64,000 nt of DNA, from assembly GCA_014138725.1 (NCBI GenBank), contig JACJID010000002.1:1130001-1194000 (forward strand). Direction: 5' to 3'. The first letter of the stretch is position 1; each line of letters opens with the position of its first letter. This document shows, in pieces, positions 1-64,000 of the stretch. The notes beneath the pieces are model-generated. The model worked only from the letters and a program-made list of their open reading frames with translations, was not told the DNA's origin and ran no database searches. The translations under genes were made by a program, and so were the position numbers. Source of the stretch: Kutzneria viridogrisea (GTDB taxonomy: Bacteria > Actinomycetota > Actinomycetes > Mycobacteriales > Pseudonocardiaceae).

Positions 1-108
1 CGCGAGCTGGGCGTGGACGTGGGCCAAGGCCAGCACTTCGGGCCTCCGGCGCTGCCGTTCGAGGTCGAGCCGATGATCACCTCGGGGACGGTCGACCCCG
101 AGTGGTGA
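1..108 (+). CDS. C-terminal end of an EAL-domain (cyclic-di-GMP phosphodiesterase-like) protein, 5' partial
   Basis: Only the last 35 codons are inside the window. The peptide contains LGVDVGQGQHFG followed by a proline pair, which matches the conserved end of EAL domains (typically GVDxGQGxxFGxP). EAL domains hydrolyse cyclic-di-GMP or, when degenerate, act as regulators. The catalytic EAL, DDFGTG-like and QGY-type motifs lie upstream of the window, so activity and domain composition (GGDEF, PAS, GAF) cannot be judged. The reading frame ends in TGA and is followed at once by the methyltransferase gene. The family call rests on a short tail. Confidence 0.6.
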   Translation, partial: RELGVDVGQGQHFGPPALPFEVEPMITSGTVDPEW

Positions 109-161
109 GTGGTCCGCGAATCGAGATGATCACTAGGCTGCCCGCGAGTCACGGAGGTGCG

Positions 162-983
162 ATGCGGGTGAATCGTCCTGACTGGGCGCCGAGGGACGTC
201 GACATGGACCGGGCCAGCGCTGCCCGGCTCTACGACTTCTTCCTCGGCGGCAGCTTCAACTTCGAGGTCGACCGCGAGCTGGGCAGGAGGGTCGCCACCG
301 TGGCCCCGGCCGTGTTCGACTTCGCACGGTTGAACCGGGCCTTCCTGCGCAGGGCCGTGCGCTTCCTGGTCAGCCAGGGCGTCACCCAGTTCCTGGACAT
401 CGGCTCCGGCATCCCCACCGCGGGCAACGTGCACGAGGTCGCCCAGCGCGTGCGGCCCGGCTGCCGGGTCGTCTACGTGGACAACGACCCGGTCGCGGTG
501 GCGCACAGCGAGGTGCTGTTAGCGGGCAACCCGCACGTGGTGGCCGTGCAGGCCGACATGCGCGATCCCGGGGCGCTGCTCAACGACCCCGGCACGGCGC
601 GGCTGCTGGACTTCAGCGAGCCGATCGGGCTGCTGATGGTGGCCGTGCACCACTTCCTGCCGCCCGCCGACGAGCCCGAACGGCTGATGGCGCGCTATCG
701 CGAGGTCCTGCCGCTGGGCAGCTACCTCGCGCTGTCGCACATCACCAGCGACGCGGTGGCCGAGCAGGTCAGTGCGCTGGTCGAGCTGTACCGGGAGAGC
801 ACGCACCCGGTGACGGTGCGGTCCAAGGCCGAGGTCGCGACCCTGTTCGAGGGGTTCGAGCTGGTGCAGCCCGGCCTGGTCTTCACCCCGCAGTGGCGGC
901 CCGAGTCCCCGGAGGACCTGGACGAGCACCCGGAGCACGCCGGGGTGTACGCCGGGGTCGGGCGCAAGTCGGCCCTCGGTTAA
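162..983 (+). CDS. SAM-dependent methyltransferase, DUF574 family
   Basis: A 273-residue protein of the actinobacteria-restricted DUF574 (Methyltransf_19) group. The sequence shows the family opening (RPDW, then DVDMDRASAARLYDFFLGG), a SAM-binding Rossmann motif FLDIGSGIPT, and the acidic motif VVYVDNDPVAVAHS that would hold the ribose. Methyl acceptors for this family are not generally known. I chose ATG 162 because GGAGGT lies at 153-158; an in-frame GTG at 102 would add 20 residues that look unlike the family. A close relative is encoded at 40984-41796. These enzymes are highly multiplied in Saccharothrix/Amycolatopsis-type genomes and are often placed next to regulators, but no acceptor gene is evident here. 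Confidence 0.85.
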   Translation: MRVNRPDWAPRDVDMDRASAARLYDFFLGGSFNFEVDRELGRRVATVAPAVFDFARLNRAFLRRAVRFLVSQGVTQFLDIGSGIPTAGNVHEVAQRVRPGCRVVYVDNDPVAVAHSEVLLAGNPHVVAVQADMRDPGALLNDPGTARLLDFSEPIGLLMVAVHHFLPPADEPERLMARYREVLPLGSYLALSHITSDAVAEQVSALVELYRESTHPVTVRSKAEVATLFEGFELVQPGLVFTPQWRPESPEDLDEHPEHAGVYAGVGRKSALG

Positions 984-1060
984 TTCGGTTGCGCACGGCC
1001 GCCCCGCACCGGCATCGTGCTCATCGTTCAGCGGATCGGTTCTCTTCGAGGAGGTGCCCC

Positions 1061-1135
1061 ATGTCGACGACTGCCGTCCGGGACGTGGCCGAGCTCCGTC
1101 CCACCGCCCCGCTGGCCGCGGCGCTGGATCACTAG
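1061..1135 (+). CDS. possible 24-residue peptide / upstream ORF of the RIO kinase
   Basis: A short frame starts with ATG four bases after a near-perfect Shine-Dalgarno stretch (GAGGAGGTG at 1049-1057) and ends in TAG. It encodes MSTTAVRDVAELRPTAP plus LAAALDH. There is no cysteine, signal peptide or recognised RiPP leader. It lies in the 200-base gap between the methyltransferase and the kinase and finishes about 50 bases before the kinase start. It could be a translated leader that tunes kinase expression, a small product of its own, or a remnant. The ribosome binding site is the only strong evidence. Confidence 0.3.
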   Translation: MSTTAVRDVAELRPTAPLAAALDH

Positions 1136-1187
1136 ATCGCGCCGACCCGCCGGTGGGGTGACACTTCCCACCGAGGAGAACTCTCCA

Positions 1188-2147
1188 GTGCGCGAGCACG
1201 ACTTCGAGTACGACCGTGATTCCGACCTGCCCGCACGCGCCAAGCGCCGTCGTCGCGGGCGCTTCGACGACGAACCCGCCCCGGAGCGGCGTGGGCGGCT
1301 CACCGAGGAGGCGCGGGTCCGGCTGGCCGCCGCGCGCGCCGACGCCCTCGACGCCGAGGAGCTGCCCGAGGCCGCCGACCGCTGGTCGACCTGGGGTGAC
1401 GGCGACCAGGGGCCACTGCCCAGGCCCGACTGGGTGATCACCGAGCTGGGCGCTGTCGACCACGAGCTAGGCACCGTGAAGACCGGCAAGGAGGCCGACG
1501 TGCACCTCGTGCGGCGGTCCCTGCCGGGCACCGACCGGGTCAGCCTGCTGGCCGCCAAGCGGTACCGCAGCAACGACCACCGCATGTTCCACCGCGACGC
1601 GGGGTACCTGGAGGGCCGCCGCATGCGTAAGTCGCGCGAGATGCGCGCGGTGGCGACGCGCAGCTCCTTCGGCCGCAACCTGATCGCCGAGCAGTGGGCG
1701 GTGGCCGAGTTCGCCGCGTTGAGTCGCTTGTGGACGGTCGGCGCCCCGGTCCCGTACCCGGTGCAGCGCAACGGGACCGAGCTGCTGCTGGAGTTCCTCG
1801 GCGAGCAGGACGGCTCGGCGGCGCCCCGGCTGTCCCAGTTGCGCCCCGAGGGTGCGCAGCTGCGCAGGCTGTGGTTCGAACTGGTGGACGCGCTGCACGT
1901 GCTGGCCTCGCTCGGGCTGACGCACGGCGACCTGTCCGCGTACAACCTGCTGGTGCATCGGGACCGGCTCGTGCTGATCGACCTGCCGCAGGTGGTGGAC
2001 CTGGTGGCCAACCCGCGGGGCATGGACTACCTGGTACGCGATGTGCGCAACATCACCACCTGGTTCACTTCGCGCGGGCTGCCCACCGGGTTGGCCGACG
2101 CCGAGGAGCTGGTCAGCGAGCTGCGCGCGGAGGCGGGCATGGCCTGA
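1188..2147 (+). CDS. RIO-type serine/threonine protein kinase
   Basis: A 319-residue RIO-family atypical kinase. Visible kinase features are VKTGKEADVHLV in place of a glycine loop (around residue 100), the catalytic lysine in LLAAKRYRS (about 123), the catalytic loop HGDLSAYN (Asp about 247) and the metal-binding Asp in VLIDLPQ (about 265). The N-terminal 45 residues are rich in Arg and acidic residues. In archaea and eukaryotes RIO kinases act in ribosome maturation; bacterial members are little studied. GTG 1188 was chosen because GAGGAGA precedes it at 1173-1179 and the kinase domain then begins after a short charged tail. It sits upstream of an RNA helicase, which suggests but does not prove an RNA or ribosome-related setting. 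Confidence 0.85.
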   Translation: MREHDFEYDRDSDLPARAKRRRRGRFDDEPAPERRGRLTEEARVRLAAARADALDAEELPEAADRWSTWGDGDQGPLPRPDWVITELGAVDHELGTVKTGKEADVHLVRRSLPGTDRVSLLAAKRYRSNDHRMFHRDAGYLEGRRMRKSREMRAVATRSSFGRNLIAEQWAVAEFAALSRLWTVGAPVPYPVQRNGTELLLEFLGEQDGSAAPRLSQLRPEGAQLRRLWFELVDALHVLASLGLTHGDLSAYNLLVHRDRLVLIDLPQVVDLVANPRGMDYLVRDVRNITTWFTSRGLPTGLADAEELVSELRAEAGMA

Positions 2148-2167
2148 GTCCTTGCTCACCTTGTCGG

Positions 2168-2262
2168 CCCCTGTGGACATGGCGAACCGGCTGATCAGGT
2201 ATGGTTGAACTCGCACCGAGCTGGCGCGCGGAACGAGAGCTTCCCCGCCATGCCCACAGGGG
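2168..2262 (+). promoter_or_regulatory. 17-nt imperfect inverted repeat in the leader of the DEAD-box helicase gene
   Basis: CCCCTGTGGACATGGCG at 2168-2184 is complementary, with one mismatch, to CGCCATGCCCACAGGGG at 2246-2262, leaving a 61-nt interval. A TATGGT hexamer that could serve as a -10 element lies between the arms at about 2200. The 249-base region between the kinase stop and the helicase start otherwise shows no gene. If transcribed across both arms this would be a stable RNA stem; if transcription starts between them it is a DNA feature. Function unknown. Confidence 0.4.
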
Positions 2263-2396
2263 TAACGACGCGGTGCATCCACCCACCATCGGCGTCATCG
2301 AATGCCGGGCTCGTCCTTGTGATCAACCGCATCAGCGCTGCTCAGCGCCAGGCGCGGGGCCTCCCCGAGACGTGCCACGTTCCGGAAGGTCTGTCT

Positions 2397-4022
2397 GTGC
2401 CCGTTCCTTCGTCCGACCGCCGCTACGGCAACGCCCCGCGCAACAACCGCAGGCGCCAGCCGAACCGGCGTGGTCCCAAGCCTGTCGAGGCGTACCAGTC
2501 GATCGTGTCCGACCACGTCGAATCGACCATGCCCGAGGGGCCGCTGCCCAGCTTCGCCGAGCTCGGTCTCGCCCAGCCGCTGCTGGACGCCCTGACCGCC
2601 AACGGCATCACCGAGCCCTTCCCGATCCAGGCCGCCACGCTGCCCGACACACTCGCCGGGCGCGACGTGCTGGGTCGCGGGCAGACTGGCTCGGGCAAGA
2701 CGCTGGCCTTCGGGCTGGCGCTGCTGTCCCGGCTGGCCGACGGCCGGGCCAAGCCGCTGCACCCGCGCGGCGTCGTGCTGGTGCCCACCCGTGAACTGGC
2801 CATGCAGGTCAGCGACGCGCTGACCCCGTACGCCCGCGCGCTGGGCCTGTGGTGCCGCACGGTCGTCGGCGGCACCTCCTTCACCCGGCAGGCCGACCAG
2901 CTGCGTCGCGGTGTCGACCTGCTCATCGCCACCCCCGGGCGGCTGTCCGACCACGTGCGGCAGGGCACCTGCGTGCTCTCCGACGTGGAGTTCACCGCGC
3001 TGGACGAGGCCGACCAGATGGCCGACATGGGCTTCATGCCCCAGGTGCGGGCCATCCTGGACCTGACCGCCCCCGGCGGCCAGCGGCTGCTGTTCTCCGC
3101 GACCCTGGACCGGGACGTGGACAAGCTGGTCCGCGAGTACCTGACCAACCCGGTCGTGCACTCGGTCGCGCCGCCCACCGGCAGCGTCACCACCATGGAG
3201 CACCACCTGCTGATGGTCTCCTCGGACGACAAGCCCGACGTCATCAACGAGGTGGCCGCCCGCGAGGGCCGCACGATCATGTTCGTGCGCACCAAGCACC
3301 ACGTGGACCGGCTGGCCAAGAAGCTGCGCTCGATCGGCGTGCACGCCGGTGCGCTGCACGGCGGCAAGGCACAGAGCGCCCGCACCCGCGTGCTCAACGA
3401 GTTCCGCGAGGGCAGCACCCCCGTGCTGGTGGCCACCGACGTGGCGGCCCGTGGCATCCACGTCGACGACGTGAGCCTCGTCGTGCACGTGGACCCGCCG
3501 GCCGACCCCAAGGACTACCTGCACCGCGCCGGTCGCACCGCGCGCGCCGGGCAGTCCGGCACCGTGGTCACCCTGGTGACCCACGACCAGCGCCGCGCCG
3601 TGCACGGGCTGACCGCCCGCGCGGGCATCAAGCCGACCAGCACCCAGGTGCGCCCCGGCGACGAGGAGCTGGTTCGCATCACCGGCGCCCGTATCCCCAG
3701 CGGTGAGCCGGTGGCCGAGTTCGTGCCGAAGAAGCGCACGCCGCGTCCGGCCGGTGCCGGTGGTGGGCGTCGTGGCTTCGGTGAGCGCGGCCGGTCCGAG
3801 CACGGTGGCCGTGGCTACGGCGAGCGCAGCTACGGGGACCGGGAGCACGGCCCCCGTGGTGAGCACGGTCCTCGCGGCGAGCGCGGCGGTTACCGGGGCG
3901 GCAGTGGCCGTAGCGGTGGCGGCGAGCGTGGCGGTTACCGCGGTGGCGAGCGCGCAGGCGGCCGTGGTGAGTTCGGTGGCGGCCGTCCGGAGCGGCGCCG
4001 CACCTTCGAGCACAACCACTGA
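2397..4022 (+). CDS. DEAD-box ATP-dependent RNA helicase with glycine/arginine-rich tail
   Basis: A 541-residue superfamily-2 RNA helicase. The Q-motif region (GITEPFPIQ) precedes Walker A GQTGSGKT (about 95-102), PTREL, DEAD in TALDEADQMADMGF (about 203), SAT (about 232) and HRAGRTARAG (about 375). After about residue 450 the protein becomes Gly/Arg-rich with repeated GERG, HGPRGE and RGGYRGG units, a low-complexity RNA-binding tail also seen in mycobacterial RhlE/DeaD proteins. GTG 2397 is preferred: GGAAGG lies 7 bases upstream and the basic N-terminus (NNRRRQPNRRG) fits the family; the frame is open back to 2205 but that part looks non-coding. Likely roles are rRNA/mRNA remodelling and cold adaptation. 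A hairpin terminator follows. Confidence 0.9.
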   Translation: MPVPSSDRRYGNAPRNNRRRQPNRRGPKPVEAYQSIVSDHVESTMPEGPLPSFAELGLAQPLLDALTANGITEPFPIQAATLPDTLAGRDVLGRGQTGSGKTLAFGLALLSRLADGRAKPLHPRGVVLVPTRELAMQVSDALTPYARALGLWCRTVVGGTSFTRQADQLRRGVDLLIATPGRLSDHVRQGTCVLSDVEFTALDEADQMADMGFMPQVRAILDLTAPGGQRLLFSATLDRDVDKLVREYLTNPVVHSVAPPTGSVTTMEHHLLMVSSDDKPDVINEVAAREGRTIMFVRTKHHVDRLAKKLRSIGVHAGALHGGKAQSARTRVLNEFREGSTPVLVATDVAARGIHVDDVSLVVHVDPPADPKDYLHRAGRTARAGQSGTVVTLVTHDQRRAVHGLTARAGIKPTSTQVRPGDEELVRITGARIPSGEPVAEFVPKKRTPRPAGAGGGRRGFGERGRSEHGGRGYGERSYGDREHGPRGEHGPRGERGGYRGGSGRSGGGERGGYRGGERAGGRGEFGGGRPERRRTFEHNH

Positions 4023-4034
4023 GCTGGGCACTGA

Positions 4035-4070
4035 CAGGGCGGGGGTCGCTTCCGAGCGGCCCCCGCCCTG
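4035..4070 (+). terminator. hairpin terminator after the helicase gene
   Basis: CAGGGCGGGGGTCGC pairs with GCGGCCCCCGCCCTG (one wobble) around a six-base loop, 12 bases after the helicase stop. No U-tract follows, as is usual in high-GC actinobacteria. It may also serve the convergent cysG transcript. Confidence 0.7.
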
Positions 4071-4113
4071 CTGTGTCACCGGAAGTCAGACATGACACCC
4101 GGTGACATAACCA

Positions 4114-5337
4114 TCACTCCGTGATGAGCTCGTCGCTCAGTGCCGCGACCGGTCCGATCACGATGATCGCTGGCGGGCGGATCTCGTGGGCGGTCACGTC
4201 CTCGGCGACCCGCGCCAGGCTCGTGCGCAGCACCCGCTCGGTGCGCATCGTGCCCTCCTGGATGACCGCCACCGGGGTGTCGCCAGGTCGGCCGTTGGCG
4301 CACAGCACCTCGGCGAACGCGCGGATCCGCTCCACCGCCATCATCAGCACGATCGTGCCGGTGAGCCTGCCCAGCGCGGGCCAGTCCACCAGCGAGCGCT
4401 CGTCGTCCGGCGCGACGTGACCCGACACGACGACCACCTCGTGCGCGACCCCGCGGTGCGTGACCGGCACGCCCGCCATCGCGGGGACCCCGAAGGCGCT
4501 TGTCACACCGGGTACGACCGTCACCGGCACGCCCGCCTCGGCGCAGGCGATCAGCTCCTCGAACCCGCGCCCGAACAGGTAGGAGTCGCCGCCCTTGAGC
4601 CGGACCACGAACTTGCCCGCCTTGGCGTGCTCGATCAGCGTGGAGTTGATCACGTCCTGGCTGGCCGCTCGGCCGTAGGGGATCTTCGCCGCGTCCACGA
4701 CCTCGACGTGCGGCGGCAACTCGTCGAGCAGCTCACGCGGCCCGAGCCGGTCGGTGACCACCACGTCGGCGCTGGCCAGCAGCCTGCGCCCGCGCACGGT
4801 GATCAGCTCGGGGTCACCGGGTCCGCCGCCGACCAGGGCGACGCCAGCCAGGCGGCCCAGTTCGGGCCGGTCCAGCACAGCGCCGGTGCGCAGCGCGCTG
4901 AGCACGCCGTCGCGCACCGCGGCCGACCGCCTCGGCTGCCCGCCGGAGAGCACGCCCACCAGCAGCCCGTCGTGCTCGCCGACCGCGGGTGTGACGGCGC
5001 TGCCCTCGGTGCCCGCGTCGGACCGCACACAGAAGATGCGGTGCCGCTCGGCCTCGGCGGCCACCGCGGCGTTGACCTCGGTGAGCTGGGTGCAGGTGAT
5101 GGCGTACCAGGCGCCGTCCAGGTCACCGTCCTCGTAGGGACGCGCGTGCCAGGTGAGCTCACCGGCATCGGCCATGGCCTGCACGGCAGGCGTCACGTGC
5201 GGTGCGATCACCTCTACGGCCGCACCGGAGGCGACGAGCCGGGGAAGTCGGCGCTGGGCCACGGTGCCGCCGCCGACCACGACGACCCGTCGGCCGACGA
5301 GGTCGAGGCCGACCAGGTAGTGCTGCTCAACTGACAT
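4114..5337 (-). CDS. cysG: CysG/CobA-type uroporphyrinogen-III C-methyltransferase fused to a precorrin-2 dehydrogenase domain
   Basis: A 407-residue two-domain protein. The N-terminal part has a Rossmann fold with VVVVGGGTVAQRR (GGG at 22-24) and matches siroheme synthase NAD-dependent dehydrogenases. From about residue 163 comes the SUMT domain with VALVGGGPGDPELITVRG and VVRLKGGDSYLFGRG, the signature of S-adenosylmethionine uroporphyrinogen-III methyltransferases. It converts uroporphyrinogen III to precorrin-2, the branch point to B12 and siroheme. Mycobacterial CysG (next to cobB/cobO) has the same order. It overlaps cobH by 11 bases and is the last gene of a minus-strand run. Whether the N-terminal domain also chelates iron cannot be seen. 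Confidence 0.9.
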   Translation of the reverse strand: MSVEQHYLVGLDLVGRRVVVVGGGTVAQRRLPRLVASGAAVEVIAPHVTPAVQAMADAGELTWHARPYEDGDLDGAWYAITCTQLTEVNAAVAAEAERHRIFCVRSDAGTEGSAVTPAVGEHDGLLVGVLSGGQPRRSAAVRDGVLSALRTGAVLDRPELGRLAGVALVGGGPGDPELITVRGRRLLASADVVVTDRLGPRELLDELPPHVEVVDAAKIPYGRAASQDVINSTLIEHAKAGKFVVRLKGGDSYLFGRGFEELIACAEAGVPVTVVPGVTSAFGVPAMAGVPVTHRGVAHEVVVVSGHVAPDDERSLVDWPALGRLTGTIVLMMAVERIRAFAEVLCANGRPGDTPVAVIQEGTMRTERVLRTSLARVAEDVTAHEIRPPAIIVIGPVAALSDELITE

Positions 5338-5944
5338 GCGCGCAAGCCTCCCCCGGAGCCGACCGCTCCCGCATCAGGGCGTTGATCACGGAACCGGCGA
5401 TGGCCGCGCCACCACGCTCCGTCACGGTGCTCAGCGAGGGCAGCCCGGACCGGCGCAGCGCGGCCTTGGCGTCCACGGAGCCGACGAAGCCCACCGGCAC
5501 GCCGACCACGAGGGCGGGCCGCAGCTCACCGGCCTCGGCCAGGCGGATGAGCTCCATCAACGCGGTGGGCGCGTTGCCCACGGCCCACACCGCGCCCACG
5601 GGGTGTGCCCGCGCGGCGAGCCGGATGCCCGCCGCGGAACGCGTGGTCTCTTCCGATTTCGCCAGCTCGGCCACACCGGGTTGGTCCAACCCCACGACGG
5701 CGGGGTGCGGGGCCACCGCCGCGGCGAGCATGCGCACGTCCACCACGAGCGGTGCGCCCGCGAGCAGCGCGTTCCGGCCCGCGAGCAGCGCCGCCTCGTC
5801 CGCGACCACGTCGCCGACCCAGGTGGTGTCCGCGAGATTGCATACGATGTGCTCGACGACGGCTCGGGTCAGTGGCGGCAGGTGCGCGGTGTCCACCCTG
5901 GACCTAAGGATCCGGTGGGACTCCGCCTCGTACGGGGAGGTCAC
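5327..5944 (-). CDS. cobH: precorrin-8X methylmutase
   Basis: A 205-residue protein matching CobH/CbiC in length and sequence: IVCNLADTTWVGDV near the N-terminus, DVRMLAAAV, AVGNAPTALMELI and the C-terminal GVPVGFVGSVDAK and VTERGGAAIAGSVINAL. The enzyme migrates the C-11 methyl group to C-12, turning precorrin-8X into hydrogenobyrinic acid. It is co-transcribed with, and overlaps, cysG. Thirty-four bases separate it from the PIG-L hydrolase upstream. It is detached from the main cob run by five non-corrin genes on the same strand. Confidence 0.93.
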   Translation of the reverse strand: MTSPYEAESHRILRSRVDTAHLPPLTRAVVEHIVCNLADTTWVGDVVADEAALLAGRNALLAGAPLVVDVRMLAAAVAPHPAVVGLDQPGVAELAKSEETTRSAAGIRLAARAHPVGAVWAVGNAPTALMELIRLAEAGELRPALVVGVPVGFVGSVDAKAALRRSGLPSLSTVTERGGAAIAGSVINALMRERSAPGEACAHVS

Positions 5945-5978
5945 GGCGGGGAATCCTCGCCGCGCGCACCTGGCCAGG

Positions 5979-6692
5979 TCAAACCGGGATCAGCTCGAAC
6001 GAGGTCGCGAGCACCCCGCCGAACCGCTTGCCCTCCGCCTCGGCAGCTCGGCGCAGGAACTGATCCGGCTCGGCCATGTCCCCGCCGAGCGCGGCGAGGT
6101 AGGCGCGGTGCTCCTTGAGCGAGGCCACGGCGAGGTCGAACGTGTCGCTGATGTCCACGGCGTGCGTGGACTGCGGCGAGGAGGCCACGGCCACCCAGCG
6201 CACCCCGCCCCACGGGTCCAGGTCCAGCTCGCGGAAGATCCAGCGGTTGGCCGCGTCGCGCACGGCGTCGAGCACCGCGGTGCCGACGTTGCGGTGGTCG
6301 GCCATGTTCAGCCACCCGCCCGGCCAGTACTCGCGGTGGTTGCCGGTGATGACCAGCTCCGGCCGGAACCGGCGGATCGCGGCGGCGATGTCCCTGCGCA
6401 GCGGCACCCCGTACTCGATCACGCCGTCCGGGTGGTCGAGGAACTCCACCTGGTCCACGCCCACCACGGCCGCGCTGGCGATCTGCTCGCCGACCCGCAG
6501 CGGACCGGCACGCTCGGGCTCGACACCGTCGATGCCCGCCTCACCCCTGCTCACCAGCAGGTAGGCGATCTCCTTGCCCTGGCGGGTCCAGCGCGCGATC
6601 GCACCGGATCCGCCGTACTCCAGGTCGTCGGGGTGCGCGACCACCGCGAGCGCGCGCTGCCAGTCCTCGGGTACCGGTTCGTAGTCCTGCAC
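5979..6692 (-). CDS. PIG-L/LmbE-family zinc-dependent N-acetyl hydrolase
   Basis: A 237-residue protein with the family motif AHPDDLEYG at 19-27, whose His, Asp and Asp bind and use zinc, plus ITGNHREYWPGGWLNMADHRNVG, which carries the further metal-binding His. The best characterised actinobacterial members are MshB (mycothiol biosynthesis) and Mca (mycothiol S-conjugate amidase), and a mycothione reductase is encoded at 50967. This protein is shorter than MshB (about 300 residues), so I do not name it. The GTG start at 6692 has a poor ribosome binding site, suggesting coupling to the small secreted gene 5 bases upstream. Confidence 0.8.
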   Translation of the reverse strand: MQDYEPVPEDWQRALAVVAHPDDLEYGGSGAIARWTRQGKEIAYLLVSRGEAGIDGVEPERAGPLRVGEQIASAAVVGVDQVEFLDHPDGVIEYGVPLRRDIAAAIRRFRPELVITGNHREYWPGGWLNMADHRNVGTAVLDAVRDAANRWIFRELDLDPWGGVRWVAVASSPQSTHAVDISDTFDLAVASLKEHRAYLAALGGDMAEPDQFLRRAAEAEGKRFGGVLATSFELIPV

Positions 6693-6697
6693 GGGGC

Positions 6698-6979
6698 TCA
6701 GGATCGCATGAGGATGCGCGCGGAAAGAGCCTTGCCGAAGCAGCTCGTGCTCACCAGTCCGTAGCCCTGCTGAATGTATACGATCCCGCTGAACTGCTCG
6801 GTGCCGTCAACGCAGCGCAGCGCGAGCTGGAAGCTGCCGGTGCCGTGACACCACCCGGTACCGGAATTGCCCTCGACGCGGGTGTCGCAGTCGTGCAACC
6901 CCTCGGCGGCGAGGGCGGTGCCCGCGCTCAGGCCGGTGGCGAGTACGGCTGCGGCCAGTGCTGCGGACGCGGTGCGCAT
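6698..6979 (-). CDS. small secreted protein with four cysteines, unknown function
   Basis: A 93-residue protein with a clear signal peptide (about residues 1-24, ending ALAAE after an Ala/Leu-rich core). The mature part of about 69 residues contains four cysteines (in HDCDTR, GWCHGTG, LRCVDG and TSCFGK), consistent with two disulphides and a compact extracellular fold. AGGAG lies at a good distance before ATG 6979. I recognise no family. It lies between an ArfB-like membrane peptide and the PIG-L hydrolase with gaps of 8 and 5 bases, so it is probably part of one operon. Confidence 0.7.
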   Translation of the reverse strand: MRTASAALAAAVLATGLSAGTALAAEGLHDCDTRVEGNSGTGWCHGTGSFQLALRCVDGTEQFSGIVYIQQGYGLVSTSCFGKALSARILMRS

Positions 6980-6987
6980 CGAACTCC

Positions 6988-7215
6988 TCAGGCTTCAACC
7001 GGCTCGGGCTTGGTGTCCGCCGACTTGGTGGGTTCCACCTCGACCCCATCGGGACCGACCACCACCGGCACCTTCGGAACAGAAGATTCCTCACGTTCCT
7101 GGGCCGCCGACCTCGCCCGCCGCACCGGCACGAGCAGCGCGACCGCAGTGAGCGCGGATCCGGCCAGGAAGGACACCAGGCACAACAGGAACACCTGGGT
7201 GAACAGCCACATCAT
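6988..7215 (-). CDS. ArfB-like small membrane protein
   Basis: A 75-residue protein with one N-terminal membrane segment (about residues 3-29) followed by an Arg-rich stop-transfer sequence and a charged Pro/Glu/Lys-rich cytoplasmic tail. Its start overlaps the stop of the BON-like protein (ATGA). In mycobacteria, OmpATb (ArfA) is followed by small membrane proteins ArfB and ArfC with this design, so position and topology both suggest an ArfB counterpart. Direct sequence similarity is limited at this length. Confidence 0.6.
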   Translation of the reverse strand: MMWLFTQVFLLCLVSFLAGSALTAVALLVPVRRARSAAQEREESSVPKVPVVVGPDGVEVEPTKSADTKPEPVEA

Positions 7216-7859
7216 CGGGGACTCCCCTGTACGTGGGTCTTGTCGACGACCACCCCGGCACCGAACAGCCGAGTGAGCAGGTCGACGGTGTTGGCTCGGC
7301 GGGCGTCGTCGGGCATCACGCCGTCCAACTGCACACGCCCCTCGGCGGCCGACACGCTGACCTCGGCCCCGGGCTGCACGGTCAGCACCGACACCAGCGC
7401 GGCGGCGGCCGTGGTCGTCATGGCGAAGTCGGCACCCTGCGCGGTCGAGGTGTGGTCGACCAGCTCACGGCCGTGCGAGTACTCGGCGACGGCCCGCACG
7501 AAGCGCTGGCGCCACGCCTCCTGCTGGGTCGTGCCGGTCACCACGACGTGCTGGTCCGTCACGTCGATCTTGAGCGGGCTCAGCCTCGGCTCGCGGGCCA
7601 CCACCGAGCCGACCCGGTCCACAGCGCCGACGGCCTTCACCGTGTCGGCGATCCGCTCGTACGGCACACCACTCAACGTGACGTCACGTCCGCTGACGAC
7701 GGCGGTGGCCCCGGCTTGCCCGCCGCTGGCCAGCACACCCCGGGTCGTGGCGAGCACCTGCTCCTCGATGCCCGCGCCTTGGGCCGCGACGCCAACCACA
7801 GCGAGCACCGCGGGGACCGCCACGGCGCCGGTGAGCCAACGAGCCGTCCACGGGTGCAC
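7212..7859 (-). CDS. membrane-anchored BON-like protein resembling the N-terminal part of OmpATb/ArfA
   Basis: A 215-residue protein: one N-terminal membrane anchor (about 9-29) and an extracytoplasmic part with two beta-alpha repeats typical of BON domains (SGRDVTLSGVPYERIADTV and a second VQLDGVMPDDARRANTVDLL). OmpATb of M. tuberculosis has the same anchor and BON region but adds a C-terminal OmpA peptidoglycan-binding domain (total 326 residues). That domain is absent here and the frame ends at its expected start. GTG start, with the downstream ArfB-like gene coupled by ATGA overlap. The relation to OmpATb is inference from architecture and neighbour. Confidence 0.6.
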   Translation of the reverse strand: MHPWTARWLTGAVAVPAVLAVVGVAAQGAGIEEQVLATTRGVLASGGQAGATAVVSGRDVTLSGVPYERIADTVKAVGAVDRVGSVVAREPRLSPLKIDVTDQHVVVTGTTQQEAWRQRFVRAVAEYSHGRELVDHTSTAQGADFAMTTTAAAALVSVLTVQPGAEVSVSAAEGRVQLDGVMPDDARRANTVDLLTRLFGAGVVVDKTHVQGSPR

Positions 7860-7916
7860 GCACCGGTTCTACCTGCTGCGATACACCGGCCCGCACACCA
7901 GCGGCACGACCCGCAG

Positions 7917-8858
7917 TCAGTTCACCCGTTGGTGCGCGACCAACTCCTCGTCGGCGCGCACTCCCGGATGGGGGTGCACGTGCGCGCGGACGAGCCGGTG
8001 CACGCCGTGCAACAGGTGGTGCTCCACCTCGTGCGCGACGCAGTGCGCGTCGACCAGACTCAGTTCGCGGTCCACGACCACGGTCAACTCGGCCAACTGC
8101 CCGTGCCCGGACCAGCGCAGCCGCACGTCCTCCACCGCGAGCACGCCCGGCACCTCACCGGCCAGCCGCTCGGCCAGGTCCACCACGGTCGGGTCGGCGG
8201 CGTCCATCAACCGGGCCAGCACCTCCCGCCCGGCGCCGACCAGCACCAGGACGATCAGCACGGCGACGCCGAGCCCCACGAGCGGGTCCACCCAGCCCCA
8301 GCCCAGCGCGGAGCCACCAGCGGCGACCAGCACGGCCAGCGAGGTGAACCCGTCCACGCGGGCGTGCATGCCGTCGGCGACCAGCGCTGCGGAGCCGATG
8401 CGCCGACCGACCCGGATCCGCCAGCGCGCGACGGCCTCGTTGCCCACGAACCCGAGCACGGCGGCGGCCGCGACCACGGGCAGTTGCGTCACGGCCTGCG
8501 GCTGCACGAGCCGCTGCACCGACTCGGTGACCGCCAGCACGGCGGACACGGCGATCAGCGCGAGGACCGCCAGCCCCGCCAGGTCCTCGGCACGGCCGAA
8601 GCCATAGGTGAACCGCCTGGTCGCCACCCTGCGCCCCAGCGTGAAGGCGACCACCAGTGGCAGTGCGGAGAACGCGTCGGCGAGGTTGTGCAGGGTGTCG
8701 GAGAGCAGCGCGACCGAACCGCTGCTGAGCACGACGAGGCCCTGCACGAGCGAGGTGAGGATCAGCACCGCGAACGAACCCCACAGCGCGCGCATGCCGC
8801 TGCGGCTGCTGGCGAGGTGCGCGTCCACGACGTGTCCGTGGCCGTGTCCGGTTCCCAT
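7917..8858 (-). CDS. cation diffusion facilitator (CDF) family metal transporter
   Basis: A 313-residue membrane protein. It begins with a His-rich stretch (GTGHGHGHVVDAH), then has about six membrane segments including SVALLSDTLHNLADAFSALP (the HxxxD-type metal site of segment II) and VADGMHARVDGFTSLAV (the segment V site), and a cytoplasmic ferredoxin-like domain with HCVAHEVEHHLL. CDF proteins export Zn, Co, Cd or Mn using the proton gradient. It lies 71 bases downstream of cbiG on the same strand, so cobalt handling is possible, but the metal cannot be told from sequence alone. Confidence 0.9.
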   Translation of the reverse strand: MGTGHGHGHVVDAHLASSRSGMRALWGSFAVLILTSLVQGLVVLSSGSVALLSDTLHNLADAFSALPLVVAFTLGRRVATRRFTYGFGRAEDLAGLAVLALIAVSAVLAVTESVQRLVQPQAVTQLPVVAAAAVLGFVGNEAVARWRIRVGRRIGSAALVADGMHARVDGFTSLAVLVAAGGSALGWGWVDPLVGLGVAVLIVLVLVGAGREVLARLMDAADPTVVDLAERLAGEVPGVLAVEDVRLRWSGHGQLAELTVVVDRELSLVDAHCVAHEVEHHLLHGVHRLVRAHVHPHPGVRADEELVAHQRVN

Positions 8859-8879
8859 GCGGCAAAACTACCCCAGAAC

Positions 8880-8894
8880 AGTCCACTGTGGACT
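8880..8894. promoter_or_regulatory. 15-bp palindrome in the CDF promoter region
   Basis: AGTCCACTGTGGACT has perfect 7-bp arms about one base and lies 22-36 bases upstream of the CDF start codon, between cbiG and the transporter. It could be a regulator site for metal export. A near-identical word (GTCCACAGTGGAC) occurs inside cobL near 10607, which weakens the case. Confidence 0.3.
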
Positions 8895-8929
8895 AATGCA
8901 GGGCTTGCGCAGTAGCAAAACCCTTGCGG

Positions 8930-9940
8930 TTAAGGACGGATCCGTGCTGCCGCAACGGTCACGTTCTCGCCCTTGATCTTGGGTACGACGAGCTCCACGC
9001 GCTGCCCGCCCGCGAGCAGGGTGGCCGCGTGCAGGGCGGCGGCCTCCGCCACGCTCGGCGTGCCCGTCTCGGCCAGCACGACATCGCTGGGGTTGGGCAC
9101 CGGGACCTGCGCCAGGGTGGCCGCCGGGTAGGTCAACAGCCGAGGTGGGGCCTCGCCGGCACCGCCGTCGCCGTGCCAGAAGCTCCAGTCGTCGATCGCC
9201 TGCAACACACCGCGTTCCTCGGCCTTGAGGTCGATGCTGGCGAAGGCCCGCACGGCGCGCAGGTCCAGCCCGAAGTCCCACTCCAGCTTGGACAGCGCCG
9301 AGGACACCTCGTCCCCGCTCACCCCGCGAGAAGCGCCCAGCCCGACCACCAGCGTCCTCGGCACGACCCGCAGGACCTCGCCGACGCCCTGGTCGCCGAC
9401 CCGGTCGTCGATCTGCACCGTCCAGCGCGCGACCTGCGTCGGCCCCAGGTTGTCCGGCAGCGGCCCGAGCGGGAGCTCCAGCGGGTTGAGCAGCCGGATC
9501 GGCTCGCCCTCCAGCAGCGCCGCGGCGCACCCGGCCAGGTCTCCGTCCACGGAGGCCTCCAGCCCGGCCACCACTCGCTCCAGGGCGGTGTCGCCGGTGG
9601 TGTCGTGGCCGACCGAGGGCACGGCGGTGCGGTCGAGCACCTCTGCGATGCGGTCGGCCAAGGCGTTGCCACCGCCCGAACTCCCGCCCGCGAGCACCAC
9701 CACGAACTCGTTCACGCACACGATCGCCGGGGTCGTCTCGGCGCTGCCCAGCAGTGGCGCGATCACCCGGACCGCGGCCCCGGTGGGCATGAACAGCACG
9801 ACGGCGCCAAGCCGTCCCCACAGGCGTTGCAGGGCCTGGCCGATCGGGCCGTCCCCGATCACCGTCTCCGGCCCGAGCCGGGCGCCCAGGTCCACGGCGG
9901 CCTTGCGCAGCTCGGCGTCCACGGCGAAGATCCCGATCAC
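8930..9940 (-). CDS. cbiG: CbiG, cobalt-precorrin-5A hydrolase (stand-alone)
   Basis: A 336-residue protein with both CbiG regions: an N-terminal GIFAVDAELRKAA segment, the central LVVGLGASRGVSGDEVSSAL motif that opens the C-terminal domain, and a terminal VVPKIKGENVTVAAARI. It opens the lactone ring and releases the C-20 fragment during corrin ring contraction. The GTG start overlaps the cobL stop (GTGA). In many actinobacteria CbiG is fused to the N-terminus of CobJ (precorrin-3B C17-methyltransferase). Here the frame stops where the CobJ half would begin, and no cobJ follows. Confidence 0.88.
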   Translation of the reverse strand: MIGIFAVDAELRKAAVDLGARLGPETVIGDGPIGQALQRLWGRLGAVVLFMPTGAAVRVIAPLLGSAETTPAIVCVNEFVVVLAGGSSGGGNALADRIAEVLDRTAVPSVGHDTTGDTALERVVAGLEASVDGDLAGCAAALLEGEPIRLLNPLELPLGPLPDNLGPTQVARWTVQIDDRVGDQGVGEVLRVVPRTLVVGLGASRGVSGDEVSSALSKLEWDFGLDLRAVRAFASIDLKAEERGVLQAIDDWSFWHGDGGAGEAPPRLLTYPAATLAQVPVPNPSDVVLAETGTPSVAEAAALHAATLLAGGQRVELVVPKIKGENVTVAAARIRP

Positions 9941-11133
9941 GACTTGACGCCCCAGAGCAACGTCACCGGGTTGACCGCGGCGAGCCTGCTGGCCCCGTCG
10001 GGCAGTTCGGAGATCCGCGCCGCCGAGAGCTGCACGCCCTCCACCGCGTACCCGGCCTCGCGCAGCGCGTCGCGGGCGGGGGCGATCCGGTCCAGTGCCG
10101 CCAGCGAGACGACAACCCGTTGTGCGCCAACGGTTGTCGCGGCGCGCACCACCTGGGTTCCGCCGCCGCCGACGAAGATCGAGTCGGGCTGGGGCAGTCC
10201 GGTGATCGCGGCCAGGAACTCCGCCTCCACGATGCGGACGTCCACCCCGTGCGTGGTGGCGTTGGCGATGATTCGCACGCACTGCACGGGATCGCGCTCG
10301 ATGGCGATGGCTGCGGCCCCGAACCGGGCGCACTCCACCGCGACCGCGCCGGACCCGGCGCCCACGTCCCACACCAGGGTTCCCGGTCGCGGCGCCAACC
10401 TCGCCAGGGCCACGGCCCGCACCTCGGCCTTGGTCACCATGCCGTCCCGGTGCGCGAACGCGTCCTCGGACAGGGCCCAGCTGCCACCCTCTGGCATGAC
10501 CTCGCCACCGGCCAGCCAGCCCCGTTCCGGCACGGTCTCCGGTTCGGCCAGGCACAGCACCACGTTCGGTTCGCGCCACGTCCTGCTCGCGGCAACCGAA
10601 GCGTCCACAGTGGACACTGCCTCGTCACCGCCGAGGTCCTCGGCCACGATGAAGGTCCTGCGCCACCCGGCCAGCCCCGCACCGAGTTCGGCAGGCCCCG
10701 CACCGGGCGCGGTCAGCACCGCGACGGCCGGGCGCGCGCGGCACACGTTGAGCGCCTGGCGCAGTCCCCTGCCGTGCGCGCTGACCACGGTGAGGTCGTC
10801 CCAAGGCCTGCCCAGCGAGGCGGCCAGCCGTTGCACGCTGGACGGCGCGGGCAGCACCTGGGGCCGGATCCCCTTGTCCCGCAACGCCCTGAGCACACCG
10901 AAGTAGCCGGGGTCGCCGGAGGCCAGCACCACGGCCTGCCCGTGCTCGGGGGTGTGCGCGGCCAACGCGGCCAACGCGGCGTCCAACGCACCCAGTTCGA
11001 GGGTGGTGGCCCCGTTGGTGGCGTGCGCCGCCAGGTGCCGTCGGGCACCGACCACCAGCGTCGCCTTCTCCAGCAGTTCCGCCCCACCCGGTGGGAGCGT
11101 ACTGCCGTCGACCCCGACCACGGTGATGGTCAT
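9937..11133 (-). CDS. cobL: precorrin-6Y C5,15-methyltransferase (decarboxylating), CbiE-CbiT fusion
   Basis: A 398-residue two-domain enzyme. The N-terminal half is a tetrapyrrole methylase (CbiE) with ATLVVGARRHLA, VLASGDPGYFGV and the P-rich substrate loop PAPSSVQRLAASLGRPWDD. The C-terminal half from about residue 220 is CbiT, a Rossmann methyltransferase with MVTKAEVRAVALARL and VWDVGAGSGAVAVECAR. Together they methylate C-5 and C-15 and decarboxylate the C-12 acetate side chain. The ATG start lies 4 bases after the cobM stop. Length is normal for CobL. Confidence 0.93.
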   Translation of the reverse strand: MTITVVGVDGSTLPPGGAELLEKATLVVGARRHLAAHATNGATTLELGALDAALAALAAHTPEHGQAVVLASGDPGYFGVLRALRDKGIRPQVLPAPSSVQRLAASLGRPWDDLTVVSAHGRGLRQALNVCRARPAVAVLTAPGAGPAELGAGLAGWRRTFIVAEDLGGDEAVSTVDASVAASRTWREPNVVLCLAEPETVPERGWLAGGEVMPEGGSWALSEDAFAHRDGMVTKAEVRAVALARLAPRPGTLVWDVGAGSGAVAVECARFGAAAIAIERDPVQCVRIIANATTHGVDVRIVEAEFLAAITGLPQPDSIFVGGGGTQVVRAATTVGAQRVVVSLAALDRIAPARDALREAGYAVEGVQLSAARISELPDGASRLAAVNPVTLLWGVKS

Positions 11134-11137
11134 GTGA

Positions 11138-12415
11138 TCACCCGTTCTTGCGAGTGCCGCGCGCCTGGGTGGCACGCGGCTTGGCGGGTTGCTTCGCGCC
11201 GCTCTGCTTGGCCGCGGGCTTCTTCCTCGCCGCGGCGGCGCGCGGCGCGGGCTTGGTCTCGGTCGGCGCGGGCTTGGTCTCAGTCGGCTCGGTCTCGACC
11301 GGCTCGGGCACGGTCGCGGACGCGCGCACCGGGGTCGCGATGGCAGCGGCGGACACCACGGGCCGTGCGGGCTCGACGGCCTTCTCGATCGGTGCCGACT
11401 CGATGTCCAGCGGCTGCTGGTCGACGTCGAGCTTGCGGGTCCTCGTCGTGGTGCTGCTGGAACGGGGCGCCGAACGGGCCGAGGCCTGCCAGCCGTGCAC
11501 GGCCCGCCATGCGGCTTGCGAGGCGGGCTGACCCTCGCCGTCCTGCTCGGCGCGGGCCGCCGCGATGCGGCTGGTCCGCCCGGCACGGGCCGACCAGGCC
11601 GAGCGCTTCGGGGTGCGGGCGGTGGGCACGTCCACCGACTCGGCCTCGGCGATCGGCTCGGCCGCCTCCAGCCTGCGGTAGCGGGGCTTGCCGTTCGAGC
11701 TCATCGCCCTGCCGACCAGGAACAGCGTGTGGCGCCACAACTTGCGCTGCTTGACCACCGACTCCAGCTCACCGAGGGTGGTGTTGATCAACAGCTCGTC
11801 CGGCCAGGTCGCCTTGTAGGACACCACAACCGGCGTGTCCTCGCCGTAACCACCCTCGGCCAGCTCCTCGACGAGCTGGCCGGTGCGGGCGGCGGCCACG
11901 AACACGCCCAGCGTCGCGCCGTGCGCCGCGAACTGGCGGATCTGCGTGGCGTTGGGCAGGGCGGTGGCATCCACCCTGGTCAGGATCAGCGACTGGTCGG
12001 TGTCGGTCAGCTCACGACCCACCGCGGACGCGGCGGCCGACACCGGGGACACGCCGGGCACGACCTCGGCGTCCACGCCGATCCGCCGACAGGACTCGAC
12101 CTGCTCACGCACGGCGCCCCACAGCACCGGGTCGCCCGAGCACAGCCGTACCACGCGGAGCCGGTCACGGGCCGCCCGCCGGTAGAGTTCCACGATCTCC
12201 TCGCCGGAAACCCTTGAGCAGTCAACGAGTTCGGCATCGGCACGGGCGTGCTCGCGGACGCACTCGGCGTCGACCACGCTGGGCGCCCAGACGACGACGT
12301 CGGCCGCGGCGATGCGGCGGGCGCCGCGCAGCGTGATCAGGTCAGCAGCGCCGGGTCCCGCGCCGACGAAGGAGACCAGGCCGGTCTTCACTGGTGAGCT
12401 CACAAGCTCGCTCAC
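11138..12415 (-). CDS. cobM: precorrin-4 C11-methyltransferase with a long low-complexity C-terminal tail
   Basis: The first ~255 of 425 residues form a CobM/CbiF methylase: VSFVGAGPGAADLITLRGA, RLCSGDPVLWGAVREQ, VVPGVSPVSAAASAVGREL and VSYKATWPDELL. The enzyme methylates C-11 of precorrin-4. Typical CobM has about 250-260 residues. Here a further ~170 residues follow, first Arg/Ser-rich, then Ala/Pro/Lys/Glu-rich with a TETKPAP duplication and a basic end (RKKPAAKQ, GAKQPAKPRAT). The GTG start lies in the last copy of a 75-bp tandem repeat and is preceded by AGGAGG; its first residues MSELVSSPVK copy the repeat's coding sequence. A shorter start (GTG in the VKTGLV region) would match other CobM proteins better. 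Confidence 0.9.
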   Translation of the reverse strand: MSELVSSPVKTGLVSFVGAGPGAADLITLRGARRIAAADVVVWAPSVVDAECVREHARADAELVDCSRVSGEEIVELYRRAARDRLRVVRLCSGDPVLWGAVREQVESCRRIGVDAEVVPGVSPVSAAASAVGRELTDTDQSLILTRVDATALPNATQIRQFAAHGATLGVFVAAARTGQLVEELAEGGYGEDTPVVVSYKATWPDELLINTTLGELESVVKQRKLWRHTLFLVGRAMSSNGKPRYRRLEAAEPIAEAESVDVPTARTPKRSAWSARAGRTSRIAAARAEQDGEGQPASQAAWRAVHGWQASARSAPRSSSTTTRTRKLDVDQQPLDIESAPIEKAVEPARPVVSAAAIATPVRASATVPEPVETEPTETKPAPTETKPAPRAAAARKKPAAKQSGAKQPAKPRATQARGTRKNG

Positions 12416-12571
12416 GCCTCCTCCTCGCTGACGCTCGTCGAGACCGCGAGGGCTCCAGTGCCCAATGGTGAGCTCGCAAGCTCGCTCATGCCCTCGCCTC
12501 GCTGACGCTCGCCGAACCCATGAGTGGCTCCAGTGCCCAATGGTGAGCTCGCAAGCTCGCTCACAACTGCT
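12391..12571. repeat. tandem ~75-bp repeat (2.5 copies) between cobI and cobM
   Basis: Reading the plus strand, the word GGTGAGCTCGCAAGCTCGCTCA recurs at about 12393, 12467 and 12542 (the first copy has one change), a period of 74-75 bases. Between the words lie conserved blocks CTCGCTGACGCTCG and GGCTCCAGTGCCCA. On the coding strand each unit carries a start codon (GTG, ATG, GTG) and, upstream of it, purine-rich sequence such as GCGAGGAGGAGG. The recurring word is itself partly self-complementary. There are no unique spacers, so this is not CRISPR-like. Confidence 0.9.
12412..12564 (-). CDS. 50-residue repeat-encoded mini-ORF, coupled to cobI and cobM
   Basis: A frame starts at a GTG that overlaps the cobI stop (GTGA) and ends in a TGA that overlaps the cobM GTG start. 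It codes for two 25-residue repeats, each beginning MSELASSPLGTGA; the first continues THGFGERQRGEG and the second LAVSTSVSEEEA. Both ends therefore show the 4-bp overlap normally seen between translationally coupled genes of this operon. It may be a real peptide, or simply a frame that keeps ribosomes moving from cobI to cobM after a repeat expansion. No homologue is known to me. Confidence 0.4.
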   Translation of the reverse strand: MSELASSPLGTGATHGFGERQRGEGMSELASSPLGTGALAVSTSVSEEEA

Positions 12572-13301
12572 CCCCTCTCCCGCGTCGAGGCGGGAGTATC
12601 ACCACGGTGGACAAGTACGGCGCACCGTCCGCCCCTGGCTCCACTTCGGACAGTGGGAGGACCCGTGCCCGAGGGGTGCCGAGGTGCTCGGTGTACACCG
12701 AGCGGTCCAGCGCTCCGGCGGCCTCGATCTCGGCACGCAGCTCGTCGAGCCGTCGACCGCCCTTGTAGGCGACGACCGTACCGCCACCCCGCAGTGCCGC
12801 CCGCAGCCCGGTCACCTCTCGGGTCACCGGGACCACGGTGAGTGACTCCGTGCCCTCCACCAGGTGCAGTCCGGCGGCGCTCGCGGCGGCCTGCATCGCG
12901 GTGATCCCGGGCACCGTGGCCACTTCCACCTCGGGCAGCAGCTCGCGCACCGTGGCCGCGAGGTAGGTGAAGGTGGAGTAGATCATCGGGTCGCCGATCG
13001 TGGCGAAGGCCGCGGTGCCACCGTGTTCGCGCAGGTGCGCGACGACCTCGGCGGCGGCCTCGTCCCAGCGCTGCCTGCGGTGCCGCTGCGGGCCGCGCAC
13101 GTCGTGGTTGAGCGCGAACACCAGGCGTCGCACCGGGGCGTCCCCGGGCAGGTGGTGCCGGATGATCACCTCGGCGTGCCCCTGCTCCTCCTCGGACATC
13201 ACCGGCACGAAGATCCGGCTCGCCCCGGTCAACTCGCGCAGGCCCGCCAGGGTCAGCAGTTCCGGGTCGCCCGGCCCGACACCGATCCCGACCAGTCTCA
13301 T
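12561..13301 (-). CDS. cobI: precorrin-2 C20-methyltransferase
   Basis: A 246-residue tetrapyrrole methylase with the CobI/CbiL pattern: GIGVGPGDPELLTLAGLREL, FATIGDPMIYSTFTYLA (the family's GDP-x-x-YST motif), VATVPGITAMQAAASAAGL and VVAYKGGRRLDEL. It methylates C-20 of precorrin-2 to give precorrin-3A. In mycobacteria and Streptomyces CobI is often fused to CobJ; here it stands alone. ATGA overlap with cobB upstream, GTGA overlap with the repeat mini-ORF downstream. ATG 13301 gives the canonical MRLVGIGVGPGD start. Confidence 0.93.
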   Translation of the reverse strand: MRLVGIGVGPGDPELLTLAGLRELTGASRIFVPVMSEEEQGHAEVIIRHHLPGDAPVRRLVFALNHDVRGPQRHRRQRWDEAAAEVVAHLREHGGTAAFATIGDPMIYSTFTYLAATVRELLPEVEVATVPGITAMQAAASAAGLHLVEGTESLTVVPVTREVTGLRAALRGGGTVVAYKGGRRLDELRAEIEAAGALDRSVYTEHLGTPRARVLPLSEVEPGADGAPYLSTVVILPPRRGRGEQL

Positions 13302-14641
13302 GTCCCGCACCTCTCCACGAATCGGCGCACGGCGGCCGGGCTGCCCGCCGGGTGTGTGTGCAGGTAGGAGGCGTGCACACCGCCGATGACAAATCCCTCG
13401 GCCACAGCGCCGTCCGTACCGCGCCAGCGCCACGCCGGATCGGCGCTGTGCGCGGGCGTGACCACCGTGCGGTGGAACTCGTGCCCCGTCACCCGATCCC
13501 CGATCAGGTACAAAGAAGACTCGACCGGGGCTAGCGCGTCCCGGTAGCCCAGGGTGAGCCGTCCGGTCATCGAACCGGTCGCGGGCAGCGCGCCGCACAT
13601 GGGCAGTCCGTCCAACTCCTCGACCAGATAGAGCAATCCGCCGCACTCGGCGTGCACCGGTCGGCCCGCCCTGGCGAACTCGCCAACCGCCTTGCGCAGT
13701 CCAGCGTTGGCCGACAACTGTTCCGCGTGCTGCTCGGGAAAGCCACCCGGCAGCACGAGCCCGCGCGTCCCCGTCGGCAGTTCCTCATCCCGCAACGGAT
13801 CCACGACGACAACACGCGCACCCGCCGCAGTGAGCAGCTCGGCGTGTTCGGCGTAGCCGAAGGTGAACGCCGAACCGCCCGCGACCGCGACCACCGGCTC
13901 GCCCGCGACCGGCGCCACCTCCTCGGCCGGGTCCCAGGGCGGCACCGCGATCGGCGGCGCGCTCGCGGCCAGGCGCAGCACGGCGTCCAGGTCGACACCC
14001 CGTGCCACGGCCTCGGCCATCTGCCCGACCGCGGCCTCCGCCTCCGCCCCGTGCTCGGCGGCGGTCACCAGCCCGAGGTGCCGCGAGGGCACGGCCAAGC
14101 CGGTTTCTCGGTGCAGCACACCGAACACCTCCAGCCCGACCTCATCGCACGCCGCGCGCAGCACCTCCTCGTGCCGCGGCGAACCGACCTGGTTGAGCAC
14201 CACTCCGGCAAGCCGGACCGCCGGGTCGTAGCTGCGGAACCCGTGCAGCAGCGCGGCGAGGCTGCGGCCCTGACCCCGAGCGTCGACTACGAGCAGCACC
14301 GGCGCACCGAGCTGGGCGGCGACCTGTGCGGTCGAGCCCTCGCCGTCAGTGCCGAGCCGTCCGTCGAACAGGCCCATCACGCCTTCGACCACGGCGAGGT
14401 CCGCGCCGAGCGCACCGTGCGCGAACAGCGGCACGATCCGCTCGGCGCCCACCAGCACCGGGTCGAGGTTGCGGCCGGGCTTGCCCGTCGCCAGGCAGTG
14501 GTAGCCCGGATCGATGTAGTCCGGGCCGACCTTGAACGGGGCGACCGCCGTTCCCCTGCGCCGCAACGCGCGCATGAGCCCGGTGGCGACCGTGGTCTTG
14601 CCGCTGCCCGAGGCGGGTGCGGCCACCACGAGCCGGTTCAC
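13298..14641 (-). CDS. cobB: cobyrinic/hydrogenobyrinic acid a,c-diamide synthase
   Basis: A 447-residue glutamine amidotransferase. It begins with the P-loop AAPASGSGKTTVATGL (about 7-21), continues with FKVGPDYIDPGYH, and has the class-I-like glutaminase half with PGGFPEQHAEQL and the nucleophilic Cys in HAECGGLLYL (about 330), ending with GGVHASYLHTH. It amidates the a and c side chains using ATP and glutamine. A GTG start overlaps the cobO stop (GTGA) and its own stop overlaps cobI. Length and motifs match CobB/CbiA fully. Confidence 0.94.
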   Translation of the reverse strand: MNRLVVAAPASGSGKTTVATGLMRALRRRGTAVAPFKVGPDYIDPGYHCLATGKPGRNLDPVLVGAERIVPLFAHGALGADLAVVEGVMGLFDGRLGTDGEGSTAQVAAQLGAPVLLVVDARGQGRSLAALLHGFRSYDPAVRLAGVVLNQVGSPRHEEVLRAACDEVGLEVFGVLHRETGLAVPSRHLGLVTAAEHGAEAEAAVGQMAEAVARGVDLDAVLRLAASAPPIAVPPWDPAEEVAPVAGEPVVAVAGGSAFTFGYAEHAELLTAAGARVVVVDPLRDEELPTGTRGLVLPGGFPEQHAEQLSANAGLRKAVGEFARAGRPVHAECGGLLYLVEELDGLPMCGALPATGSMTGRLTLGYRDALAPVESSLYLIGDRVTGHEFHRTVVTPAHSADPAWRWRGTDGAVAEGFVIGGVHASYLHTHPAGSPAAVRRFVERCGT

Positions 14642-15252
14642 CACTCGATCCCCCGCTGGCCCTTCTGCCCGGCGTCCATCGGGTGCTTGACCTTGGTCAT
14701 CTGCACCACCAGGTCGGCGGCGTCGACCAGCGCCTGCGGGGCGTTGCGGCCGGTGATCACCACGTGCTGGAAGCCCTCGCGAGCCGCCAGCACCGACACC
14801 ACCTCGTCCACGTCCACCCAGCCCCAGTGCATCGGGTAGGTGAACTCGTCGAGCACGTAGATGCCGTGCCGCTGGTCGGCGATGCGGCGGGCGATCTCCC
14901 GCCAGCCCTCCAGCGCGGCGGCGGCGTGGTCCTGCTCGCTGCCCTGCTTGCGAGCCCAGGACCAGCCCTCGCCCATCTTGTGCCACTCCACCGGGCCGCC
15001 CTCACCGGTCTGCTCGTGCACCCGGCCGAGCGCCCGGAACGCGGCCTCCTCGCCGACCTTCCACTTCGCCGACTTCACGAACTGGAATACGCCGACCGAC
15101 CAGCCCTGGTTCCAGCCGCGCAGTGCCAGTCCGAACGCGGCGGTCGACTTGCCCTTCATCTCACCGGTGTGCACCACCAGCAGCGGCCGGTTGCGGCGCT
15201 GCCTGGTCGTCATGCCGTCCTCGGGCACGACGTTCGGTTGTCCCTGTGGCAC
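14638..15252 (-). CDS. cobO: cob(I)yrinic acid a,c-diamide adenosyltransferase
   Basis: A 204-residue CobO/BtuR/CobA-type corrinoid adenosyltransferase. The P-loop GEMKGKSTAAFG sits near residue 30, followed by QFVKSAKWKVGEE, WARKQGSEQDHAAAA, the metal/ATP-binding YVLDEFTYPMHWGW and VVITGRNAPQALVDAADLV. It transfers the 5'-deoxyadenosyl group from ATP to Co(I). GTG 15252 (one base past the chlID stop) gives the longest supported form; an ATG 13 codons later (MTTRQRRNRPLL) is an alternative. It shares the chlID-cobO-cobB order with M. tuberculosis Rv2850c-Rv2848c. Confidence 0.93.
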   Translation of the reverse strand: MPQGQPNVVPEDGMTTRQRRNRPLLVVHTGEMKGKSTAAFGLALRGWNQGWSVGVFQFVKSAKWKVGEEAAFRALGRVHEQTGEGGPVEWHKMGEGWSWARKQGSEQDHAAAALEGWREIARRIADQRHGIYVLDEFTYPMHWGWVDVDEVVSVLAAREGFQHVVITGRNAPQALVDAADLVVQMTKVKHPMDAGQKGQRGIEW

Positions 15253-15253
15253 C

Positions 15254-17221
15254 TCAGGCCGCCCTCGTCGCTCGAACCACACCCGCCACCTGGTCGGCGG
15301 ACAACTCCTCCAGCCGCAGGCCGACCCCGCCCAGCGCGGTCGCCAACCGGTTGGCCAGCCCCAGCCGGACCGGGCCCTGCTCGCAGTCCACGACCACTGC
15401 CGCCACCCCGTCGGCGGCCAGCAGCGCCGCCGCACGCATCGCGTCGTGCACCGGGTCGTGCCCTGGGGCCGCGGCCGTCGCCCTGCCGTCGGTCACCACC
15501 ACGAGCAGTGGACGGCGCCGCGGGTCACGCAGCCGTTCCACCTCGAGCACCTTGCGCGCTCGCAGCAAGCCGTCTGCCAGCGGGGTCCGCCCGCCCGTGC
15601 GGAGCCTGCGCAGACGGGCCACCGCCGCGTCCACCGAAGAGGTCGGCGGCAGCGCCACTTCCGCCGACGCGCCGCGGAAGGTCACGACACCGACCTTGTC
15701 GCGGCGCTGGTAGGCGTCCCGCAGCAGGGAGAGCACCGCTCCACTCACCGCCGACATGCGCTGCCTGGCCGCCATCGAGCCGGACGCGTCGACCGCGAAC
15801 AGCACGAGGTTGCCCTCCTTGCCCTCGCGGACCGCCAGGCGCACGTCCTCACCGCGGATGGCCAACCCGGGGCCGGTCCGCCCGCGCGCGATCTGGTGCG
15901 GTGCTGCCGCCGCCACGGTGCCAACCAGGTGCAGACCCGAGCCGTCCACCGTCGAGGAGCGCACGACTCGCCCGCTGTTGGACCTCGACCGCGAGCGCCG
16001 ACCCGGTGCGCCCTCACCGACTCCCGGTACCTGGAGCAGCCGCGCCTTGAAGCCCGGTGCCGGTGCGGCGGGCGGCTGCTCGCTCGGCGCCTTGCCCTGT
16101 TGCGGCTGCTGGGTGGGCTGCTCGCCCTCGCCCTGCTCCTCGCGCTCCGGCGGTGGGCTGCCGCCGCCGTCCCCGTCGTCGTCGGGTCCGTCCTCCGGGT
16201 CCGGCTCGAGCTGCTCCGCGGCCTGCTGCATCGCCTCCTGGAGCTGCTCCTCCTCGATCCCCGGCTCGTCGAACGGGTCACGTCGGCGCCGGTGCGGCAA
16301 CGCGAGCCGGACCGCGACCTCCACGTCCTGCTCGGTCACCGTGTCCCCGCCGCGCCACGCCGCGTTGGCCACCGCTGTGCGCGCGACGACCAGGTCGGCG
16401 CGCATCCCGTCCACCTCGAAGGCGGCACAGATCGCGGCGATGCGGCGCAGTTCCGTGTCCGGCAGCGTGACCCCGGCCAGCGCGGCGCGCGCCTTCTCGA
16501 TGCGTACGGCCAGCTCGGCGTCGGCATCCGCCCAGTTCGCCGCGAACCCGTCCTGGTCGGCCTCGTAGGCCAGCCTGCGGCGGATCACCTCGGTTCTGGT
16601 CGACACGTCCCGGGCCGCCGCGACCTGCACGGTCAGCCCGAAGCGGTCGAGCAGCTGCGGCCGGAGCTCGCCCTCCTCGGGGTTCATCGTGCCGACGAGC
16701 AGGAAGGAGGCAGCGTGCGAAACGGAGACGCCTTCACGTTCCACGTGGGCGCGTCCCATGGCGGCGGCGTCGAGCAGGAGGTCCACCAGGTGGTCGTGCA
16801 GCAGGTTGACCTCGTCCACGTAGAGCACTCCACGGTGCGCCGCCGCGAGCAGGCCCGGCTGGTAGGCGCGCACGCCCTCGGTGAGCGCGCGCTCCAGGTC
16901 CAGCGAACCGACGAGCCGGTCCTCGGTCGCACCGACCGGCAACTCCACCAGGCTCGCGGGCCTGCGCCGCGTCGCAACCCCGTGGGGTGCGTCCGGACAG
17001 GCCGGGTCCTGTGCGGCCGGGTCGCAGGCGAAGCGGCAGTCCGCGACGACCTCCAGCTCCGGCAGCAGCGCCGCGAGCGCGCGCACGATCGTCGACTTCG
17101 CGGTGCCCTTCTCACCTCGGACCAGCACACCGCCGATCGCGGGGTGCACGGCGTTGAGCAGCAGCGCGAGCCGCAGGTCCTCGTGCCCGACCACTGCGGA
17201 GAACGGGAAGCGGGCCGTCAT
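15254..17221 (-). CDS. fused ChlI-ChlD type chelatase ATPase (putative cobaltochelatase subunit)
   Basis: A 655-residue protein joining two chelatase subunits. N-terminal AAA+ (ChlI): [21 protein letters not shown], Walker [11 protein letters not shown], Walker [12 protein letters not shown] and sensor [22 protein letters not shown] central acidic, Pro/Gln-rich linker (about residues 340-420) leads to a C-terminal von Willebrand A domain with the MIDAS motif [16 protein letters not shown] (about 476). In actinobacteria this fusion is thought to drive cobalt insertion together with CobN, replacing CobS/CobT. It heads the cob operon behind a cobalamin riboswitch. GGAGGTGGGGGC precedes ATG 17221. 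Confidence 0.9.
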
Positions 17222-17264
17222 GCCCCCACCTCCGCGGCGGTCGATTGGTCGCCGGTGATGCGCA

Positions 17265-17400
17265 CTGGGTTCCTTCCTCGGGTGTCCACGCCCAGGTCGG
17301 GGGCCGAGGGGCCGAGTTCCTGACTCCCGGGTGGGTAACCCGGTCACAGTGGCGGGACCGTCCCGGACTCGCACCGGGTTCCTCGCACGCACCTCGCTGT
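17265..17400 (-). promoter_or_regulatory. cobalamin (adenosylcobalamin) riboswitch of the cob operon
   Basis: On the minus strand the order of conserved elements fits a cobalamin riboswitch: GAGGAACCCGGTGCGAGTCC, then GGGACGGTCCCGCCACTGTGA (the highly conserved core; the + strand TCACAGTGG is at 17344-17352), then a B12-box-like GTCAGGAACTCGG (about 17312-17325). It precedes chlID by about 45 bases. A short hairpin and the GGAGGTG ribosome site follow, so control of translation initiation by coenzyme B12 is likely. Boundaries are approximate. Confidence 0.9.
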
Positions 17401-17449
17401 CTGATCAGGCGGCATCGTCGCATCCGGCAGGCGCACCGACCAAGCGTGC

Positions 17450-17492
17450 GCAGGGGGCGTACCCGGCGCCGAACACCGGGTACGCCCCCTGC
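17450..17492 (-). terminator. strong hairpin terminator between the lipase gene and the cobalamin riboswitch
   Basis: GCAGGGGGCGTACCCGG (17450-17466) and CCGGGTACGCCCCCTGC (17476-17492) form a perfect 17-bp stem with a 9-base loop. It lies just after the lipase stop and before the riboswitch leader, insulating the cob operon from upstream transcription. Confidence 0.85.
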
Positions 17493-17508
17493 ACGTGCGC
17501 TGGAGCGC

Positions 17509-18522
17509 TCAGCCCTGGCCGAGCGACCTGGCCAGCTGCGTGAGCGTGTTCACATCGTTGACCTGCGGCTGGCGCTGCCCCGCCGCCGCGCGCACCGCCT
17601 GCTCCGCGCGTGCCCTGCTCGGCTGCTGACCGGTGAGCAGGTCGGCGATGATCGCGGCCTCGGCCACCATGCCCGCCTTGAGCGGGTGGTACGGGAAGGC
17701 CGCGAACAGGTTGAACGACTTGCCCTGGACCCACGCGGCGCCGTCGCCCGCACAGGCGTCGTGCCCCAGCGAGGGCCCGTAGGTGTCGACGTACGTCCCG
17801 CCACCAGCCTTGGCCGCGTTGGCCACCGCCGTGTTCAGCGCGCGCTCGATCGAGTCGAGGTAGCGGTAGTCGCCGTCGGCCATGGGCAGGATGTCCGGGC
17901 AGTAGCCGGTCGGCGGCACGATGCGCGGGTAGCCGATGAGAAGAACCTTCGCCTTCGGCGCGAGCTTGCGGGTCTGCCTGACCACCTCGGTGATGTTCTG
18001 CTCGGTCTTGGCGATGCTGGCCAGCAGGGTGTCCACCCCGTTGACGGTGAAGTGGCGCTGGCAGGGTGCGCCCACCGGGTCGGAGTCACGCAGGGTGGGG
18101 CAGGTGTTCACCACGCTGCCGAACACGCCGTAGTCGTTGCCGCCGATGCCGATCGTCACCAGGTCGGTGTCCTTGTTCAACGCGGCGAACTGCGGCGAGT
18201 TGGTGCCGAACAGCGGCACGCTCTGCGACTTGGTCATGTTGGTGGTGTCCGCCCCACCACAGCTGACGTCGGTGAAGTCCCCGATGCCCAGGCGGGAGGC
18301 CACCCAGGACGGGTAGTTGTTGGTCGACCGCGCGCAGCCGATCGGGCTGAGCCGCATCCACGGGATGAACGGCCCCGAGGTGTACGAGTCACCCAGTGCC
18401 ACGTAGTGGTCGTAGCGAGGTGGTGCTGCCGCCGAAGCGGTGCCAACACCCATCGAGAGCAGTGAGACGACGGCGAGGACTGCGGAGACCAGCGCGCGGC
18501 GCGCGCCCACCCCATGGGTCAT
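17509..18522 (-). CDS. secreted SGNH/GDSL lipase or esterase
   Basis: A 337-residue exported hydrolase. A signal peptide (about 1-32, RRALVSAVLAVVSLLSMGVG then AxA sites) precedes the SGNH blocks: ALGDSYTSG with catalytic Ser46, SCGGADTTN (block II Gly), GIGGNDYG (block III Asn) and FPYHPLKAG (block V His). Several cysteines are placed like those in Streptomyces extracellular lipases of this family, where they form disulphides. The last ~60 residues are Gln/Ala/Arg-rich without a recognised domain. It acts outside the cell on lipid esters. A strong terminator follows. Confidence 0.9.
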   Translation of the reverse strand: MTHGVGARRALVSAVLAVVSLLSMGVGTASAAAPPRYDHYVALGDSYTSGPFIPWMRLSPIGCARSTNNYPSWVASRLGIGDFTDVSCGGADTTNMTKSQSVPLFGTNSPQFAALNKDTDLVTIGIGGNDYGVFGSVVNTCPTLRDSDPVGAPCQRHFTVNGVDTLLASIAKTEQNITEVVRQTRKLAPKAKVLLIGYPRIVPPTGYCPDILPMADGDYRYLDSIERALNTAVANAAKAGGGTYVDTYGPSLGHDACAGDGAAWVQGKSFNLFAAFPYHPLKAGMVAEAAIIADLLTGQQPSRARAEQAVRAAAGQRQPQVNDVNTLTQLARSLGQG

Positions 18523-18625
18523 CGGATTCCTCCACGCTGAGGCGATACCAGCGAGCCAGTGTGGTCAGCACCACCCCACGGAGGCAAGACAGTTGTGAAT
18601 AACTTTCACCTAATTGGGGACGGCT

Positions 18626-19861
18626 TCAGGCCCTGACCCGCACCTCAAGCGGTGCGCGGAACGACAGCAGCCCCAACATGGGCGGCTCCTCGTCGAGTAG
18701 CTCCACCTCGGGCAGTCGAGCCGTCACGGCACGCAACACCTCGGCGGCCTCCATCCGCGCCAGGCCCGCCCCGAGGCAGAAGTGGCGGCCGTACCCGAAC
18801 GCGAGGTGGCGCCGCGCCTGCGCCCTGCCCGGGCAGAAGCTCTCAGGCTCGTCTACGACCTCGGGATCGGACCCCGTACCGGCCAGCATCAGCAGCACGT
18901 GCGCACCCGCTGGCAGTTCGGTGGCACCGAGTGTCACGGGCTTGCTGGTGATCCGGCGCCAGGTCACCACGGGCGGCTCGCGCCTGAGCACCTCCTCGAC
19001 GAAGTGCTCCACCAGTCCCGGCTCGCCCTCGTGCATCCGCCGCCACAACTGCGGCTCACCCGCCGCGCGGCGCAGCATCGTCGCCAGGAGCTGAGTCGTC
19101 GTCTCCTGGCCCGCGATCAGCAGGAAGTAGCAGACCGCCACCGCTTCCTTCCTGGTGAGCGGGCGGTCACCAGGCGCCCGGTGCCTGACCAGTGCCGAGA
19201 ACAGGTCCTCACCCTCGCCCGCGACGGCCAACCGATCACCGAGCCACTGGTGGAAGGCGCCCGCGTCGGCCGCGATCCGCAGTTGGCGGTCATGGTCGGG
19301 ATTGCCCCAGAACAGCTCCAGCGAGGAGTGGCACCACGCCTTGAACACGGGCATGTCCACCTGGCCGACGCCGAGCATGTGCAGCAGCACCAGAGCTGGC
19401 ACATCGTATGCAATGTGCAATGCCAGGTCGCACCGTCCGCTCACCTGCCTGAGCCGGTCCGCCACCAGCTCGCGCACCAAGGGCACCGCGGCCTCGACCC
19501 GGGCCTGCGTGAAGTACTGCCCGACCAACCTGCGCAGACCGGCATGCGAGTCCGTGCCGTTGTTGGCCAGCGTGGGGGGCAACCCGAACCTGGCCCTGGC
19601 CAGCACCCGCTTGGCCTCGCCGGAGAGCGGGGTGATCGCGGTGAGCGCGTTGTCGGGGTGGAACGACTCGGTGTCCAGCAGCGCGGCCCGGACGTCCGCG
19701 TACCGGCTCACCAACCAGAGCCCGGTCCGCGCGTCGTGGTGAACCGGACTGTCCTCGCGCAACGCACGCAGCACCGGGTGAGGATCGGCGACGAACTCGG
19801 GCGCGAACAGGTCGAGCCCCGCGACCGTTGTCGCAGCTCTCAGTCCTTCGGTGACCGGCAC
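18626..19861 (-). CDS. cytochrome P450, divergent from bioF
   Basis: A 411-residue soluble bacterial P450. Visible are the I-helix oxygen-binding motif IAGQETTTQLL, the ExxR motif in EEVLRREPPV, and the haem loop FGYGRHFCLGAGLAR with axial Cys at about 360. It starts only 36 bases from bioF on the opposite strand. In Bacillus a P450 (BioI, CYP107H1) makes pimelate precursor for biotin, so a biotin role is conceivable, but the sequence alone does not show it. GTG start with a weak ribosome site. No ferredoxin gene lies nearby. Confidence 0.9.
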   Translation of the reverse strand: MPVTEGLRAATTVAGLDLFAPEFVADPHPVLRALREDSPVHHDARTGLWLVSRYADVRAALLDTESFHPDNALTAITPLSGEAKRVLARARFGLPPTLANNGTDSHAGLRRLVGQYFTQARVEAAVPLVRELVADRLRQVSGRCDLALHIAYDVPALVLLHMLGVGQVDMPVFKAWCHSSLELFWGNPDHDRQLRIAADAGAFHQWLGDRLAVAGEGEDLFSALVRHRAPGDRPLTRKEAVAVCYFLLIAGQETTTQLLATMLRRAAGEPQLWRRMHEGEPGLVEHFVEEVLRREPPVVTWRRITSKPVTLGATELPAGAHVLLMLAGTGSDPEVVDEPESFCPGRAQARRHLAFGYGRHFCLGAGLARMEAAEVLRAVTARLPEVELLDEEPPMLGLLSFRAPLEVRVRA

Positions 19862-19897
19862 CAGGGTGACGTTAGTAGCGATGCGAGACTGGGCGGC

Positions 19898-21085
19898 GTG
19901 ACCTCCAGCACGCTACCGAGTGGAACAGCTGTCCAGGCGGAATCCCCCGAGCAGGTCTTCGACTGGATCGACGTGCGGGCGCAAGCCCGGGGCCGCGCCG
20001 GACTCACCCGCCAGGTGCGCCCGCGACCGGCCGGCTCCGACGCGCTCGACCTGGCCAGCAACGACTACCTCGGCCTGACCCGGGACAAGCGCGTGGCCGG
20101 GGCTGCCGCGGCTGCGTCGTTGAGGTGGGGAGCGGGTTCCACCGGCTCGCGCCTGGTCACCGGCTCCACCGAACTGCACACCGAACTCGAGCTGGAGCTC
20201 GCCTCGTTCTGCGGTGCGCAGGCCGCGCTGGTGTTCTCCTCCGGGTACATGGCCAACCTCGCCGCCGTGGCCGCACTCACCGGACCCGGCACCGCGATCG
20301 TGGCCGACCAACTGATCCACGCCTCGCTCATCGACGGCACCCGGTTGTCCAAGGCCGACGTCGCCGTCGTGGCGCACTGCGATCCCGAGGCGGTGCGGCA
20401 CGCGCTCGCGACTCGCAAGAAGCAGCGCGCACTGGTCGTCACCGACTCGGTGTTCTCCGTCGACGGCGATCTCGCCCCGCTCGCCGCCTACGCCGAAGCC
20501 TGCGGCAAACACGGCGCCGCCTTGGTCGTCGACGACGCCCACGGACTCGGCGTCGTGGGCGAGGGCGGCCGCGGTGCGGTGCACGAGGCCGGGCTGGCCG
20601 GGGCGCCCAACGTCGTCACCACCATCACGCTGTCGAAGTCGCTCGGCGCCCAGGGCGGCGCGATCCTCGGACCTCGACGGGTCATCAAGCACCTGGTGGA
20701 CACCGCGCGGAGCTTCATCTTCGACACGGGTCTGGCGCCCGGCAGTGCCGCCGCGGCCTTGACAGCACTGCGTGTCATCAAGGAGGAACCGAGCCTCCCG
20801 GAACGTGCCAGGAACAACGCCCTCGAACTGGCCAACCGACTGCGTGCCGCCGGGCTCACCGCCAGCGAGCCGACCGCCGCCGTCGTGTCCGTCCGCGCAC
20901 CCTCGCCGGACGCGGCCGTCGCGTGGTCGAGCGACTGCCGCAAGGAAGGGGTCCTGGTGGGCTGCTTCCGCCCGCCGTCGACCCCGGACCAGATCTCCCG
21001 GCTCCGGTTGACCGCACGCGCAGACCTCACCGAGTCCGACCTGGACCGTGCCGTCGAGGTCATCACGCGCACCGCACCGCGTTAG
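19898..21085 (+). CDS. bioF: 8-amino-7-oxononanoate synthase (BioF-like alpha-oxoamine synthase)
   Basis: A 395-residue PLP enzyme of the alpha-oxoamine synthase group. Evidence: LDLASNDYLGLTRD, WGAGSTGSRLVTGST, FSSGYMANLAAVAAL, DDAHGLGVVGEGGRG (PLP-binding Asp/His) and TITLSKSLGAQGG with the Schiff-base Lys at about 247. BioF condenses pimeloyl-ACP/CoA with alanine in biotin synthesis. The rest of the biotin genes are not here, so a related Kbl/HemA-type activity is not excluded, although the glycine-rich pattern and length fit BioF best. GTG start. The end overlaps the convergent dehydratase gene by 4 bases. Confidence 0.85.
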   Translation: MTSSTLPSGTAVQAESPEQVFDWIDVRAQARGRAGLTRQVRPRPAGSDALDLASNDYLGLTRDKRVAGAAAAASLRWGAGSTGSRLVTGSTELHTELELELASFCGAQAALVFSSGYMANLAAVAALTGPGTAIVADQLIHASLIDGTRLSKADVAVVAHCDPEAVRHALATRKKQRALVVTDSVFSVDGDLAPLAAYAEACGKHGAALVVDDAHGLGVVGEGGRGAVHEAGLAGAPNVVTTITLSKSLGAQGGAILGPRRVIKHLVDTARSFIFDTGLAPGSAAAALTALRVIKEEPSLPERARNNALELANRLRAAGLTASEPTAAVVSVRAPSPDAAVAWSSDCRKEGVLVGCFRPPSTPDQISRLRLTARADLTESDLDRAVEVITRTAPR

Positions 21086-22020
21086 GCCGCCAAGCGCACC
21101 AGACCTGGACTCACGTTGCTGCCGGTGAGGACGGTCGCGATCCGTCCCGCCGGCAAGTCGTGCTCGGCGATCGCGGCCAGCCCGGCCGCCCCCGAAGGTT
21201 CGAGCACCAACCCGAGCGTGTCGGCTGCCAACCGCATCGCGTCGACCAGAGCTGAATCGGGTACGGCGACCACCTCGTCGACGACCTCGCGCATCCACCG
21301 CACCGCGTTGGGCACAGGTACCCGGACCGCGATGCCGTCCGCGATCGTGTCGACACTCGTTGTGGGCTCGACGCGGCCGGTGCGCCACGCCTCCAGCATC
21401 GCCACGGCACCCCTGGCACACACCCCCACGACCTTGGTCGACGGGGAGCGCTCCTTGAGCAACCGGCCGACGCCCGTGATCAGCGCCCCGTTGCCCACCG
21501 GCAGGACAACAGCGTCCAGTTCTGTGGCCGCCAGCAGTTCGAGCCCGATCGTGCCCGCCCCCTCCGCGACGGCCGGTTCGTGGCCGTCCTCGACGAAGAC
21601 CCAGCTCGGATCCTGCCGGGACAGCTCGCGCGCGGCATCCTTGGCCACGTCGAAGTCCGCGCCGACCTGCACGATCTCAGCGCCCAAGGTCTGCATCCTG
21701 GCGACCTTCGCCGGGTTGGCACTCAGTGCCGTGTACACCCGTACCTGCACACCGCGGCGCCGACCGGCGTAAGCCATCGCCTGGCCGAAGTTGCCCGCGG
21801 AGGCGCACACCACGCGCTGCCCGGCCGCCAACCCGCTGACGAAGTAGTCGGCGCCGCGTCCCTTGAACGAGCGGATCGGGTTCACCGTCTCGACCTTGAC
21901 CAGCACCTCGCGCCCCAGCGCGGCGGAGAGCTGGTCGTCACTGACCAGCGGGCTGCGCAGGAACACCGGGTCGATCACGTCAACAGCTCGTTCGATACGG
22001 GACACCGCGATCTCCGCCAT
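21082..22020 (-). CDS. PLP-dependent threonine/serine dehydratase-like enzyme
   Basis: A 312-residue fold-type II PLP enzyme. SFKGRGAD carries the PLP lysine, SAGNFGQAMAYAGRRRG is the Asn-loop, PVGNGALITGVG the phosphate-binding glycine loop, and EPSGAAGLAAI with LTGSNVS closes the family pattern. Members deaminate threonine or serine; some are racemases. It lacks the C-terminal ACT/regulatory domain of biosynthetic IlvA, so a catabolic role is likelier. A GntR-type regulator is divergent with 17 bases between starts and a palindrome in that gap, suggesting direct control. Confidence 0.85.
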   Translation of the reverse strand: MAEIAVSRIERAVDVIDPVFLRSPLVSDDQLSAALGREVLVKVETVNPIRSFKGRGADYFVSGLAAGQRVVCASAGNFGQAMAYAGRRRGVQVRVYTALSANPAKVARMQTLGAEIVQVGADFDVAKDAARELSRQDPSWVFVEDGHEPAVAEGAGTIGLELLAATELDAVVLPVGNGALITGVGRLLKERSPSTKVVGVCARGAVAMLEAWRTGRVEPTTSVDTIADGIAVRVPVPNAVRWMREVVDEVVAVPDSALVDAMRLAADTLGLVLEPSGAAGLAAIAEHDLPAGRIATVLTGSNVSPGLVRLAA

Positions 22021-22027
22021 AATGTCT

Positions 22028-22039
22028 ATCGTATACGAT
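22028..22039. promoter_or_regulatory. 12-bp perfect palindrome, likely GntR operator
   Basis: ATCGTATACGAT lies in the 17-base gap between the dehydratase and the GntR regulator and touches the regulator's start codon. GntR/FCD regulators commonly bind short palindromes at their own divergent promoter. The same stretch could double as a -10 element (TATACGAT). Confidence 0.6.
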
Positions 22040-22688
22040 GAACAACATGACGGGTCCCATCACTCGGCCAGAGCCCCTGCGTGAGGCGGTCTACAGCCGG
22101 ATCGTCGCGTTGATCGCCGGCGGCGAGCTCGCTCCAGGCAAGGCCGTGACCGAGGCGTCCCTGGCCAAGGAACTCGCCGTGTCGCGCACGCCGGTCCGCG
22201 AAGCCCTGTTGCGCCTGGAGGCGGACGGTGTGCTCAGGTCGGCACTGGCCAAGGGATTCGTCGTCAAGCCGTTGCTGCACCGGGAGGCCGCCGAGCTCTA
22301 TCCGATCCTCGCGACTCTCGAGGGGCTCGCGCTGACCACCTCCTCGCCGGGCCAGTTCGACCTCGTCCAGCTGCGCGAACTGGCAGACCAGATCACCGAG
22401 GAACAGGAACCGGTACACCGCTGGCAGGCCGATACCCGGTTCCATGAGCAGCTCGTCGCCAGCTCGGGCAACACCAGCCTGATCGAGCTTGTCGCCAAGC
22501 TGCGCACGAACCTGTCGCGCTACGAGCTGGAGTACATGCGCCGCGTCGGCAGTCGCGAGGACGCCGACCAGCAGCACCGCGAGGTCCTGGACGCGATCGA
22601 GGACGGAGACATGGCCAGGGCGGCTCACTCGCTCGTGCGGCACTGGCAGGTCGGCATGGGGACCGTCCTCGCCTGGCTCAAGGACTGA
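22038..22688 (+). CDS. GntR-family transcriptional regulator (FCD-type effector domain)
   Basis: A 216-residue regulator. The N-terminal winged helix-turn-helix is clear (REAVYSRIVALIAGGELAPG, then ELAVSRTPVREALLRLEADG). The remainder is alpha-helical with RFHEQLVASSGN and the late DQQHREVLDAIEDGDMARA, matching the FCD (FadR C-terminal) ligand domain. It probably controls the divergent dehydratase through the palindrome at 22028-22039. ATG 22038 is the furthest start; ATG 22047 (MTGPITRP) is equally possible and would leave the palindrome fully upstream. It overlaps the convergent acetyltransferase gene by 11 bases. Confidence 0.88.
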   Translation: MNNMTGPITRPEPLREAVYSRIVALIAGGELAPGKAVTEASLAKELAVSRTPVREALLRLEADGVLRSALAKGFVVKPLLHREAAELYPILATLEGLALTTSSPGQFDLVQLRELADQITEEQEPVHRWQADTRFHEQLVASSGNTSLIELVAKLRTNLSRYELEYMRRVGSREDADQQHREVLDAIEDGDMARAAHSLVRHWQVGMGTVLAWLKD

Positions 22689-23136
22689 GCACAGCAGCGC
22701 GGCGCATGGTGATGTGCGGGATGCCGTCCTCCAGGAACTCGTCGCCTTCGGGCACGAACCCGTGCGAGGCGTAGAAGCCCGCCACCTGGGTCTGCGCATC
22801 CAGCACGCACTGGGCCGAGCCGACCTCGGCCAGGGCCGCTTCCATCAGACGGCCGGACAATCCGTTGCCGCGCGCATCCGCAGCTGTGCAGACCCTGCCG
22901 ATCCGGAACGAGTTCTCGGCGTCCTCGAGCAGTCGCAGGGTGGCCAGGACCCGACCCTCGACCTCCAGCCAGAAATGCCTGGTGGCCGGTTCAAGATCGC
23001 GCCCGTCGAGCTCCGGGTAGGGGCATGCCTGCTCGACGACGAACACATCGACCCGGAGTCGCAACAGGTCGTAGAGCTGGCTGGCGGTCAGGTCAGCAGC
23101 CCACTCACGGCGCAAGGTGGCGTGGAAGGTCACCAC
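22678..23136 (-). CDS. GNAT-family N-acetyltransferase, ElaA-like
   Basis: A 152-residue acetyltransferase. LYDLLRLRVDVFVVEQ, then YPELDGRDLEPATRHFWL, the acetyl-CoA region IGRVCTAADARGNGLSGRLM, AQTQVAGFYASHGFV and EDGIPHITMRR match the ElaA subgroup, which is named after an E. coli protein of unknown substrate. It is convergent with the GntR gene and shares 11 bases with it. Single gene, no obvious partner. Confidence 0.87.
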   Translation of the reverse strand: MVTFHATLRREWAADLTASQLYDLLRLRVDVFVVEQACPYPELDGRDLEPATRHFWLEVEGRVLATLRLLEDAENSFRIGRVCTAADARGNGLSGRLMEAALAEVGSAQCVLDAQTQVAGFYASHGFVPEGDEFLEDGIPHITMRRAAVLSP

Positions 23137-23145
23137 GCCTGAATA

Positions 23146-23988
23146 TCACGACCGCAACTGGGCGACGACTTCGGCGCTGTACTGGCTCAACCGCGTGTAG
23201 AACCCGGGCTTGCCCGCGCGGGCGCACCCATCACCCCAAGACACGATGCCGACCAGCCGCCCGTCGACCACCATCGGTCCACCGGAGTCACCGGCGCACG
23301 CATCGCGACCGCCCTCGGGATACCCGGCGCACACCATCGACCCGGCTGCGAACTCGGCCGCGTCGCGCGAGCACTCGGCGTCGGCCATCACCGGCACGAC
23401 CACGGACTGCAGCGTGGGCGAGGCTGGCTCGTTCTCACCGGTGCGGCCCCACCCCAGCACGGTCGCCTTGGTGCCCGCGGCGTAGGACCGCTGGTCACCA
23501 GCCGCGACGAGGGGCAGCGTGCGGTACAGCAGCGGACGGGTCAGCGTGAGCACGGCGACGTCGGCGCCGCTGCTCACATCGCGGAACGCCGGGTCGTACC
23601 AGACCGAACTGACACGCGCGTCGACACCGTCCGCCCCGCGGAGGTCGGTGCGACCGGCAACCACGCGCAGCGAGCCAGGGCGCTTCTTCATGAGGCCCCC
23701 GGTCGCGCTCTGCTGCGTGACGCAGTGCGCCGCCGTGACCACCTTGTTCGACTGCACCAGGGTGCCGCCGCAGAAAAACTCGCCTGAGTCGGTGGTGAGC
23801 GCGACGACCCACGGGCTCGTGGTCGTACTGGCCTCGTTGCCGCCGACGATCCGCGGCTGCGCGTCAGCGGACTGCGACACGCCCGCGACCACGCCGCCCG
23901 CGCAGAGCAGCAGTGCCCCCAGCGCCAGCACGGAGCGTCGGACAACGACCGAGGACCTGCGCGCGGCAGAAGAAGTCGAGGAAGGCAC
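23146..23988 (-). CDS. secreted trypsin-like serine protease
   Basis: A 280-residue chymotrypsin-fold (S1) protease. The signal segment spans about residues 14-43; the mature N-terminus after Arg46 would be IVGG, as in activated trypsins. Catalytic His in VTAAHC, Asp in GADVAVLTL and Ser in [10 protein letters not shown] are present. Asp six residues before the Ser (RDACAGDS) predicts Arg/Lys specificity. GTG 23988 was chosen for the AGGAGA upstream. First of three related proteases within 3.5 kb, all on the minus strand but separated by other genes. It probably acts outside the cell. Confidence 0.92.
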
Positions 23989-24194
23989 AGCCAGCTCTCC
24001 TGAGGGACAACGGTGGAGACCACGAACCGTAACCGATCGACAGCACCGTGTCCGCTGGCGCACAGATCACACACCCGATCGTGTCAAAACCGAAGATCTT
24101 CCCGTTATGATCGCATCAAAGCGAAAGAAAGCTCGCCTGACCGGCGAGAAGCGGGCGTTTATTCGGCGACGCCCCGGTTGGATCGGAGCACCTC

Positions 24195-24818
24195 ATGATC
24201 TTCGACTTCTCGATCCTCCCTGCCTTCCTGCTCGCAAGCGCCGTGGTCATCCTGACCCCGGGCATGGACGTGTTCCTGCTGCTACGCACCTCGGTGCGGG
24301 CCGGGACCAAGGCCGGAGTGCTCGCGCTAGCGGGAGTCCAGACGGCGAGCGCGGTCCAACTCGGAGCAGTGGTGCTCGGGCTGGGCGTCACCCTGGCGAG
24401 CTTCCCACCTGCACTGACCGTGCTGCGCTGGCTCGGCGCCGCCTACCTGGCGTTCCTCGCTCTGACGATCGTCCGCGACCTGGTGCGGCAACCGGCCCGC
24501 CAGCAGGGTGAGCCCACCGACCGGCCCGTGGTGAAGCACCCGTTCCGACAGGGCTTCCTGTCCAGCATCGCCAACCCGAAGATGCTTCTGTTCTCGCTGG
24601 CGTTCCTGCCGCAGTTCATCGGATCGGGTGACAAGGTCGCGCAACTCGGTCTGCTCGCCGCCTGCTTCATGGTGATGGCGCTGTGCTGGGAGGGCATGAT
24701 CGTGCTCGCCGCCGCACGCGTGTCGGGCAAGCTCAAGCGCCCCGCCGTGAGCAACACCCTGGACGCCGTCTCGGCAGCGGCCTTCCTGTCGATCTCGATC
24801 GGCCTGGTGCTGAGCTGA
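24195..24818 (+). CDS. LysE/RhtB-family amino acid exporter
   Basis: A 207-residue protein with about six membrane segments. The N-terminal FLLASAVVILTPGMDVFLLL matches the LysE/RhtB motif (TPGPD-type), followed by RAGTKAGVLALAGVQTAS and FRQGFLSSIANPKMLLFSLAFLPQF, the conserved NPK segment. Members export lysine, arginine, threonine, homoserine or homologues. A 206-base AT-richer leader precedes it, containing a small hairpin (GGGCGT/ACGCCC) near the ribosome site. A bidirectional terminator separates it from the protease downstream. Confidence 0.9.
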   Translation: MIFDFSILPAFLLASAVVILTPGMDVFLLLRTSVRAGTKAGVLALAGVQTASAVQLGAVVLGLGVTLASFPPALTVLRWLGAAYLAFLALTIVRDLVRQPARQQGEPTDRPVVKHPFRQGFLSSIANPKMLLFSLAFLPQFIGSGDKVAQLGLLAACFMVMALCWEGMIVLAAARVSGKLKRPAVSNTLDAVSAAAFLSISIGLVLS

Positions 24819-24825
24819 ACAGGTA

Positions 24826-24858
24826 CTCGTCCGCCGGGAACCAGGACCGGCGGACGAG
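24826..24858. terminator. bidirectional hairpin terminator
   Basis: CTCGTCCGCCGG (24826-24837) and CCGGCGGACGAG (24847-24858) form a perfect 12-bp stem with a 9-base loop between the convergent lysE-like and protease genes. It can serve both strands. Confidence 0.8.
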
Positions 24859-24870
24859 CACCGGACATGA

Positions 24871-25677
24871 CTAGCCGAGCTGCTGGGTGATCAGCGAGCT
24901 GTAGGTGGCGACCCGGGTGTAGACGCCTGGATAACCGGCCTCGGCGCAGCCCTGGCCCCACGAGGTGATGCCGATCAGCTTGTTGCCGGCGACGAGCGGA
25001 CCGCCGGAGTCGCCCTGGCAGGTGTCCGTGCCACCCTGCGGGTATCCGGCACAGACCATCGCGGTGGAACTGTACTCGCCGTACGCCTTCTTGCAGGTGG
25101 CGTCGCTGGTCAGCGGCACTGTCGCCTTGAGCAGGTACCGAGAGGCCGACCCGCCCTCGGTGGTGTCACCCCAGCCGAGGATGGTCGCGGCGGTGCCCTC
25201 CTTGTACAGCGCGGTGTCAGTGGTGGCAGCCAGCGGCAACGGCGTGAACTGGGTCAGGCTGGTCGACAGGGTCAGAACCGACACGTCGCTGCCCTTGGTG
25301 GCGTCCTGGTAACTCGGGTGGATCCAGATCTTGCTGACCTTCGAGACAGTGCCGGCGGTGCTCTGCTTGTCGTCGCGACCGGCGACAACCCGGATGTTGG
25401 CCGCGGACTCACCGACGGTGCAGTGCGCCGCCGTGACCACCTTGTTCGGCTTGACCAGCGTGCCACCACAGAACTGGAAACCGGTGCTGTCAGTCAGGAA
25501 GACCACGAACGGGTAGGTCGAGGTACTGGCCTTCGTACCGCCGACGATGTTCGGGTGCAGGACGCCGGACGGGCTGGGCTGGTCGGCTGCCGCGACGCTG
25601 ACGCCAGCCATCGGGACCAGCGCGGCGACCGCGAGCGCTCCGATGAGCGAACGCAGGCGGGGCAGGGATACCGCCAT
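24871..25677 (-). CDS. secreted trypsin-like serine protease
   Basis: A 268-residue S1 protease. Signal peptide about 1-32 (LIGALAVAALVPMAGVSVAAA), short propeptide, then IVGG at 44-47. His in VVTAAHC, Asp in GSDVSVLTL and Ser in CQGDSGGPLV form the triad; the Asp of TDTCQGDS indicates trypsin-type specificity. Compared with the neighbour at 23146 it has more Thr/Ser and Lys in the mature part, resembling Streptomyces trypsin (SprT). GGAGATCGCC precedes the ATG. Probably a digestive extracellular enzyme. Confidence 0.92.
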   Translation of the reverse strand: MAVSLPRLRSLIGALAVAALVPMAGVSVAAADQPSPSGVLHPNIVGGTKASTSTYPFVVFLTDSTGFQFCGGTLVKPNKVVTAAHCTVGESAANIRVVAGRDDKQSTAGTVSKVSKIWIHPSYQDATKGSDVSVLTLSTSLTQFTPLPLAATTDTALYKEGTAATILGWGDTTEGGSASRYLLKATVPLTSDATCKKAYGEYSSTAMVCAGYPQGGTDTCQGDSGGPLVAGNKLIGITSWGQGCAEAGYPGVYTRVATYSSLITQQLG

Positions 25678-25786
25678 GGCGATCTCCTCTCATAAACCCC
25701 AAACGGGGTATACCCAACTAGGGCAAACACAGAGCAACAGAATGGTCACTCAGCGCACAAGGGTCGATCGGTGTAGACCGTTCCGG

Positions 25787-26548
25787 TCATGGCCCCAACT
25801 GAGCCTGGATCAGCGGCGCATAGCTCGCCACCCGGGTGTAAACGCCGTACTTGCCCGCACGAGCGCAGCCCTCGCCGAACGAGGTGATGCCGACGAGTTC
25901 GCCGTCGACCACCAACGGGCCACCCGAGTCGCCTTGGCACGTGTCCACCCCGCCCGCCTCGTAGCCGGCGCACAGCATCACCCTCGAGTCGTACTCGGCA
26001 TAAGCACGCCGGCACTGGTCGTCCGAGGCGATCGGCACCTGAGCGCCCATCAGGAACTCGGACACCGGCCCGGTCTCACTGGTCCGGCCCCATCCGAGCA
26101 CGGTGGCAACCTTGCCCGGCGCACCCCTGTCCCTGTCGGCGCTGATCGGAACCGGCCTGGCGCGAACCGGGCGCGTGAGCGTGAGCACCGCGACATCGGC
26201 ACCGGCAGCGGGATCACGCCGGTAGCCCGGGTGCAACCAGATCTGGTCGACCGGCACGCTCTGCCCTGAGGCGCTGAGTTTGTCCTCCCTGCCCACGACC
26301 ACCCGGACGTCCTCCGGCAGGCGGTCGACCGCGCAGTGCCCAGCCGTGACGACCTTGTCCGACGCAACGAGCGCGCCGCCGCAGTACTGGAAACCGGACG
26401 AGTCGGTCAGGTAGACGACCCAGGGCCGTTCAGCGAGGCTCACGCGCTCACCGCCCACGACGCTCGGCTGAGCGGCGGCGATCCCCGCAGTGGCCACGAC
26501 CAACGCCGTCACGAACAGTCCAAGCCGAACTGCGGCTCCCATCACCAT
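25787..26548 (-). CDS. secreted trypsin-like serine protease
   Basis: A 253-residue S1 protease with a short signal peptide (about 1-26, LGLFVTALVVATAGIAAA) and VVGG at 30-33. The triad Ser is in CQGDSGGPLV with specificity Asp in VDTCQGDS, and the Asp lies in GADVAVLTL. The His motif reads VTAGHC where the two sister proteases have VTAAHC. The start is uncertain: ATG 26548 or the ATG six bases later both fit; the frame remains open to 26686 but that part looks non-coding. It is divergent from the TetR-P450 pair. Confidence 0.9.
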   Translation of the reverse strand: MVMGAAVRLGLFVTALVVATAGIAAAQPSVVGGERVSLAERPWVVYLTDSSGFQYCGGALVASDKVVTAGHCAVDRLPEDVRVVVGREDKLSASGQSVPVDQIWLHPGYRRDPAAGADVAVLTLTRPVRARPVPISADRDRGAPGKVATVLGWGRTSETGPVSEFLMGAQVPIASDDQCRRAYAEYDSRVMLCAGYEAGGVDTCQGDSGGPLVVDGELVGITSFGEGCARAGKYGVYTRVASYAPLIQAQLGP

Positions 26549-26662
26549 GGCGTCAACGCAACTGAACCTGGCTCGCACGCACAAGCAGAGCCACACACGC
26601 GTGTGACACCCAAAAGTCCGTTGACGCACTCGCACCCCAGGTCTACCTTGACTCATGACCGA

Positions 26663-26685
26663 TGACCAATTATCAAATCTGGTCA
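26663..26685. promoter_or_regulatory. inverted repeat upstream of the TetR-P450 pair
   Basis: TGACCA (26663-26668) and TGGTCA (26680-26685) are perfect 6-bp arms with an 11-base AT-rich spacer (ATTATCAAATC). It lies 28-50 bases upstream of the TetR start, in the divergent promoter shared with the protease. A plausible autoregulatory TetR operator. Confidence 0.5.
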
Positions 26686-26712
26686 CGAGTCGAAGTTGGG
26701 AGAGCGTCGGGC

Positions 26713-27423
26713 ATGAGCGAGTCGAGGTACCTGGAACGCGGTGAGCGGATCCTGGACGCGGCAGCGGAACTGGTGCTGCGCTGGGGCTACCGCCGGGTCA
26801 CCATCGACGAGGTGGCCAAGCTCGCCGGAATCGGCAAGGGCACGGTCTACCTGCACTTCAAGACTCGCGAGGCGTTGTTCCTCGCAGTCCTGATCCGCGA
26901 CTCACTCGGCCTGTTCGACCAGATGATCGCCGCGATACAGGCGGATCCCGCCGAGTTGCTGCCACACCGCCAGGCCCGCCGGGTCTATCTCGGTGTGATG
27001 GGACGACCGCTGCTGCGCGCGATGTTCAGCCGGGACTCCGATGTGCTGGGCGCACTTGCCCACGAGACCTCGATCGCCCGGCTGACGGAGATGAAGCTGG
27101 ACCTGACCGGTGAGCTCTACGGGCTGCTGCGCGAGCACGGACTCGTGCGCACCGATCTGGACATCCCCGCGCAGCAGTACGCCCTCGGTGCCATCCAGAC
27201 CGGGTTCTACCTGGTCGATCCCATGATGGCGGGCAAGCACGAACTGGACCTGGAGAGCAGGGCCGACGCCCTCGCGACAGTGATCCGCAACTGCGTCGAG
27301 GTTGCGGGCACACCCGATCCTGACCTGCTGCGCGCACTGGCATCCAAGATCATCGCGCTGTTCGAACAACTGCGCCTGGTCATGGTCGCCGGTGTGCACG
27401 GCACACCACCCAAGGGGGACTGA
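26713..27423 (+). CDS. TetR-family transcriptional regulator
   Basis: A 236-residue regulator with a canonical N-terminal HTH: RILDAAAELVLRWGYRRVTIDEVAKLAGIGKGTVYLHFKTREALF. The rest is alpha-helical ligand domain. ATG 26713 is chosen because GGGAGAGCG precedes it and the HTH then begins about 12 residues in. It ends 6 bases before the P450, so the two are co-transcribed, and the regulator likely senses a substrate or product of that enzyme. The inverted repeat at 26663-26685 may be its binding site. Confidence 0.9.
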   Translation: MSESRYLERGERILDAAAELVLRWGYRRVTIDEVAKLAGIGKGTVYLHFKTREALFLAVLIRDSLGLFDQMIAAIQADPAELLPHRQARRVYLGVMGRPLLRAMFSRDSDVLGALAHETSIARLTEMKLDLTGELYGLLREHGLVRTDLDIPAQQYALGAIQTGFYLVDPMMAGKHELDLESRADALATVIRNCVEVAGTPDPDLLRALASKIIALFEQLRLVMVAGVHGTPPKGD

Positions 27424-27429
27424 TCTGAC

Positions 27430-28623
27430 ATGGCCATGGCGCACGACAACCTCAACGACCTACTCACCTGGTTGGAAGCGGAGCGCGCGCGGGGGCAGGT
27501 CACCTACAACGAGAAACAGGAGTGCTGGCAGGTGCTCGGGCACCCCGAGGTCAGCAGGGTGCTTTCGGACCCCGCGACGTTCTCCTCGGACCTGTCCGCA
27601 CTGCAACCGCAGCAGGAGGACTTCAAGCTGTTCCAGCGTGGCAACTTCGTGGGTATGGATGCCCCGCAGCACCGGAAGCTGCGCACGCTGGTGAGCCAGG
27701 CGTTCACGCCGAAGGTCGTCGCCGGACTGGCGCCGAGGATCACCGAGCTGACTGAGCAACTGCTGGACGGCGTGCGGGACGGCGGCCGGTTCGACCTGAT
27801 CGACGAACTCGCCTACCCGCTGCCGGTGATCGTGATCGCGGATCTGCTCGGTGTGCCCACCTCCGATCAGGCGATGTTCCGCACCTGGGCGGACACCCTG
27901 TTGAGCAGGCAGGTTGATCCGGAGCAGTCGGTGATCCAGGTCAGCGAGGAAGCACTTGACACGATCGCGCCGACGATGCGCGAGATGAACAGCTACTTCC
28001 TCGACTACATCCGGTCTCGCCGAGCCAGGCCCGGCGAGGACCTCACCAGCAAGCTGGTCCAGGCGGAGGTGGACGGCGAGCGACTGGAGGACGAGGAGAT
28101 CGTCGGCTTCGTCGGGCTGCTCCTGCTGGCCGGGCACATCACCACGACCGCGACGCTCGGCAACAGCGTGGTCTGCTTCGACGAGCAGCCCGACGTCGTG
28201 GCGGAGCTGCGTAGGGACGGGGCTGCGCTACCCGCGGCGATTGAGGAAGTGCTGCGGCTGCGCACCCCGTTCCCCCGCCTGGCCCGCATCACCAAGTCCG
28301 AGGTCGAGATCGGCGGCGCGGTGATCCCGGCTGGCCAGGTGGTCATCCCGTGGCTGACGGCCGCCAACCGGGATGAGCGTGTCTTCGCCGAACCGAACCG
28401 GTTCGACATGCACCGCAAGCCGAACCCCCATCTGACCTTCGGGCACGGCGTGCACTTCTGTCTGGGTGCGCCGCTGGCCAGGCTGGAGGCGAAGATCGCG
28501 CTGCAGATCCTGCTGGACCGGTACAAGGACATCTCGATCGCTGACGACGTCCCGGTCGAGTACCGCAGTCCTTGGACGATGGTCGGCGTGAACAAGCTGC
28601 CGCTTGAGGTGCGGGCAGCCTGA
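27430..28623 (+). CDS. cytochrome P450 (TetR-linked)
   Basis: A 397-residue bacterial P450. FVGMDAPQHRKLRTLVSQAF is the C-helix region, LLLAGHITTTATL the I-helix with the acid-alcohol pair replaced by HI-T, EEVLRLRTPF the ExxR motif, and FGHGVHFCLGAPLARLEAK the haem loop (axial Cys about 343). The sequence is of the CYP107-like type that hydroxylates macrolides, polyketides or xenobiotics. No redox partner gene is nearby. It is coupled to the TetR gene and followed by a hairpin terminator, so the pair forms a complete small operon. Confidence 0.92.
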   Translation: MAMAHDNLNDLLTWLEAERARGQVTYNEKQECWQVLGHPEVSRVLSDPATFSSDLSALQPQQEDFKLFQRGNFVGMDAPQHRKLRTLVSQAFTPKVVAGLAPRITELTEQLLDGVRDGGRFDLIDELAYPLPVIVIADLLGVPTSDQAMFRTWADTLLSRQVDPEQSVIQVSEEALDTIAPTMREMNSYFLDYIRSRRARPGEDLTSKLVQAEVDGERLEDEEIVGFVGLLLLAGHITTTATLGNSVVCFDEQPDVVAELRRDGAALPAAIEEVLRLRTPFPRLARITKSEVEIGGAVIPAGQVVIPWLTAANRDERVFAEPNRFDMHRKPNPHLTFGHGVHFCLGAPLARLEAKIALQILLDRYKDISIADDVPVEYRSPWTMVGVNKLPLEVRAA

Positions 28624-28631
28624 CCGGCTGC

Positions 28632-28662
28632 GGGCGACGCGCGCACCACGCGTGCGTCGCCC
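28632..28662 (+). terminator. hairpin terminator after the P450
   Basis: GGGCGACGC (28632-28640) pairs with GCGTCGCCC (28654-28662), with further partial pairing inside the 13-base loop region, directly after the P450 stop. Confidence 0.65.
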
Positions 28663-28715
28663 CGTCCGGCACGTCACACACGCTTCCCACCTGGTCGGCG
28701 TTGATACTGTGCGGC

Positions 28716-29678
28716 GTGGAACGTGACGTGCTCGGTGATGGTTTCGACTCGCTGCCCCTGCCACTCGGTGCCCTTCCCGTTGGCGCGGGCCCTGGCGGTG
28801 AGAACGTCGCGACCCTCGTGGTGCACCGCTGCGCGCAAGCCGCCCGGGGCGCAATGCTCTACGTGCACGGATTCACCGACTACTTCTTCCAGCGCCACGT
28901 CGCGGAACACTTCGCCGCCCTTGGCTACGACTTCTACGCCGTCGACCTGCGCGGCTACGGCCGTTCGCTGCGTGATGGCCAGGTGCCGAACTTCGTCACC
29001 GACCTGAGCTACCACTTCGAGGAGATCGACGCCGCGGTCCGGATCATCCGCGAGGAGCACGGGCATGACCGGCTCACCCTGCTGGGGCATTCCACGGGCG
29101 GTCTGATCGGCGTCATGTGGGCGCATGAGCGTCGCGCCGATGGTGTGCTGGACGCCCTTGTGCTCAACAGCCCGTGGCTGGACCTCGCCGAGAACTGGTT
29201 CCTCCGCACGGTCGGCACGAAGGCGGTCGACCTGCTCGGTGGCCTTCGGCCGTCAGCGGTGGTCCAGCACGAGATGGACCACGTCTACGGCGTGAGCCTG
29301 CACCACGAGCACCACGGGGAGTGGGACTTCAACACGAACTGGAAGCCGGTAGAGGGCTTTCCCGTGCGCGCTGGGTGGCTGCGCACAGTTCGACGCCAGC
29401 ACGCCAAACTGCACCGTGGTCTCGACGTGCGCGTGCCGGTGCTCGTGCTGCACGCTGCCAAGAGCCTGCTCAAGTCGAAGCAGTGGTCGCCCGGCGCGAT
29501 GCTGGCCGACACCGTGCTGGACGTCGAGCACATGGTTCGGTGGGCACCCAGCATCGGCAGCCAGGTCACCGTGGTGGGCGTCGAGGACGGCATGCACGAC
29601 CTGTTCCTGTCCGCGGAACCGGTTCGCAGCCGGGCCCTCACCGAGATCGACAACTGGCTGGACACTGTCGAGAGGTGA
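28716..29678 (+). CDS. alpha/beta hydrolase (serine aminopeptidase S33-like)
   Basis: A 320-residue hydrolase. MLYVHGFTDYFFQ is the oxyanion-hole segment, AVDLRGYGRSLR the strand-4 region, LLGHSTGGLIG the nucleophile elbow (Ser about 125), and GVEDGMHDLFLS contains the likely catalytic His. The family includes monoacylglycerol lipases and lysophospholipases; the substrate is unknown. GTG 28716 is preferred over an upstream TTG. A similar hydrolase (Rv2854) lies beside mycothione reductase in M. tuberculosis, so this may be a displaced member of that synteny block; that is inference. Confidence 0.85.
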   Translation: MERDVLGDGFDSLPLPLGALPVGAGPGGENVATLVVHRCAQAARGAMLYVHGFTDYFFQRHVAEHFAALGYDFYAVDLRGYGRSLRDGQVPNFVTDLSYHFEEIDAAVRIIREEHGHDRLTLLGHSTGGLIGVMWAHERRADGVLDALVLNSPWLDLAENWFLRTVGTKAVDLLGGLRPSAVVQHEMDHVYGVSLHHEHHGEWDFNTNWKPVEGFPVRAGWLRTVRRQHAKLHRGLDVRVPVLVLHAAKSLLKSKQWSPGAMLADTVLDVEHMVRWAPSIGSQVTVVGVEDGMHDLFLSAEPVRSRALTEIDNWLDTVER

Positions 29679-29726
29679 TGGCCCGCTGATGCGCGGCCAG
29701 GTCCGATGTGGTGGTGTGGGGTCGTG

Positions 29727-30584
29727 GTGAGCACGAGTCGACGGACTGCCATGTCCGCTGTGACCGCTGTGACTGTGCTTGCTGGCAGCTTCTTCCTGGT
29801 CTCCGACGCCGCTGGCGGTACCGATCCGAGTCAGGGCGTGCACCAGGTGTCCGAGGCTGAGGCGAACGAGTCCGCCGACCAGTGGGACGCCTCCCGCACT
29901 GTGTCCCCCACCTCCGTGCCGGCTGCTGTTCCGAACGGCCTGAACCCCGTGGTCGGCGCGTTGTTCTCCGTGGACGCCAACGGGGACAACAGCCACTTCT
30001 GTAGCGGCAGCGTGGTGCACAGCCCGGCGGGCAACCTCGTTGTGACGGCCGCGCACTGCCTGCACGACGGGGCTGGCGGCCGCTACAACACGAAGATCAC
30101 GTTCGTGCCCGGTTACCACGACGGGCAGGCGCCATTCGGAGTGTGGGAGCCCGTGCGGATGGTCGTCGCGCAGGGCTGGCTCAGCTCCTCGGATCCAGAC
30201 CTCGATGTCGGCTTCATGACCGTCCGGGAGGTGGGTGGCAGTCGCCAGGTGGAAGACGTCACCGGGGCCAACCTGTTCGACGCCAACCACCAACTGCCCA
30301 CAGACGTGCAGGTCAGCGGCTATCCGGACGAGTCGGACAGGCAGCTCAGCTGTCGTGAGAGTGCCGTGAGGTTCAGCAGCTACCAGATGCGGTTCAGCTG
30401 CCCCGGCTACACAGATGGCACCAGCGGCAGCCCTTGGGTCACCAACCGCGACGCCACAAGCGGGCTGGGCACTGTCATCGGGGTGATCGGCGGTCACGAC
30501 GGCGGCGGCGACACCGCTGATGTGTCCTACAGCACGTACTTCGACGAGGACATCGCGAAGCTGTACGAGCTGGCCACCGCATGA
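29727..30584 (+). CDS. secreted V8/glutamyl-endopeptidase-like serine protease
   Basis: A 285-residue S1-fold protease with an export signal (about 1-30) and a propeptide-like region up to about residue 70. Catalytic His in VVTAAHCLH, Asp in DPDLDVGFM and Ser in DGTSGSPWV are visible. The GTSGSP form, rather than GDSGGP, and the lack of the trypsin pocket Asp place it with V8/glutamyl endopeptidases and similar secreted enzymes rather than with the three trypsins nearby. Cysteine pairs in HFCSGS/AAHC and LSCRES/FSCPGY probably form disulphides. GTG 29727 gives the short basic signal start STSRRT. Confidence 0.87.
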   Translation: MSTSRRTAMSAVTAVTVLAGSFFLVSDAAGGTDPSQGVHQVSEAEANESADQWDASRTVSPTSVPAAVPNGLNPVVGALFSVDANGDNSHFCSGSVVHSPAGNLVVTAAHCLHDGAGGRYNTKITFVPGYHDGQAPFGVWEPVRMVVAQGWLSSSDPDLDVGFMTVREVGGSRQVEDVTGANLFDANHQLPTDVQVSGYPDESDRQLSCRESAVRFSSYQMRFSCPGYTDGTSGSPWVTNRDATSGLGTVIGVIGGHDGGGDTADVSYSTYFDEDIAKLYELATA

Positions 30585-30701
30585 CCACGGGACGTTGTTC
30601 GGGCCCGCTCCTGGTCGGAGGTTCATTTGTCCCGCTTTCGGCCAGCTTCACCGGACAGGCTCGTAGAGTGACCGCGTTCGGGACTTCTTGAGGAGGATGC
30701 G

Positions 30702-31811
30702 ATGACCGCGGCCGGGAACCAGCCCGTTGAGGCGAGCACTGACGCTGGACCGAGGCTCCGATCCGCGTTGGCGGACCTCCCCGCGTACAAACCCGGCAAG
30801 CCCGCCGTTGGCGCGGACGGAGCACCTGCGTTCAAGCTGTCCTCCAACGAGAACCCCAACCCCCCGCTACCCAGCGTGCTGGCAGCCCTGTCGAACGCGG
30901 CGAGCGGATTCAACCGGTACCCCGACATGGCGTGCACTCAGCTCATCGCTGCCATCGCCGAGCGCTTCGGTGTGCCCGCCGAACACATCGCCACTGGTAC
31001 CGGCGGTGTCGGTGTCATCCAGCAGGTGGTTCAGGCCACCTGCGACGACGGGGACGAGGTCGTCTACGCCTGGCGGTCGTTCGAGGCATACCCGATCATC
31101 GTCAAGGCCGTTGGCGCCAGGTCGGTCCAGGTTCCGCTGACCGCCGACGAGCACCACGACCTGGACGCCATGGCCGCGGCCATCACCGAGCGGACCAAGC
31201 TGGTGATCCTGTGCAACCCGAACAACCCGACCGGCACCCAGATCCAGCGCGCCGAGTTGGAACGATTCCTGGACCAGGTGCCCTCCCGAGTCCTCGTACT
31301 GATCGATGAGGCGTACCGAGAATTCGTACGTGACGCCGAAGTGCCTGATGGGCTGGACATCTATCGCCACCGATCGAACGTAGCGATCTTGCGTACCTTC
31401 TCCAAGGCATACGGACTGGCCGGACTGCGAGTCGGCTTCGCCGTGGCTCCTGCGCCCGTGGCTGCCGCCCTACGCAAGACCGCTGTTCCGTTCGGTGTCA
31501 GCCAGATCGCCCAGGACGCTGCCATTGCCTCCCTGCGTGCCGAGCACGAATTGCTCGAACGAGTCGAGGCGCTGACCAAGGAGCGCGGCAGGGTCCTGGA
31601 CGCGCTCCGCGACCAGGGCTGGAATGTGCCTGCCTCAGAGGGCAACTTCGTGTGGCTGCGGCTCGGCGACCGTACGGACGAGTTCGCCGCCGCTGCGCAG
31701 CAGGCTGGGGTGATGGTTCGACCGTTCCCTGGCGAAGGCGCCCGAATCTCGATCGGTGAAACCGAGGGCAACGACAGCTTCCTCAAGGTGGCTGCCAGCT
31801 TCCGATCTTGA
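30702..31811 (+). CDS. histidinol-phosphate / aromatic amino acid aminotransferase
   Basis: A 369-residue class I/II aminotransferase. [50 protein letters not shown] and [15 protein letters not shown] (PLP Lys about 234) match HisC and its paralogue Pat. The RYPD and ENP details fit the Pat-type (phenylalanine aminotransferase) actinobacterial group as well as HisC2; the two are not separable by eye, so I give no symbol. No his genes are adjacent. GAGGAGGATGCG is an excellent ribosome site before the ATG. Codon use here looks slightly less GC-biased than in the cob genes. Confidence 0.85.
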
Positions 31812-31829
31812 TCTGGGAGTATCGACCAC

Positions 31830-32909
31830 GTGGTCTCGCGCCTGGCACTGATCTTCTGCTGTGTGGTTGCTGTCGTCGCATCGACGACAGCAACCGCTGG
31901 CGCAGCACCTGACCGCGGGCCGCTCCGCAGCTGGATCGTGGCTGGAGCTGCCGCACTCGATGCGTGGTACGTCCCCAAAACAGGCGTCTACGAGACGACA
32001 AACTGGTGGAACGCCGCGAACGAACTACAAGCCCAGTTGGTGTCCTCGAAACTGCTTGGGGACACACGGGGCATGGAGCACGCAGCCACAACCTACGACG
32101 CAAAGATCGACACCTCCTTCCAGAACGACTTCTACGACGATGAGGGATGGTGGGCACTCACCTGGGTTCAGGCGTATGACATCACCCACGAACACCGCTA
32201 TCTAGTGCTCGCTGAATCGCTGTTCACCGACATCGCCAGTGGATGGGACCGCACCTGCGGTGGCGGAATCTGGTGGTCGAAGTCCCGCGATTACAAGAAC
32301 GCGATCCCGAACGAGCTGTTCATCTCGCTCGCGGCCAAACTGGCCTTGCGCACGCAGGGCGCAGCTTCGGCCAACTACCGCACCTGGGCGGAACTCGACT
32401 GGAACTGGTTCCACTCCAGCGGGATGATCAACGACCGCAACCTCGTGAACGACGGCTTGAGCTCGAACTGCCGCAACAACGCCGGCACGATCTGGAGCTA
32501 CAACCAGGGCGTGATCGTCGACGGCCTCACAGACCTGTACAAGCTTACCGGACAACACGACTACATCGATTCCGCAACCAGAATCGCCAAGTCTGCCATG
32601 TCGTCCCTCACCGACAAGAGCGGCATCTTGCACGAGCCGTGCGAACCGATGTGCAATGTCGATCAGACTCAGTTCAAGGGAATCTTCGTCCGCAGTCTGG
32701 TCAGCCTGAACCAGATCGCCCCCTCCTCAGATTATCTCCAGTTCGCCACGCGCAACGCCAACGCGATCTGGTACGCGAACAGCAACTTGCACCACCAGTT
32801 CGGCCTGCGTTGGAACGGCTCTGTCGACACGGTCGACGCGAGTCGCCAAGGCTCTGCTCTTGATTGTCTGAACAGCGCAATGCGGCTCGGCTCGAAGTTG
32901 GACGGATAG
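31830..32909 (+). CDS. secreted glycoside hydrolase family 76 (alpha-1,6-mannanase-like)
   Basis: A 359-residue exported protein with a signal peptide (about 1-25). YDDEGWWALTWVQAYDIT around residues 101-118 carries the paired aspartates typical of GH76 catalysis, and GGIWWSKSRDYKNAIPNELF, IWSYNQGVIVDGL and QFKGIFVRSL match the (alpha/alpha)6-barrel pattern. Family members cut alpha-1,6-mannan such as fungal cell walls or actinobacterial lipomannan cores. GTG start 18 bases after the aminotransferase stop, so the two may be co-transcribed although functionally unrelated. Confidence 0.87.
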   Translation: MVSRLALIFCCVVAVVASTTATAGAAPDRGPLRSWIVAGAAALDAWYVPKTGVYETTNWWNAANELQAQLVSSKLLGDTRGMEHAATTYDAKIDTSFQNDFYDDEGWWALTWVQAYDITHEHRYLVLAESLFTDIASGWDRTCGGGIWWSKSRDYKNAIPNELFISLAAKLALRTQGAASANYRTWAELDWNWFHSSGMINDRNLVNDGLSSNCRNNAGTIWSYNQGVIVDGLTDLYKLTGQHDYIDSATRIAKSAMSSLTDKSGILHEPCEPMCNVDQTQFKGIFVRSLVSLNQIAPSSDYLQFATRNANAIWYANSNLHHQFGLRWNGSVDTVDASRQGSALDCLNSAMRLGSKLDG

Positions 32910-32988
32910 ATCGTTCACCGTCTCCTCACGTGCTGAGTGAGCAGGTAACGTCCATCGACGACCTTACCTCCTCCCGCAGCAAGAGCCA

Positions 32989-33813
32989 TCACACACAGGC
33001 AGCTGGCTGGGGCCGACGGCTGCACTCGGCGCCGGCAGCCTGCCCTCTTCGGCCTCCCCCTTCTTGCGGCACTGCCGCCACTTCATCTGCGGCAAGCCTC
33101 AATCTCGGTCCGCCGGGAGCTCGAATCGGGCCTTGGTCACCGTGCAGCCAATGGCCGAGCACCGACATGACAGCGTCCAACTCCGTGGCGCCAGAGACTG
33201 CGGCGATCTGTTTGATCAGCACGCCCTCCTCCAGCGACAGGTAGCCCCTCACGTCGTAGCCCGCGTTGTCTCGCAAAATCAACTTCAACTCACGAGTACG
33301 TCGGCGCCGGTCAGCACAATCAACAGTCGCCCCCGGCACGGACTCGTAGACCCTCGCCCGGATCAGGCGCTGAAGTCGCTCCGGCCCGCGTTGCGCGGCA
33401 ACCTCACCGATCCAGTGTGCTTCGCGATCAGCAACTTCCTCGACGCCGAGTTGATCAACAGCACGCACTACAGCCCTGGCATGAGACCAGGTGACCTCAC
33501 CCCGCTTCAGCGCTTCCCTGGTCACTGGGAGGGACTGCTTCAGCACCTGCGCGTCGCGGGACAGCGCCGCCGCCTCCCGTCCCGAGTAGTGGCACTTCTT
33601 CTTGAGGAACTCGGCCGGTTCACGACTCCCAGAGGCATCGCCCGCCTGTCTGTCCGCCATGACCGCAACATGTTCGGCAACGAGCGCTTGCAGCCTGGTC
33701 GACTGCCGAGCGCAGACCTGAATCATTTCCTCCAGGTCCGCATCAGACCGGGACGCTGCTGCTTGCATCGCGAGCACGTCGACTGCACTCACAAGATCTT
33801 TCAGTTTTTTCAT
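32989..33813 (-). pseudogene. DUF222 (13E12-repeat type) protein lacking the HNH nuclease part
   Basis: The first ~220 of 274 residues match DUF222 proteins (EFLKKKCHYSGREAAALSRDA, GEVTWSHARAVVRAVDQL, YLSLEEGVLIKQIAAVSGA), which in actinobacteria usually continue into a C-terminal HNH endonuclease of 400-500 residues total. Here the sequence after GHWLHGDQG turns into Gly/Arg/Ala-rich text and stops without any HNH motif, so it appears frameshifted or truncated. Its ATG start has poor context. Such proteins multiply with mobile DNA; an IS630 remnant lies about 250 bases away. Confidence 0.6.
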
Positions 33814-34066
33814 GACTCATCACTCCTCCGGTCCATAGTCACAAAAGAGCAGGCAAACTTCAACAAGGTGTCACAAATTCCGCCATGATCAAGGAAACTG
33901 CCTGGCCAGCGAGGTTTGAGCCGGCTCCAGTCGATCACCTCGCACACACCCGAAGATCAACCACACAAGGCGACTACCCCGAAAGAGTTAAGTACGTGTC
34001 ACTCGAATTGATTATCCGGGGAAGTAGACCGTCACGACACGGTCCTAGAAGTGAAACTCCCTCAGC
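33814..34066. other. intergenic, AT-richer stretch without a supported gene
   Basis: Noticeably lower in G+C than the surroundings, with A-rich patches. A 66-codon plus-strand frame exists but has no ribosome site and ends inside the IS element. Nothing else seen. Confidence 0.6.
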
Positions 34067-35055
34067 TAGTGTCGTGAGTCATTAATTCGGCCGCAGTATG
34101 CGGTGAGGGTGTCGAGGATCTGGTCTGTGGTCGTGGTCCACACGAACGGCCTGGGGTCCGTATTCCATTCGTTGATCCAGCGTCGGACGCCGGCTTCGAG
34201 CACGGTGGCGACGCAGTGGGCAGAGCGGCGCAGCGTGCGGGCAGTCAACTCGGCGAACCAGCGCTCGACCAGGTTGAGCCAGGAACTGCTGGTCGGGGTG
34301 GAGTGCGGGTGGAACCGTGGATGGCGGATGCGCCACCGCGTGACCGTGGGCGTCTTGTGCGTGGCGTGGTTGTCCAGCAGCAGGCGCAGGTCCAGATCTC
34401 TCGGGACCGCGGCGTCGATCACCGACCCGCTGGAGATGTCGACGGCGGCGAACAGGCTGGTGGTGCCGTGCCGGGCGTAGTCGTGGGTCATCCGCGCCAG
34501 CGTGGTCGGCATCAGCGGCAGGATCGGCGCGGTCGGCATCGATCGCCCGCATCTGGATGGACCCCTTGCCCACGAACTGGGGATCGGTTAACAGCTTCCA
34601 GGTCTTGACCGCGTGCGGCGTGAGCCCGAACGCCCGCCAGATCCGCGATACCGCCGACTGCGACAGGCCCGCCGACTGCGCCATCACCCGGGGCGGCCAG
34701 TGCGTGTCCTGCCCCTGAAGTCTCCTCCAAGGTTTTGGTGATCAGCCGCGGCCGCCCCGGGCGAGGCTCGTCCGACAGGCCCTCCAGCCGGCCGGTCAGG
34801 AACCGGGGCAGCCACTTACAGACCATCTCCCGCGACACGCCCAGATCTGCGGCGGCCTGTCCCATCGTGCCCCCTCGACGCAGCGCAACACGATCCGCGC
34901 CCGCATCACCTACGCCTGCACCGTGTGCGGCGGCGACTCCAGGCCGCCAGCACCCGGCGTTCCTCAGCGGCCAGGACCACCGGTTCCAGCTTCAGGCTCG
35001 GCATACCGCGCCCTGCGCCTACCGGCGAACTAACGACTAACGACTCAGCACACTA
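34067..35055 (-). mobile_element. IS630-family insertion sequence, decayed
   Basis: About 0.99 kb, bounded by inverted ends: one end reads CTAGTGTCGTGAGTC then ATTAATTCG, the other (reverse complement) CTAGTGTGCTGAGTC then GTTAG. Both begin at a TA dinucleotide, the target duplicated by IS630/Tc1 elements. The single transposase frame is broken several times. The element lies between the DUF222 fragment and a small membrane protein whose stop codon overlaps the IS end. Confidence 0.8.
34082..35004 (-). pseudogene. IS630-type transposase, broken by frameshifts and an internal deletion
   Basis: The reading starts at an ATG near 35004 (MPSLKLEPVVLAAEERRV), then is interrupted by a stop after TRCRR. 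It resumes in another frame with MGQAAADLGVSREMVCKWLPRFL and GLSDEPRPGRPRLI (HTH region), shifts again to SAVSRIWRAFGLTPHAVKTW, and loses about 25 residues containing the first catalytic Asp (the usual VDEKSQ region). A third frame continues with HDYARHGTTSLFAAVD, LLLDNHATHKTP (second acidic site), SSSWLNLVERWFAEL and the C-terminal end. With at least three lesions and a missing catalytic residue it cannot be active. Confidence 0.85.
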
Positions 35056-35340
35056 GTCCCGAGGAAGGGGCGCCACCGGCGGTGCGACCGCCTCACCCGG
35101 CGGGCTCTCGGCGCACCGCTGAGTCGGCAGCGGCGAGGGCTCCGCCCTGTTGACCACCACAATGCCCTCGGACGGGTCGACGACCACGGTCAGCATCGGG
35201 TAGAGCGATCGAGCGGCTGTGCGCAACTTGCGGAGACGACGAGCGACGAGCCAGCCGATGAACCTCGGCGAGGTGAGCCACCAGGCAAGCGACAGGGCAG
35301 CGACCGCAACGGTGGTCAGCACCACCATCTCGATCCGCAT
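35053..35340 (-). CDS. small single-span membrane protein, unknown
   Basis: A 95-residue protein with one N-terminal membrane segment (about 5-24), a basic stretch (ARRLRKLRTAARS), a short hydrophobic MLTVVVDPSEGIVVVN region and a Pro-rich tail. GGGGGAGACAGGCC precedes the ATG. Its TAG stop is formed at the TA where the IS630 element joins; deleting the IS restores a TAG at the same place, so the insertion did not change the product. I recognise no family. Confidence 0.5.
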   Translation of the reverse strand: MRIEMVVLTTVAVAALSLAWWLTSPRFIGWLVARRLRKLRTAARSLYPMLTVVVDPSEGIVVVNRAEPSPLPTQRCAESPPGEAVAPPVAPLPRD

Positions 35341-35523
35341 GGCCTGTCTCCCCCCTTGACGACCGCCTGTTCTGGCGGGCACCACGCAGGTGGATCCCTT
35401 CCACGACGACCACAAGTACGGCGCCGAGCCGGTTCGGGTTCACCCTGCGGATGAACCCGAACCCACTACCTGTCATTAAAGGACGATCAGCGCCGGAACG
35501 CCCGCTAGTTCACCGTACTGGGG

Positions 35524-38500
35524 TCAATCCTCCAACTGGCCTTCCAGTTCGAGGTAGACAGCTCGCAGTTGGTCAAGGGTGTTCGCGTCAGGTTCACCCC
35601 AAAGGCCCCGATCGGCGGCCTCGAGCAGGCGTTCGGTCACTCCGCGCAATGCCCATGGGTTCGACTTGCGCATGAAGTCCTGGACTTCCTTGTCGAACAC
35701 GTAGGACTCGGCCAGCTGGGCGTACATCCAGTCGTCGACCACGCCTGCCGTGGCATCGAAGCCGAACAGGTAGTCCACAGTGGCTGCCAGTTCGAAGGCA
35801 CCCTTGTAGCCGTGCCTGCGCATCGCGGAAATCCACTTCGGATTGACCACCCTGGCCCTGAAGACGCGGCGGGTCTCCTCGCTGAGCGTCCTGGTCCGCA
35901 CCGCGTGCGGCACGGCCGAGTCACCGACGTAGGCGGCTGGGTTGTCCCCCGTCAGCGCCCGGACCATGGCAACCATGCCACCGTGGTACTGGAAGTAGTC
36001 GTCCGAATCCGCGATGTCGTGTTCGCGAGTGTCGACGTTCTTCGCCGCGACCTGGATCCTGCGGTACGCCGATTCCATGTCAGCGCGGGCTTCGACCCCG
36101 TTCAGGTCCCGACCGTAGGCGTAACCGCCCCAAGTGGCGTAGACCTCGGCAAGGTCGGCGTCGTCGCGCCAATTCCGCGAGTCGATCAGGGGCAGTAGAC
36201 CTGCCCCGTACGCGCCCGGACGCGACCCGAAGATCCGGGTGGTGGCACGACGAGAGTCGCCGTGCTCAGCGAGATCCCGGCGATAGTGAGCTGCGACGTA
36301 GTTGTCCTCATCCGACTCGTCGAGATGCGCGACGGCCTCGATTGCGTCGTCCAGGACGGCCACCACGTGCGGGAAGGCATCGCGGAAGAAGCCCGAGATG
36401 CGCACGACCACGTCGATACGCGGCCGACCGAGTTCTCCGACCGGTACGACCTCGAAGCCGGTCACCCTACGGGAGGCGGCATCCCAGATCGGCCGGCAGC
36501 CGAGCAGCCACAGCAACTCGGCGATGTCATCCCCCTGAGTCCGCATCGCGGAGGTGCCCCACACGGTGAGCCCCACGCTGCGAGGCCACTCCCCAGTGTC
36601 AGCAAAGTGCTTTGCCAGCAGCGAATCCGCCAATGCCGCACCAACGTCGAAGGCGTTGCGCGACGGGATCGCCTTCGGGTCGACGGAGTAGAAGTTCCTG
36701 CCCGTCGGCAGAACCGACACCAGGCCGCGAGTTGGGGCGCCCGAAGGACCCGGTTCGATGAACCGACCGTCCAGGGCACGCAGGACATTGCGAACCTCGT
36801 CGGTGGTCCTCGCCAGCCTGGGCACGAGTTCGTCACAGGCGAAGGCGAGGACATCGACGACGCCCGTGACCTCCGCGCCGAGAACCTCGGCGACGACCGC
36901 CTGTACCTGCGACCGATCCCAGTCTCGTGCGTGTACAGCACTAACCAGCGTGCGCGCGAGCTGTTCGAGCAGATCGATGACATCGGCGCCAGTGCTGGAA
37001 GGGCCTTCGACGAGCTCTGTCAGTCGACCAGAGTCATCGACCCGCAGGCCTGGGTCAGCGAGCAACACGTCCTCGTCAAGGCCGAAGTGGCCGGCCAACG
37101 CCGCACGCAGTCCGGCAACTGCACCGACCGTTCCGCCGAAGACCTGGCGGGCACGCAGGATGGCGAGCACGTCGTTGACGAGTTCCTCGCCCTGCGGCGC
37201 TCGGCCGAGCAGGTGCAGCCCATCCCGGATCTGTACGTCCTTGATCTCGCACAGATAGCCGTCGATGTGCATGACGAAGTCGTCGAACGCGTCTTCGTCG
37301 GGCTGGTCCTCAGTGTGCAGGTCGTGGTGGAGCTTCGCGCTGGTGACCAGTTCCCAGATCTGCCCCCGGACCGTGCTCAGTTTGGACGGGTCCAGCGCCT
37401 GCACGGTGGCGTACTCGTCGAGCAACTGTTCAAGCTTGGCCATGTCGCCGTAGGTGTCGGCGCGAGCCATGGGTGGGATCATGTGGTCCACCACTGTGGC
37501 GTGTGCCCTGCGCTTGGCCTGCGTGCCCTCACCGGGGTCGTTCACGATGAACGGGTAGACCAGAGGAAGGTTGCCGAGCACGGCATCCGGAGCGCACTCC
37601 GCGGAAAGCCCAAGCCCCTTGCCTGGGAGCCACTCAAGCGTCCCGTGCTTGCCGAGGTGGACCACAGCGTGCGCACCGAACTCGTGCTCGAGCCAGCGGT
37701 AAGCCGCGAGGTACTGGTGCGAAGGCGGCAGATCAGGATCGTGGTAGATCGCGACCGGGTTCTCGCCGAAGCCACGGGGCGGCTGGATCATCAGGATCAC
37801 GTTGCCGAATCGCAGCGAAGCTGCGTAGATCTCGTCGTCGGTCACGTACAGCTGCCCGGGTGCCTCGCCCCAGTGCTCGGCAACAGACTCGCGGATCGAC
37901 TCCGGAAGTGCACCGAACCACGCCGCATAGGTGCTGGCCGGGACGCGGATCGCCGCCGTGGCCATCTGTTCCTCGGTCAGCCAGTCGACATCATGTCCAC
38001 CAGCTGCGATCAACTGGTGGATCAGCGTGTCGCCGTCCAGTTCGGACACATCGAGTCCGCCCAGGTCGTAGCCGTGTTCGGCCATCTGCCGCAACAGGAT
38101 CACCGCAGACGCCGGGGTGTCGAGGCCGACCGCGTTACCAACGCGCGAGTGCTTGGTCGGGTAGGAGGACAGCACGATCGACACGCGCTTGTCCGCATTG
38201 GGCACGTGCCGCAGCCTGGCCATGGCCGCCGCGGAACCTGCCACGCGGGCAGCACGCTCCGGGTCGGCGACATAGACCGGAATGCCGTCGGGACCATTCT
38301 CTTTGAACGAGAAGGGAACTCCGATCAGCCTGCCGTCGAACTCCGGGATCGCCACCTGCATCGCAGCGTCCATCGGCGACAGTGCCGCATCCGACGACGC
38401 CCACGCCGCACGCGAGGAGGTCAAGCACAGCCCCTGAAGCACGGGAACGTCCAGCGAGGCCAGCGCGCCCGCATCCCAGGCATCCTCGTCCCCGCCTGCG

Positions 38501-39189
38501 GCCGCGTCCGCCGCTACCGCCCCGCCTGCGGCGAGAACCGTTGCCACGATCGCATCGCACCGTCCCAGCACTGCCAGCAGGCCAGCGGACTCGGTGTCAC
38601 TCAGCCCACGAAGCGAACCGCAGAACACCGGCAGGGCGTTCGCACCCGCTGCCTCGATGGCATCGGCCAAGGTGTCAATGAACGCGGTGTTCCCCGCGAG
38701 CGCGTGCGCTCGGTAGAACACGACAGCGACGGTCGGCCGACCGGCTTCGGTCTTCCGTTCGCCGTGCACGCCGTACACCGGCATCGCGGTCGGTGCTTCG
38801 AACCCTTCACCGGTCAGCAGAACGGTGTCAGACAGGAACCCCGCCAGCTCACGAAGGTTGGAAGGGCCGCCCTCCACGAGGTACGCAAGCGCTTGCGTCG
38901 CGACTCCGGCCGGCACAGTGGACAGGGCCATCAGCTCAGCATCGGGTGTCGCCTCGCCGCCGAGGCAGACCACGGGCAGGTTCGAGGCGAGCAGGACGCC
39001 CACCCCCTCCTCCCAGGCTCGGAGACCACCGAGCAGCCGCACGACCACGAGATCAGCGCCTTCGAGCAGCGGCGGCAACTCGTCCAGTTCCAGCCGAGCT
39101 GGATTGGCCACCTGGTAGTTGGCTCCGGACGCCTTGGCGGCAAGCAGATCAGTGTCGGCGGTGGACAGCAGCAGGACGCGCGAAGTCAT
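35524..39189 (-). CDS. cobN: cobaltochelatase subunit CobN
   Basis: A 1221-residue protein of normal CobN length. Characteristic segments include GGLDVSELDGDTLIHQL, YHDPDLPPSHQYLAAYRWLEHEFGAHAVVHLGKHGTLEWLPGKG (with HGTLEWLPGK-type metal/porphyrin site), SVDPKAIPSRNAFDVG, EWPRSVGLTVWGTSAMRTQGDD and EVYATWGGYAYG. CobN is the large subunit that inserts cobalt into hydrogenobyrinic acid diamide, powered by an AAA+/VWA partner, here presumably the ChlI-ChlD fusion. It has its own cobalamin riboswitch and no co-transcribed cob gene, and is separated from the main cob operon by about 18 kb. Confidence 0.95.
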   Translation of the reverse strand: MTSRVLLLSTADTDLLAAKASGANYQVANPARLELDELPPLLEGADLVVVRLLGGLRAWEEGVGVLLASNLPVVCLGGEATPDAELMALSTVPAGVATQALAYLVEGGPSNLRELAGFLSDTVLLTGEGFEAPTAMPVYGVHGERKTEAGRPTVAVVFYRAHALAGNTAFIDTLADAIEAAGANALPVFCGSLRGLSDTESAGLLAVLGRCDAIVATVLAAGGAVAADAAAGGDEDAWDAGALASLDVPVLQGLCLTSSRAAWASSDAALSPMDAAMQVAIPEFDGRLIGVPFSFKENGPDGIPVYVADPERAARVAGSAAAMARLRHVPNADKRVSIVLSSYPTKHSRVGNAVGLDTPASAVILLRQMAEHGYDLGGLDVSELDGDTLIHQLIAAGGHDVDWLTEEQMATAAIRVPASTYAAWFGALPESIRESVAEHWGEAPGQLYVTDDEIYAASLRFGNVILMIQPPRGFGENPVAIYHDPDLPPSHQYLAAYRWLEHEFGAHAVVHLGKHGTLEWLPGKGLGLSAECAPDAVLGNLPLVYPFIVNDPGEGTQAKRRAHATVVDHMIPPMARADTYGDMAKLEQLLDEYATVQALDPSKLSTVRGQIWELVTSAKLHHDLHTEDQPDEDAFDDFVMHIDGYLCEIKDVQIRDGLHLLGRAPQGEELVNDVLAILRARQVFGGTVGAVAGLRAALAGHFGLDEDVLLADPGLRVDDSGRLTELVEGPSSTGADVIDLLEQLARTLVSAVHARDWDRSQVQAVVAEVLGAEVTGVVDVLAFACDELVPRLARTTDEVRNVLRALDGRFIEPGPSGAPTRGLVSVLPTGRNFYSVDPKAIPSRNAFDVGAALADSLLAKHFADTGEWPRSVGLTVWGTSAMRTQGDDIAELLWLLGCRPIWDAASRRVTGFEVVPVGELGRPRIDVVVRISGFFRDAFPHVVAVLDDAIEAVAHLDESDEDNYVAAHYRRDLAEHGDSRRATTRIFGSRPGAYGAGLLPLIDSRNWRDDADLAEVYATWGGYAYGRDLNGVEARADMESAYRRIQVAAKNVDTREHDIADSDDYFQYHGGMVAMVRALTGDNPAAYVGDSAVPHAVRTRTLSEETRRVFRARVVNPKWISAMRRHGYKGAFELAATVDYLFGFDATAGVVDDWMYAQLAESYVFDKEVQDFMRKSNPWALRGVTERLLEAADRGLWGEPDANTLDQLRAVYLELEGQLED

Positions 39190-39199
39190 CAGCCGTACC

Positions 39200-39335
39200 C
39201 TCCTCGGGGTCCCGCGCCCCGGGTAGAGACGTCACGGCCGGTGGTCGAGTCTCTGGCTGCCGACCCGCGTGGGTCGATCACAGTGGCGCGACCGCCCCGG
39301 ACTCGCACCGGGTTCCTCGCGTCCACCGCCGTCTG
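39200..39335 (-). promoter_or_regulatory. cobalamin riboswitch of cobN
   Basis: On the minus strand: GCGAGGAACCCGGTGCGAG, then GGGGCGGTCGCGCCACTGTGA (core; + strand TCACAGTGG at 39278-39286), then a B12-box-like GCCAGAGACTCGAC (about 39243-39256). The core closely resembles the copy at 17344. GAGGAGGG follows about 10 bases before the cobN ATG, and a GC-rich hairpin just upstream could mask it, suggesting translational control. Limits approximate. Confidence 0.9.
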
Positions 39336-39350
39336 GTCGGCTCATCGTAG

Positions 39351-40865
39351 TCAGGCCAGGGAGTCGAGTTCGCGCTCGATTGCGGCCAACTCCTCCGGAC
39401 TGCCCTGCACCTTCGGCCCGGTGAACCACTTGCGCGCGGACACCAACCACCAGATTCCCGCGAACCCGAGCACCACCAGCACGGCGATCGGCGTGTAGTT
39501 GAAGCTCTGCACAGTGATCGGACTCACGGTCGGGAGCATGAACAGGATCGAGATGAACACCACCCACGCCACAGCGACGCTGCCGACCAGGACGCTGAAG
39601 CGCCCGAGGTGCCATGGACCGCGTTCGAATCGCTTGCCCTGCCGAAGCCGCAGGAAGGTCGGCACAACGTATGCGATGTACAATCCGATGACCGCGATCG
39701 AGGTGACCGCGCCGTAGGCCGTGTTGTTCCACAGGTACGGCAGCCCAAGCACGAACGCACCACCGGCCGCCAGCCAGACGGCGTTGGTCGGCGTCTTGGT
39801 CCTGGGATTGATCCGATGCCAGATCCGTGCCCCCGGCAGCGCGCCGTCACGCGAGAACGCGTAGATCATGCGGGAGTTCGCGGTCACCGAGGACATGCCA
39901 CAGAACAGCTGCGCACCAATGGCCACGAGCAGGAGCAGCTTCCCGCCGGTCAGACCGATGGCATCGATGAAGATCTGCGCAGGCGGCACTCCGGTGGCCG
40001 TCCCCACCTCACCGGAGTAGTCCTGGATCGCGAAGGTGATTCCGATCAGCAGCACCCAACCGGCCACCAGCGAGACCAGGATGGCCATCACGATCCCCTT
40101 CGGGCCGGACCTGGCGGCGTCGTGCGTCTCCTCGGTCATGTGCGCGGAGGCGTCATAGCCGGTGAACGTGTACTGGGCCATCAGGAGCCCGAGCAGTCCC
40201 ACGTAGAGGGACGAGGACCAGCCGGTGTTGTTCACGAAGTGCCCGAAAACGAACCCTGCCGACTGGTGGTGCTCGGGGAGCAGCGCCAGGGCACCGACGA
40301 TGACGAGCACGCCGAGGATGTGCCACCAGACGCTGACCGAGTTCAGCAGGGCGACCAACTTGACGCCGATCGTGTTGAGCAGGCCGTGCAGGAGCAGCAC
40401 GCATCCGAAGATCAAGATGGTGTGCGGAGGCGATGCGGCAAAGCCGAACTGCAGGTCGAGCAGGGCGTTGATGAACGAGGCCGCACCGAAGTCGACCGAC
40501 GCGGTGACAGCCACCTGGCCGAGGAAGTTGAACCAACCCGTGAACCACGACCAGGCAGCTGGGCGGCTCGGCGCAAGCTTGGCGGCCCAGTAGTACAGGC
40601 CGCCAGCGGTCGGGTAGCTGGAGCAGACCTCGGCCATCGCGAGTCCGACGAACAACGTCATCGCCCCAACGAGCGGCCAGCCAAGCGTGATCAGCATCGG
40701 GCCGCCGGTGTTCATGCCGTTGCCGTACAGCGTGAGGCAGCCGGAGAGCACCGAGATGATCGTGAACGACAGGGCGAAGTTCGAGAACGCCGACATCGAG
40801 CGCTGCAGCTCCTGGGTGTACCCGAGCTCGTGCAGCCGCTTCTCGTCGTCGGACATGCCGGACAT
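39351..40865 (-). CDS. APC-superfamily amino acid/GABA-type permease
   Basis: A 504-residue transporter with about 12 membrane segments. DDEKRLHELGYTQELQRSMSAF precedes segment 1, which contains the substrate loop FTIISVLSGCLTLYG; later LAMAEVCSSYPTAGGLYYWAAKLA and QYTFTGYDASAHMTEET match the amino acid/choline/GABA group. It probably imports amino acids or polyamines by proton symport. GGAGGCGCCG precedes ATG 40865. It ends only a few bases before the cobN riboswitch region, so some read-through into cobN is possible. No linked catabolic genes. Confidence 0.9.
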   Translation of the reverse strand: MSGMSDDEKRLHELGYTQELQRSMSAFSNFALSFTIISVLSGCLTLYGNGMNTGGPMLITLGWPLVGAMTLFVGLAMAEVCSSYPTAGGLYYWAAKLAPSRPAAWSWFTGWFNFLGQVAVTASVDFGAASFINALLDLQFGFAASPPHTILIFGCVLLLHGLLNTIGVKLVALLNSVSVWWHILGVLVIVGALALLPEHHQSAGFVFGHFVNNTGWSSSLYVGLLGLLMAQYTFTGYDASAHMTEETHDAARSGPKGIVMAILVSLVAGWVLLIGITFAIQDYSGEVGTATGVPPAQIFIDAIGLTGGKLLLLVAIGAQLFCGMSSVTANSRMIYAFSRDGALPGARIWHRINPRTKTPTNAVWLAAGGAFVLGLPYLWNNTAYGAVTSIAVIGLYIAYVVPTFLRLRQGKRFERGPWHLGRFSVLVGSVAVAWVVFISILFMLPTVSPITVQSFNYTPIAVLVVLGFAGIWWLVSARKWFTGPKVQGSPEELAAIERELDSLA

Positions 40866-40983
40866 CGGCGCCTCCAAATGGATCAGAACCAGTCCATTGG
40901 CGCACCATTGAGTCATCCACAGGCGCTCACGTCAAGACTTGTTCAAGATCGCCAAGGCGAAGCCCCACCCCCGTGAGGAGCGG

Positions 40984-41796
40984 TCACGGTCGTCGAGCGA
41001 CGCCGCCGTAGGCGAGGTGGATCGTCCCCTCGTTGCGCTCCACCCACTCGGAATGCCACTGCCTCACCGGCACGATTCCAGGCTCGACCAGGTCAAACCC
41101 CGCGAAGAGCTTGGCGATCTCCTCGACCGTCCGCGGGTGGACCGGCGTGAGCGTTTGACGGTAGAGCTCGCCAAGCGCGCGCAGCTGCGCTGCGTCGTGG
41201 TCAGCGACGAAGTCGGCAGTAGCGTGGGACAGCGCCAGGTAACTGCCCTGCGCCAACGCACGGCGGTAGCGGTCGACAAGCGCAACCGGGTCGTCTTCGT
41301 CGGGCAGGAAGTGCAGCACCCCGACCATGATCAACCCAATCGGACGTTCCAGGTCGAGCATGCGCTCAACCTCTGGACTGCCCAGGATCGTGTCGACTTG
41401 CCGCACGTCAGCACGGATGGCACAAGCCAGCGGGTTGTCTCCCAGGATCGTGCGACTGTGCGCCACCGCGACCGGGTCGTTGTCCACGTACACGACCCGT
41501 GCGCCGGGGTTGATCCGGTGCACGATCTCGTGGACGTTGCCGACGGTCGGAATGCCGGAGCCCAGGTCGAGGAATTGGTCGACGCCCGCGTCCGCGAGGT
41601 GCGTCACCACACGGCGTAGGAACGACCGGCTGGCCCGCATCGCGGCAGCGACCTCCGGCATCCCACTCAGCGCATCCTTGGCCGCCCGTCGGTCCACCGC
41701 GAAGTTGTGCGCCCCACCCAGGAAGTAGTCGAAGATCCGCGCCGCGTTGGGCCGGTCCAGGTCGACATCAGCAGGTACCCACCTGGGGCGGTGCAT
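40984..41796 (-). CDS. SAM-dependent methyltransferase, DUF574 family
   Basis: A 270-residue relative of the protein at 162-983. DVDLDRPNAARIFDYFLGG, FLDLGSGIPTVGNVHEI, VVYVDNDPVAVAHS and YLALSHATADF match at the same spacing. The N-terminal RPRWVPAD is the family opening. Methyl acceptor unknown. The ATG follows GAGGGGGCGATCGC. It is divergent from lon with a 188-base gap that holds the lon operator. The two DUF574 copies in this window are clearly homologous but not recent duplicates. Confidence 0.87.
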   Translation of the reverse strand: MHRPRWVPADVDLDRPNAARIFDYFLGGAHNFAVDRRAAKDALSGMPEVAAAMRASRSFLRRVVTHLADAGVDQFLDLGSGIPTVGNVHEIVHRINPGARVVYVDNDPVAVAHSRTILGDNPLACAIRADVRQVDTILGSPEVERMLDLERPIGLIMVGVLHFLPDEDDPVALVDRYRRALAQGSYLALSHATADFVADHDAAQLRALGELYRQTLTPVHPRTVEEIAKLFAGFDLVEPGIVPVRQWHSEWVERNEGTIHLAYGGVARRP

Positions 41797-41942
41797 GCGA
41801 TCGCCCCCTCAGCCCTCACCAAAGAATTCACCCGATCGTGTTAATCCTCCTGGTCGGCAGCCGTGGTGTCCACACCGAGAAGGTCACGAAGGCGTGCTCG
41901 CTGTGGGCGAACAGGGCACGGGAACACAAGCCCGCTCCAGAT

Positions 41943-41965
41943 GGTTGAGCCGTAGTGACTCAACC
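41943..41965. promoter_or_regulatory. HAIR-like operator (HspR site) upstream of lon
   Basis: GGTTGAG (41943-41949) and CTCAACC (41959-41965) are perfect 7-bp arms. The inner form TTGAGC-N7-ACTCAA closely matches the HspR inverted repeat HAIR (CTTGAGT-N7-ACTCAAG). It lies about 20 bases before the lon start. HspR control of lon is known in Streptomyces, so heat-shock repression here is likely. Confidence 0.7.
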
Positions 41966-41984
41966 TTTGTGAAGGGTGGAAGAC

Positions 41985-44348
<2,364 letters not shown>

Positions 44349-44359
44349 CCAACCGTGGT

Positions 44360-44390
44360 GGAGTGCCCGGTCCACGAGGCCGGGCACTCC
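44360..44390. terminator. bidirectional hairpin terminator after lon
   Basis: GGAGTGCCCGG (44360-44370) pairs perfectly with CCGGGCACTCC (44380-44390) around a 9-base loop, between the convergent lon and TetR genes. Confidence 0.8.
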
Positions 44391-44391
44391 G

Positions 44392-45108
44392 TCATGCTCC
44401 GGTGACGCGAGCAGCGATCCCGTCGAGCAGGCACTGGAGACCGATCTCGAACTGCTCATCGTGGTTGAGGTCGACCGCGTCGATGATCCGACGCGTGGCT
44501 TCGGGGAAGTCGCCGCTCTCGATGACCACCTCGCGGATGTAGGGAGCGACCACAGCACGCCACTGGTCCTCGGTGAGCCCGGTCCGGCGCTGCGCCTCCT
44601 GCTCGGACAACTCGTTGACGGCCGCGCCGAGCACGTAGTTGTTCACAGCACCCAGCAGAGCCGAAGCCACAGTGATGTCCCGGCTGACCCCGCCGGCAGC
44701 GGTGAGCGCGAACTCGATCCACCGCAGGGCTTGCGGCCCGATCGGCGGTCTGCTGCCCACTTCGGTTGCGAACCACGGATGCCTCAGGGCCATCGCCCGC
44801 TGCCGGTGCGCGATCAGCGCGAGGTCCACACGCCAGTCCTCGGACGGCTGCTCGGGCACCTCCAACTCGCCGTGCACGGCATCGACCATCAGCTCGAGCA
44901 ACTCGTCCTTGCCGGTGACGTACCGGTACAGCGAGGTTGTTCCGGATCCGAGGTCGGTCGCGACCCGCCGCATGGTCAGGGCCTGCACGCCCTCAGCGTC
45001 CGCGATCTGAATCGCCGTTCGAACGATCTGATCGATGCTGAGCGCGGGCCGCTGACGCCTGCGCTGATCGGCAAGTCGCCTCCAGACCAGCGTGAACTCC
45101 TCGGACAT
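44392..45108 (-). CDS. TetR-family regulator (TetR_C type), divergent from an FAD monooxygenase
   Basis: A 238-residue regulator. After a basic start (VWRRLADQRRRQRPALS) comes the HTH: IVRTAIQIADAEGVQALTMRRVATDLGSGTTSLYRYVTGKDELL. The C-terminal domain with RHPWFATEVGSRPPIGPQALRW fits the tetracycline-repressor C-terminal group common in actinobacteria. ATG 45108 was selected; the frame stays open upstream through the operator. A large palindrome lies between this gene and the monooxygenase, so it very likely represses both. Confidence 0.9.
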   Translation of the reverse strand: MSEEFTLVWRRLADQRRRQRPALSIDQIVRTAIQIADAEGVQALTMRRVATDLGSGTTSLYRYVTGKDELLELMVDAVHGELEVPEQPSEDWRVDLALIAHRQRAMALRHPWFATEVGSRPPIGPQALRWIEFALTAAGGVSRDITVASALLGAVNNYVLGAAVNELSEQEAQRRTGLTEDQWRAVVAPYIREVVIESGDFPEATRRIIDAVDLNHDEQFEIGLQCLLDGIAARVTGA

Positions 45109-45127
45109 GGCGCACACAGTACCTAGT

Positions 45128-45162
45128 GGGTACATTGTTCCCATCAAGGGAACGATGTACCC
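45128..45162. promoter_or_regulatory. large TetR operator palindrome
   Basis: GGGTACATTGTTCCC (45128-45142) and GGGAACGATGTACCC (45148-45162) are inverted 15-bp arms with one mismatch and a 5-base spacer (ATCAA). It lies in the 70-base gap between the divergent TetR and monooxygenase starts. Each arm is itself a near inverted repeat (GGGTAC/GTTCCC-like), allowing two dimers. Confidence 0.85.
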
Positions 45163-45178
45163 ATATCGGGGGGACGAC

Positions 45179-46735
45179 ATGCGAGTACTCATCGTCGGAG
45201 CAGGCACGGTCGGTCTCAGCACGGCACTGTTCCTGGCTCGACGCGGGGTGGAAGTGGTGCTCGTCGAGCGCCGGAACGGGCTGTCCACGCATCCGAGGGC
45301 GTTCGGCATCAACAGCAGGTCGATCGAGCTCTTCCGGGAAGTGGGCGTCGACTTCGAGACAGCCACGAAGGTCAGGGGCCTGGCGACCGGACCGAACCTC
45401 AACGAGTTGGAGACAAAACTACAACTCACGACGCTCGACGAGCCGATGAGGCGACTCAGCCCAGCACAGGGCGTCTCGCGACCGCAAGATCAACTGGATC
45501 CGATTGTATACGATCGTGCGCTGCGGCTCGGGTGCGAGCCGCGGTTCGGCGCCGAATTGATCGGTCTGACTGGGACGGAGGCAACGGTTCGCGACGTGGC
45601 ATCGGGTGCCACGAGCACGATCGCCGCCGACTACGTGATCGCAGCAGACGGCGCCAACAGCAAGGTGCGTGCGTTGCTGGGCGTCGACTCCACCGGACCA
45701 GGAGTGCTCAACCACGGGCACATGCTCAACGTGCTGTTCCGCAGCAACCTGCCCACCGCACAGTTCTCGATGTGCGTGCTCACCAACCCGGAGTCCTCCG
45801 GCATCCTGATCCCGGTGGATGACACGGGCAGGTGGATCTTCCACATCCCGATGGGCGATCCGGACGCACCCGCACAGCGCTACACCGATCTGATCCGGAC
45901 CGCGACGGGGATCCCCGATCTCGACGTGGACGTGATCAGCTGCCGGACCTGGTCCTCGACCGCGCGCACGGCGAACCGGTTCCGCGTGGGCAACACCTTC
46001 CTCGTCGGTGACGCAGCACACGTGGTGCCACCGACCGGCGGTTTCGGCCTGAACACCGGGCTGGCCGACGCGCACAACCTGGCATGGAAGCTGGCCAAGG
46101 TCATCTCCGGCGAGGCAGGCGAGGACCTGCTCGACACCTATGAGCAGGAGCGCAGGCCAGTAGCGCTGTTCACGATGGAGCAGAGCCTCATCCGCGGCGA
46201 GAACCGCGAACTGCACTGGGACATGAGCCCGGCCCGTGCGGCAGATCGGGCTCGGGTGGGCATGGCGAACGTGCTCGTCCCAATGATCGGCTACCGGTAC
46301 GGATCGGCAGCGGTCGTCGCCCCCGCTCCGTGGCCGACCTCCTTGGAGGAAGTGTGCCTGGACGGCTCTCCGGGCAGCCGTCTGCCGCACGTGTGGATCG
46401 ACGACAAGACCTCCACGCTGGACCTGGTTGACGGCGAGTTCGCGGTGTTGACCGGTGGACGCGGCGGTTCCTGGGAGTCGGCCGCGGAAGAGGTAGGACT
46501 GCGCGCATTCGACGTACCTCAGCTGGCGACCGCTGCGAGGATCGGCGATGAAGGCGCGCTTCTCGTCCGTCCGGACGGATTCGTCGGCTGGCGCGCTCAA
46601 CGAGGAAGCACACGTGCCGTCGAGGAACTCACCGCGGCGCTGGACCAGATCCTCGCGCGCACTACCCGAACTGCGCCAACCCAGTCACGAGACCGTGGAC
46701 AGCGCGGCGTAGTCCACCGAGGTGAGTCGCACTGA
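45179..46735 (+). CDS. FAD-dependent aromatic/polyketide monooxygenase
   Basis: A 518-residue flavoprotein of the PheA/TfdB/UbiH group. N-terminal FAD fold VLIVGAGTVGLSTALFLARRG (about 3-22), the DG-type motif in YVIAADGANSKVRALLG, and the second FAD motif FLVGDAAHVVPPTGGFGLNTGLADAHNLAWKLA (about 278). The C-terminal ~130 residues resemble the thioredoxin-like domain of phenol hydroxylases. Such enzymes hydroxylate aromatic compounds or inactivate drugs such as rifamycin and tetracycline. Tight TetR control through the palindrome suggests induction by its substrate. The 3' end overlaps the convergent SDR gene by 51 bases. Confidence 0.88.
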   Translation: MRVLIVGAGTVGLSTALFLARRGVEVVLVERRNGLSTHPRAFGINSRSIELFREVGVDFETATKVRGLATGPNLNELETKLQLTTLDEPMRRLSPAQGVSRPQDQLDPIVYDRALRLGCEPRFGAELIGLTGTEATVRDVASGATSTIAADYVIAADGANSKVRALLGVDSTGPGVLNHGHMLNVLFRSNLPTAQFSMCVLTNPESSGILIPVDDTGRWIFHIPMGDPDAPAQRYTDLIRTATGIPDLDVDVISCRTWSSTARTANRFRVGNTFLVGDAAHVVPPTGGFGLNTGLADAHNLAWKLAKVISGEAGEDLLDTYEQERRPVALFTMEQSLIRGENRELHWDMSPARAADRARVGMANVLVPMIGYRYGSAAVVAPAPWPTSLEEVCLDGSPGSRLPHVWIDDKTSTLDLVDGEFAVLTGGRGGSWESAAEEVGLRAFDVPQLATAARIGDEGALLVRPDGFVGWRAQRGSTRAVEELTAALDQILARTTRTAPTQSRDRGQRGVVHRGESH

Positions 46736-47632
46736 CGCGTCCCACAGTTCCGTGCCGAGCCGAGCACTGTAGGCAGGCTTGATGTAGGAGACCTTGACCG
46801 GGTAGCCACGCCACTCCCTCAGCGCGTGCGGGCCGTAGTAGTCCGCGCCCGTCACCTGCGGGTCCACCGCGGCGCGCAGAGCGGGCAGCGCTCCCTGGGC
46901 CGCAGGCTGTCCCAGGATCGGCGTGGCTACCCCCAGCAACCAGGCAGAGAGGCCACCACCACCGAGACGAGGTCCGCTGTACTGGAGATCAGTGCTGCTG
47001 TACCCCGGGTGCGCGCCGACACTGAGCACACCGGATCCAGCGGCCTCGAAGCGGCGGTTCAACTCCACGGTGAACACGGCGTTGGCGAGCTTGGACGCCG
47101 CGTACGTGGAGTTGGCGCCGTACTTCCGTTCACTCTGCAGGTCATCGATGTCGAGCCGCCCCATCCGGTGCATGGCGCTGCTCAGCGTCACCACACGGCT
47201 GCCGGGCCTCGCCAACAGCAGTGGCAGCAGCAAGCCGGTCAGCGCGAAGTGCCCAAGGTGGTTCGTGCCGAACTGGAGCTCGAAGCCCTGCTTGGTGGTA
47301 CGCCGTTGCGGCACGGCCATCACACCGGCGTTGTTGATCAGAAGATCCAGGCCGGCCAGCCGACCGGTGAGCTCCGTGGCGAGCGCGTGCACCGAATCGA
47401 GGTCGGCAAGATCCAGGCCGACCAGTTCGACCCGATCGGCTGGGACCTGGGTCCGCATCCGCTCGACGGCGGCCTGGCCCTTCTCCTGGTTGCGCGCGGC
47501 GACCAGCACGTGTGCGCCGTGTTTGGCCAGTTGCAACGCCTCGTGGAACCCGAGGCCGGTGTTGGCCCCGGTCACCAGCGCGGTCTTGCCGGCGAGATCG
47601 GGGATGTCGGCTTCTGTCCAGTGCTTGGCCAT
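46685..47632 (-). CDS. short-chain dehydrogenase/reductase (retinol dehydrogenase-like)
   Basis: A 315-residue SDR. Cofactor motif ALVTGANTGLGFHEA (TGxxxGxG, about 19-27), DLLINNAGVMAVP (NNAG), catalytic Ser in VVTLSSAMHRMG and the YAASKLANAV Tyr-Lys pair are all present. The layout, including HPGYSSTDLQ, fits the RDH/WW-domain oxidoreductase-like actinobacterial group that reduces lipophilic carbonyls with NAD(P)H. A TetR gene is divergent, with paired operators between. Its C-terminus overlaps the monooxygenase by 51 bases, tail to tail. Confidence 0.9.
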   Translation of the reverse strand: MAKHWTEADIPDLAGKTALVTGANTGLGFHEALQLAKHGAHVLVAARNQEKGQAAVERMRTQVPADRVELVGLDLADLDSVHALATELTGRLAGLDLLINNAGVMAVPQRRTTKQGFELQFGTNHLGHFALTGLLLPLLLARPGSRVVTLSSAMHRMGRLDIDDLQSERKYGANSTYAASKLANAVFTVELNRRFEAAGSGVLSVGAHPGYSSTDLQYSGPRLGGGGLSAWLLGVATPILGQPAAQGALPALRAAVDPQVTGADYYGPHALREWRGYPVKVSYIKPAYSARLGTELWDASVRLTSVDYAALSTVS

Positions 47633-47672
47633 GACGTGTCTCCTGAGGGAGTCGGCGACTTCCGCACCATTA

Positions 47673-47687
47673 TGGCACTGAGTGCCA
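47673..47687. promoter_or_regulatory. TetR operator copy 1 (SDR side)
   Basis: TGGCACTGAGTGCCA is a perfect palindrome with 6-bp arms. It shares the core CACTGAGTG with the copy at 47711-47725, with centres 38 bases apart, in the 92-base region between the SDR and TetR starts. Confidence 0.8.
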
Positions 47688-47710
47688 CAACAGTCATTTG
47701 ATGTCGTCGA

Positions 47711-47725
47711 TTACACTGAGTGTCA
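47711..47725. promoter_or_regulatory. TetR operator copy 2 (regulator side)
   Basis: TTACACTGAGTGTCA repeats the CACTGAGTG core and runs into the regulator's ATG. Together with the copy at 47673 it would let one repressor shut both divergent promoters. Confidence 0.8.
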
Positions 47726-48306
47726 TGGGCACGGTCGACCGGACGGAGTTGCGGGAGCGCACCCGCAAGGTGGTGCGTGAGGAGATCGCCGAGGCGGCCT
47801 TCGCGCTGTTCGTGCGCCAGGGCTTCGAGCAGACCACCGTCGAGGAGATCGCCGAGGCCGTCGGCATGTCCAGGCGAAGCTTCTTCAGGTACTTCCCGAC
47901 CAAGGAGGACACGGTCTTCGGGTACCTCTACGACATGGGCCAGCAGCTCGCGGACATGGTGAGCGCACGCCCAACCGGAGAGCCGCCCTGGACCGCACTG
48001 CGCAAGTCGTTCGCGGTGTTGTGCAAAGGCTTCGAGATGCGCTCAGAGACAGCCACCGAGCTGCTGAACCTGATCTTCAGCACTCCCACGCTGCGTGCAC
48101 GGCACCAGGACAAGCAGGACCACTGGCGCAAGCTGCTCACCGAGGCACTGCGCACGCGGACCAGCACGCCGCTGGAGGCGGACGTGCTGGTCAGCTCGGC
48201 GTTGGCGGTGTTCGACGTGGCGTGCAGGCAGTGGCTGGAGCAAGGCGCGAAGGAGAAGCCGCAGGTACTGCTGGAGCGTGCGTTCGCGGTACTGGCCCCA
48301 CGCTAG
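47725..48306 (+). CDS. TetR-family regulator, divergent from the SDR gene
   Basis: A 193-residue regulator. HTH: IAEAAFALFVRQGFEQTTVEEIAEAVGMSRRSFFRYFPTKEDTV. The SRRSFFRYF recognition helix region is characteristic of a large actinobacterial TetR subgroup often encoded beside oxidoreductases. ATG 47725 is favoured because the operator lies just before it; an ATG at 47698 is possible but would place the operator inside the gene. It likely controls itself and the SDR. The end overlaps the polysaccharide deacetylase gene by 4 bases. Confidence 0.9.
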   Translation: MGTVDRTELRERTRKVVREEIAEAAFALFVRQGFEQTTVEEIAEAVGMSRRSFFRYFPTKEDTVFGYLYDMGQQLADMVSARPTGEPPWTALRKSFAVLCKGFEMRSETATELLNLIFSTPTLRARHQDKQDHWRKLLTEALRTRTSTPLEADVLVSSALAVFDVACRQWLEQGAKEKPQVLLERAFAVLAPR

Positions 48307-49112
48307 GCGAGGAAGTCCGACAGCGGCACAGGCGTGAGGCCGTCCTGCTTGGCGCGGTTGAGGAAGGCCGTGTAGTCCTGCACGAAGGTCTTCCGGAAGT
48401 GCATCAGCACGATGTCCCCCGGCTTGAGCTTGCCGTTGGCCTGGAACTGGACGACCCCGTCGTTGACCGCGGCGGTCCACAACACGACCGCCTTGAGCCC
48501 GCAGTCGGCGACCGCGCGCAGGGTGTCGTCGTTGTAGTTGCCGAACGGGGGACGGAACAGGGTGGGGCGCTGCCCGAACGCCTTCTGGAAGGCGTCCGAG
48601 TTGTCGCAGATCTCCTTCTTCTGCGCGGCGTAGGACAGCTTCTTCAGGTCGGGGTGGTTCACCGTGTGGTTGCCGATCACCAACTGGTCGGTGTCCTGGA
48701 GCTGCTTGAAGTAGTCCTCGTGCCCCTTGACGTACCGGTCGTTGAGGAACAGCGTCGGCCGCGCCCCGGAGTCGCGGATCAGCTGTAAGGCCTGCGGATC
48801 GCGCACCGCGCCGTCGTCCATGGTGATGAACACGTAGGGCTTGTCGGTGGCGATGTGCCGGATCACCGGCGCCTTGCCGCCGGCGATGGGCGGCACCTTC
48901 GCCTGTGCCTGACCGAACGGGTAAGGCTGCGTGGCACCGGTCACAGTGCCTGCCGAGGTCGTGGTGGGGGCGGCCGGGGTCGTGCCCTCCGGCTGGGGCA
49001 CCACGCTCGTCCCGGCCGCCAGTGTGTCGGCCTCGCCGGTACAGGCGACTACCAGCAGCGACATGGCTGCGGCGATAGCGGTGAGTACCGACCGAACTAC
49101 AGGAGCGCGCAC
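48303..49112 (-). CDS. polysaccharide deacetylase (NodB-domain) lipoprotein
   Basis: A 269-residue exported lipoprotein. Signal segment ending in a lipobox LVVAC (about residue 20), then a Thr/Pro-rich spacer to about 50 and a NodB (CE4) domain. Motifs seen: FITMDDGAVRD with the catalytic/metal Asp pair (about 95), HTVNHPDL with metal His residues, RPPFGNYN, and LKPGDIVLMHF. CE4 enzymes remove N-acetyl groups from peptidoglycan or chitin-like polymers at the cell surface. GTG start at 49112 with modest ribosome site. Convergent with the TetR gene. Confidence 0.9.
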   Translation of the reverse strand: MRAPVVRSVLTAIAAAMSLLVVACTGEADTLAAGTSVVPQPEGTTPAAPTTTSAGTVTGATQPYPFGQAQAKVPPIAGGKAPVIRHIATDKPYVFITMDDGAVRDPQALQLIRDSGARPTLFLNDRYVKGHEDYFKQLQDTDQLVIGNHTVNHPDLKKLSYAAQKKEICDNSDAFQKAFGQRPTLFRPPFGNYNDDTLRAVADCGLKAVVLWTAAVNDGVVQFQANGKLKPGDIVLMHFRKTFVQDYTAFLNRAKQDGLTPVPLSDFLA

Positions 49113-49235
49113 CTGACCCGACCTTCCGCTGACGTTCTGGGTGGCACATGAGTACCACTCGACAAGAGGATGTGTGAGCGCCTTTGAGGTTGCGTTGCTG
49201 GGACGATACGTGACCGACCCCGTACGTTCTTCTCC

Positions 49236-50360
49236 GTGGAGATCCGTGTCATCCCCGGGATCATCGCGGTCGCCATCGGCTTCCTGCTGGCGACCCTGCT
49301 GCTCGTCCCCTACATCATCTGGAGCTACCGGCGCCGCGGCGAGATCGGGCTCGGGCACGCGGTGCTCGGACTCGGTGTCCTCGTCTACGCGGTCGCCCTG
49401 TGGACCTACACGCTCCTGCCGCTGCCCGCGGACCTGGACGCACAGTGGTGCGCCAAGTTCGCCACAACGCCACAACTGCACCCGCTGCGGTTCGTGGCCG
49501 AGGCCCAGAAGTACCCGCACGACAGCGTGGCGGCGCTGCTGCGCAACCCGGAGATCCAGGGCTTCCTGTTCAACATAGCCCTGTTCGTACCGCTGGGCAT
49601 GTTCGCAAGACACGTCTTCCACCGCGGGGTGCTGCCCACCGTCATCATCGGCTTCCTGACCTCGCTGCTCATCGAGTGCACCCAGCTGACCGGCAACTGG
49701 TTCCTGTTCCCCTGCTCGTACCGCCTGTTCGACGTGGACGACCTGTTGTCCAACACGCTCGGCGCGGTGATCGGCGTCGCGCTGGCGCCTGTGCTGCACC
49801 TCGTACCTGGTCAGCGTGTGTCGGCACCGCCGGACCAGCCGCGCAAGGTCACGGTACGACGCCGCTGGCTGGGCATGGCGCTGGACGTGGCGGCGGTGTC
49901 ACTGCTCGGTGCGACGATCGTGGTGGTGGTCGCCGTGCTCGCCGAGGGCCGCTACAACATCGACCAGCACCCGTTGATGCTCGCCCTGGCCAGCGCGTGG
50001 GCGCCCGCGGTGCTGTTGCTGCTGGTGATCCCGCTGCTCGGGGACGGTGGCACGATCGGGCAGCGCATCGTGCTGCTGCGGCCGGCGGGACGCGGTGGGG
50101 GCAAGCCGCCCGTGTGGCGGATGCTGATCCGCTTCCTGGCCGGGTCGGGCGGCTACTTCGGACTGCTCGGCTGGGGCCTGGTCAACGAGTGGGGTGAGCT
50201 GCTGGCGGCCGGGCTCCTGGTGGTCAGCGGTCTGGCGGCCTGGTTCAGCAAGGGGCACCGCGGACTGTCCGGCGCCATCGCGGGACTACGGCTGGCCGAC
50301 GCCAGGACTAGGGTTGCCGGTGATCCAACAGGCAAGGTTTCCGTGGAGGAACGGCAATGA
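49236..50360 (+). CDS. VanZ-RDD fusion membrane protein
   Basis: A 374-residue membrane protein. Residues about 1-185 match VanZ-like proteins ([57 protein letters not shown]). From about 205 an RDD-type region follows ([47 protein letters not shown]), giving about seven membrane segments in total. VanZ proteins are linked to low-level teicoplanin resistance; RDD proteins to transport of unknown solutes. The stop overlaps the PEBP gene start (ATGA). Confidence 0.85.
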
Positions 50361-50899
50361 GCCTTGATCGTCCGGTTGCCCCGGATCCCTACTCGCTGCT
50401 GCCCTCGGTCGGCTCGTTCACGGTCACCTCGACCGACGTGGCCGACGGCGAGCAGTTGCCCAACGCCCAGGTGTTCAACGGCATGGGCGTCAGCGGGGAC
50501 AACACCTCCCCGCAGCTGAGCTGGAGCGGTTTTCCAGAGGGCACCAAGAGCTTCGCGGTGACCTGCTACGACCCGGACGCCCCGACCCCCTCGGGGTTCT
50601 GGCACTGGGTGGCGGTGAACATCCCCGCGTCGGTCACCGAACTGGCCGCCGGCGCCGGAGCGGATGACGACTCGCTGCCCGGTGGCGCCTTCCACGTGCG
50701 CAGCGACTTCGGCACCGCCAACTACGGGGGCGCCGCCCCGCCGCAGGGCGACCAGGTGCACCGCTACTACTTCGTGGTGCACGCGGTCGACGTGGAGAAG
50801 CTGGACGTGGACGGCTCGGTGAGCCCGGCGGTGGTCAGCTTCAACCTGGCCTTCCACACCCTGGCCAGGGCGATCATCACCCCGGTCTACTCGCACTGA
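50357..50899 (+). CDS. YbhB/YbcL-type phosphatidylethanolamine-binding (PEBP) family protein
   Basis: A 180-residue PEBP/Raf-kinase-inhibitor-like protein. [52 protein letters not shown] carries the family DPDAP and the ligand-pocket [24 protein letters not shown] is the second conserved patch. Bacterial members are cytosolic and of unknown ligand; mycobacterial Rv2140c is a drug-binding relative. GGAGGAACGGCA precedes the ATG, which overlaps the VanZ-RDD stop. A hairpin terminator follows. Confidence 0.92.
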
Positions 50900-50918
50900 G
50901 CCGGTTGGGAGCGCGGCG

Positions 50919-50949
50919 GGAGCGGCTGGGGGAATCCCCCGGCCGCTCC
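50919..50949 (+). terminator. hairpin terminator after the PEBP gene
   Basis: GGAGCGGCTGGGGG pairs with CCCCCGGCCGCTCC (14 bp with one G-U) around a 3-base loop, about 20 bases after the stop. Confidence 0.75.
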
Positions 50950-50966
50950 TGCTGTTTGATGGGTAC

Positions 50967-52340
50967 GTGCGGCACTTCGACTTGGTGGTCATCGGCACCG
51001 GCTCCGGCAACTCGATCGTGGACGAGCGCTTCTCAGACTGGGACGTGGCGCTCGTCGAGAAGGGTGTGTTCGGCGGCACCTGCCTGAACGTGGGGTGCAT
51101 CCCCACGAAGATGTTCGTGCACACCGCGGACGTGGCGGGCACGCCAGCGGCGGGTGCGAAGCTGGGCGTGGACGCCGAACTGCTCGGCGTGCGCTGGCCC
51201 GAGATCCGCGACCGGGTGTTCGGCCGGATCGACCCGATCGCCGCGGGCGGCAGGCAGTGGCGGGTCGAGGGCAACAAGAACGTGGTCGTATACGAAGGAC
51301 AGGCGAGGTTCGTCGGCCCGAAGACGCTCGACACCGGCACCGGAGAGGTCATCACCGCCGACCGCTTCGTGATCGCCGCAGGCTCCCGGCCGGTCATCCC
51401 GGACGTGCCGGGCCTGGACGAGGTCGGCTTCCACACCAACAACGACGTCATGCGCCTGGAGAAGCTGCCCGCCCGGATGATCATCCTCGGCAGCGGTTTC
51501 GTCGCCACCGAGTTCGCGCACGTCTTCTCCTCCTTCGGCGTGGAGGTGACCCTCGTCGCCCGCTCCGGCGCACTGCTGCGGGCAGAGGACGAGGACGTCT
51601 CCGCGCGGTTCACGGAGCTGGCCCAGGCTCGCTGGAACGTGAAGCTGAACTCGAAGACCGTGCGCGCCGAGCGCGTGGACGGCGTGGTGCGGCTGCACCT
51701 GGAGACCGAGCAGGGCCCTGAGGTCATCGAGGCCGAGGAGTTGCTGGTCGCGGTGGGGCGCACGCCGAACTCGGACCTGCTCGACGTGGCCGCTACCGGG
51801 GTGACCACGCACGCCGACGGCCGGGTGGTGGTCGACTCCCAGCAGCGGACCGCGGTCGAAGGTATCTGGGCACTCGGCGACGTCAGCTCGGAGCACCAGC
51901 TCAAGCACGTGGCCAACCACGAGGCGCGAGTCGTGCAGCACAACCTGCTCAACCCGGAGTCGCCGATCGAGTCCGACCACAGGTTCGTGCCGCACGGGGT
52001 GTTCTCCTCACCGCAGATCGGCTCGGTCGGGCTGACCGAGCAGCAGGCCCGCGAGCGGGGCATCCGGTACGTGACGGCGAGCCAGGACTACGCCGACATC
52101 GCGTACGGCTGGGCGATGGAGGACACCACCGGGTTCGCCAAGCTGATCGCCGATCCGGCGACCGGTCAGTTGCTCGGCGCGCACATCATCGGCCCGCAGG
52201 CGCCCACGCTGGTACAGCTGGCGATCCAGTCGATGAGCTTCGGCCTGGACGTGCGATCCATGGCCAGGGGCCAGTACTGGATCCACCCGGCCATGCCCGA
52301 ACTGCTGGAAAACGCACTGCTCAAGCTGCCGCTGGACTGA
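50967..52340 (+). CDS. mtr: mycothione reductase
   Basis: A 457-residue pyridine nucleotide-disulphide oxidoreductase. FAD motif [10 protein letters not shown] at 7-16, redox-active [13 protein letters not shown] with Cys39 and Cys44, NAD(P)-binding [15 protein letters not shown] and the C-terminal [16 protein letters not shown] with the base His. GTGSGNS and the short N-terminus distinguish Mtr from glutathione and lipoamide enzymes. It reduces mycothiol disulphide with NADPH, keeping the actinobacterial thiol pool reduced. GTG start. M. tuberculosis mtr (Rv2855) lies in the same chromosomal block as the cob genes and map. Confidence 0.93.
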
Positions 52341-52345
52341 TCTGC

Positions 52346-53692
52346 TCAGACGAACCGGGGGCGGCCGAAGACCGCACCCAGCACGGCCTGCACGAGCAGC
52401 ACGGCGAGCACGAGCAGCAGCGGGACGGTCCAGCTGCCGAGCGCGCCGTGCACCAGGCCGGTCGCGAACGGCCCGACCGAGGAGATGAGGTAGCCGACAC
52501 CCTGTGCCATGGCCGAGAGCTGCGCGGTCTCGGTCGAGGTACGGGTGCGCAGCGCCATCATCGTCAGCACAACCGGGAAGATGCCGGTGCCCAGCCCAAG
52601 CAGCAGGGTCCACAGCAACGGGGCCGCGGTCGGCGCGCTGAGCAGGCCGACCACCCCGATCGCCGGCACCACGGTCATCAGCACGACCAGGGCCGACTGC
52701 GACTTGAGACGGGCGGCCAGAGCGGGCACGAACAGGTTGAGCGGGACGGCGACGACCATCGTGACGCCGAGCAGCATGCCCGCGGTGTCCCTGTCGATGC
52801 CGGAGTCGCGCAGGATCTGCGGCAGCCAGCCCATGATCACGTAGGCGTAGGTGGACTGCGCGGCGAACAACAGGGTGGCCACCCAGGCCAACGGGGAGCG
52901 GAACATCGACCTTCGGCGCTCCTGCGCCGACGTGGAGCTGGAGCCAGCGACCACGACGGTGCGGCGTGCACCGATCAGCCACACGACCAGCGCGAGCAGC
53001 ACCGGCGCGGCCCAGACGGCCAACCCGAGCCGCCAGCCGCCCAGTGCGGTGCTCAGCGGCGGGGTCAGCGCGGCAGCGGAGGCGCTGCCCGCGGCCAGGG
53101 CTGCGCTGTAAATCCCGGTGACAAGTCCGAGGCGTTTCGGAAACGACTCCTTAACGACTACCGGAATGAGAACATTGCACACCGCGATGCCTGAACTCGC
53201 GGCAAAAGTACCGACCAGAAGCACGGTCGGCCCACCCGCGACCCGCACCAGCAAGCCGACCAACAGCACCGCGAGGGAGACGGCGATCGCGGAGCCGCTG
53301 CCCAATCTGCGCGCCAACCAGGGCGCGAGCACGGCCGCGAGCCCGAAGCACACCGAAGGAGCTGCGGTGATGGCGCTGGTCCACGCCGGGGAGGCGGCCA
53401 GTCCATGGCTGATGTCGGCGAGCACCGAGGAAGTGCTGGTGACCGAAATACGAAGATTTGTCGCGGCGAGCGCCACGGCCACCGCCAGCAGCCCACTGCC
53501 GACGAGTGCCACATGACGACTCCGGAAACGCGTTTCGATTGCCCCTTCGTTCTGAAGCGCACCCGATTCAGCTACATCGCGCACCACAGTCGAACTCATT
53601 GATTCCGCAAGCAGTTCTTCGGAAGACTTGCCCTGGATGGCACTCTGAACGGTCGACGGCGTGCGGTCTGGCGGAAGCGGCTGGATCGTCAC
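52346..53692 (-). CDS. MFS transporter, CynX/NimT-like
   Basis: A 448-residue major facilitator with 12 membrane segments. TNLRISVTSTSSVLADISHGL near segment 1 and PVVVKESFPKRLGLVTGIYSAALAAGSASAAALTPPLS match the CynX/NimT (cyanate/2-nitroimidazole) group. About 55 hydrophilic residues precede segment 1, which is longer than usual; an internal start near MSSTVVRDV is possible. It converges with mtr with a 5-base gap. A GntR regulator is divergent, a common pairing for this transporter group. Substrate unknown. Confidence 0.88.
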   Translation of the reverse strand: MTIQPLPPDRTPSTVQSAIQGKSSEELLAESMSSTVVRDVAESGALQNEGAIETRFRSRHVALVGSGLLAVAVALAATNLRISVTSTSSVLADISHGLAASPAWTSAITAAPSVCFGLAAVLAPWLARRLGSGSAIAVSLAVLLVGLLVRVAGGPTVLLVGTFAASSGIAVCNVLIPVVVKESFPKRLGLVTGIYSAALAAGSASAAALTPPLSTALGGWRLGLAVWAAPVLLALVVWLIGARRTVVVAGSSSTSAQERRRSMFRSPLAWVATLLFAAQSTYAYVIMGWLPQILRDSGIDRDTAGMLLGVTMVVAVPLNLFVPALAARLKSQSALVVLMTVVPAIGVVGLLSAPTAAPLLWTLLLGLGTGIFPVVLTMMALRTRTSTETAQLSAMAQGVGYLISSVGPFATGLVHGALGSWTVPLLLVLAVLLVQAVLGAVFGRPRFV

Positions 53693-53714
53693 CTGTCACA
53701 CTATGTCAAACGTG

Positions 53715-53735
53715 GGATGTTCGGATGAGAGGATG
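53715..53735. promoter_or_regulatory. three direct GGATG repeats in the MFS/GntR divergent region
   Basis: GGATG occurs at 53715, 53723 and 53731, an exact 8-base period, in the 48-base region between the MFS and GntR starts. Possibly a regulator-binding array; unusual because GntR sites are normally palindromic. Confidence 0.45.
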
Positions 53736-53740
53736 ACGCT

Positions 53741-54424
53741 GTGCCGTTGGCCACTACTCGCCGCACTGGCCTCGTCGACCAGGTGATCGAGCAGATGCGA
53801 CAGGCGATCTCGTCCGGAGAATGGCCGGTCGGCCAGCGGATACCGGCCGAGCCCGAGCTCGTCACGGCGCTGGGCGTCGGGCGCAACACCGTCCGGGAGG
53901 CAGTTCGGGCGCTCGCACACGCGGGCCTGCTCGAAGTCCGCCAGGGAGACGGCACGTTCGTGCGCGCGACCAGTGAGCTGTCCGGGGCGGTACGCCGGCT
54001 CGTCGGCGACGAGCTGCGCGAGGTGCTGGAGGTCCGCAGGACGTTGGAGGTCGAGGGAGCCAGACTTGCCGCACTACATCGAACAGGTGATCAAGTACGC
54101 GAACTGGAGGCGTTGCTGACCGAGCGGAACGCCGCCGCGGCCAAGCAGAACTGGGAACACATGATCGACCGGGACGCGGCGTTCCACCTGGCGGTCGTGC
54201 AGACCTCGCACAACGCGCTGCTCGCCGAGCTCTACAAGGGGCTCACCGAGGTGGTCAAGGCGAGTGTCGCGGCCACGGTCAACACCACACCCAGCGACAC
54301 CTCGCAGATCTCGCACGACGGTCTGCTGGACGCGATCCGCGACGGTGACCCGGAGCGGGCCGCGCACGAGGCGGGCACGTTCCTGGAGGAACTGCTGGAA
54401 CGGTACTCGGCCGAGAGAGGGTGA
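53741..54424 (+). CDS. GntR-family regulator (FadR/FCD type)
   Basis: A 227-residue regulator. HTH: VIEQMRQAISSGEWPVGQRIPAEPELVTALGVGRNTVREAVRALAHAGLLEVRQGDGTFV. The FCD domain has EVRRTLEVEGARLAALH, RDAAFHLAVVQTSHN and SHDGLLDAIRDGDPERA, which include the usual metal-binding Asp/His positions. It is divergent from the CynX-like exporter and probably controls it. GTG start. The next gene, an exported chorismate mutase, begins 76 bases later and may be read from the same transcript. Confidence 0.88.
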   Translation: MPLATTRRTGLVDQVIEQMRQAISSGEWPVGQRIPAEPELVTALGVGRNTVREAVRALAHAGLLEVRQGDGTFVRATSELSGAVRRLVGDELREVLEVRRTLEVEGARLAALHRTGDQVRELEALLTERNAAAAKQNWEHMIDRDAAFHLAVVQTSHNALLAELYKGLTEVVKASVAATVNTTPSDTSQISHDGLLDAIRDGDPERAAHEAGTFLEELLERYSAERG

Positions 54425-54500
54425 AACGCGGCCCGTACGATCGCACGCGAGGACAAGATCGTGGCAGACCCCGTGCGGGTCGCGTAGCAGTGAGGTGCAG

Positions 54501-54956
54501 ATGGACGTCCGCAGTACCAGCAGCCTGTCGCGCCGGGCCGCACTGACCGGCTTCGGTGGGGTGGCCCTGCTCGCCGCGGCGGCCTGCTCCCCCAGCATGG
54601 AGAAGCCCTCGGACAAGCCGGTCAACGCACCCGCCGCGGTGCCGACCCCGGACCCGAACGCCTCGATCGCCGAGCAGCGCAAGCACATCGACGAGCTGGA
54701 CCAGAAGATCATCGAGCTGCTCAAGCAGCGCGGTGAGGCGTCCGCGACGGTGCAGCGGGTGCGCACGGCCTCCGGCGGTGCGAAGACCGACCCGAGCCGC
54801 GAGCAGGAGATCATCTCCCGCTACCAGGAGGGGCTGGGCGCCAACGGGAGCAACGTGGCCAAGGCGATCCTCGATGTCGACCGGGGCACTCAGGCCGCGG
54901 GCGCGACGAGCACCACCACGACCACCGCGGCGACCCCGACCTCCAGCGGTCACTGA
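54501..54956 (+). CDS. exported (probable Tat) lipoprotein with chorismate mutase type II domain
   Basis: A 151-residue protein. The N-terminus SLSRRAALTGFGG looks like a twin-arginine signal and is followed by ALLAAAAC, a lipobox with lipidation Cys near residue 29. After a Pro-rich linker, HIDELDQKIIELLKQRGEAS, VQRVRTASGGAKTDPSREQEI and NVAKAILDVDR follow the AroQ chorismate mutase helix pattern (Arg and Lys at the usual active-site spacing, and the DPxRE motif). A Thr/Ser-rich tail ends the protein. Chorismate mutase makes prephenate, normally in the cytosol; a surface-anchored form is unusual. Ribosome site GAGGTGCAG precedes the ATG. Confidence 0.78.
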   Translation: MDVRSTSSLSRRAALTGFGGVALLAAAACSPSMEKPSDKPVNAPAAVPTPDPNASIAEQRKHIDELDQKIIELLKQRGEASATVQRVRTASGGAKTDPSREQEIISRYQEGLGANGSNVAKAILDVDRGTQAAGATSTTTTTAATPTSSGH

Positions 54957-54971
54957 GCAGTACGTTCGGCC

Positions 54972-55007
54972 GAGGGGCCGTCGACGGGCAGCCGTCGACG
55001 GCCCCTC
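54972..55007. terminator. bidirectional terminator between the chorismate mutase and cobQ
   Basis: GAGGGGCCGTCGACGG (54972-54987) and CCGTCGACGGCCCCTC (54992-55007) form a perfect 16-bp stem with a 4-base loop between convergent genes. Confidence 0.85.
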
Positions 55008-55012
55008 GTCGT

Positions 55013-56548
55013 TCACGGCATGGGCGGCGCGCCGGGTGGCAGCACTGGCAGGCCAGCGGGAGCTCCCTGTTCGAGCAGCCTGAGCAGGGCACCGGTGTCC
55101 AGGTGTTCGGCGACGAGGTCACCGAGCAGGTCGAGTTGCGCCGCCCTGGCCGCGGCGAAGGAGTGGTCGGCGGCAGCGGTGAAGCCGTCACGTCCGGCGC
55201 GAGCGGCCGCCCAGCGCAGGAACTCCCGGCGGAAGGCGTTGTTCTCCAGCAGGCCGTGCCAGTGCGTGCCGAGCACTGAGCCGCTGACCGCTCCCTCGGA
55301 GGAGCCGTCGGGCAGCTCGATCAGCGACGCCAGGTCCTCGGCGCGCTGCTCGACCCTGCCGTGGTGGATCTCGTAGCCACTCACCGGCTGGCCCCAGGCG
55401 GTCCCGGTTGGACGGTGCAGGGTCTTGTCGGGGGCGAATCGTATGCTGAGGTCCAGCAGGCCGAGGCCCCTCACCTCGCCCGCTGCCGACTCCACCTCGT
55501 CGGTGATGCCCCTGCCGAGCATCTGGTAGCCGCCGCAGATGCCCAGCAGGGGCAGTCCCCGCCGGGTGTGGGCGGCGATCGCGTCTGCCAGGCCGGTCGT
55601 GCGCAGCCAGTGCAGGTCGGCGACGGTCGCCTTCGACCCCGGCAGCACCACGAGATCGGCGTCGGTGAGCCGTGAGGGCTCGGTGACGAAGCGCACGGCC
55701 ACACCGGGTTCGCTGGCCAGCGCCTCGACGTCGGTCGCGTTGGAGATGCGCGGCAGGCGCACAACTGCCACGCGCAGCCAGTGCTCGCCGATCGGGGCGG
55801 CGGGGCGGCCGATGACCCCGTCGGCGGCGTAGGACAGCGAGTCCTCGGCGTCCAGCCACAGGTCCTCGCGCCAGGGCAGCACGCCGTGCACGGGTCGTCC
55901 CGTGACGGCGTGCAGCTGGCGCAGGCCCGGCTCGAGCAGGGCCGGGTCACCGCGGAACTTGTTGATCACGAATCCGGATATGAGCGCCTGGTCCGCCGGG
56001 TCGAGCAGGGCCAGCGTGCCGAACAGGTGCGCGAACACCCCGCCCCGGTCGATGTCGCCGACCACGAGCACGGGCAGGTTCGCGGCGCGTGCGAGGCCGA
56101 GGTTGGCGATGTCGGTGGCGCGCAGGTTGATCTCAGTGGGCGAGCCCGCGCCCTCGCACACCACAGCGTCGAACTCGGCGCGCAGGTCGGCGAGCGTGGA
56201 CACGACGGTCCGGAACAGCTCGGCCTTGCGCTCCCGGTAGGACAGGGCGCTCACCTCGCCGACCACCTTGCCCAGCAGGACGACCTGGGAGCTGCGGTCG
56301 CCGCCCGGCTTGAGCAGCACGGGGTTGAACCGGACGCTGGGCTCCAGGCCGGCAGCGGCGGCCTGGAGCGCCTGCGCGCGGCCGATCTCCCCGCCCTCGA
56401 CGGTGACCGCCGAGTTGTTGGACATGTTCTGCGCCTTGAACGGGGCCACCCGCACGCCCTGGCGGGCGAGCCACCGGCAGATGCCCGCGACGAGCACGCT
56501 CTTGCCCGCGTCCGAGGTGGTACCGGCCACCAACAGCGCTCCGCCCAC
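55013..56548 (-). CDS. cobQ: cobyric acid synthase
   Basis: A 511-residue amidotransferase. P-loop-like [16 protein letters not shown] at the start, then [13 protein letters not shown] (the CobQ signature that separates it from CobB), [13 protein letters not shown], and the C-terminal glutaminase half with [10 protein letters not shown], the nucleophile Cys in [12 protein letters not shown] (about 336) and [13 protein letters not shown] with the catalytic His. It adds four amide groups (b, d, e, g) to adenosylcobyrinic acid a,c-diamide. GTG 56548 gives the canonical start ([11 protein letters not shown]), preceded by GAGGGGAG. It is alone, without a riboswitch that I can see. Confidence 0.94.
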
Positions 56549-56594
56549 GGTGAAACTCCCCTCACGACACCGGCGAGGTGCCATCATCCCCGTC

Positions 56595-57299
56595 ATGCCC
56601 ACGCAGTTGGCCAACGCCGTCCTGGTGCACAGCCCGTTCCTCGGCCCGGCGAGCCTGCGGCCCCTCGCGGACGCGCTCGCCCACCGGGGATTGGCCTCGC
56701 TGCTGGTGGACCTCCGCGTGACGGTCAGCGATCCACCCGTGCACCAGCGCCTGATCGGCTCGTTCGCCGACGCGATGGACGAGGCGGGGGCCGCCGGTCC
56801 GGCCGTGCTGGTTGGGCACAGCGGAGCGGGTCCGCTGCTGCCCGCGTTCGCCGAGGAGCTGGACGAGGCGGTGGTCGGCCTGGTCTACCTGGACGCGGGC
56901 CTGCCCACACCTGGTCGGAGCTTCCGCGACCTGGCGCCCGAACTGTTCGCACACCTGCGGGGCCGGTCCAGGGAGGGCCGACTGCCCCGCTGGCAGCAGT
57001 GGTTCGACGTGGACCCGCTGGCCGAGTTGATCGCGGACGCCGAGCTGCGCGCAGAGATCGCCGAGGAATCGCCCGAGGTGGCGCTGGCCTTCCTCAAGGA
57101 GCAGCGCCCCAGCGTGGACTGGTCCGGCCCGAGCGGCTACCTCCAGCTCAGCACATCGTATACGAAGTACAGGGACGAGATGGCGGCCTCCGGTCGGCCG
57201 GTGCGCCGACTGGACGCGCACCACCTCGCGGCGGCCACCGATCCCGAACTGGTCGCCGAGGCCCTGGTCGAGGTGCTGACCGAGGTCACGGCAGGGTGA
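56595..57299 (+). CDS. alpha/beta hydrolase family protein
   Basis: A 234-residue protein with an alpha/beta-hydrolase plan: [28 protein letters not shown], the nucleophile elbow [15 protein letters not shown] (GHSGAG, Ser about 77) and a late [14 protein letters not shown] with the probable His. It lacks signal or membrane segments. Similar small hydrolases occur singly in actinobacteria with no known substrate. Divergent from cobQ with 46 bases between starts; its end overlaps map by 14 bases, tail to tail. Confidence 0.82.
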
Positions 57300-58143
57300 G
57301 GATCTCCGCGCCGTCCGGGGTGACCAGGATGGTGTGCTCGAACTGGGCGGTCCACTTGCGGTCCTTGGTGGTGACCGTCCAGCCGTCGTCCCAGATGTCG
57401 TAGTCGATCGTGCCGAGGTTGATCATCGGCTCGATCGTGAAGGTCATGCCCACCTCGAGCTCGGTGGTCACGCTGGGCTCGTCGTAGTGCAGCACGACCA
57501 GCCCGCTGTGGAAGGACCTGCCGATGCCGTGCCCGGTGAAGTCGCGGACCACCCCGTAGCCGAAGCGGTTGGCGTAGGACTGGATCACCCGGCCGACCAC
57601 GTTGAGCTGCCGCCCCGGCCGGACCGCCTTGATGGCGCGCATCGTGGCCTCGTGGGTGCGCTCGACCAGCAGTCGAGCCTCCTCGCTGACCTCACCGGCG
57701 AAGAAGGTCGCGTTGGTGTCCCCGTGCACACCGCCGATGAAGGCCGTGACGTCGATGTTGACGATGTCCCCGTCCTCGATCACGGTCGAGTCCGGGATGC
57801 CGTGGCAGATCACCTCGTTGAGCGAGGTGCAGCAGGACTTCGGGAAGTTCCGGTAGCCCAGGGTCGACGGGTAGGCGTCGTGGTCGCACAGGAACTCGTG
57901 CACCACCGCGTCCACCTGGTCGGTGGTGACACCGGGTGCCACCGCCTTGCCGCCCTCCTGCAGGGCCTGCGCGGCGATCCGCCCGGCGACCCGCATCGCC
58001 TCGATGATCTCCGGCGGCTGCACCCACGGGTCGGTGTTGCGCGCGGGCGCCGGCTTGTCCACGTACTCCGGACGCGGGATGTACTGGGGGACCGGACGCC
58101 GCGGTGAGGTCACACCGGGCTGGAGAGCGGCACGCACGGGCAT
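57286..58143 (-). CDS. map: type I methionine aminopeptidase
   Basis: A 285-residue MetAP with the N-terminal extension typical of mycobacterial MapB, including [10 protein letters not shown], and the same length (285 residues). Metal ligands are visible in [20 protein letters not shown] (two Asp), [10 protein letters not shown] (His), FTIEPM (Glu) and QFEHTILV (Glu). It removes the initiator Met from nascent proteins. It stands in the conserved actinobacterial order map, PBP, GNAT, ispG, rip1, dxr. Confidence 0.94.
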
Positions 58144-58202
58144 GAGCCCACCCTACGACGCCGGCCGCACGTCCCGCCGCCGACCACCGACTGGCAGGCG
58201 CG

Positions 58203-60026
58203 TCAGTGCAGTGCGCGCAGGAAGTTGCCGGCGACCGTGACGGCCGGTCCCGAGCTTCCCGCGCCGACCAGCAGCACCGCGAAGGCCAGGTCACCCCGGT
58301 AGCCGACGAACCAGCCGTGCGACTGGGTGCCGTCGCCGAACTGGGCCGTGCCCGTCTTGCCCGCCACGTCGGGGATGTCCTTGATGGCGCGGGCGGTGCC
58401 GTCGGTGACCACCGCGCGCATCATCTGCCGCACCGAGTCCAGCACCGGTCCGGGCACCGGCTGCTGCGCCGGGGTGTTGACCTTGGTCTCGGTACCGCGC
58501 AGCAGGCTGGGCGTGGGGATGGAGCCCTTCACCACGCTGGACACCACCAGGGCCATGCCGAACGGGCTGGCCTGGTCCTTGCCCTGGCCGAAGCCGTCCT
58601 CGGCGCGCTGCACGGTGCTGGTGGCCACCGGGACCGAGCCGGTGACGGTGGTCACACCAGGCACGGTGAAGTCGGCGCCGAGGCCGAGCTGCTTGGCCGT
58701 GGTGGTCAGCGCCTCGTTGGGCATGTTCACCGCGAGCTGCGCGAACGTGGTGTTGCAGGACTGCGCGAACGCGGTGCGCAGCGGCACGGTGCCCAGGTCG
58801 AACTTGTTCTCGTTGGGGATCTCGCGGCCGTCGAAGGTCACCGTGGCGGGGCAGGGCTGCGGGGTGTCGATGCCCACCTTGCCCGAGGCCAGCGCGGCGG
58901 CACCCGTGATGATCTTGAACGTGGAGCCGGGCGGGAACTGGCCGGTCAGCGCGATCAGGCCCTGCGCGTCGGCGGGGGCGTTCTGCGCCACGGCGAGCAG
59001 TTCACCGGTCGAGGGCTGCATGGCCACGAGGGCGGCGGCCTGCGGCACCCCGGCGATCGCGGCCTGTGCGGCGGCCTGCGTGCCGGTGGACAGGGTGGCG
59101 GTGATCGACTTGGCGGGCTGCGCGCTCTTGGCGACCAGCTCGGCGATCTCGTTGCCGCCCGCGTCCTGGGTGACGACCCGGTAGCCCGCCTGCCCGGCGA
59201 CCTGGGAGTTGACCGCGGCCTTGATCGTCGACAGGATCTGCGGCCCGAGCGAGCGGTCCTGGGCCAGCAGCTGGACCTGACTGGTGAAGCTGACCCCGGG
59301 CAGGTCGTGGATCTGCGTCTTGACCTGCTGGTAGTCCGAGTCGCGCAGGTTGATGACCTGGTAGCCCTGGCCGTCGGGCAGCTTGCTCGCCCCGTCCACG
59401 ACGGCCTGCTGGGTGAGGGTGTTGTCGAACCGGTTGAGCGCCCCGGCCAGCGTGCCCGCCACGGAGTTCAGGTCACCGGCCTGCTTGCGGTCCAGCACCA
59501 CGCTGATCACCGTGGTCGGCGCCAGTAGTGGGGTCCCGTCCCGGTCCAGCACCGGCGCGGGGTCGGGCTGCTGGACCTTGAGCGCGATGGTCTGCTGGGC
59601 GGCCAGCTTCGGGTGCACGTCGGAGGGCTGCCAGTGCACCCGCCAGCCCTGCTCGGTGTTCTTCAACTGGAGCGTGCCCTGGTAGGACCAGTTGCGGCCG
59701 GACCCGAGGTCCCAGTTCGCGCTGAACTGCACGGTGGCGTTGTCCCCGTTGGTGGCACCGCCCGGCTCGGGCTTGAGCGAGGCCCCGGCCGGCTTGAGCG
59801 CGGTGCGCACGCTGTCCAGCAGGGCCTTGGCCCCGTTCGGGTCATCGGTGACCCCGGCTGCCCCCGCGGTGTCGCCACCGCCGAACCCGGTCAGGAACAC
59901 CTTGGCGATGTCCTCGGGCCCCGGTGTGGCCGTGAACAGGCCGCAGCCGGTCAGCGGCAGGGCGAGCAGGAGCGCGAACCCCAGCGGGACGGATCGCTTG
60001 CAGGGTGTGGAGACGGCACGGCGCAC
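58203..60026 (-). CDS. penicillin-binding lipoprotein with MecA-N-like domain
   Basis: A 607-residue protein. A signal with lipobox LTGC (about residue 25) is followed by an NTF2-like MecA N-terminal domain (to about 140), a dimerisation domain, and a transpeptidase domain with the active Ser in PGSTFKI (about 369), SCN (about 423) and KTGTAQF (about 555). Class B PBPs crosslink peptidoglycan and bind beta-lactams. The mycobacterial counterpart is Rv2864c, a penicillin-binding lipoprotein in the same block. The GTG start at 60026 is the best in-frame choice giving a basic signal N-region. Confidence 0.92.
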   Translation of the reverse strand: MRRAVSTPCKRSVPLGFALLLALPLTGCGLFTATPGPEDIAKVFLTGFGGGDTAGAAGVTDDPNGAKALLDSVRTALKPAGASLKPEPGGATNGDNATVQFSANWDLGSGRNWSYQGTLQLKNTEQGWRVHWQPSDVHPKLAAQQTIALKVQQPDPAPVLDRDGTPLLAPTTVISVVLDRKQAGDLNSVAGTLAGALNRFDNTLTQQAVVDGASKLPDGQGYQVINLRDSDYQQVKTQIHDLPGVSFTSQVQLLAQDRSLGPQILSTIKAAVNSQVAGQAGYRVVTQDAGGNEIAELVAKSAQPAKSITATLSTGTQAAAQAAIAGVPQAAALVAMQPSTGELLAVAQNAPADAQGLIALTGQFPPGSTFKIITGAAALASGKVGIDTPQPCPATVTFDGREIPNENKFDLGTVPLRTAFAQSCNTTFAQLAVNMPNEALTTTAKQLGLGADFTVPGVTTVTGSVPVATSTVQRAEDGFGQGKDQASPFGMALVVSSVVKGSIPTPSLLRGTETKVNTPAQQPVPGPVLDSVRQMMRAVVTDGTARAIKDIPDVAGKTGTAQFGDGTQSHGWFVGYRGDLAFAVLLVGAGSSGPAVTVAGNFLRALH

Positions 60027-60096
60027 GGCCCGCAGTATGCCCGCCCGCAGGGCCAAAGTGGTGTGATCATCGGGATCGGCGCGTCTTGGGAACAGC

Positions 60097-60951
60097 TCAG
60101 AACAGCACGGTGGCGTACCGGCCCACCTCGGCGAACCCGATCCTGCGGTAGGCGGCGCGCGCCGGTGCGTTGTACCCGTTGACGTAGAGGCTGGCGGTGC
60201 GGCCCAGCCCGCGGACGAGCCGGTCGGCCACGGCAGCCGTCCCGGTGGCGCCCAAGCCGTGGCCGCGGCGCTCCGGGTGCACCCACACGCCCTGGATCTG
60301 GCCAACCTGGGCCGACAGCGCGCCGATCTCGGCCTTGAACACCACGTCCCCGCCCTCGAACCGGGCGAAGGCGCGGCCGCCCGCGATCAACTCGGCGACC
60401 CGCGCGCGGTACCCGGCCCCGCCGTCGTCCAGCCGGGGGTCGATGCCGACCTCCTCGGTGAACATGGCGATCGCGGCGGGCAGGTAGCGGTCCAGTTCCT
60501 CCGGGCGTACCGGGCGCACCAGCGGGTCCGGGGAGATGCCCGGGGAGCCGCCCATGGCCAGCAGCGGCTGGTGGGAGCGCACCTCGCGGGCGGGACCCCA
60601 CACGGGCTCCAACTCCTGCCACAGGCCCATCACCAGGTCGGCGGGACCGACCAGGGAGGAGCACATGCGGTGCCTGCGCAGCGCGCGGTCGGCGAAGCTG
60701 CGCAACGCGGAGCGCCCACCGCTGAGCGGGATCAGGTTCGGTCCCGCGAAGCACAGCCCGCCCAGCCTGCCGCTGCGGACCGGGCGGCCTTCCGTTCCCC
60801 ACAGTTCGCCGCCAAGGCGCCACGGGTCAGTGCCCGCGATCTCCACCCTGGCGGCGACCATGCAGGACGCGACGGGGTCACCCTGCAGCACGGACTGAAC
60901 CGCGGCCAGGTCCCGTTCGTCCAGCACCCTGGCGCCGGCGAGCCTCAACAC
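60097..60951 (-). CDS. GNAT-family acetyltransferase with N-terminal DUF4081-like domain
   Basis: A 284-residue protein: an N-terminal half (LQGDPVASCMVAARVE, RSFADRALRRHRMCSSLVGP) of DUF4081 type and a C-terminal GNAT domain with VRPVRPEELDRYLPAAIAMFTEEVG, IQGVWVHPERRGHGLGATGTAAV (acetyl-CoA motif) and LYVNGYNAPARAAYRRIGF. M. tuberculosis Rv2867c has the same length and sits in the same position next to gcpE (ispG). Substrate unknown. Gap of 80 bases to ispG; part of the minus-strand block. Confidence 0.9.
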   Translation of the reverse strand: MLRLAGARVLDERDLAAVQSVLQGDPVASCMVAARVEIAGTDPWRLGGELWGTEGRPVRSGRLGGLCFAGPNLIPLSGGRSALRSFADRALRRHRMCSSLVGPADLVMGLWQELEPVWGPAREVRSHQPLLAMGGSPGISPDPLVRPVRPEELDRYLPAAIAMFTEEVGIDPRLDDGGAGYRARVAELIAGGRAFARFEGGDVVFKAEIGALSAQVGQIQGVWVHPERRGHGLGATGTAAVADRLVRGLGRTASLYVNGYNAPARAAYRRIGFAEVGRYATVLF

Positions 60952-61031
60952 GGGGTCAAGCGTGCCAGATCAGAGCACCAACCTGCGCAGATGACTACCC
61001 ACTCGGCGTATTTGATCTCCGTCATACCGAC

Positions 61032-62183
61032 CTAGGAGACGGTGACCACCGGGGCGCCCTCGACGGGTTCCATGTCCTCGGCGATACGCATGGCCTCTTC
61101 GATCAGGGTCTCCACGATCTGGTGCTCGGGCACCGTCTTGATGACCTTGCCCTTGACGAAGATCTGCCCCTTGCCGTTGCCCGAGGCCACGCCCAGATCC
61201 GCCTCACGCGCCTCACCAGGCCCGTTGACCACGCAGCCCATGACCGCGACCCGCAGCGGCACCTCCATGCCCTCCAGGCCTGCGGTGACCTCCTCGGCCA
61301 GCCGGTAGACGTCCACCTGGGCCCGGCCGCAGGACGGGCAGGACACGATCTCCAGCTTGCGCGGGCGCAGGTTCAGCGACTGCAGGATCTGCGTGCCGAC
61401 CTTGATCTCCTCCACCGGCGGGGCCGACAGGGAGACCCGGATCGTGTCCCCGATGCCCTGCCGCAGCAGCGCGCCGAAGGCCACCGCGGACTTGATCGTG
61501 CCCTGGAACGCCGGACCGGCCTCGGTCACCCCCAGGTGCAGCGGGTAGTCACAGGACTCGGCCAGCAGCTCGTAGGCGCGGACCATGACCACCGGGTCGT
61601 TGTGCTTGACGGAGATCTTGATGTCGTGGAAGTCGTGCTCGGCGAACAGCGAGGCCTCCCACAGCGCCGACTCCACCAGCGCCTCCGGCGTCGCCTTGCC
61701 GTACTTGGCCAGCAGCCTCGGGTCCAGCGAACCGGCGTTGACCCCGATCCGGATCGGCGTGCCGTGGTCCTTGGCCGCGCGCGCGATCTCCTTGACCTTG
61801 TCGTCGAACTTCTTGATGTTGCCCGGGTTCACCCGCACCGCGGCGCACCCGGCCTCGATCGCGGCGAACACGTACTTCGGCTGGAAGTGGATGTCGGCGA
61901 TCACCGGGATCTGCGACTTGCGCGCGATCGCGGGCAACGCGTCCGCGTCGTCCTGCGAGGGGCAGGCCACCCGCACGATGTCGCAGCCCGAGGCGGTCAG
62001 CTCGGCGATCTGCTGCAGGGTCGCGTTCACGTCCGAGGTCAGCGTGGTGGTCATCGACTGCACCGAGATCGGGAAGTCGCTGCCGACGCCCACGGCGCCG
62101 ACCTGCAACTGACGGGTCTTGCGCCGCTCACCCAGGACGGGGGGCGGCAACGCGGGCATCCCCAACATGACGCCGTCGGTCAT
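61032..62183 (-). CDS. ispG: 4-hydroxy-3-methylbut-2-enyl diphosphate synthase
   Basis: A 383-residue IspG/Gcp[39 protein letters not shown] and [17 protein letters not shown] belong to the TIM-barrel domain; VSCPSCGR (Cys about 279) and [17 protein letters not shown] (Cys about 312) supply the 4Fe-4S cluster. It converts MEcPP to HMBPP in the MEP isoprenoid pathway. ATG 62183 is preferred with GAGGAG upstream; GTG 62204 would add seven residues. It lies between rip1 and the GNAT gene, as in mycobacteria. Confidence 0.95.
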
Positions 62184-62220
62184 CAGAACTGCATCTCCTC
62201 GCACGTGCTCACCCGAGCGG

Positions 62221-63444
62221 CTACTGACCGCTCAGTTGGATCGGGTTGACGATGTCGGCAGTGATGGTCAGCAACGTGATCGCGCCACCGACGAACACCA
62301 ACACGTAGGTCAGCGGCAGCAGCTTCATGTAGTCCACCGGCGCACCGGCGGGCTTGCCACGCCACTTGCGGACCGCGTCCCGGGCCCGCTCGTACAGGTT
62401 CACCGCGATGTGCCCGCCGTCCAGCGGCAGCAGCGGCAGCAGGTTGAACACCCCGACGAAGAAGTTCAGGTTGGCCAGCAGCAGCAGGAAGAACCACCAC
62501 AGGCCCAGCTCGGCCGCCTGGCCGCCGATGATGCTGGCGCCGACCACGCTGACCGGGGCGTCCGCGTCACGGGGGGCACCGCCGATGGCCTTGATCAGCG
62601 CGGGCACCTTCTCCGGGAAGCGCTTGAGGCCCTCCCAGACCGAGACGAACATCTGGCCGGTGAACCCGCTCGCGGCACCCACGGCCGCCACCGGCCCGTA
62701 GTGGATCATGTTGGCGAAGGACAGGCCGAGCACGCCGACCTGCTGGGTCTTGTTGTCCGCGCCCACCTTGGCCTTCGGGTCCACGACCCTGGCCTGCTTG
62801 ACCACGTCCACGGTCAGCGAGACCTGGCGGCCGTCGCGCTCGACCACGAGCGGCACCGGGCCCTGCCTGTCCTGGATCAGCTTCGTCGCGGCGGCGTAGT
62901 TGGCCACCGCGGTGCCGTCCACGGACAGGATCACGTCACCGGCCTGCACGCCCGCGGCCTTGGCCGGGGCCGGGGCGCCGGGGGCGCACGGGTCGTACTG
63001 GAGGGTCTTGGCGTTCTGCGACTGGGCGCAGTCGTTGACCGCCTGCACGATCGGCGAACCGGTGCTGTTGGGCAGCCCGAGGGTGATCGCGGACAGGTAG
63101 AGCACCAGGAAGCCGACCATGAAGTGGGTGATCGAACCCGCGGACAGCACGACCACGCGCTTCCAGGTCTTCTGCTTGTAGAAGGCGCGCGGGGCGTCGG
63201 CCGGGTCCACCTCCTCCATGGCGGTCATGCCGGTGATCTCGCAGAAACCGCCCGCCGGGATGGCCTTGAGGCCGTACTCGGTCTCCCCCTTGCGGAAGGA
63301 CCAGATCTTCGGCCCGAACCCGATGAAGTAGCGGGTGACCTTCATGCCGAACGCCTTGGCGGTCAGCAGGTGGCCGAACTCGTGCAGGGCGATGGAGATG
63401 GCGATCCCCAGCGCGAACAGGAGGAAGCCCAAGACGAAGACCAC
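62221..63444 (-). CDS. rip1: RIP metalloprotease (site-2 protease, Rip1/RseP family)
   Basis: A 407-residue membrane protease. Zinc-binding HEFGH at 21-25 in the first membrane segment, a single PDZ domain ([21 protein letters not shown]), and [12 protein letters not shown] (about 338) with the third zinc ligand. About four membrane segments. It cleaves anti-sigma factors and other membrane substrates after a first cut. In M. tuberculosis Rip1 (Rv2869c) occupies the same place between dxr and gcpE. The stop is 38 bases before ispG. Confidence 0.94.
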
Positions 63445-63447
63445 GTG

Positions 63448-64000
63448 CTAGTCCCTTCCCGAACCGACCGCGGCGGAGACCAGTTCCCGCGCGCGCACGC
63501 GGGCCCAGTCCTCAGCGGCCAGCACCTCAGCCACATCGGAGGGCTCCCCACGCCAGTCATCGGCCTCGGTGAGCACCTGCTGCACAGTGTCCACTATCCG
63601 GGTGAAGGCCGTGTTGCCCTTCAGGAAGGCGTCCACGGCCTCCTCGTTGGCCGCGTTGTAGATGGCGGGCAGGCAACCGCCCACCGAACCGGCGTGCCTG
63701 GCCAGCTCCACAGCGGGGAAGTTCACGCTGTCCTGCGGCTCGAAGGTCCAGGTCACGGGACTGGCCCAGGTGCACGGTGCCGTGGCGGCGGGGATCCGGT
63801 CCGGCCAGCCCAGCGCCAGCGCGATGGGCAGCCGCATGTCCGGCGGGCTGGCCTGGGCCAGGGTGGAGCCGTCGGTGAACGTCACCATCGAGTGAATGAC
63901 GGACTGGGGGTGAACCACCACGTCGATCCGGTCGTACGGCACACCGAACAGCAGGTGCGCCTCGATCAGCTCCAGGCCCTTGTTCACCAGGGTGGCCGAG
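63448..64000 (-). CDS. dxr: 1-deoxy-D-xylulose 5-phosphate reductoisomerase, C-terminal part (5' end outside window)
   Basis: The C-terminal ~183 residues of DXR are present: [18 protein letters not shown] with the substrate-binding Asn-Lys-Gly-x-Glu, the flexible-loop region [16 protein letters not shown], and [28 protein letters not shown] of the C-terminal helical domain. The enzyme makes MEP from DXP with NADPH. The N-terminal Rossmann domain lies beyond the window edge. It ends 3 bases before the rip1 start and so is co-transcribed with it. Confidence 0.94.

Follow-up and report, generated by a model that had tools for sequence, protein, structure and literature searches.

Repeats between cobI and cobM of Kutzneria viridogrisea: a probable MIRU-type mobile element in start codons

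The repeats that separate cobI and cobM in Kutzneria viridogrisea are members of a dispersed family and have not arisen by local duplication. In all probability, they represent a tandem insertion, in RTGA start codons, of a short mobile element of the type of the mycobacterial interspersed repetitive units (MIRUs), with a relay of coupled mini-ORFs. The family is scattered over the genome, lies in RTGA sites of which empty versions exist, keeps its length and an open frame, and carries covarying hairpins. The junction was analysed in a window of 64,000 nucleotides, which is the whole stretch of DNA under study.

The cobI-cobM junction

The minus-strand word TGAGCGAGCTTGCGAGCTCACCA occurs three times at the junction with at most one mismatch (12392-12414, 12466-12488 and 12541-12563), and it was matched in none of 100 shuffled controls. 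TRF gives a period of 74 bp and 2.3 copies. Word search and TRF thus confirm the start-codon-bearing units with a period of 74-75 bp that the initial annotation had described at this place. The distances from TGA to TGA are 75, 74 and 24 bp; of the three copies that had been counted, two are full units and the third is only a 24-bp piece, which reads in frame with CobM (Table 1).

A mini-ORF of 50 codons, overlapping both neighbours by RTGA, had also been proposed, and the coordinates bear this out. The cobI stop TGA (12563-12561) overlaps the GTG at 12564, and the frame opened there runs for 50 sense codons up to the TGA at 12414-12412. The frame passes through unit 1 because 75 is 0 modulo 3, and it stops at the next RTGA after unit 2 because 74 is 2 modulo 3. 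The mini-ORF has no match at E≤0.01 in Pfam and NCBIfam. At the position of the Shine-Dalgarno-like (SD-like) sequence that unit 2 places before the GTG at 12415, AGG-N-G is invariant across 35 aligned units.

In Kutzneria sp. 744 and Kutzneria sp. CA-103260, cobI and cobM are joined by the plain overlap CTGTGAAG with zero units, so that the GTGA overlap predicted for a junction without the units is directly visible. The same two relatives place the native start of cobM at GTGAAG, with its GTG at 12391, and not within the first copy, where the initial annotation had put it; the native GTG lies 8 codons inside that start (12415). The latter is a second possible CobM start, derived from the element. 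In the window, the array is placed between GTGA and GTGAAG, and the G at 12564, which precedes unit 1, corresponds to the first base of the empty GTGA sites in the two relatives.

Table 1. Features at the cobI-cobM junction (positions of the window)
Feature	Coordinates	Strand	Evidence or remark
cobM, precorrin-4 C11-methyltransferase	11138..12391	-	TIGR01465 2.9e-72, 242.9 bits, below cut-off 259.65
Partial unit 3, 24 bp, 5' hairpin part only	12391..12414	-	R1 15.3 bits, E 0.0016
Mini-ORF, 50 sense codons + TGA	12412..12564	-	GTG overlaps cobI stop, TGA overlaps GTG 12415
Element unit 2, 74 bp TGA to next TGA	12415..12488	-	R1 60.3 bits, E 1.5e-17; one of the 35 sequences used to build R1
Shine-Dalgarno-like GAGGAGGAGG	12417..12426	-	sequence; supplied by unit 2 just before GTG 12415
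Element unit 1, 75 bp TGA to next TGA	12489..12563	-	R1 62.7 bits, E 2.6e-18; one of the 35 sequences used to build R1
5' hairpin of unit 1	12543..12564	-	GTGAGC / GCTCAC closed on GAGC-TT-GCGA core; family covariation 1-22, 5-18
cobI, precorrin-2 C20-methyltransferase	12561..13301	-	TIGR01467 7.1e-62, above cut-off; its TGA bounds the array on the 5' side

A dispersed family

A genome-wide word search, which the initial annotation had proposed along with the comparison of relatives given above, yielded 25 copies of the 23-mer in the own genome with at most two mismatches, against none for the reversed control. A sister word ending in GCGAACCA is present in all seven Kutzneria genomes, its reversed control having one match in the own genome and none in the other six. 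A sequence-only model, R1, was built from 35 units. As 150 candidates were scored per genome (15-23 in the large searches), copy counts obtained with R1 are lower bounds. The own genome has at least 80 matches at E≤0.1, and the seven Kutzneria genomes have at least 334 at E≤1e-6 (per genome at least 66, 56, 17, 31, 82, 78 and 4), with a typical element of about 77 bp.

The distribution across family, order and class is patchy. Matches are found in at least 64 of 200 genomes and 25 of 46 genera of the Pseudonocardiaceae (E≤1e-5), in at least 117 of 298 genomes and 33 of 77 genera at the level of the order (E≤1e-4), and in at least 16 of 296 genomes and 11 of 115 genera at the level of the class (E≤1e-5), two of these 16 genomes belonging to the order. 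Over 80 named cobI loci, R1 gave three weak matches (E 0.02-0.03). The anatomy of the family was read from 210 distinct Kutzneria elements, which are those near fetched R1 matches and constitute a non-random sample.

Filled and empty sites

Within Kutzneria, both filled and empty versions are found at 15 junctions, namely those of cobM, asd, rluD and 12 more genes. An empty site has RTGA at the start of the downstream gene; in a filled site, the order is R / TGA-GCGAGC...SD...D'TGA / gene. The own genome carries the element at asd and rluD, and both sites are empty in five other Kutzneria genomes; the boundaries are RTGA (G006 was not readable). The 12 further genes with filled and element-free versions were obtained with a chimeric query, and their names are our reading of the N-termini: ruvB, pyrF, ilvN, folB, a sigma-F-like gene, fabH, an MBL-fold gene, nuoF, nuoG, another sigma factor, xseA and a hydrogenase-maturation-like gene. 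In this survey, 81 of 82 loci could be assigned to a gene (the exception being L376). All 42 element-free loci with a match from residue 1 start with ATGA or GTGA; emptiness was called with the 5' word only, and the flanks of L343, L324 and L331 among them may be scars or remnants. Seven loci in which the match does not begin at residue 1 were excluded from this count (L316, L323, L330, L337, L377, L379 and L380).

Two genes are informative as to the exact target. Four empty sites of ruvB read ATGA, and the filled site has A at its 5' end and G at its 3' end; the A of the empty site is retained, and therefore the 5' purine at ruvB is that of the host. Exceptions are the MBL gene and pyrF of G002, which have a 5' G where the empty relatives have A. 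At nuoF, the insertion is preceded at a distance of 10 nt by a TGA, presumably the stop codon of nuoE. Therefore, the target is the start codon and not a stop/start overlap.

Some individual loci have features of their own. At ruvB in the own genome (L377, C2:473300-473700), there is an apparent 3' element remnant, GGCGAGCGTCAGCGAGGAGTGTCCCGTGA, which was missed by the 5' word. The apparently empty fabH site of G005 (L343) ends in GGTGCAGCAGTGA, like the 3' end of an element, and is unlike fabH in L329 and L344, which reads GGTGTCCGCATGA; a scar of excision or deletion is possible. The same start codon may be occupied by different subfamilies across species, as in pyrF (L107, L109, L225) and fabH (L246, L319), which suggests repeated insertion or turnover at one site.

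Ends, length and reading frame

Nearly all Kutzneria elements begin with TGA (203 of 210), and the preceding base is G in 130, A in 73 and never C or T. Among 175 terminal units, 148 have an SD sequence followed by NTGA, N being G in 109, A in 35, T in 3 and C in 1. The new start that they provide is in frame with downstream coding in 137 of the 148; in two, the downstream gene is on the opposite strand, two are in another phase and seven are unclear. Upstream of the 5' start, the positions -8, -9, -11 and -12 are rich in G (94, 92, 77 and 71 of 126), fitting the old SD sequence of the host gene. In 123 of 175 first units, the upstream coding sequence is in phase with the 5' TGA. The other 52 have no recognised co-directional upstream gene ending at this TGA (28 opposite-strand, 20 unclear, 4 in another phase), and therefore upstream coupling is not general.

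A length of 77 bp is shared by 126 of the 148 terminal units, and the distance from TGA to TGA is 2 modulo 3 in 141 and not so in seven. When the 77-bp class is left aside, this still holds for 15 of 22 units (p=0.0009), and it holds for 43 of 47 parsed loci in other genera and families. That the length is so constant at 77 bp could be due to common descent from a single source just as well as to selection. In 22 tandem arrays, the internal spacings are 78, 77, 75 and 74 bp, all 31 steps being 0 or 2 modulo 3; another four spacings, of 33 or 36 bp, were treated separately. In 83 non-redundant units of 77 bp, stop codons occur in frame 0 in none, in frame 1 in 82 and in frame 2 in 39.

The remaining 27 terminal units do not end in SD plus NTGA and stand outside the length test. 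Their mini-ORF is open over the 47 codons read in 19, runs off the locus in one and is closed in seven, of which two are regular short forms of 50 bp (L184) and 47 bp (L189); a 56-bp form also exists among the short elements of Kutzneria. By eye, several of the 19 open units continue into a recognisable gene, as does the 24-bp piece at cobM. Shortened elements with a mini-ORF open downstream, for instance in L130, L016, L024 and L252, give rise to apparent N-terminal extensions starting with VSELASEP.

Variation of the mini-ORF in the 83 units is 0.273 at the third codon position, against 0.271 and 0.294 at positions 1 and 2. The third position is not more variable, and therefore no purifying selection is visible on the peptide; peptide-level selection is not supported. 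The peptide would best be seen as a path for the ribosome rather than as a product.

Two covarying hairpins

The 3' hairpin has the core GAGC-NNNN-GCGA, around which bases -30 to -22, counted back from the new start, pair with bases -9 to -1. Across the 83 non-redundant units, 762 of 913 cells are paired, compared with 645 +- 8 in 300 shuffles (maximum 670), which ignore relatedness, and with 249-429 in slid registers. Up to 35 both-sides changes are found per pair; the pairs at -22 and -23, which lie closest to the core, are almost invariant and for this reason show no excess. The 5' end folds as RTGAGC-GAGC-TT-GCGA-GC(GA or TC)AY. In the same 83 units, positions 1 and 22 are GC in 52, AT in 24, GT in 6 and AC in 1, and positions 5 and 18 are GC in 63, CG in 15, GT in 2, AT in 2 and CC in 1. 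Standard pairs are few at positions 3-20 (20 of 83) and 4-19 (9 of 83), which are mostly tandem G-A mismatches. In other genera and families, where 47 of 57 loci were parsed, positions 1-22 are GC in 24, AT in 20, GT in 2 and AC in 1. Both hairpins emerged from the ungapped 77-bp set and not from the first alignment (A1), on which RNAalifold found a weak consensus of -3.33 kcal/mol.

The 3' region of the elements has a folding energy of -31.4 kcal/mol, against -25.1 for shuffles and -21.9 for native starts. A switch acting by a hidden SD sequence is not supported: the predicted SD accessibility does not differ between elements and native starts (0.37 versus 0.38, p=0.13).

Proposed mechanism and alternative explanations

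The element would enter an RTGA start codon (ATGA or GTGA), leaving TGA at both ends. The old SD sequence and start codon of the host gene would then open the mini-ORF within the element; with about 25 in-frame codons per unit, the mini-ORF would extend to a TGA overlapping the new start, given by the element behind its own SD sequence. Through coupling over 4 nt, a ribosome leaving the mini-ORF could start anew on the interrupted gene, and the element is therefore proposed to be nearly harmless to the operon. In tandem arrays, the relay would be kept either by in-frame units (75 or 78 bp) or by chained coupled mini-ORFs (77 bp). At cobI-cobM, two units and the 24-bp piece would occupy the former GTGA overlap. 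Translation, coupling and a mobility driven by a recombinase are what we infer from the sequence.

The initial annotation had favoured another origin, in which a local tandem duplication of the cobM initiation region made a new small gene. We consider this highly improbable. It would account for the tandem copies and for an ORF that overlaps both neighbours, but the unit is dispersed genome-wide, with copies at the starts of dozens of unrelated genes in the own genome and in the genus, and seems to arrive as a ready-made start-codon cassette. Furthermore, the two Kutzneria relatives have zero units at this junction, the mini-ORF matches neither Pfam nor NCBIfam, and the family peptide bears no sign of purifying selection; the occurrence in tandem is a secondary feature. 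It is just as hard to believe that the product of the mini-ORF, (M/V)SELASEP...SASEE, is a peptide conserved for its function. Although the same peptide frame recurs in several genera and families, the third codon position does not vary in excess, the middle third is highly variable, and hairpin covariation can explain the conserved stretches.

As a second possibility, the initial annotation had envisaged a spreading repeat family. This is nearer the truth; however, it is not a generic extragenic REP, with 137 of 148 terminal units at gene starts. An extragenic palindrome of the REP/REPIN type that depends on a RAYT (Y1) transposase for its movement, with the position in start codons as a by-product, is accordingly regarded as very unlikely. 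The two imperfect, covarying hairpins and a target tied to the element sequence would agree with it, guide-type target choice being a feature of IS200/IS605. Nevertheless, the copies lie in start codons, follow gene orientation and keep the frame, and a Y1 IS200/IS605 or RAYT mobiliser is not supported for Kutzneria, Y1_Tnp (PF01797) being present in none of the seven genomes compared with 41 of 200 genomes of the family. Finally, the repeat could be a transcriptional element that provides the gene downstream with a promoter, a processing site or an attenuation site. The higher folding stability of the 3' region relative to native starts would suit such a role, and in mycobacteria, the senX3-regX3 MIRU region can drive regX3 expression independently of senX3 (PMC4213456). 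As it leaves the lengths of 2 modulo 3, the open frame and the RTGA at both ends unexplained, this explanation is unlikely too.

Comparison with MIRUs and other repeats

MIRUs, reportedly described by Supply et al. in 1997, are in use as a typing marker. They are described as start-codon insertions with a coupled ORF (PMC12548453). The units of senX3-regX3 measure 77 and 53 bp, and MIRUs at this junction are stated to be confined to M. leprae and the M. tuberculosis complex (PMC4213456). The Kutzneria element is alike in many respects. It has a 77-bp unit and shorter forms (56, 50 and 47 bp, compared with the 53 bp of MIRUs; a 53-bp form was not seen among the Kutzneria elements read), it is inserted in start codons with an ORF overlapping by 4 nt, the coupling being predicted here from the sequence, it occurs in tandem copies, and it follows the orientation of the downstream gene, as judged from the 137 of 148 Kutzneria terminal units that are in frame. 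Moreover, a unit lies between a sensor-kinase gene and regX3 in Kutzneria, that is, in the operon that contains the mycobacterial senX3-regX3 MIRU.

RegX3 was found in 119 of 121 genomes of the order. At 30 regX3 loci, the junction could be read in 17, and 13 were without a motif match. The element is present in the own genome (L154, C9:340213-340293) and in G004 (L254), and the junction is empty in another member of the Pseudonocardiaceae (L412). The RegX3 of locus L430 differs in 5 of 226 residues from the solved regX3 2oqr, which we take to be that of M. tuberculosis; on account of this near-identity, the genus g53 is considered to be Mycobacterium. L430 has a 53-bp MIRU-like unit at regX3, and L436 and L437 of the same genus are empty. 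In L438, of the same presumed genus, two MIRU-like units lie upstream of regX3, one of them with extra internal sequence. The genomes of L430 and L438 measure 5.5 and 5.1 Mb, to be set against the stated restriction to M. leprae and the M. tuberculosis complex (PMC4213456).

Differences also exist. R1 scores the mycobacterial units at chance level (L430: 2.7 bits, E 3.1; L438: 4.3 bits, E 0.96; both among 76 matches), and within genus g53, the matches listed include only G314 and G417, each with a single weak match. To the eye, the two kinds of unit resemble each other in a short core, GAGCGCAGCGA, and in the SD region. The Kutzneria family differs by its wider host range, its two covarying hairpins and its target subfamilies. 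The element thus appears to work like a MIRU; R1 does not show shared descent with the mycobacterial MIRU. Because the host belongs to the Pseudonocardiaceae and not to the mycobacteria, we have filed it as MIRU-type and not as MIRU.

Other repeats share part of these features. REP/BIME are dispersed short units with imperfect hairpins and RAYT transposases; the Kutzneria family likewise consists of dispersed short units with subterminal imperfect hairpins, but these lie in start codons with an open frame, and a Y1 transposase is found in none of the seven genomes. MITEs are short and present in many copies, without transposase gene and with a short target duplication. The same applies to the Kutzneria element, with TGA as target duplication; in contrast to MITEs, terminal inverted repeats are not evident by eye in the Kutzneria consensus alignment. 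The search for a parent transposon was limited to PF01797. ERIC/IRU and RUP are, as the Kutzneria element, short interspersed repeats in transcribed regions; to our knowledge, these and similar repeats are neither specific to start codons nor provided with coupled ORFs.

Target choice

Different subfamilies seem to have different targets. Elements of the TGAG type precede DTGAG genes in 79 of 100 cases (the next base being C in 11, A in 7 and T in 3), and elements of the TGAC type precede DTGAC genes in 22 of 24 (Fisher 2e-13). Empty sites, furthermore, allow a comparison of the host purine with base 22 of the element: in 16 cases, the combinations are A/T 6, A/C 3, G/C 7 and G/T 0. In this tally by hand, each combination of gene and subfamily contributes one case, the mixed sigma-factor site is taken as A, and fabH and pyrF of G004 are excluded; p is 0.011 as tallied and up to 0.035 with other choices.

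On the basis of these two associations, it is possible to speculate, tentatively and with more doubt than belief, that the element selects start codons by base pairing, a single-stranded intermediate being guided to ATGAG, GTGAG and GTGAC sites. Bases 18-22 (C-G-A-A-C, C-T-C-A-C or G-G-A-A-C) would be complementary or nearly so to RTGA plus the next base, and the foot of the 5' hairpin would be completed by the target's own letters. If this were true, a mobile element would read translation starts directly and repay its host with a new start.

Implications

All in all, this is a real, dispersed, start-codon-targeting element of the MIRU kind, well outside the mycobacteria, with a mini-ORF that seems built for coupling. 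In the open-licence PMC literature, as far as titles and the beginnings of abstracts are concerned, no such elements were found outside mycobacteria; we do not claim that the element is unpublished. In a review, the mobility and purpose of MIRUs are worded only as appearance and likelihood (PMC12548453). To this picture, the present analysis adds empty sites, two covarying hairpins and subfamily-specific targets. The target, the rules for target and frame, and the hairpins have been made explicit, and the R1 matches (at least 17 to 82 in six Kutzneria genomes, at least 4 in the seventh) together with readable empty sites make the subject testable outside pathogens. The element is situated in the start codons of core genes such as ruvB, nuoF, nuoG, asd, pyrF and cobM, the translation of which is probably maintained. 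Gene starts in annotations can be shifted or extended by it.

Further observations in the window

Rfam gave no match at E≤1 over 11900-13100. On the plus strand, positions 17733-17774 (G+C 0.81) have a weak partial R1 match that covers model positions 29-70 only (14.5 bits, E 0.0028); its score comes close to that of the 24-bp piece, and it is probably due to chance. In CobM, the methylase domain is followed by a long Ala/Pro/Lys-rich tail of about 180 residues (11138-11690, minus strand), and a 21-bp tandem repeat is present in this region at 11243-11292.
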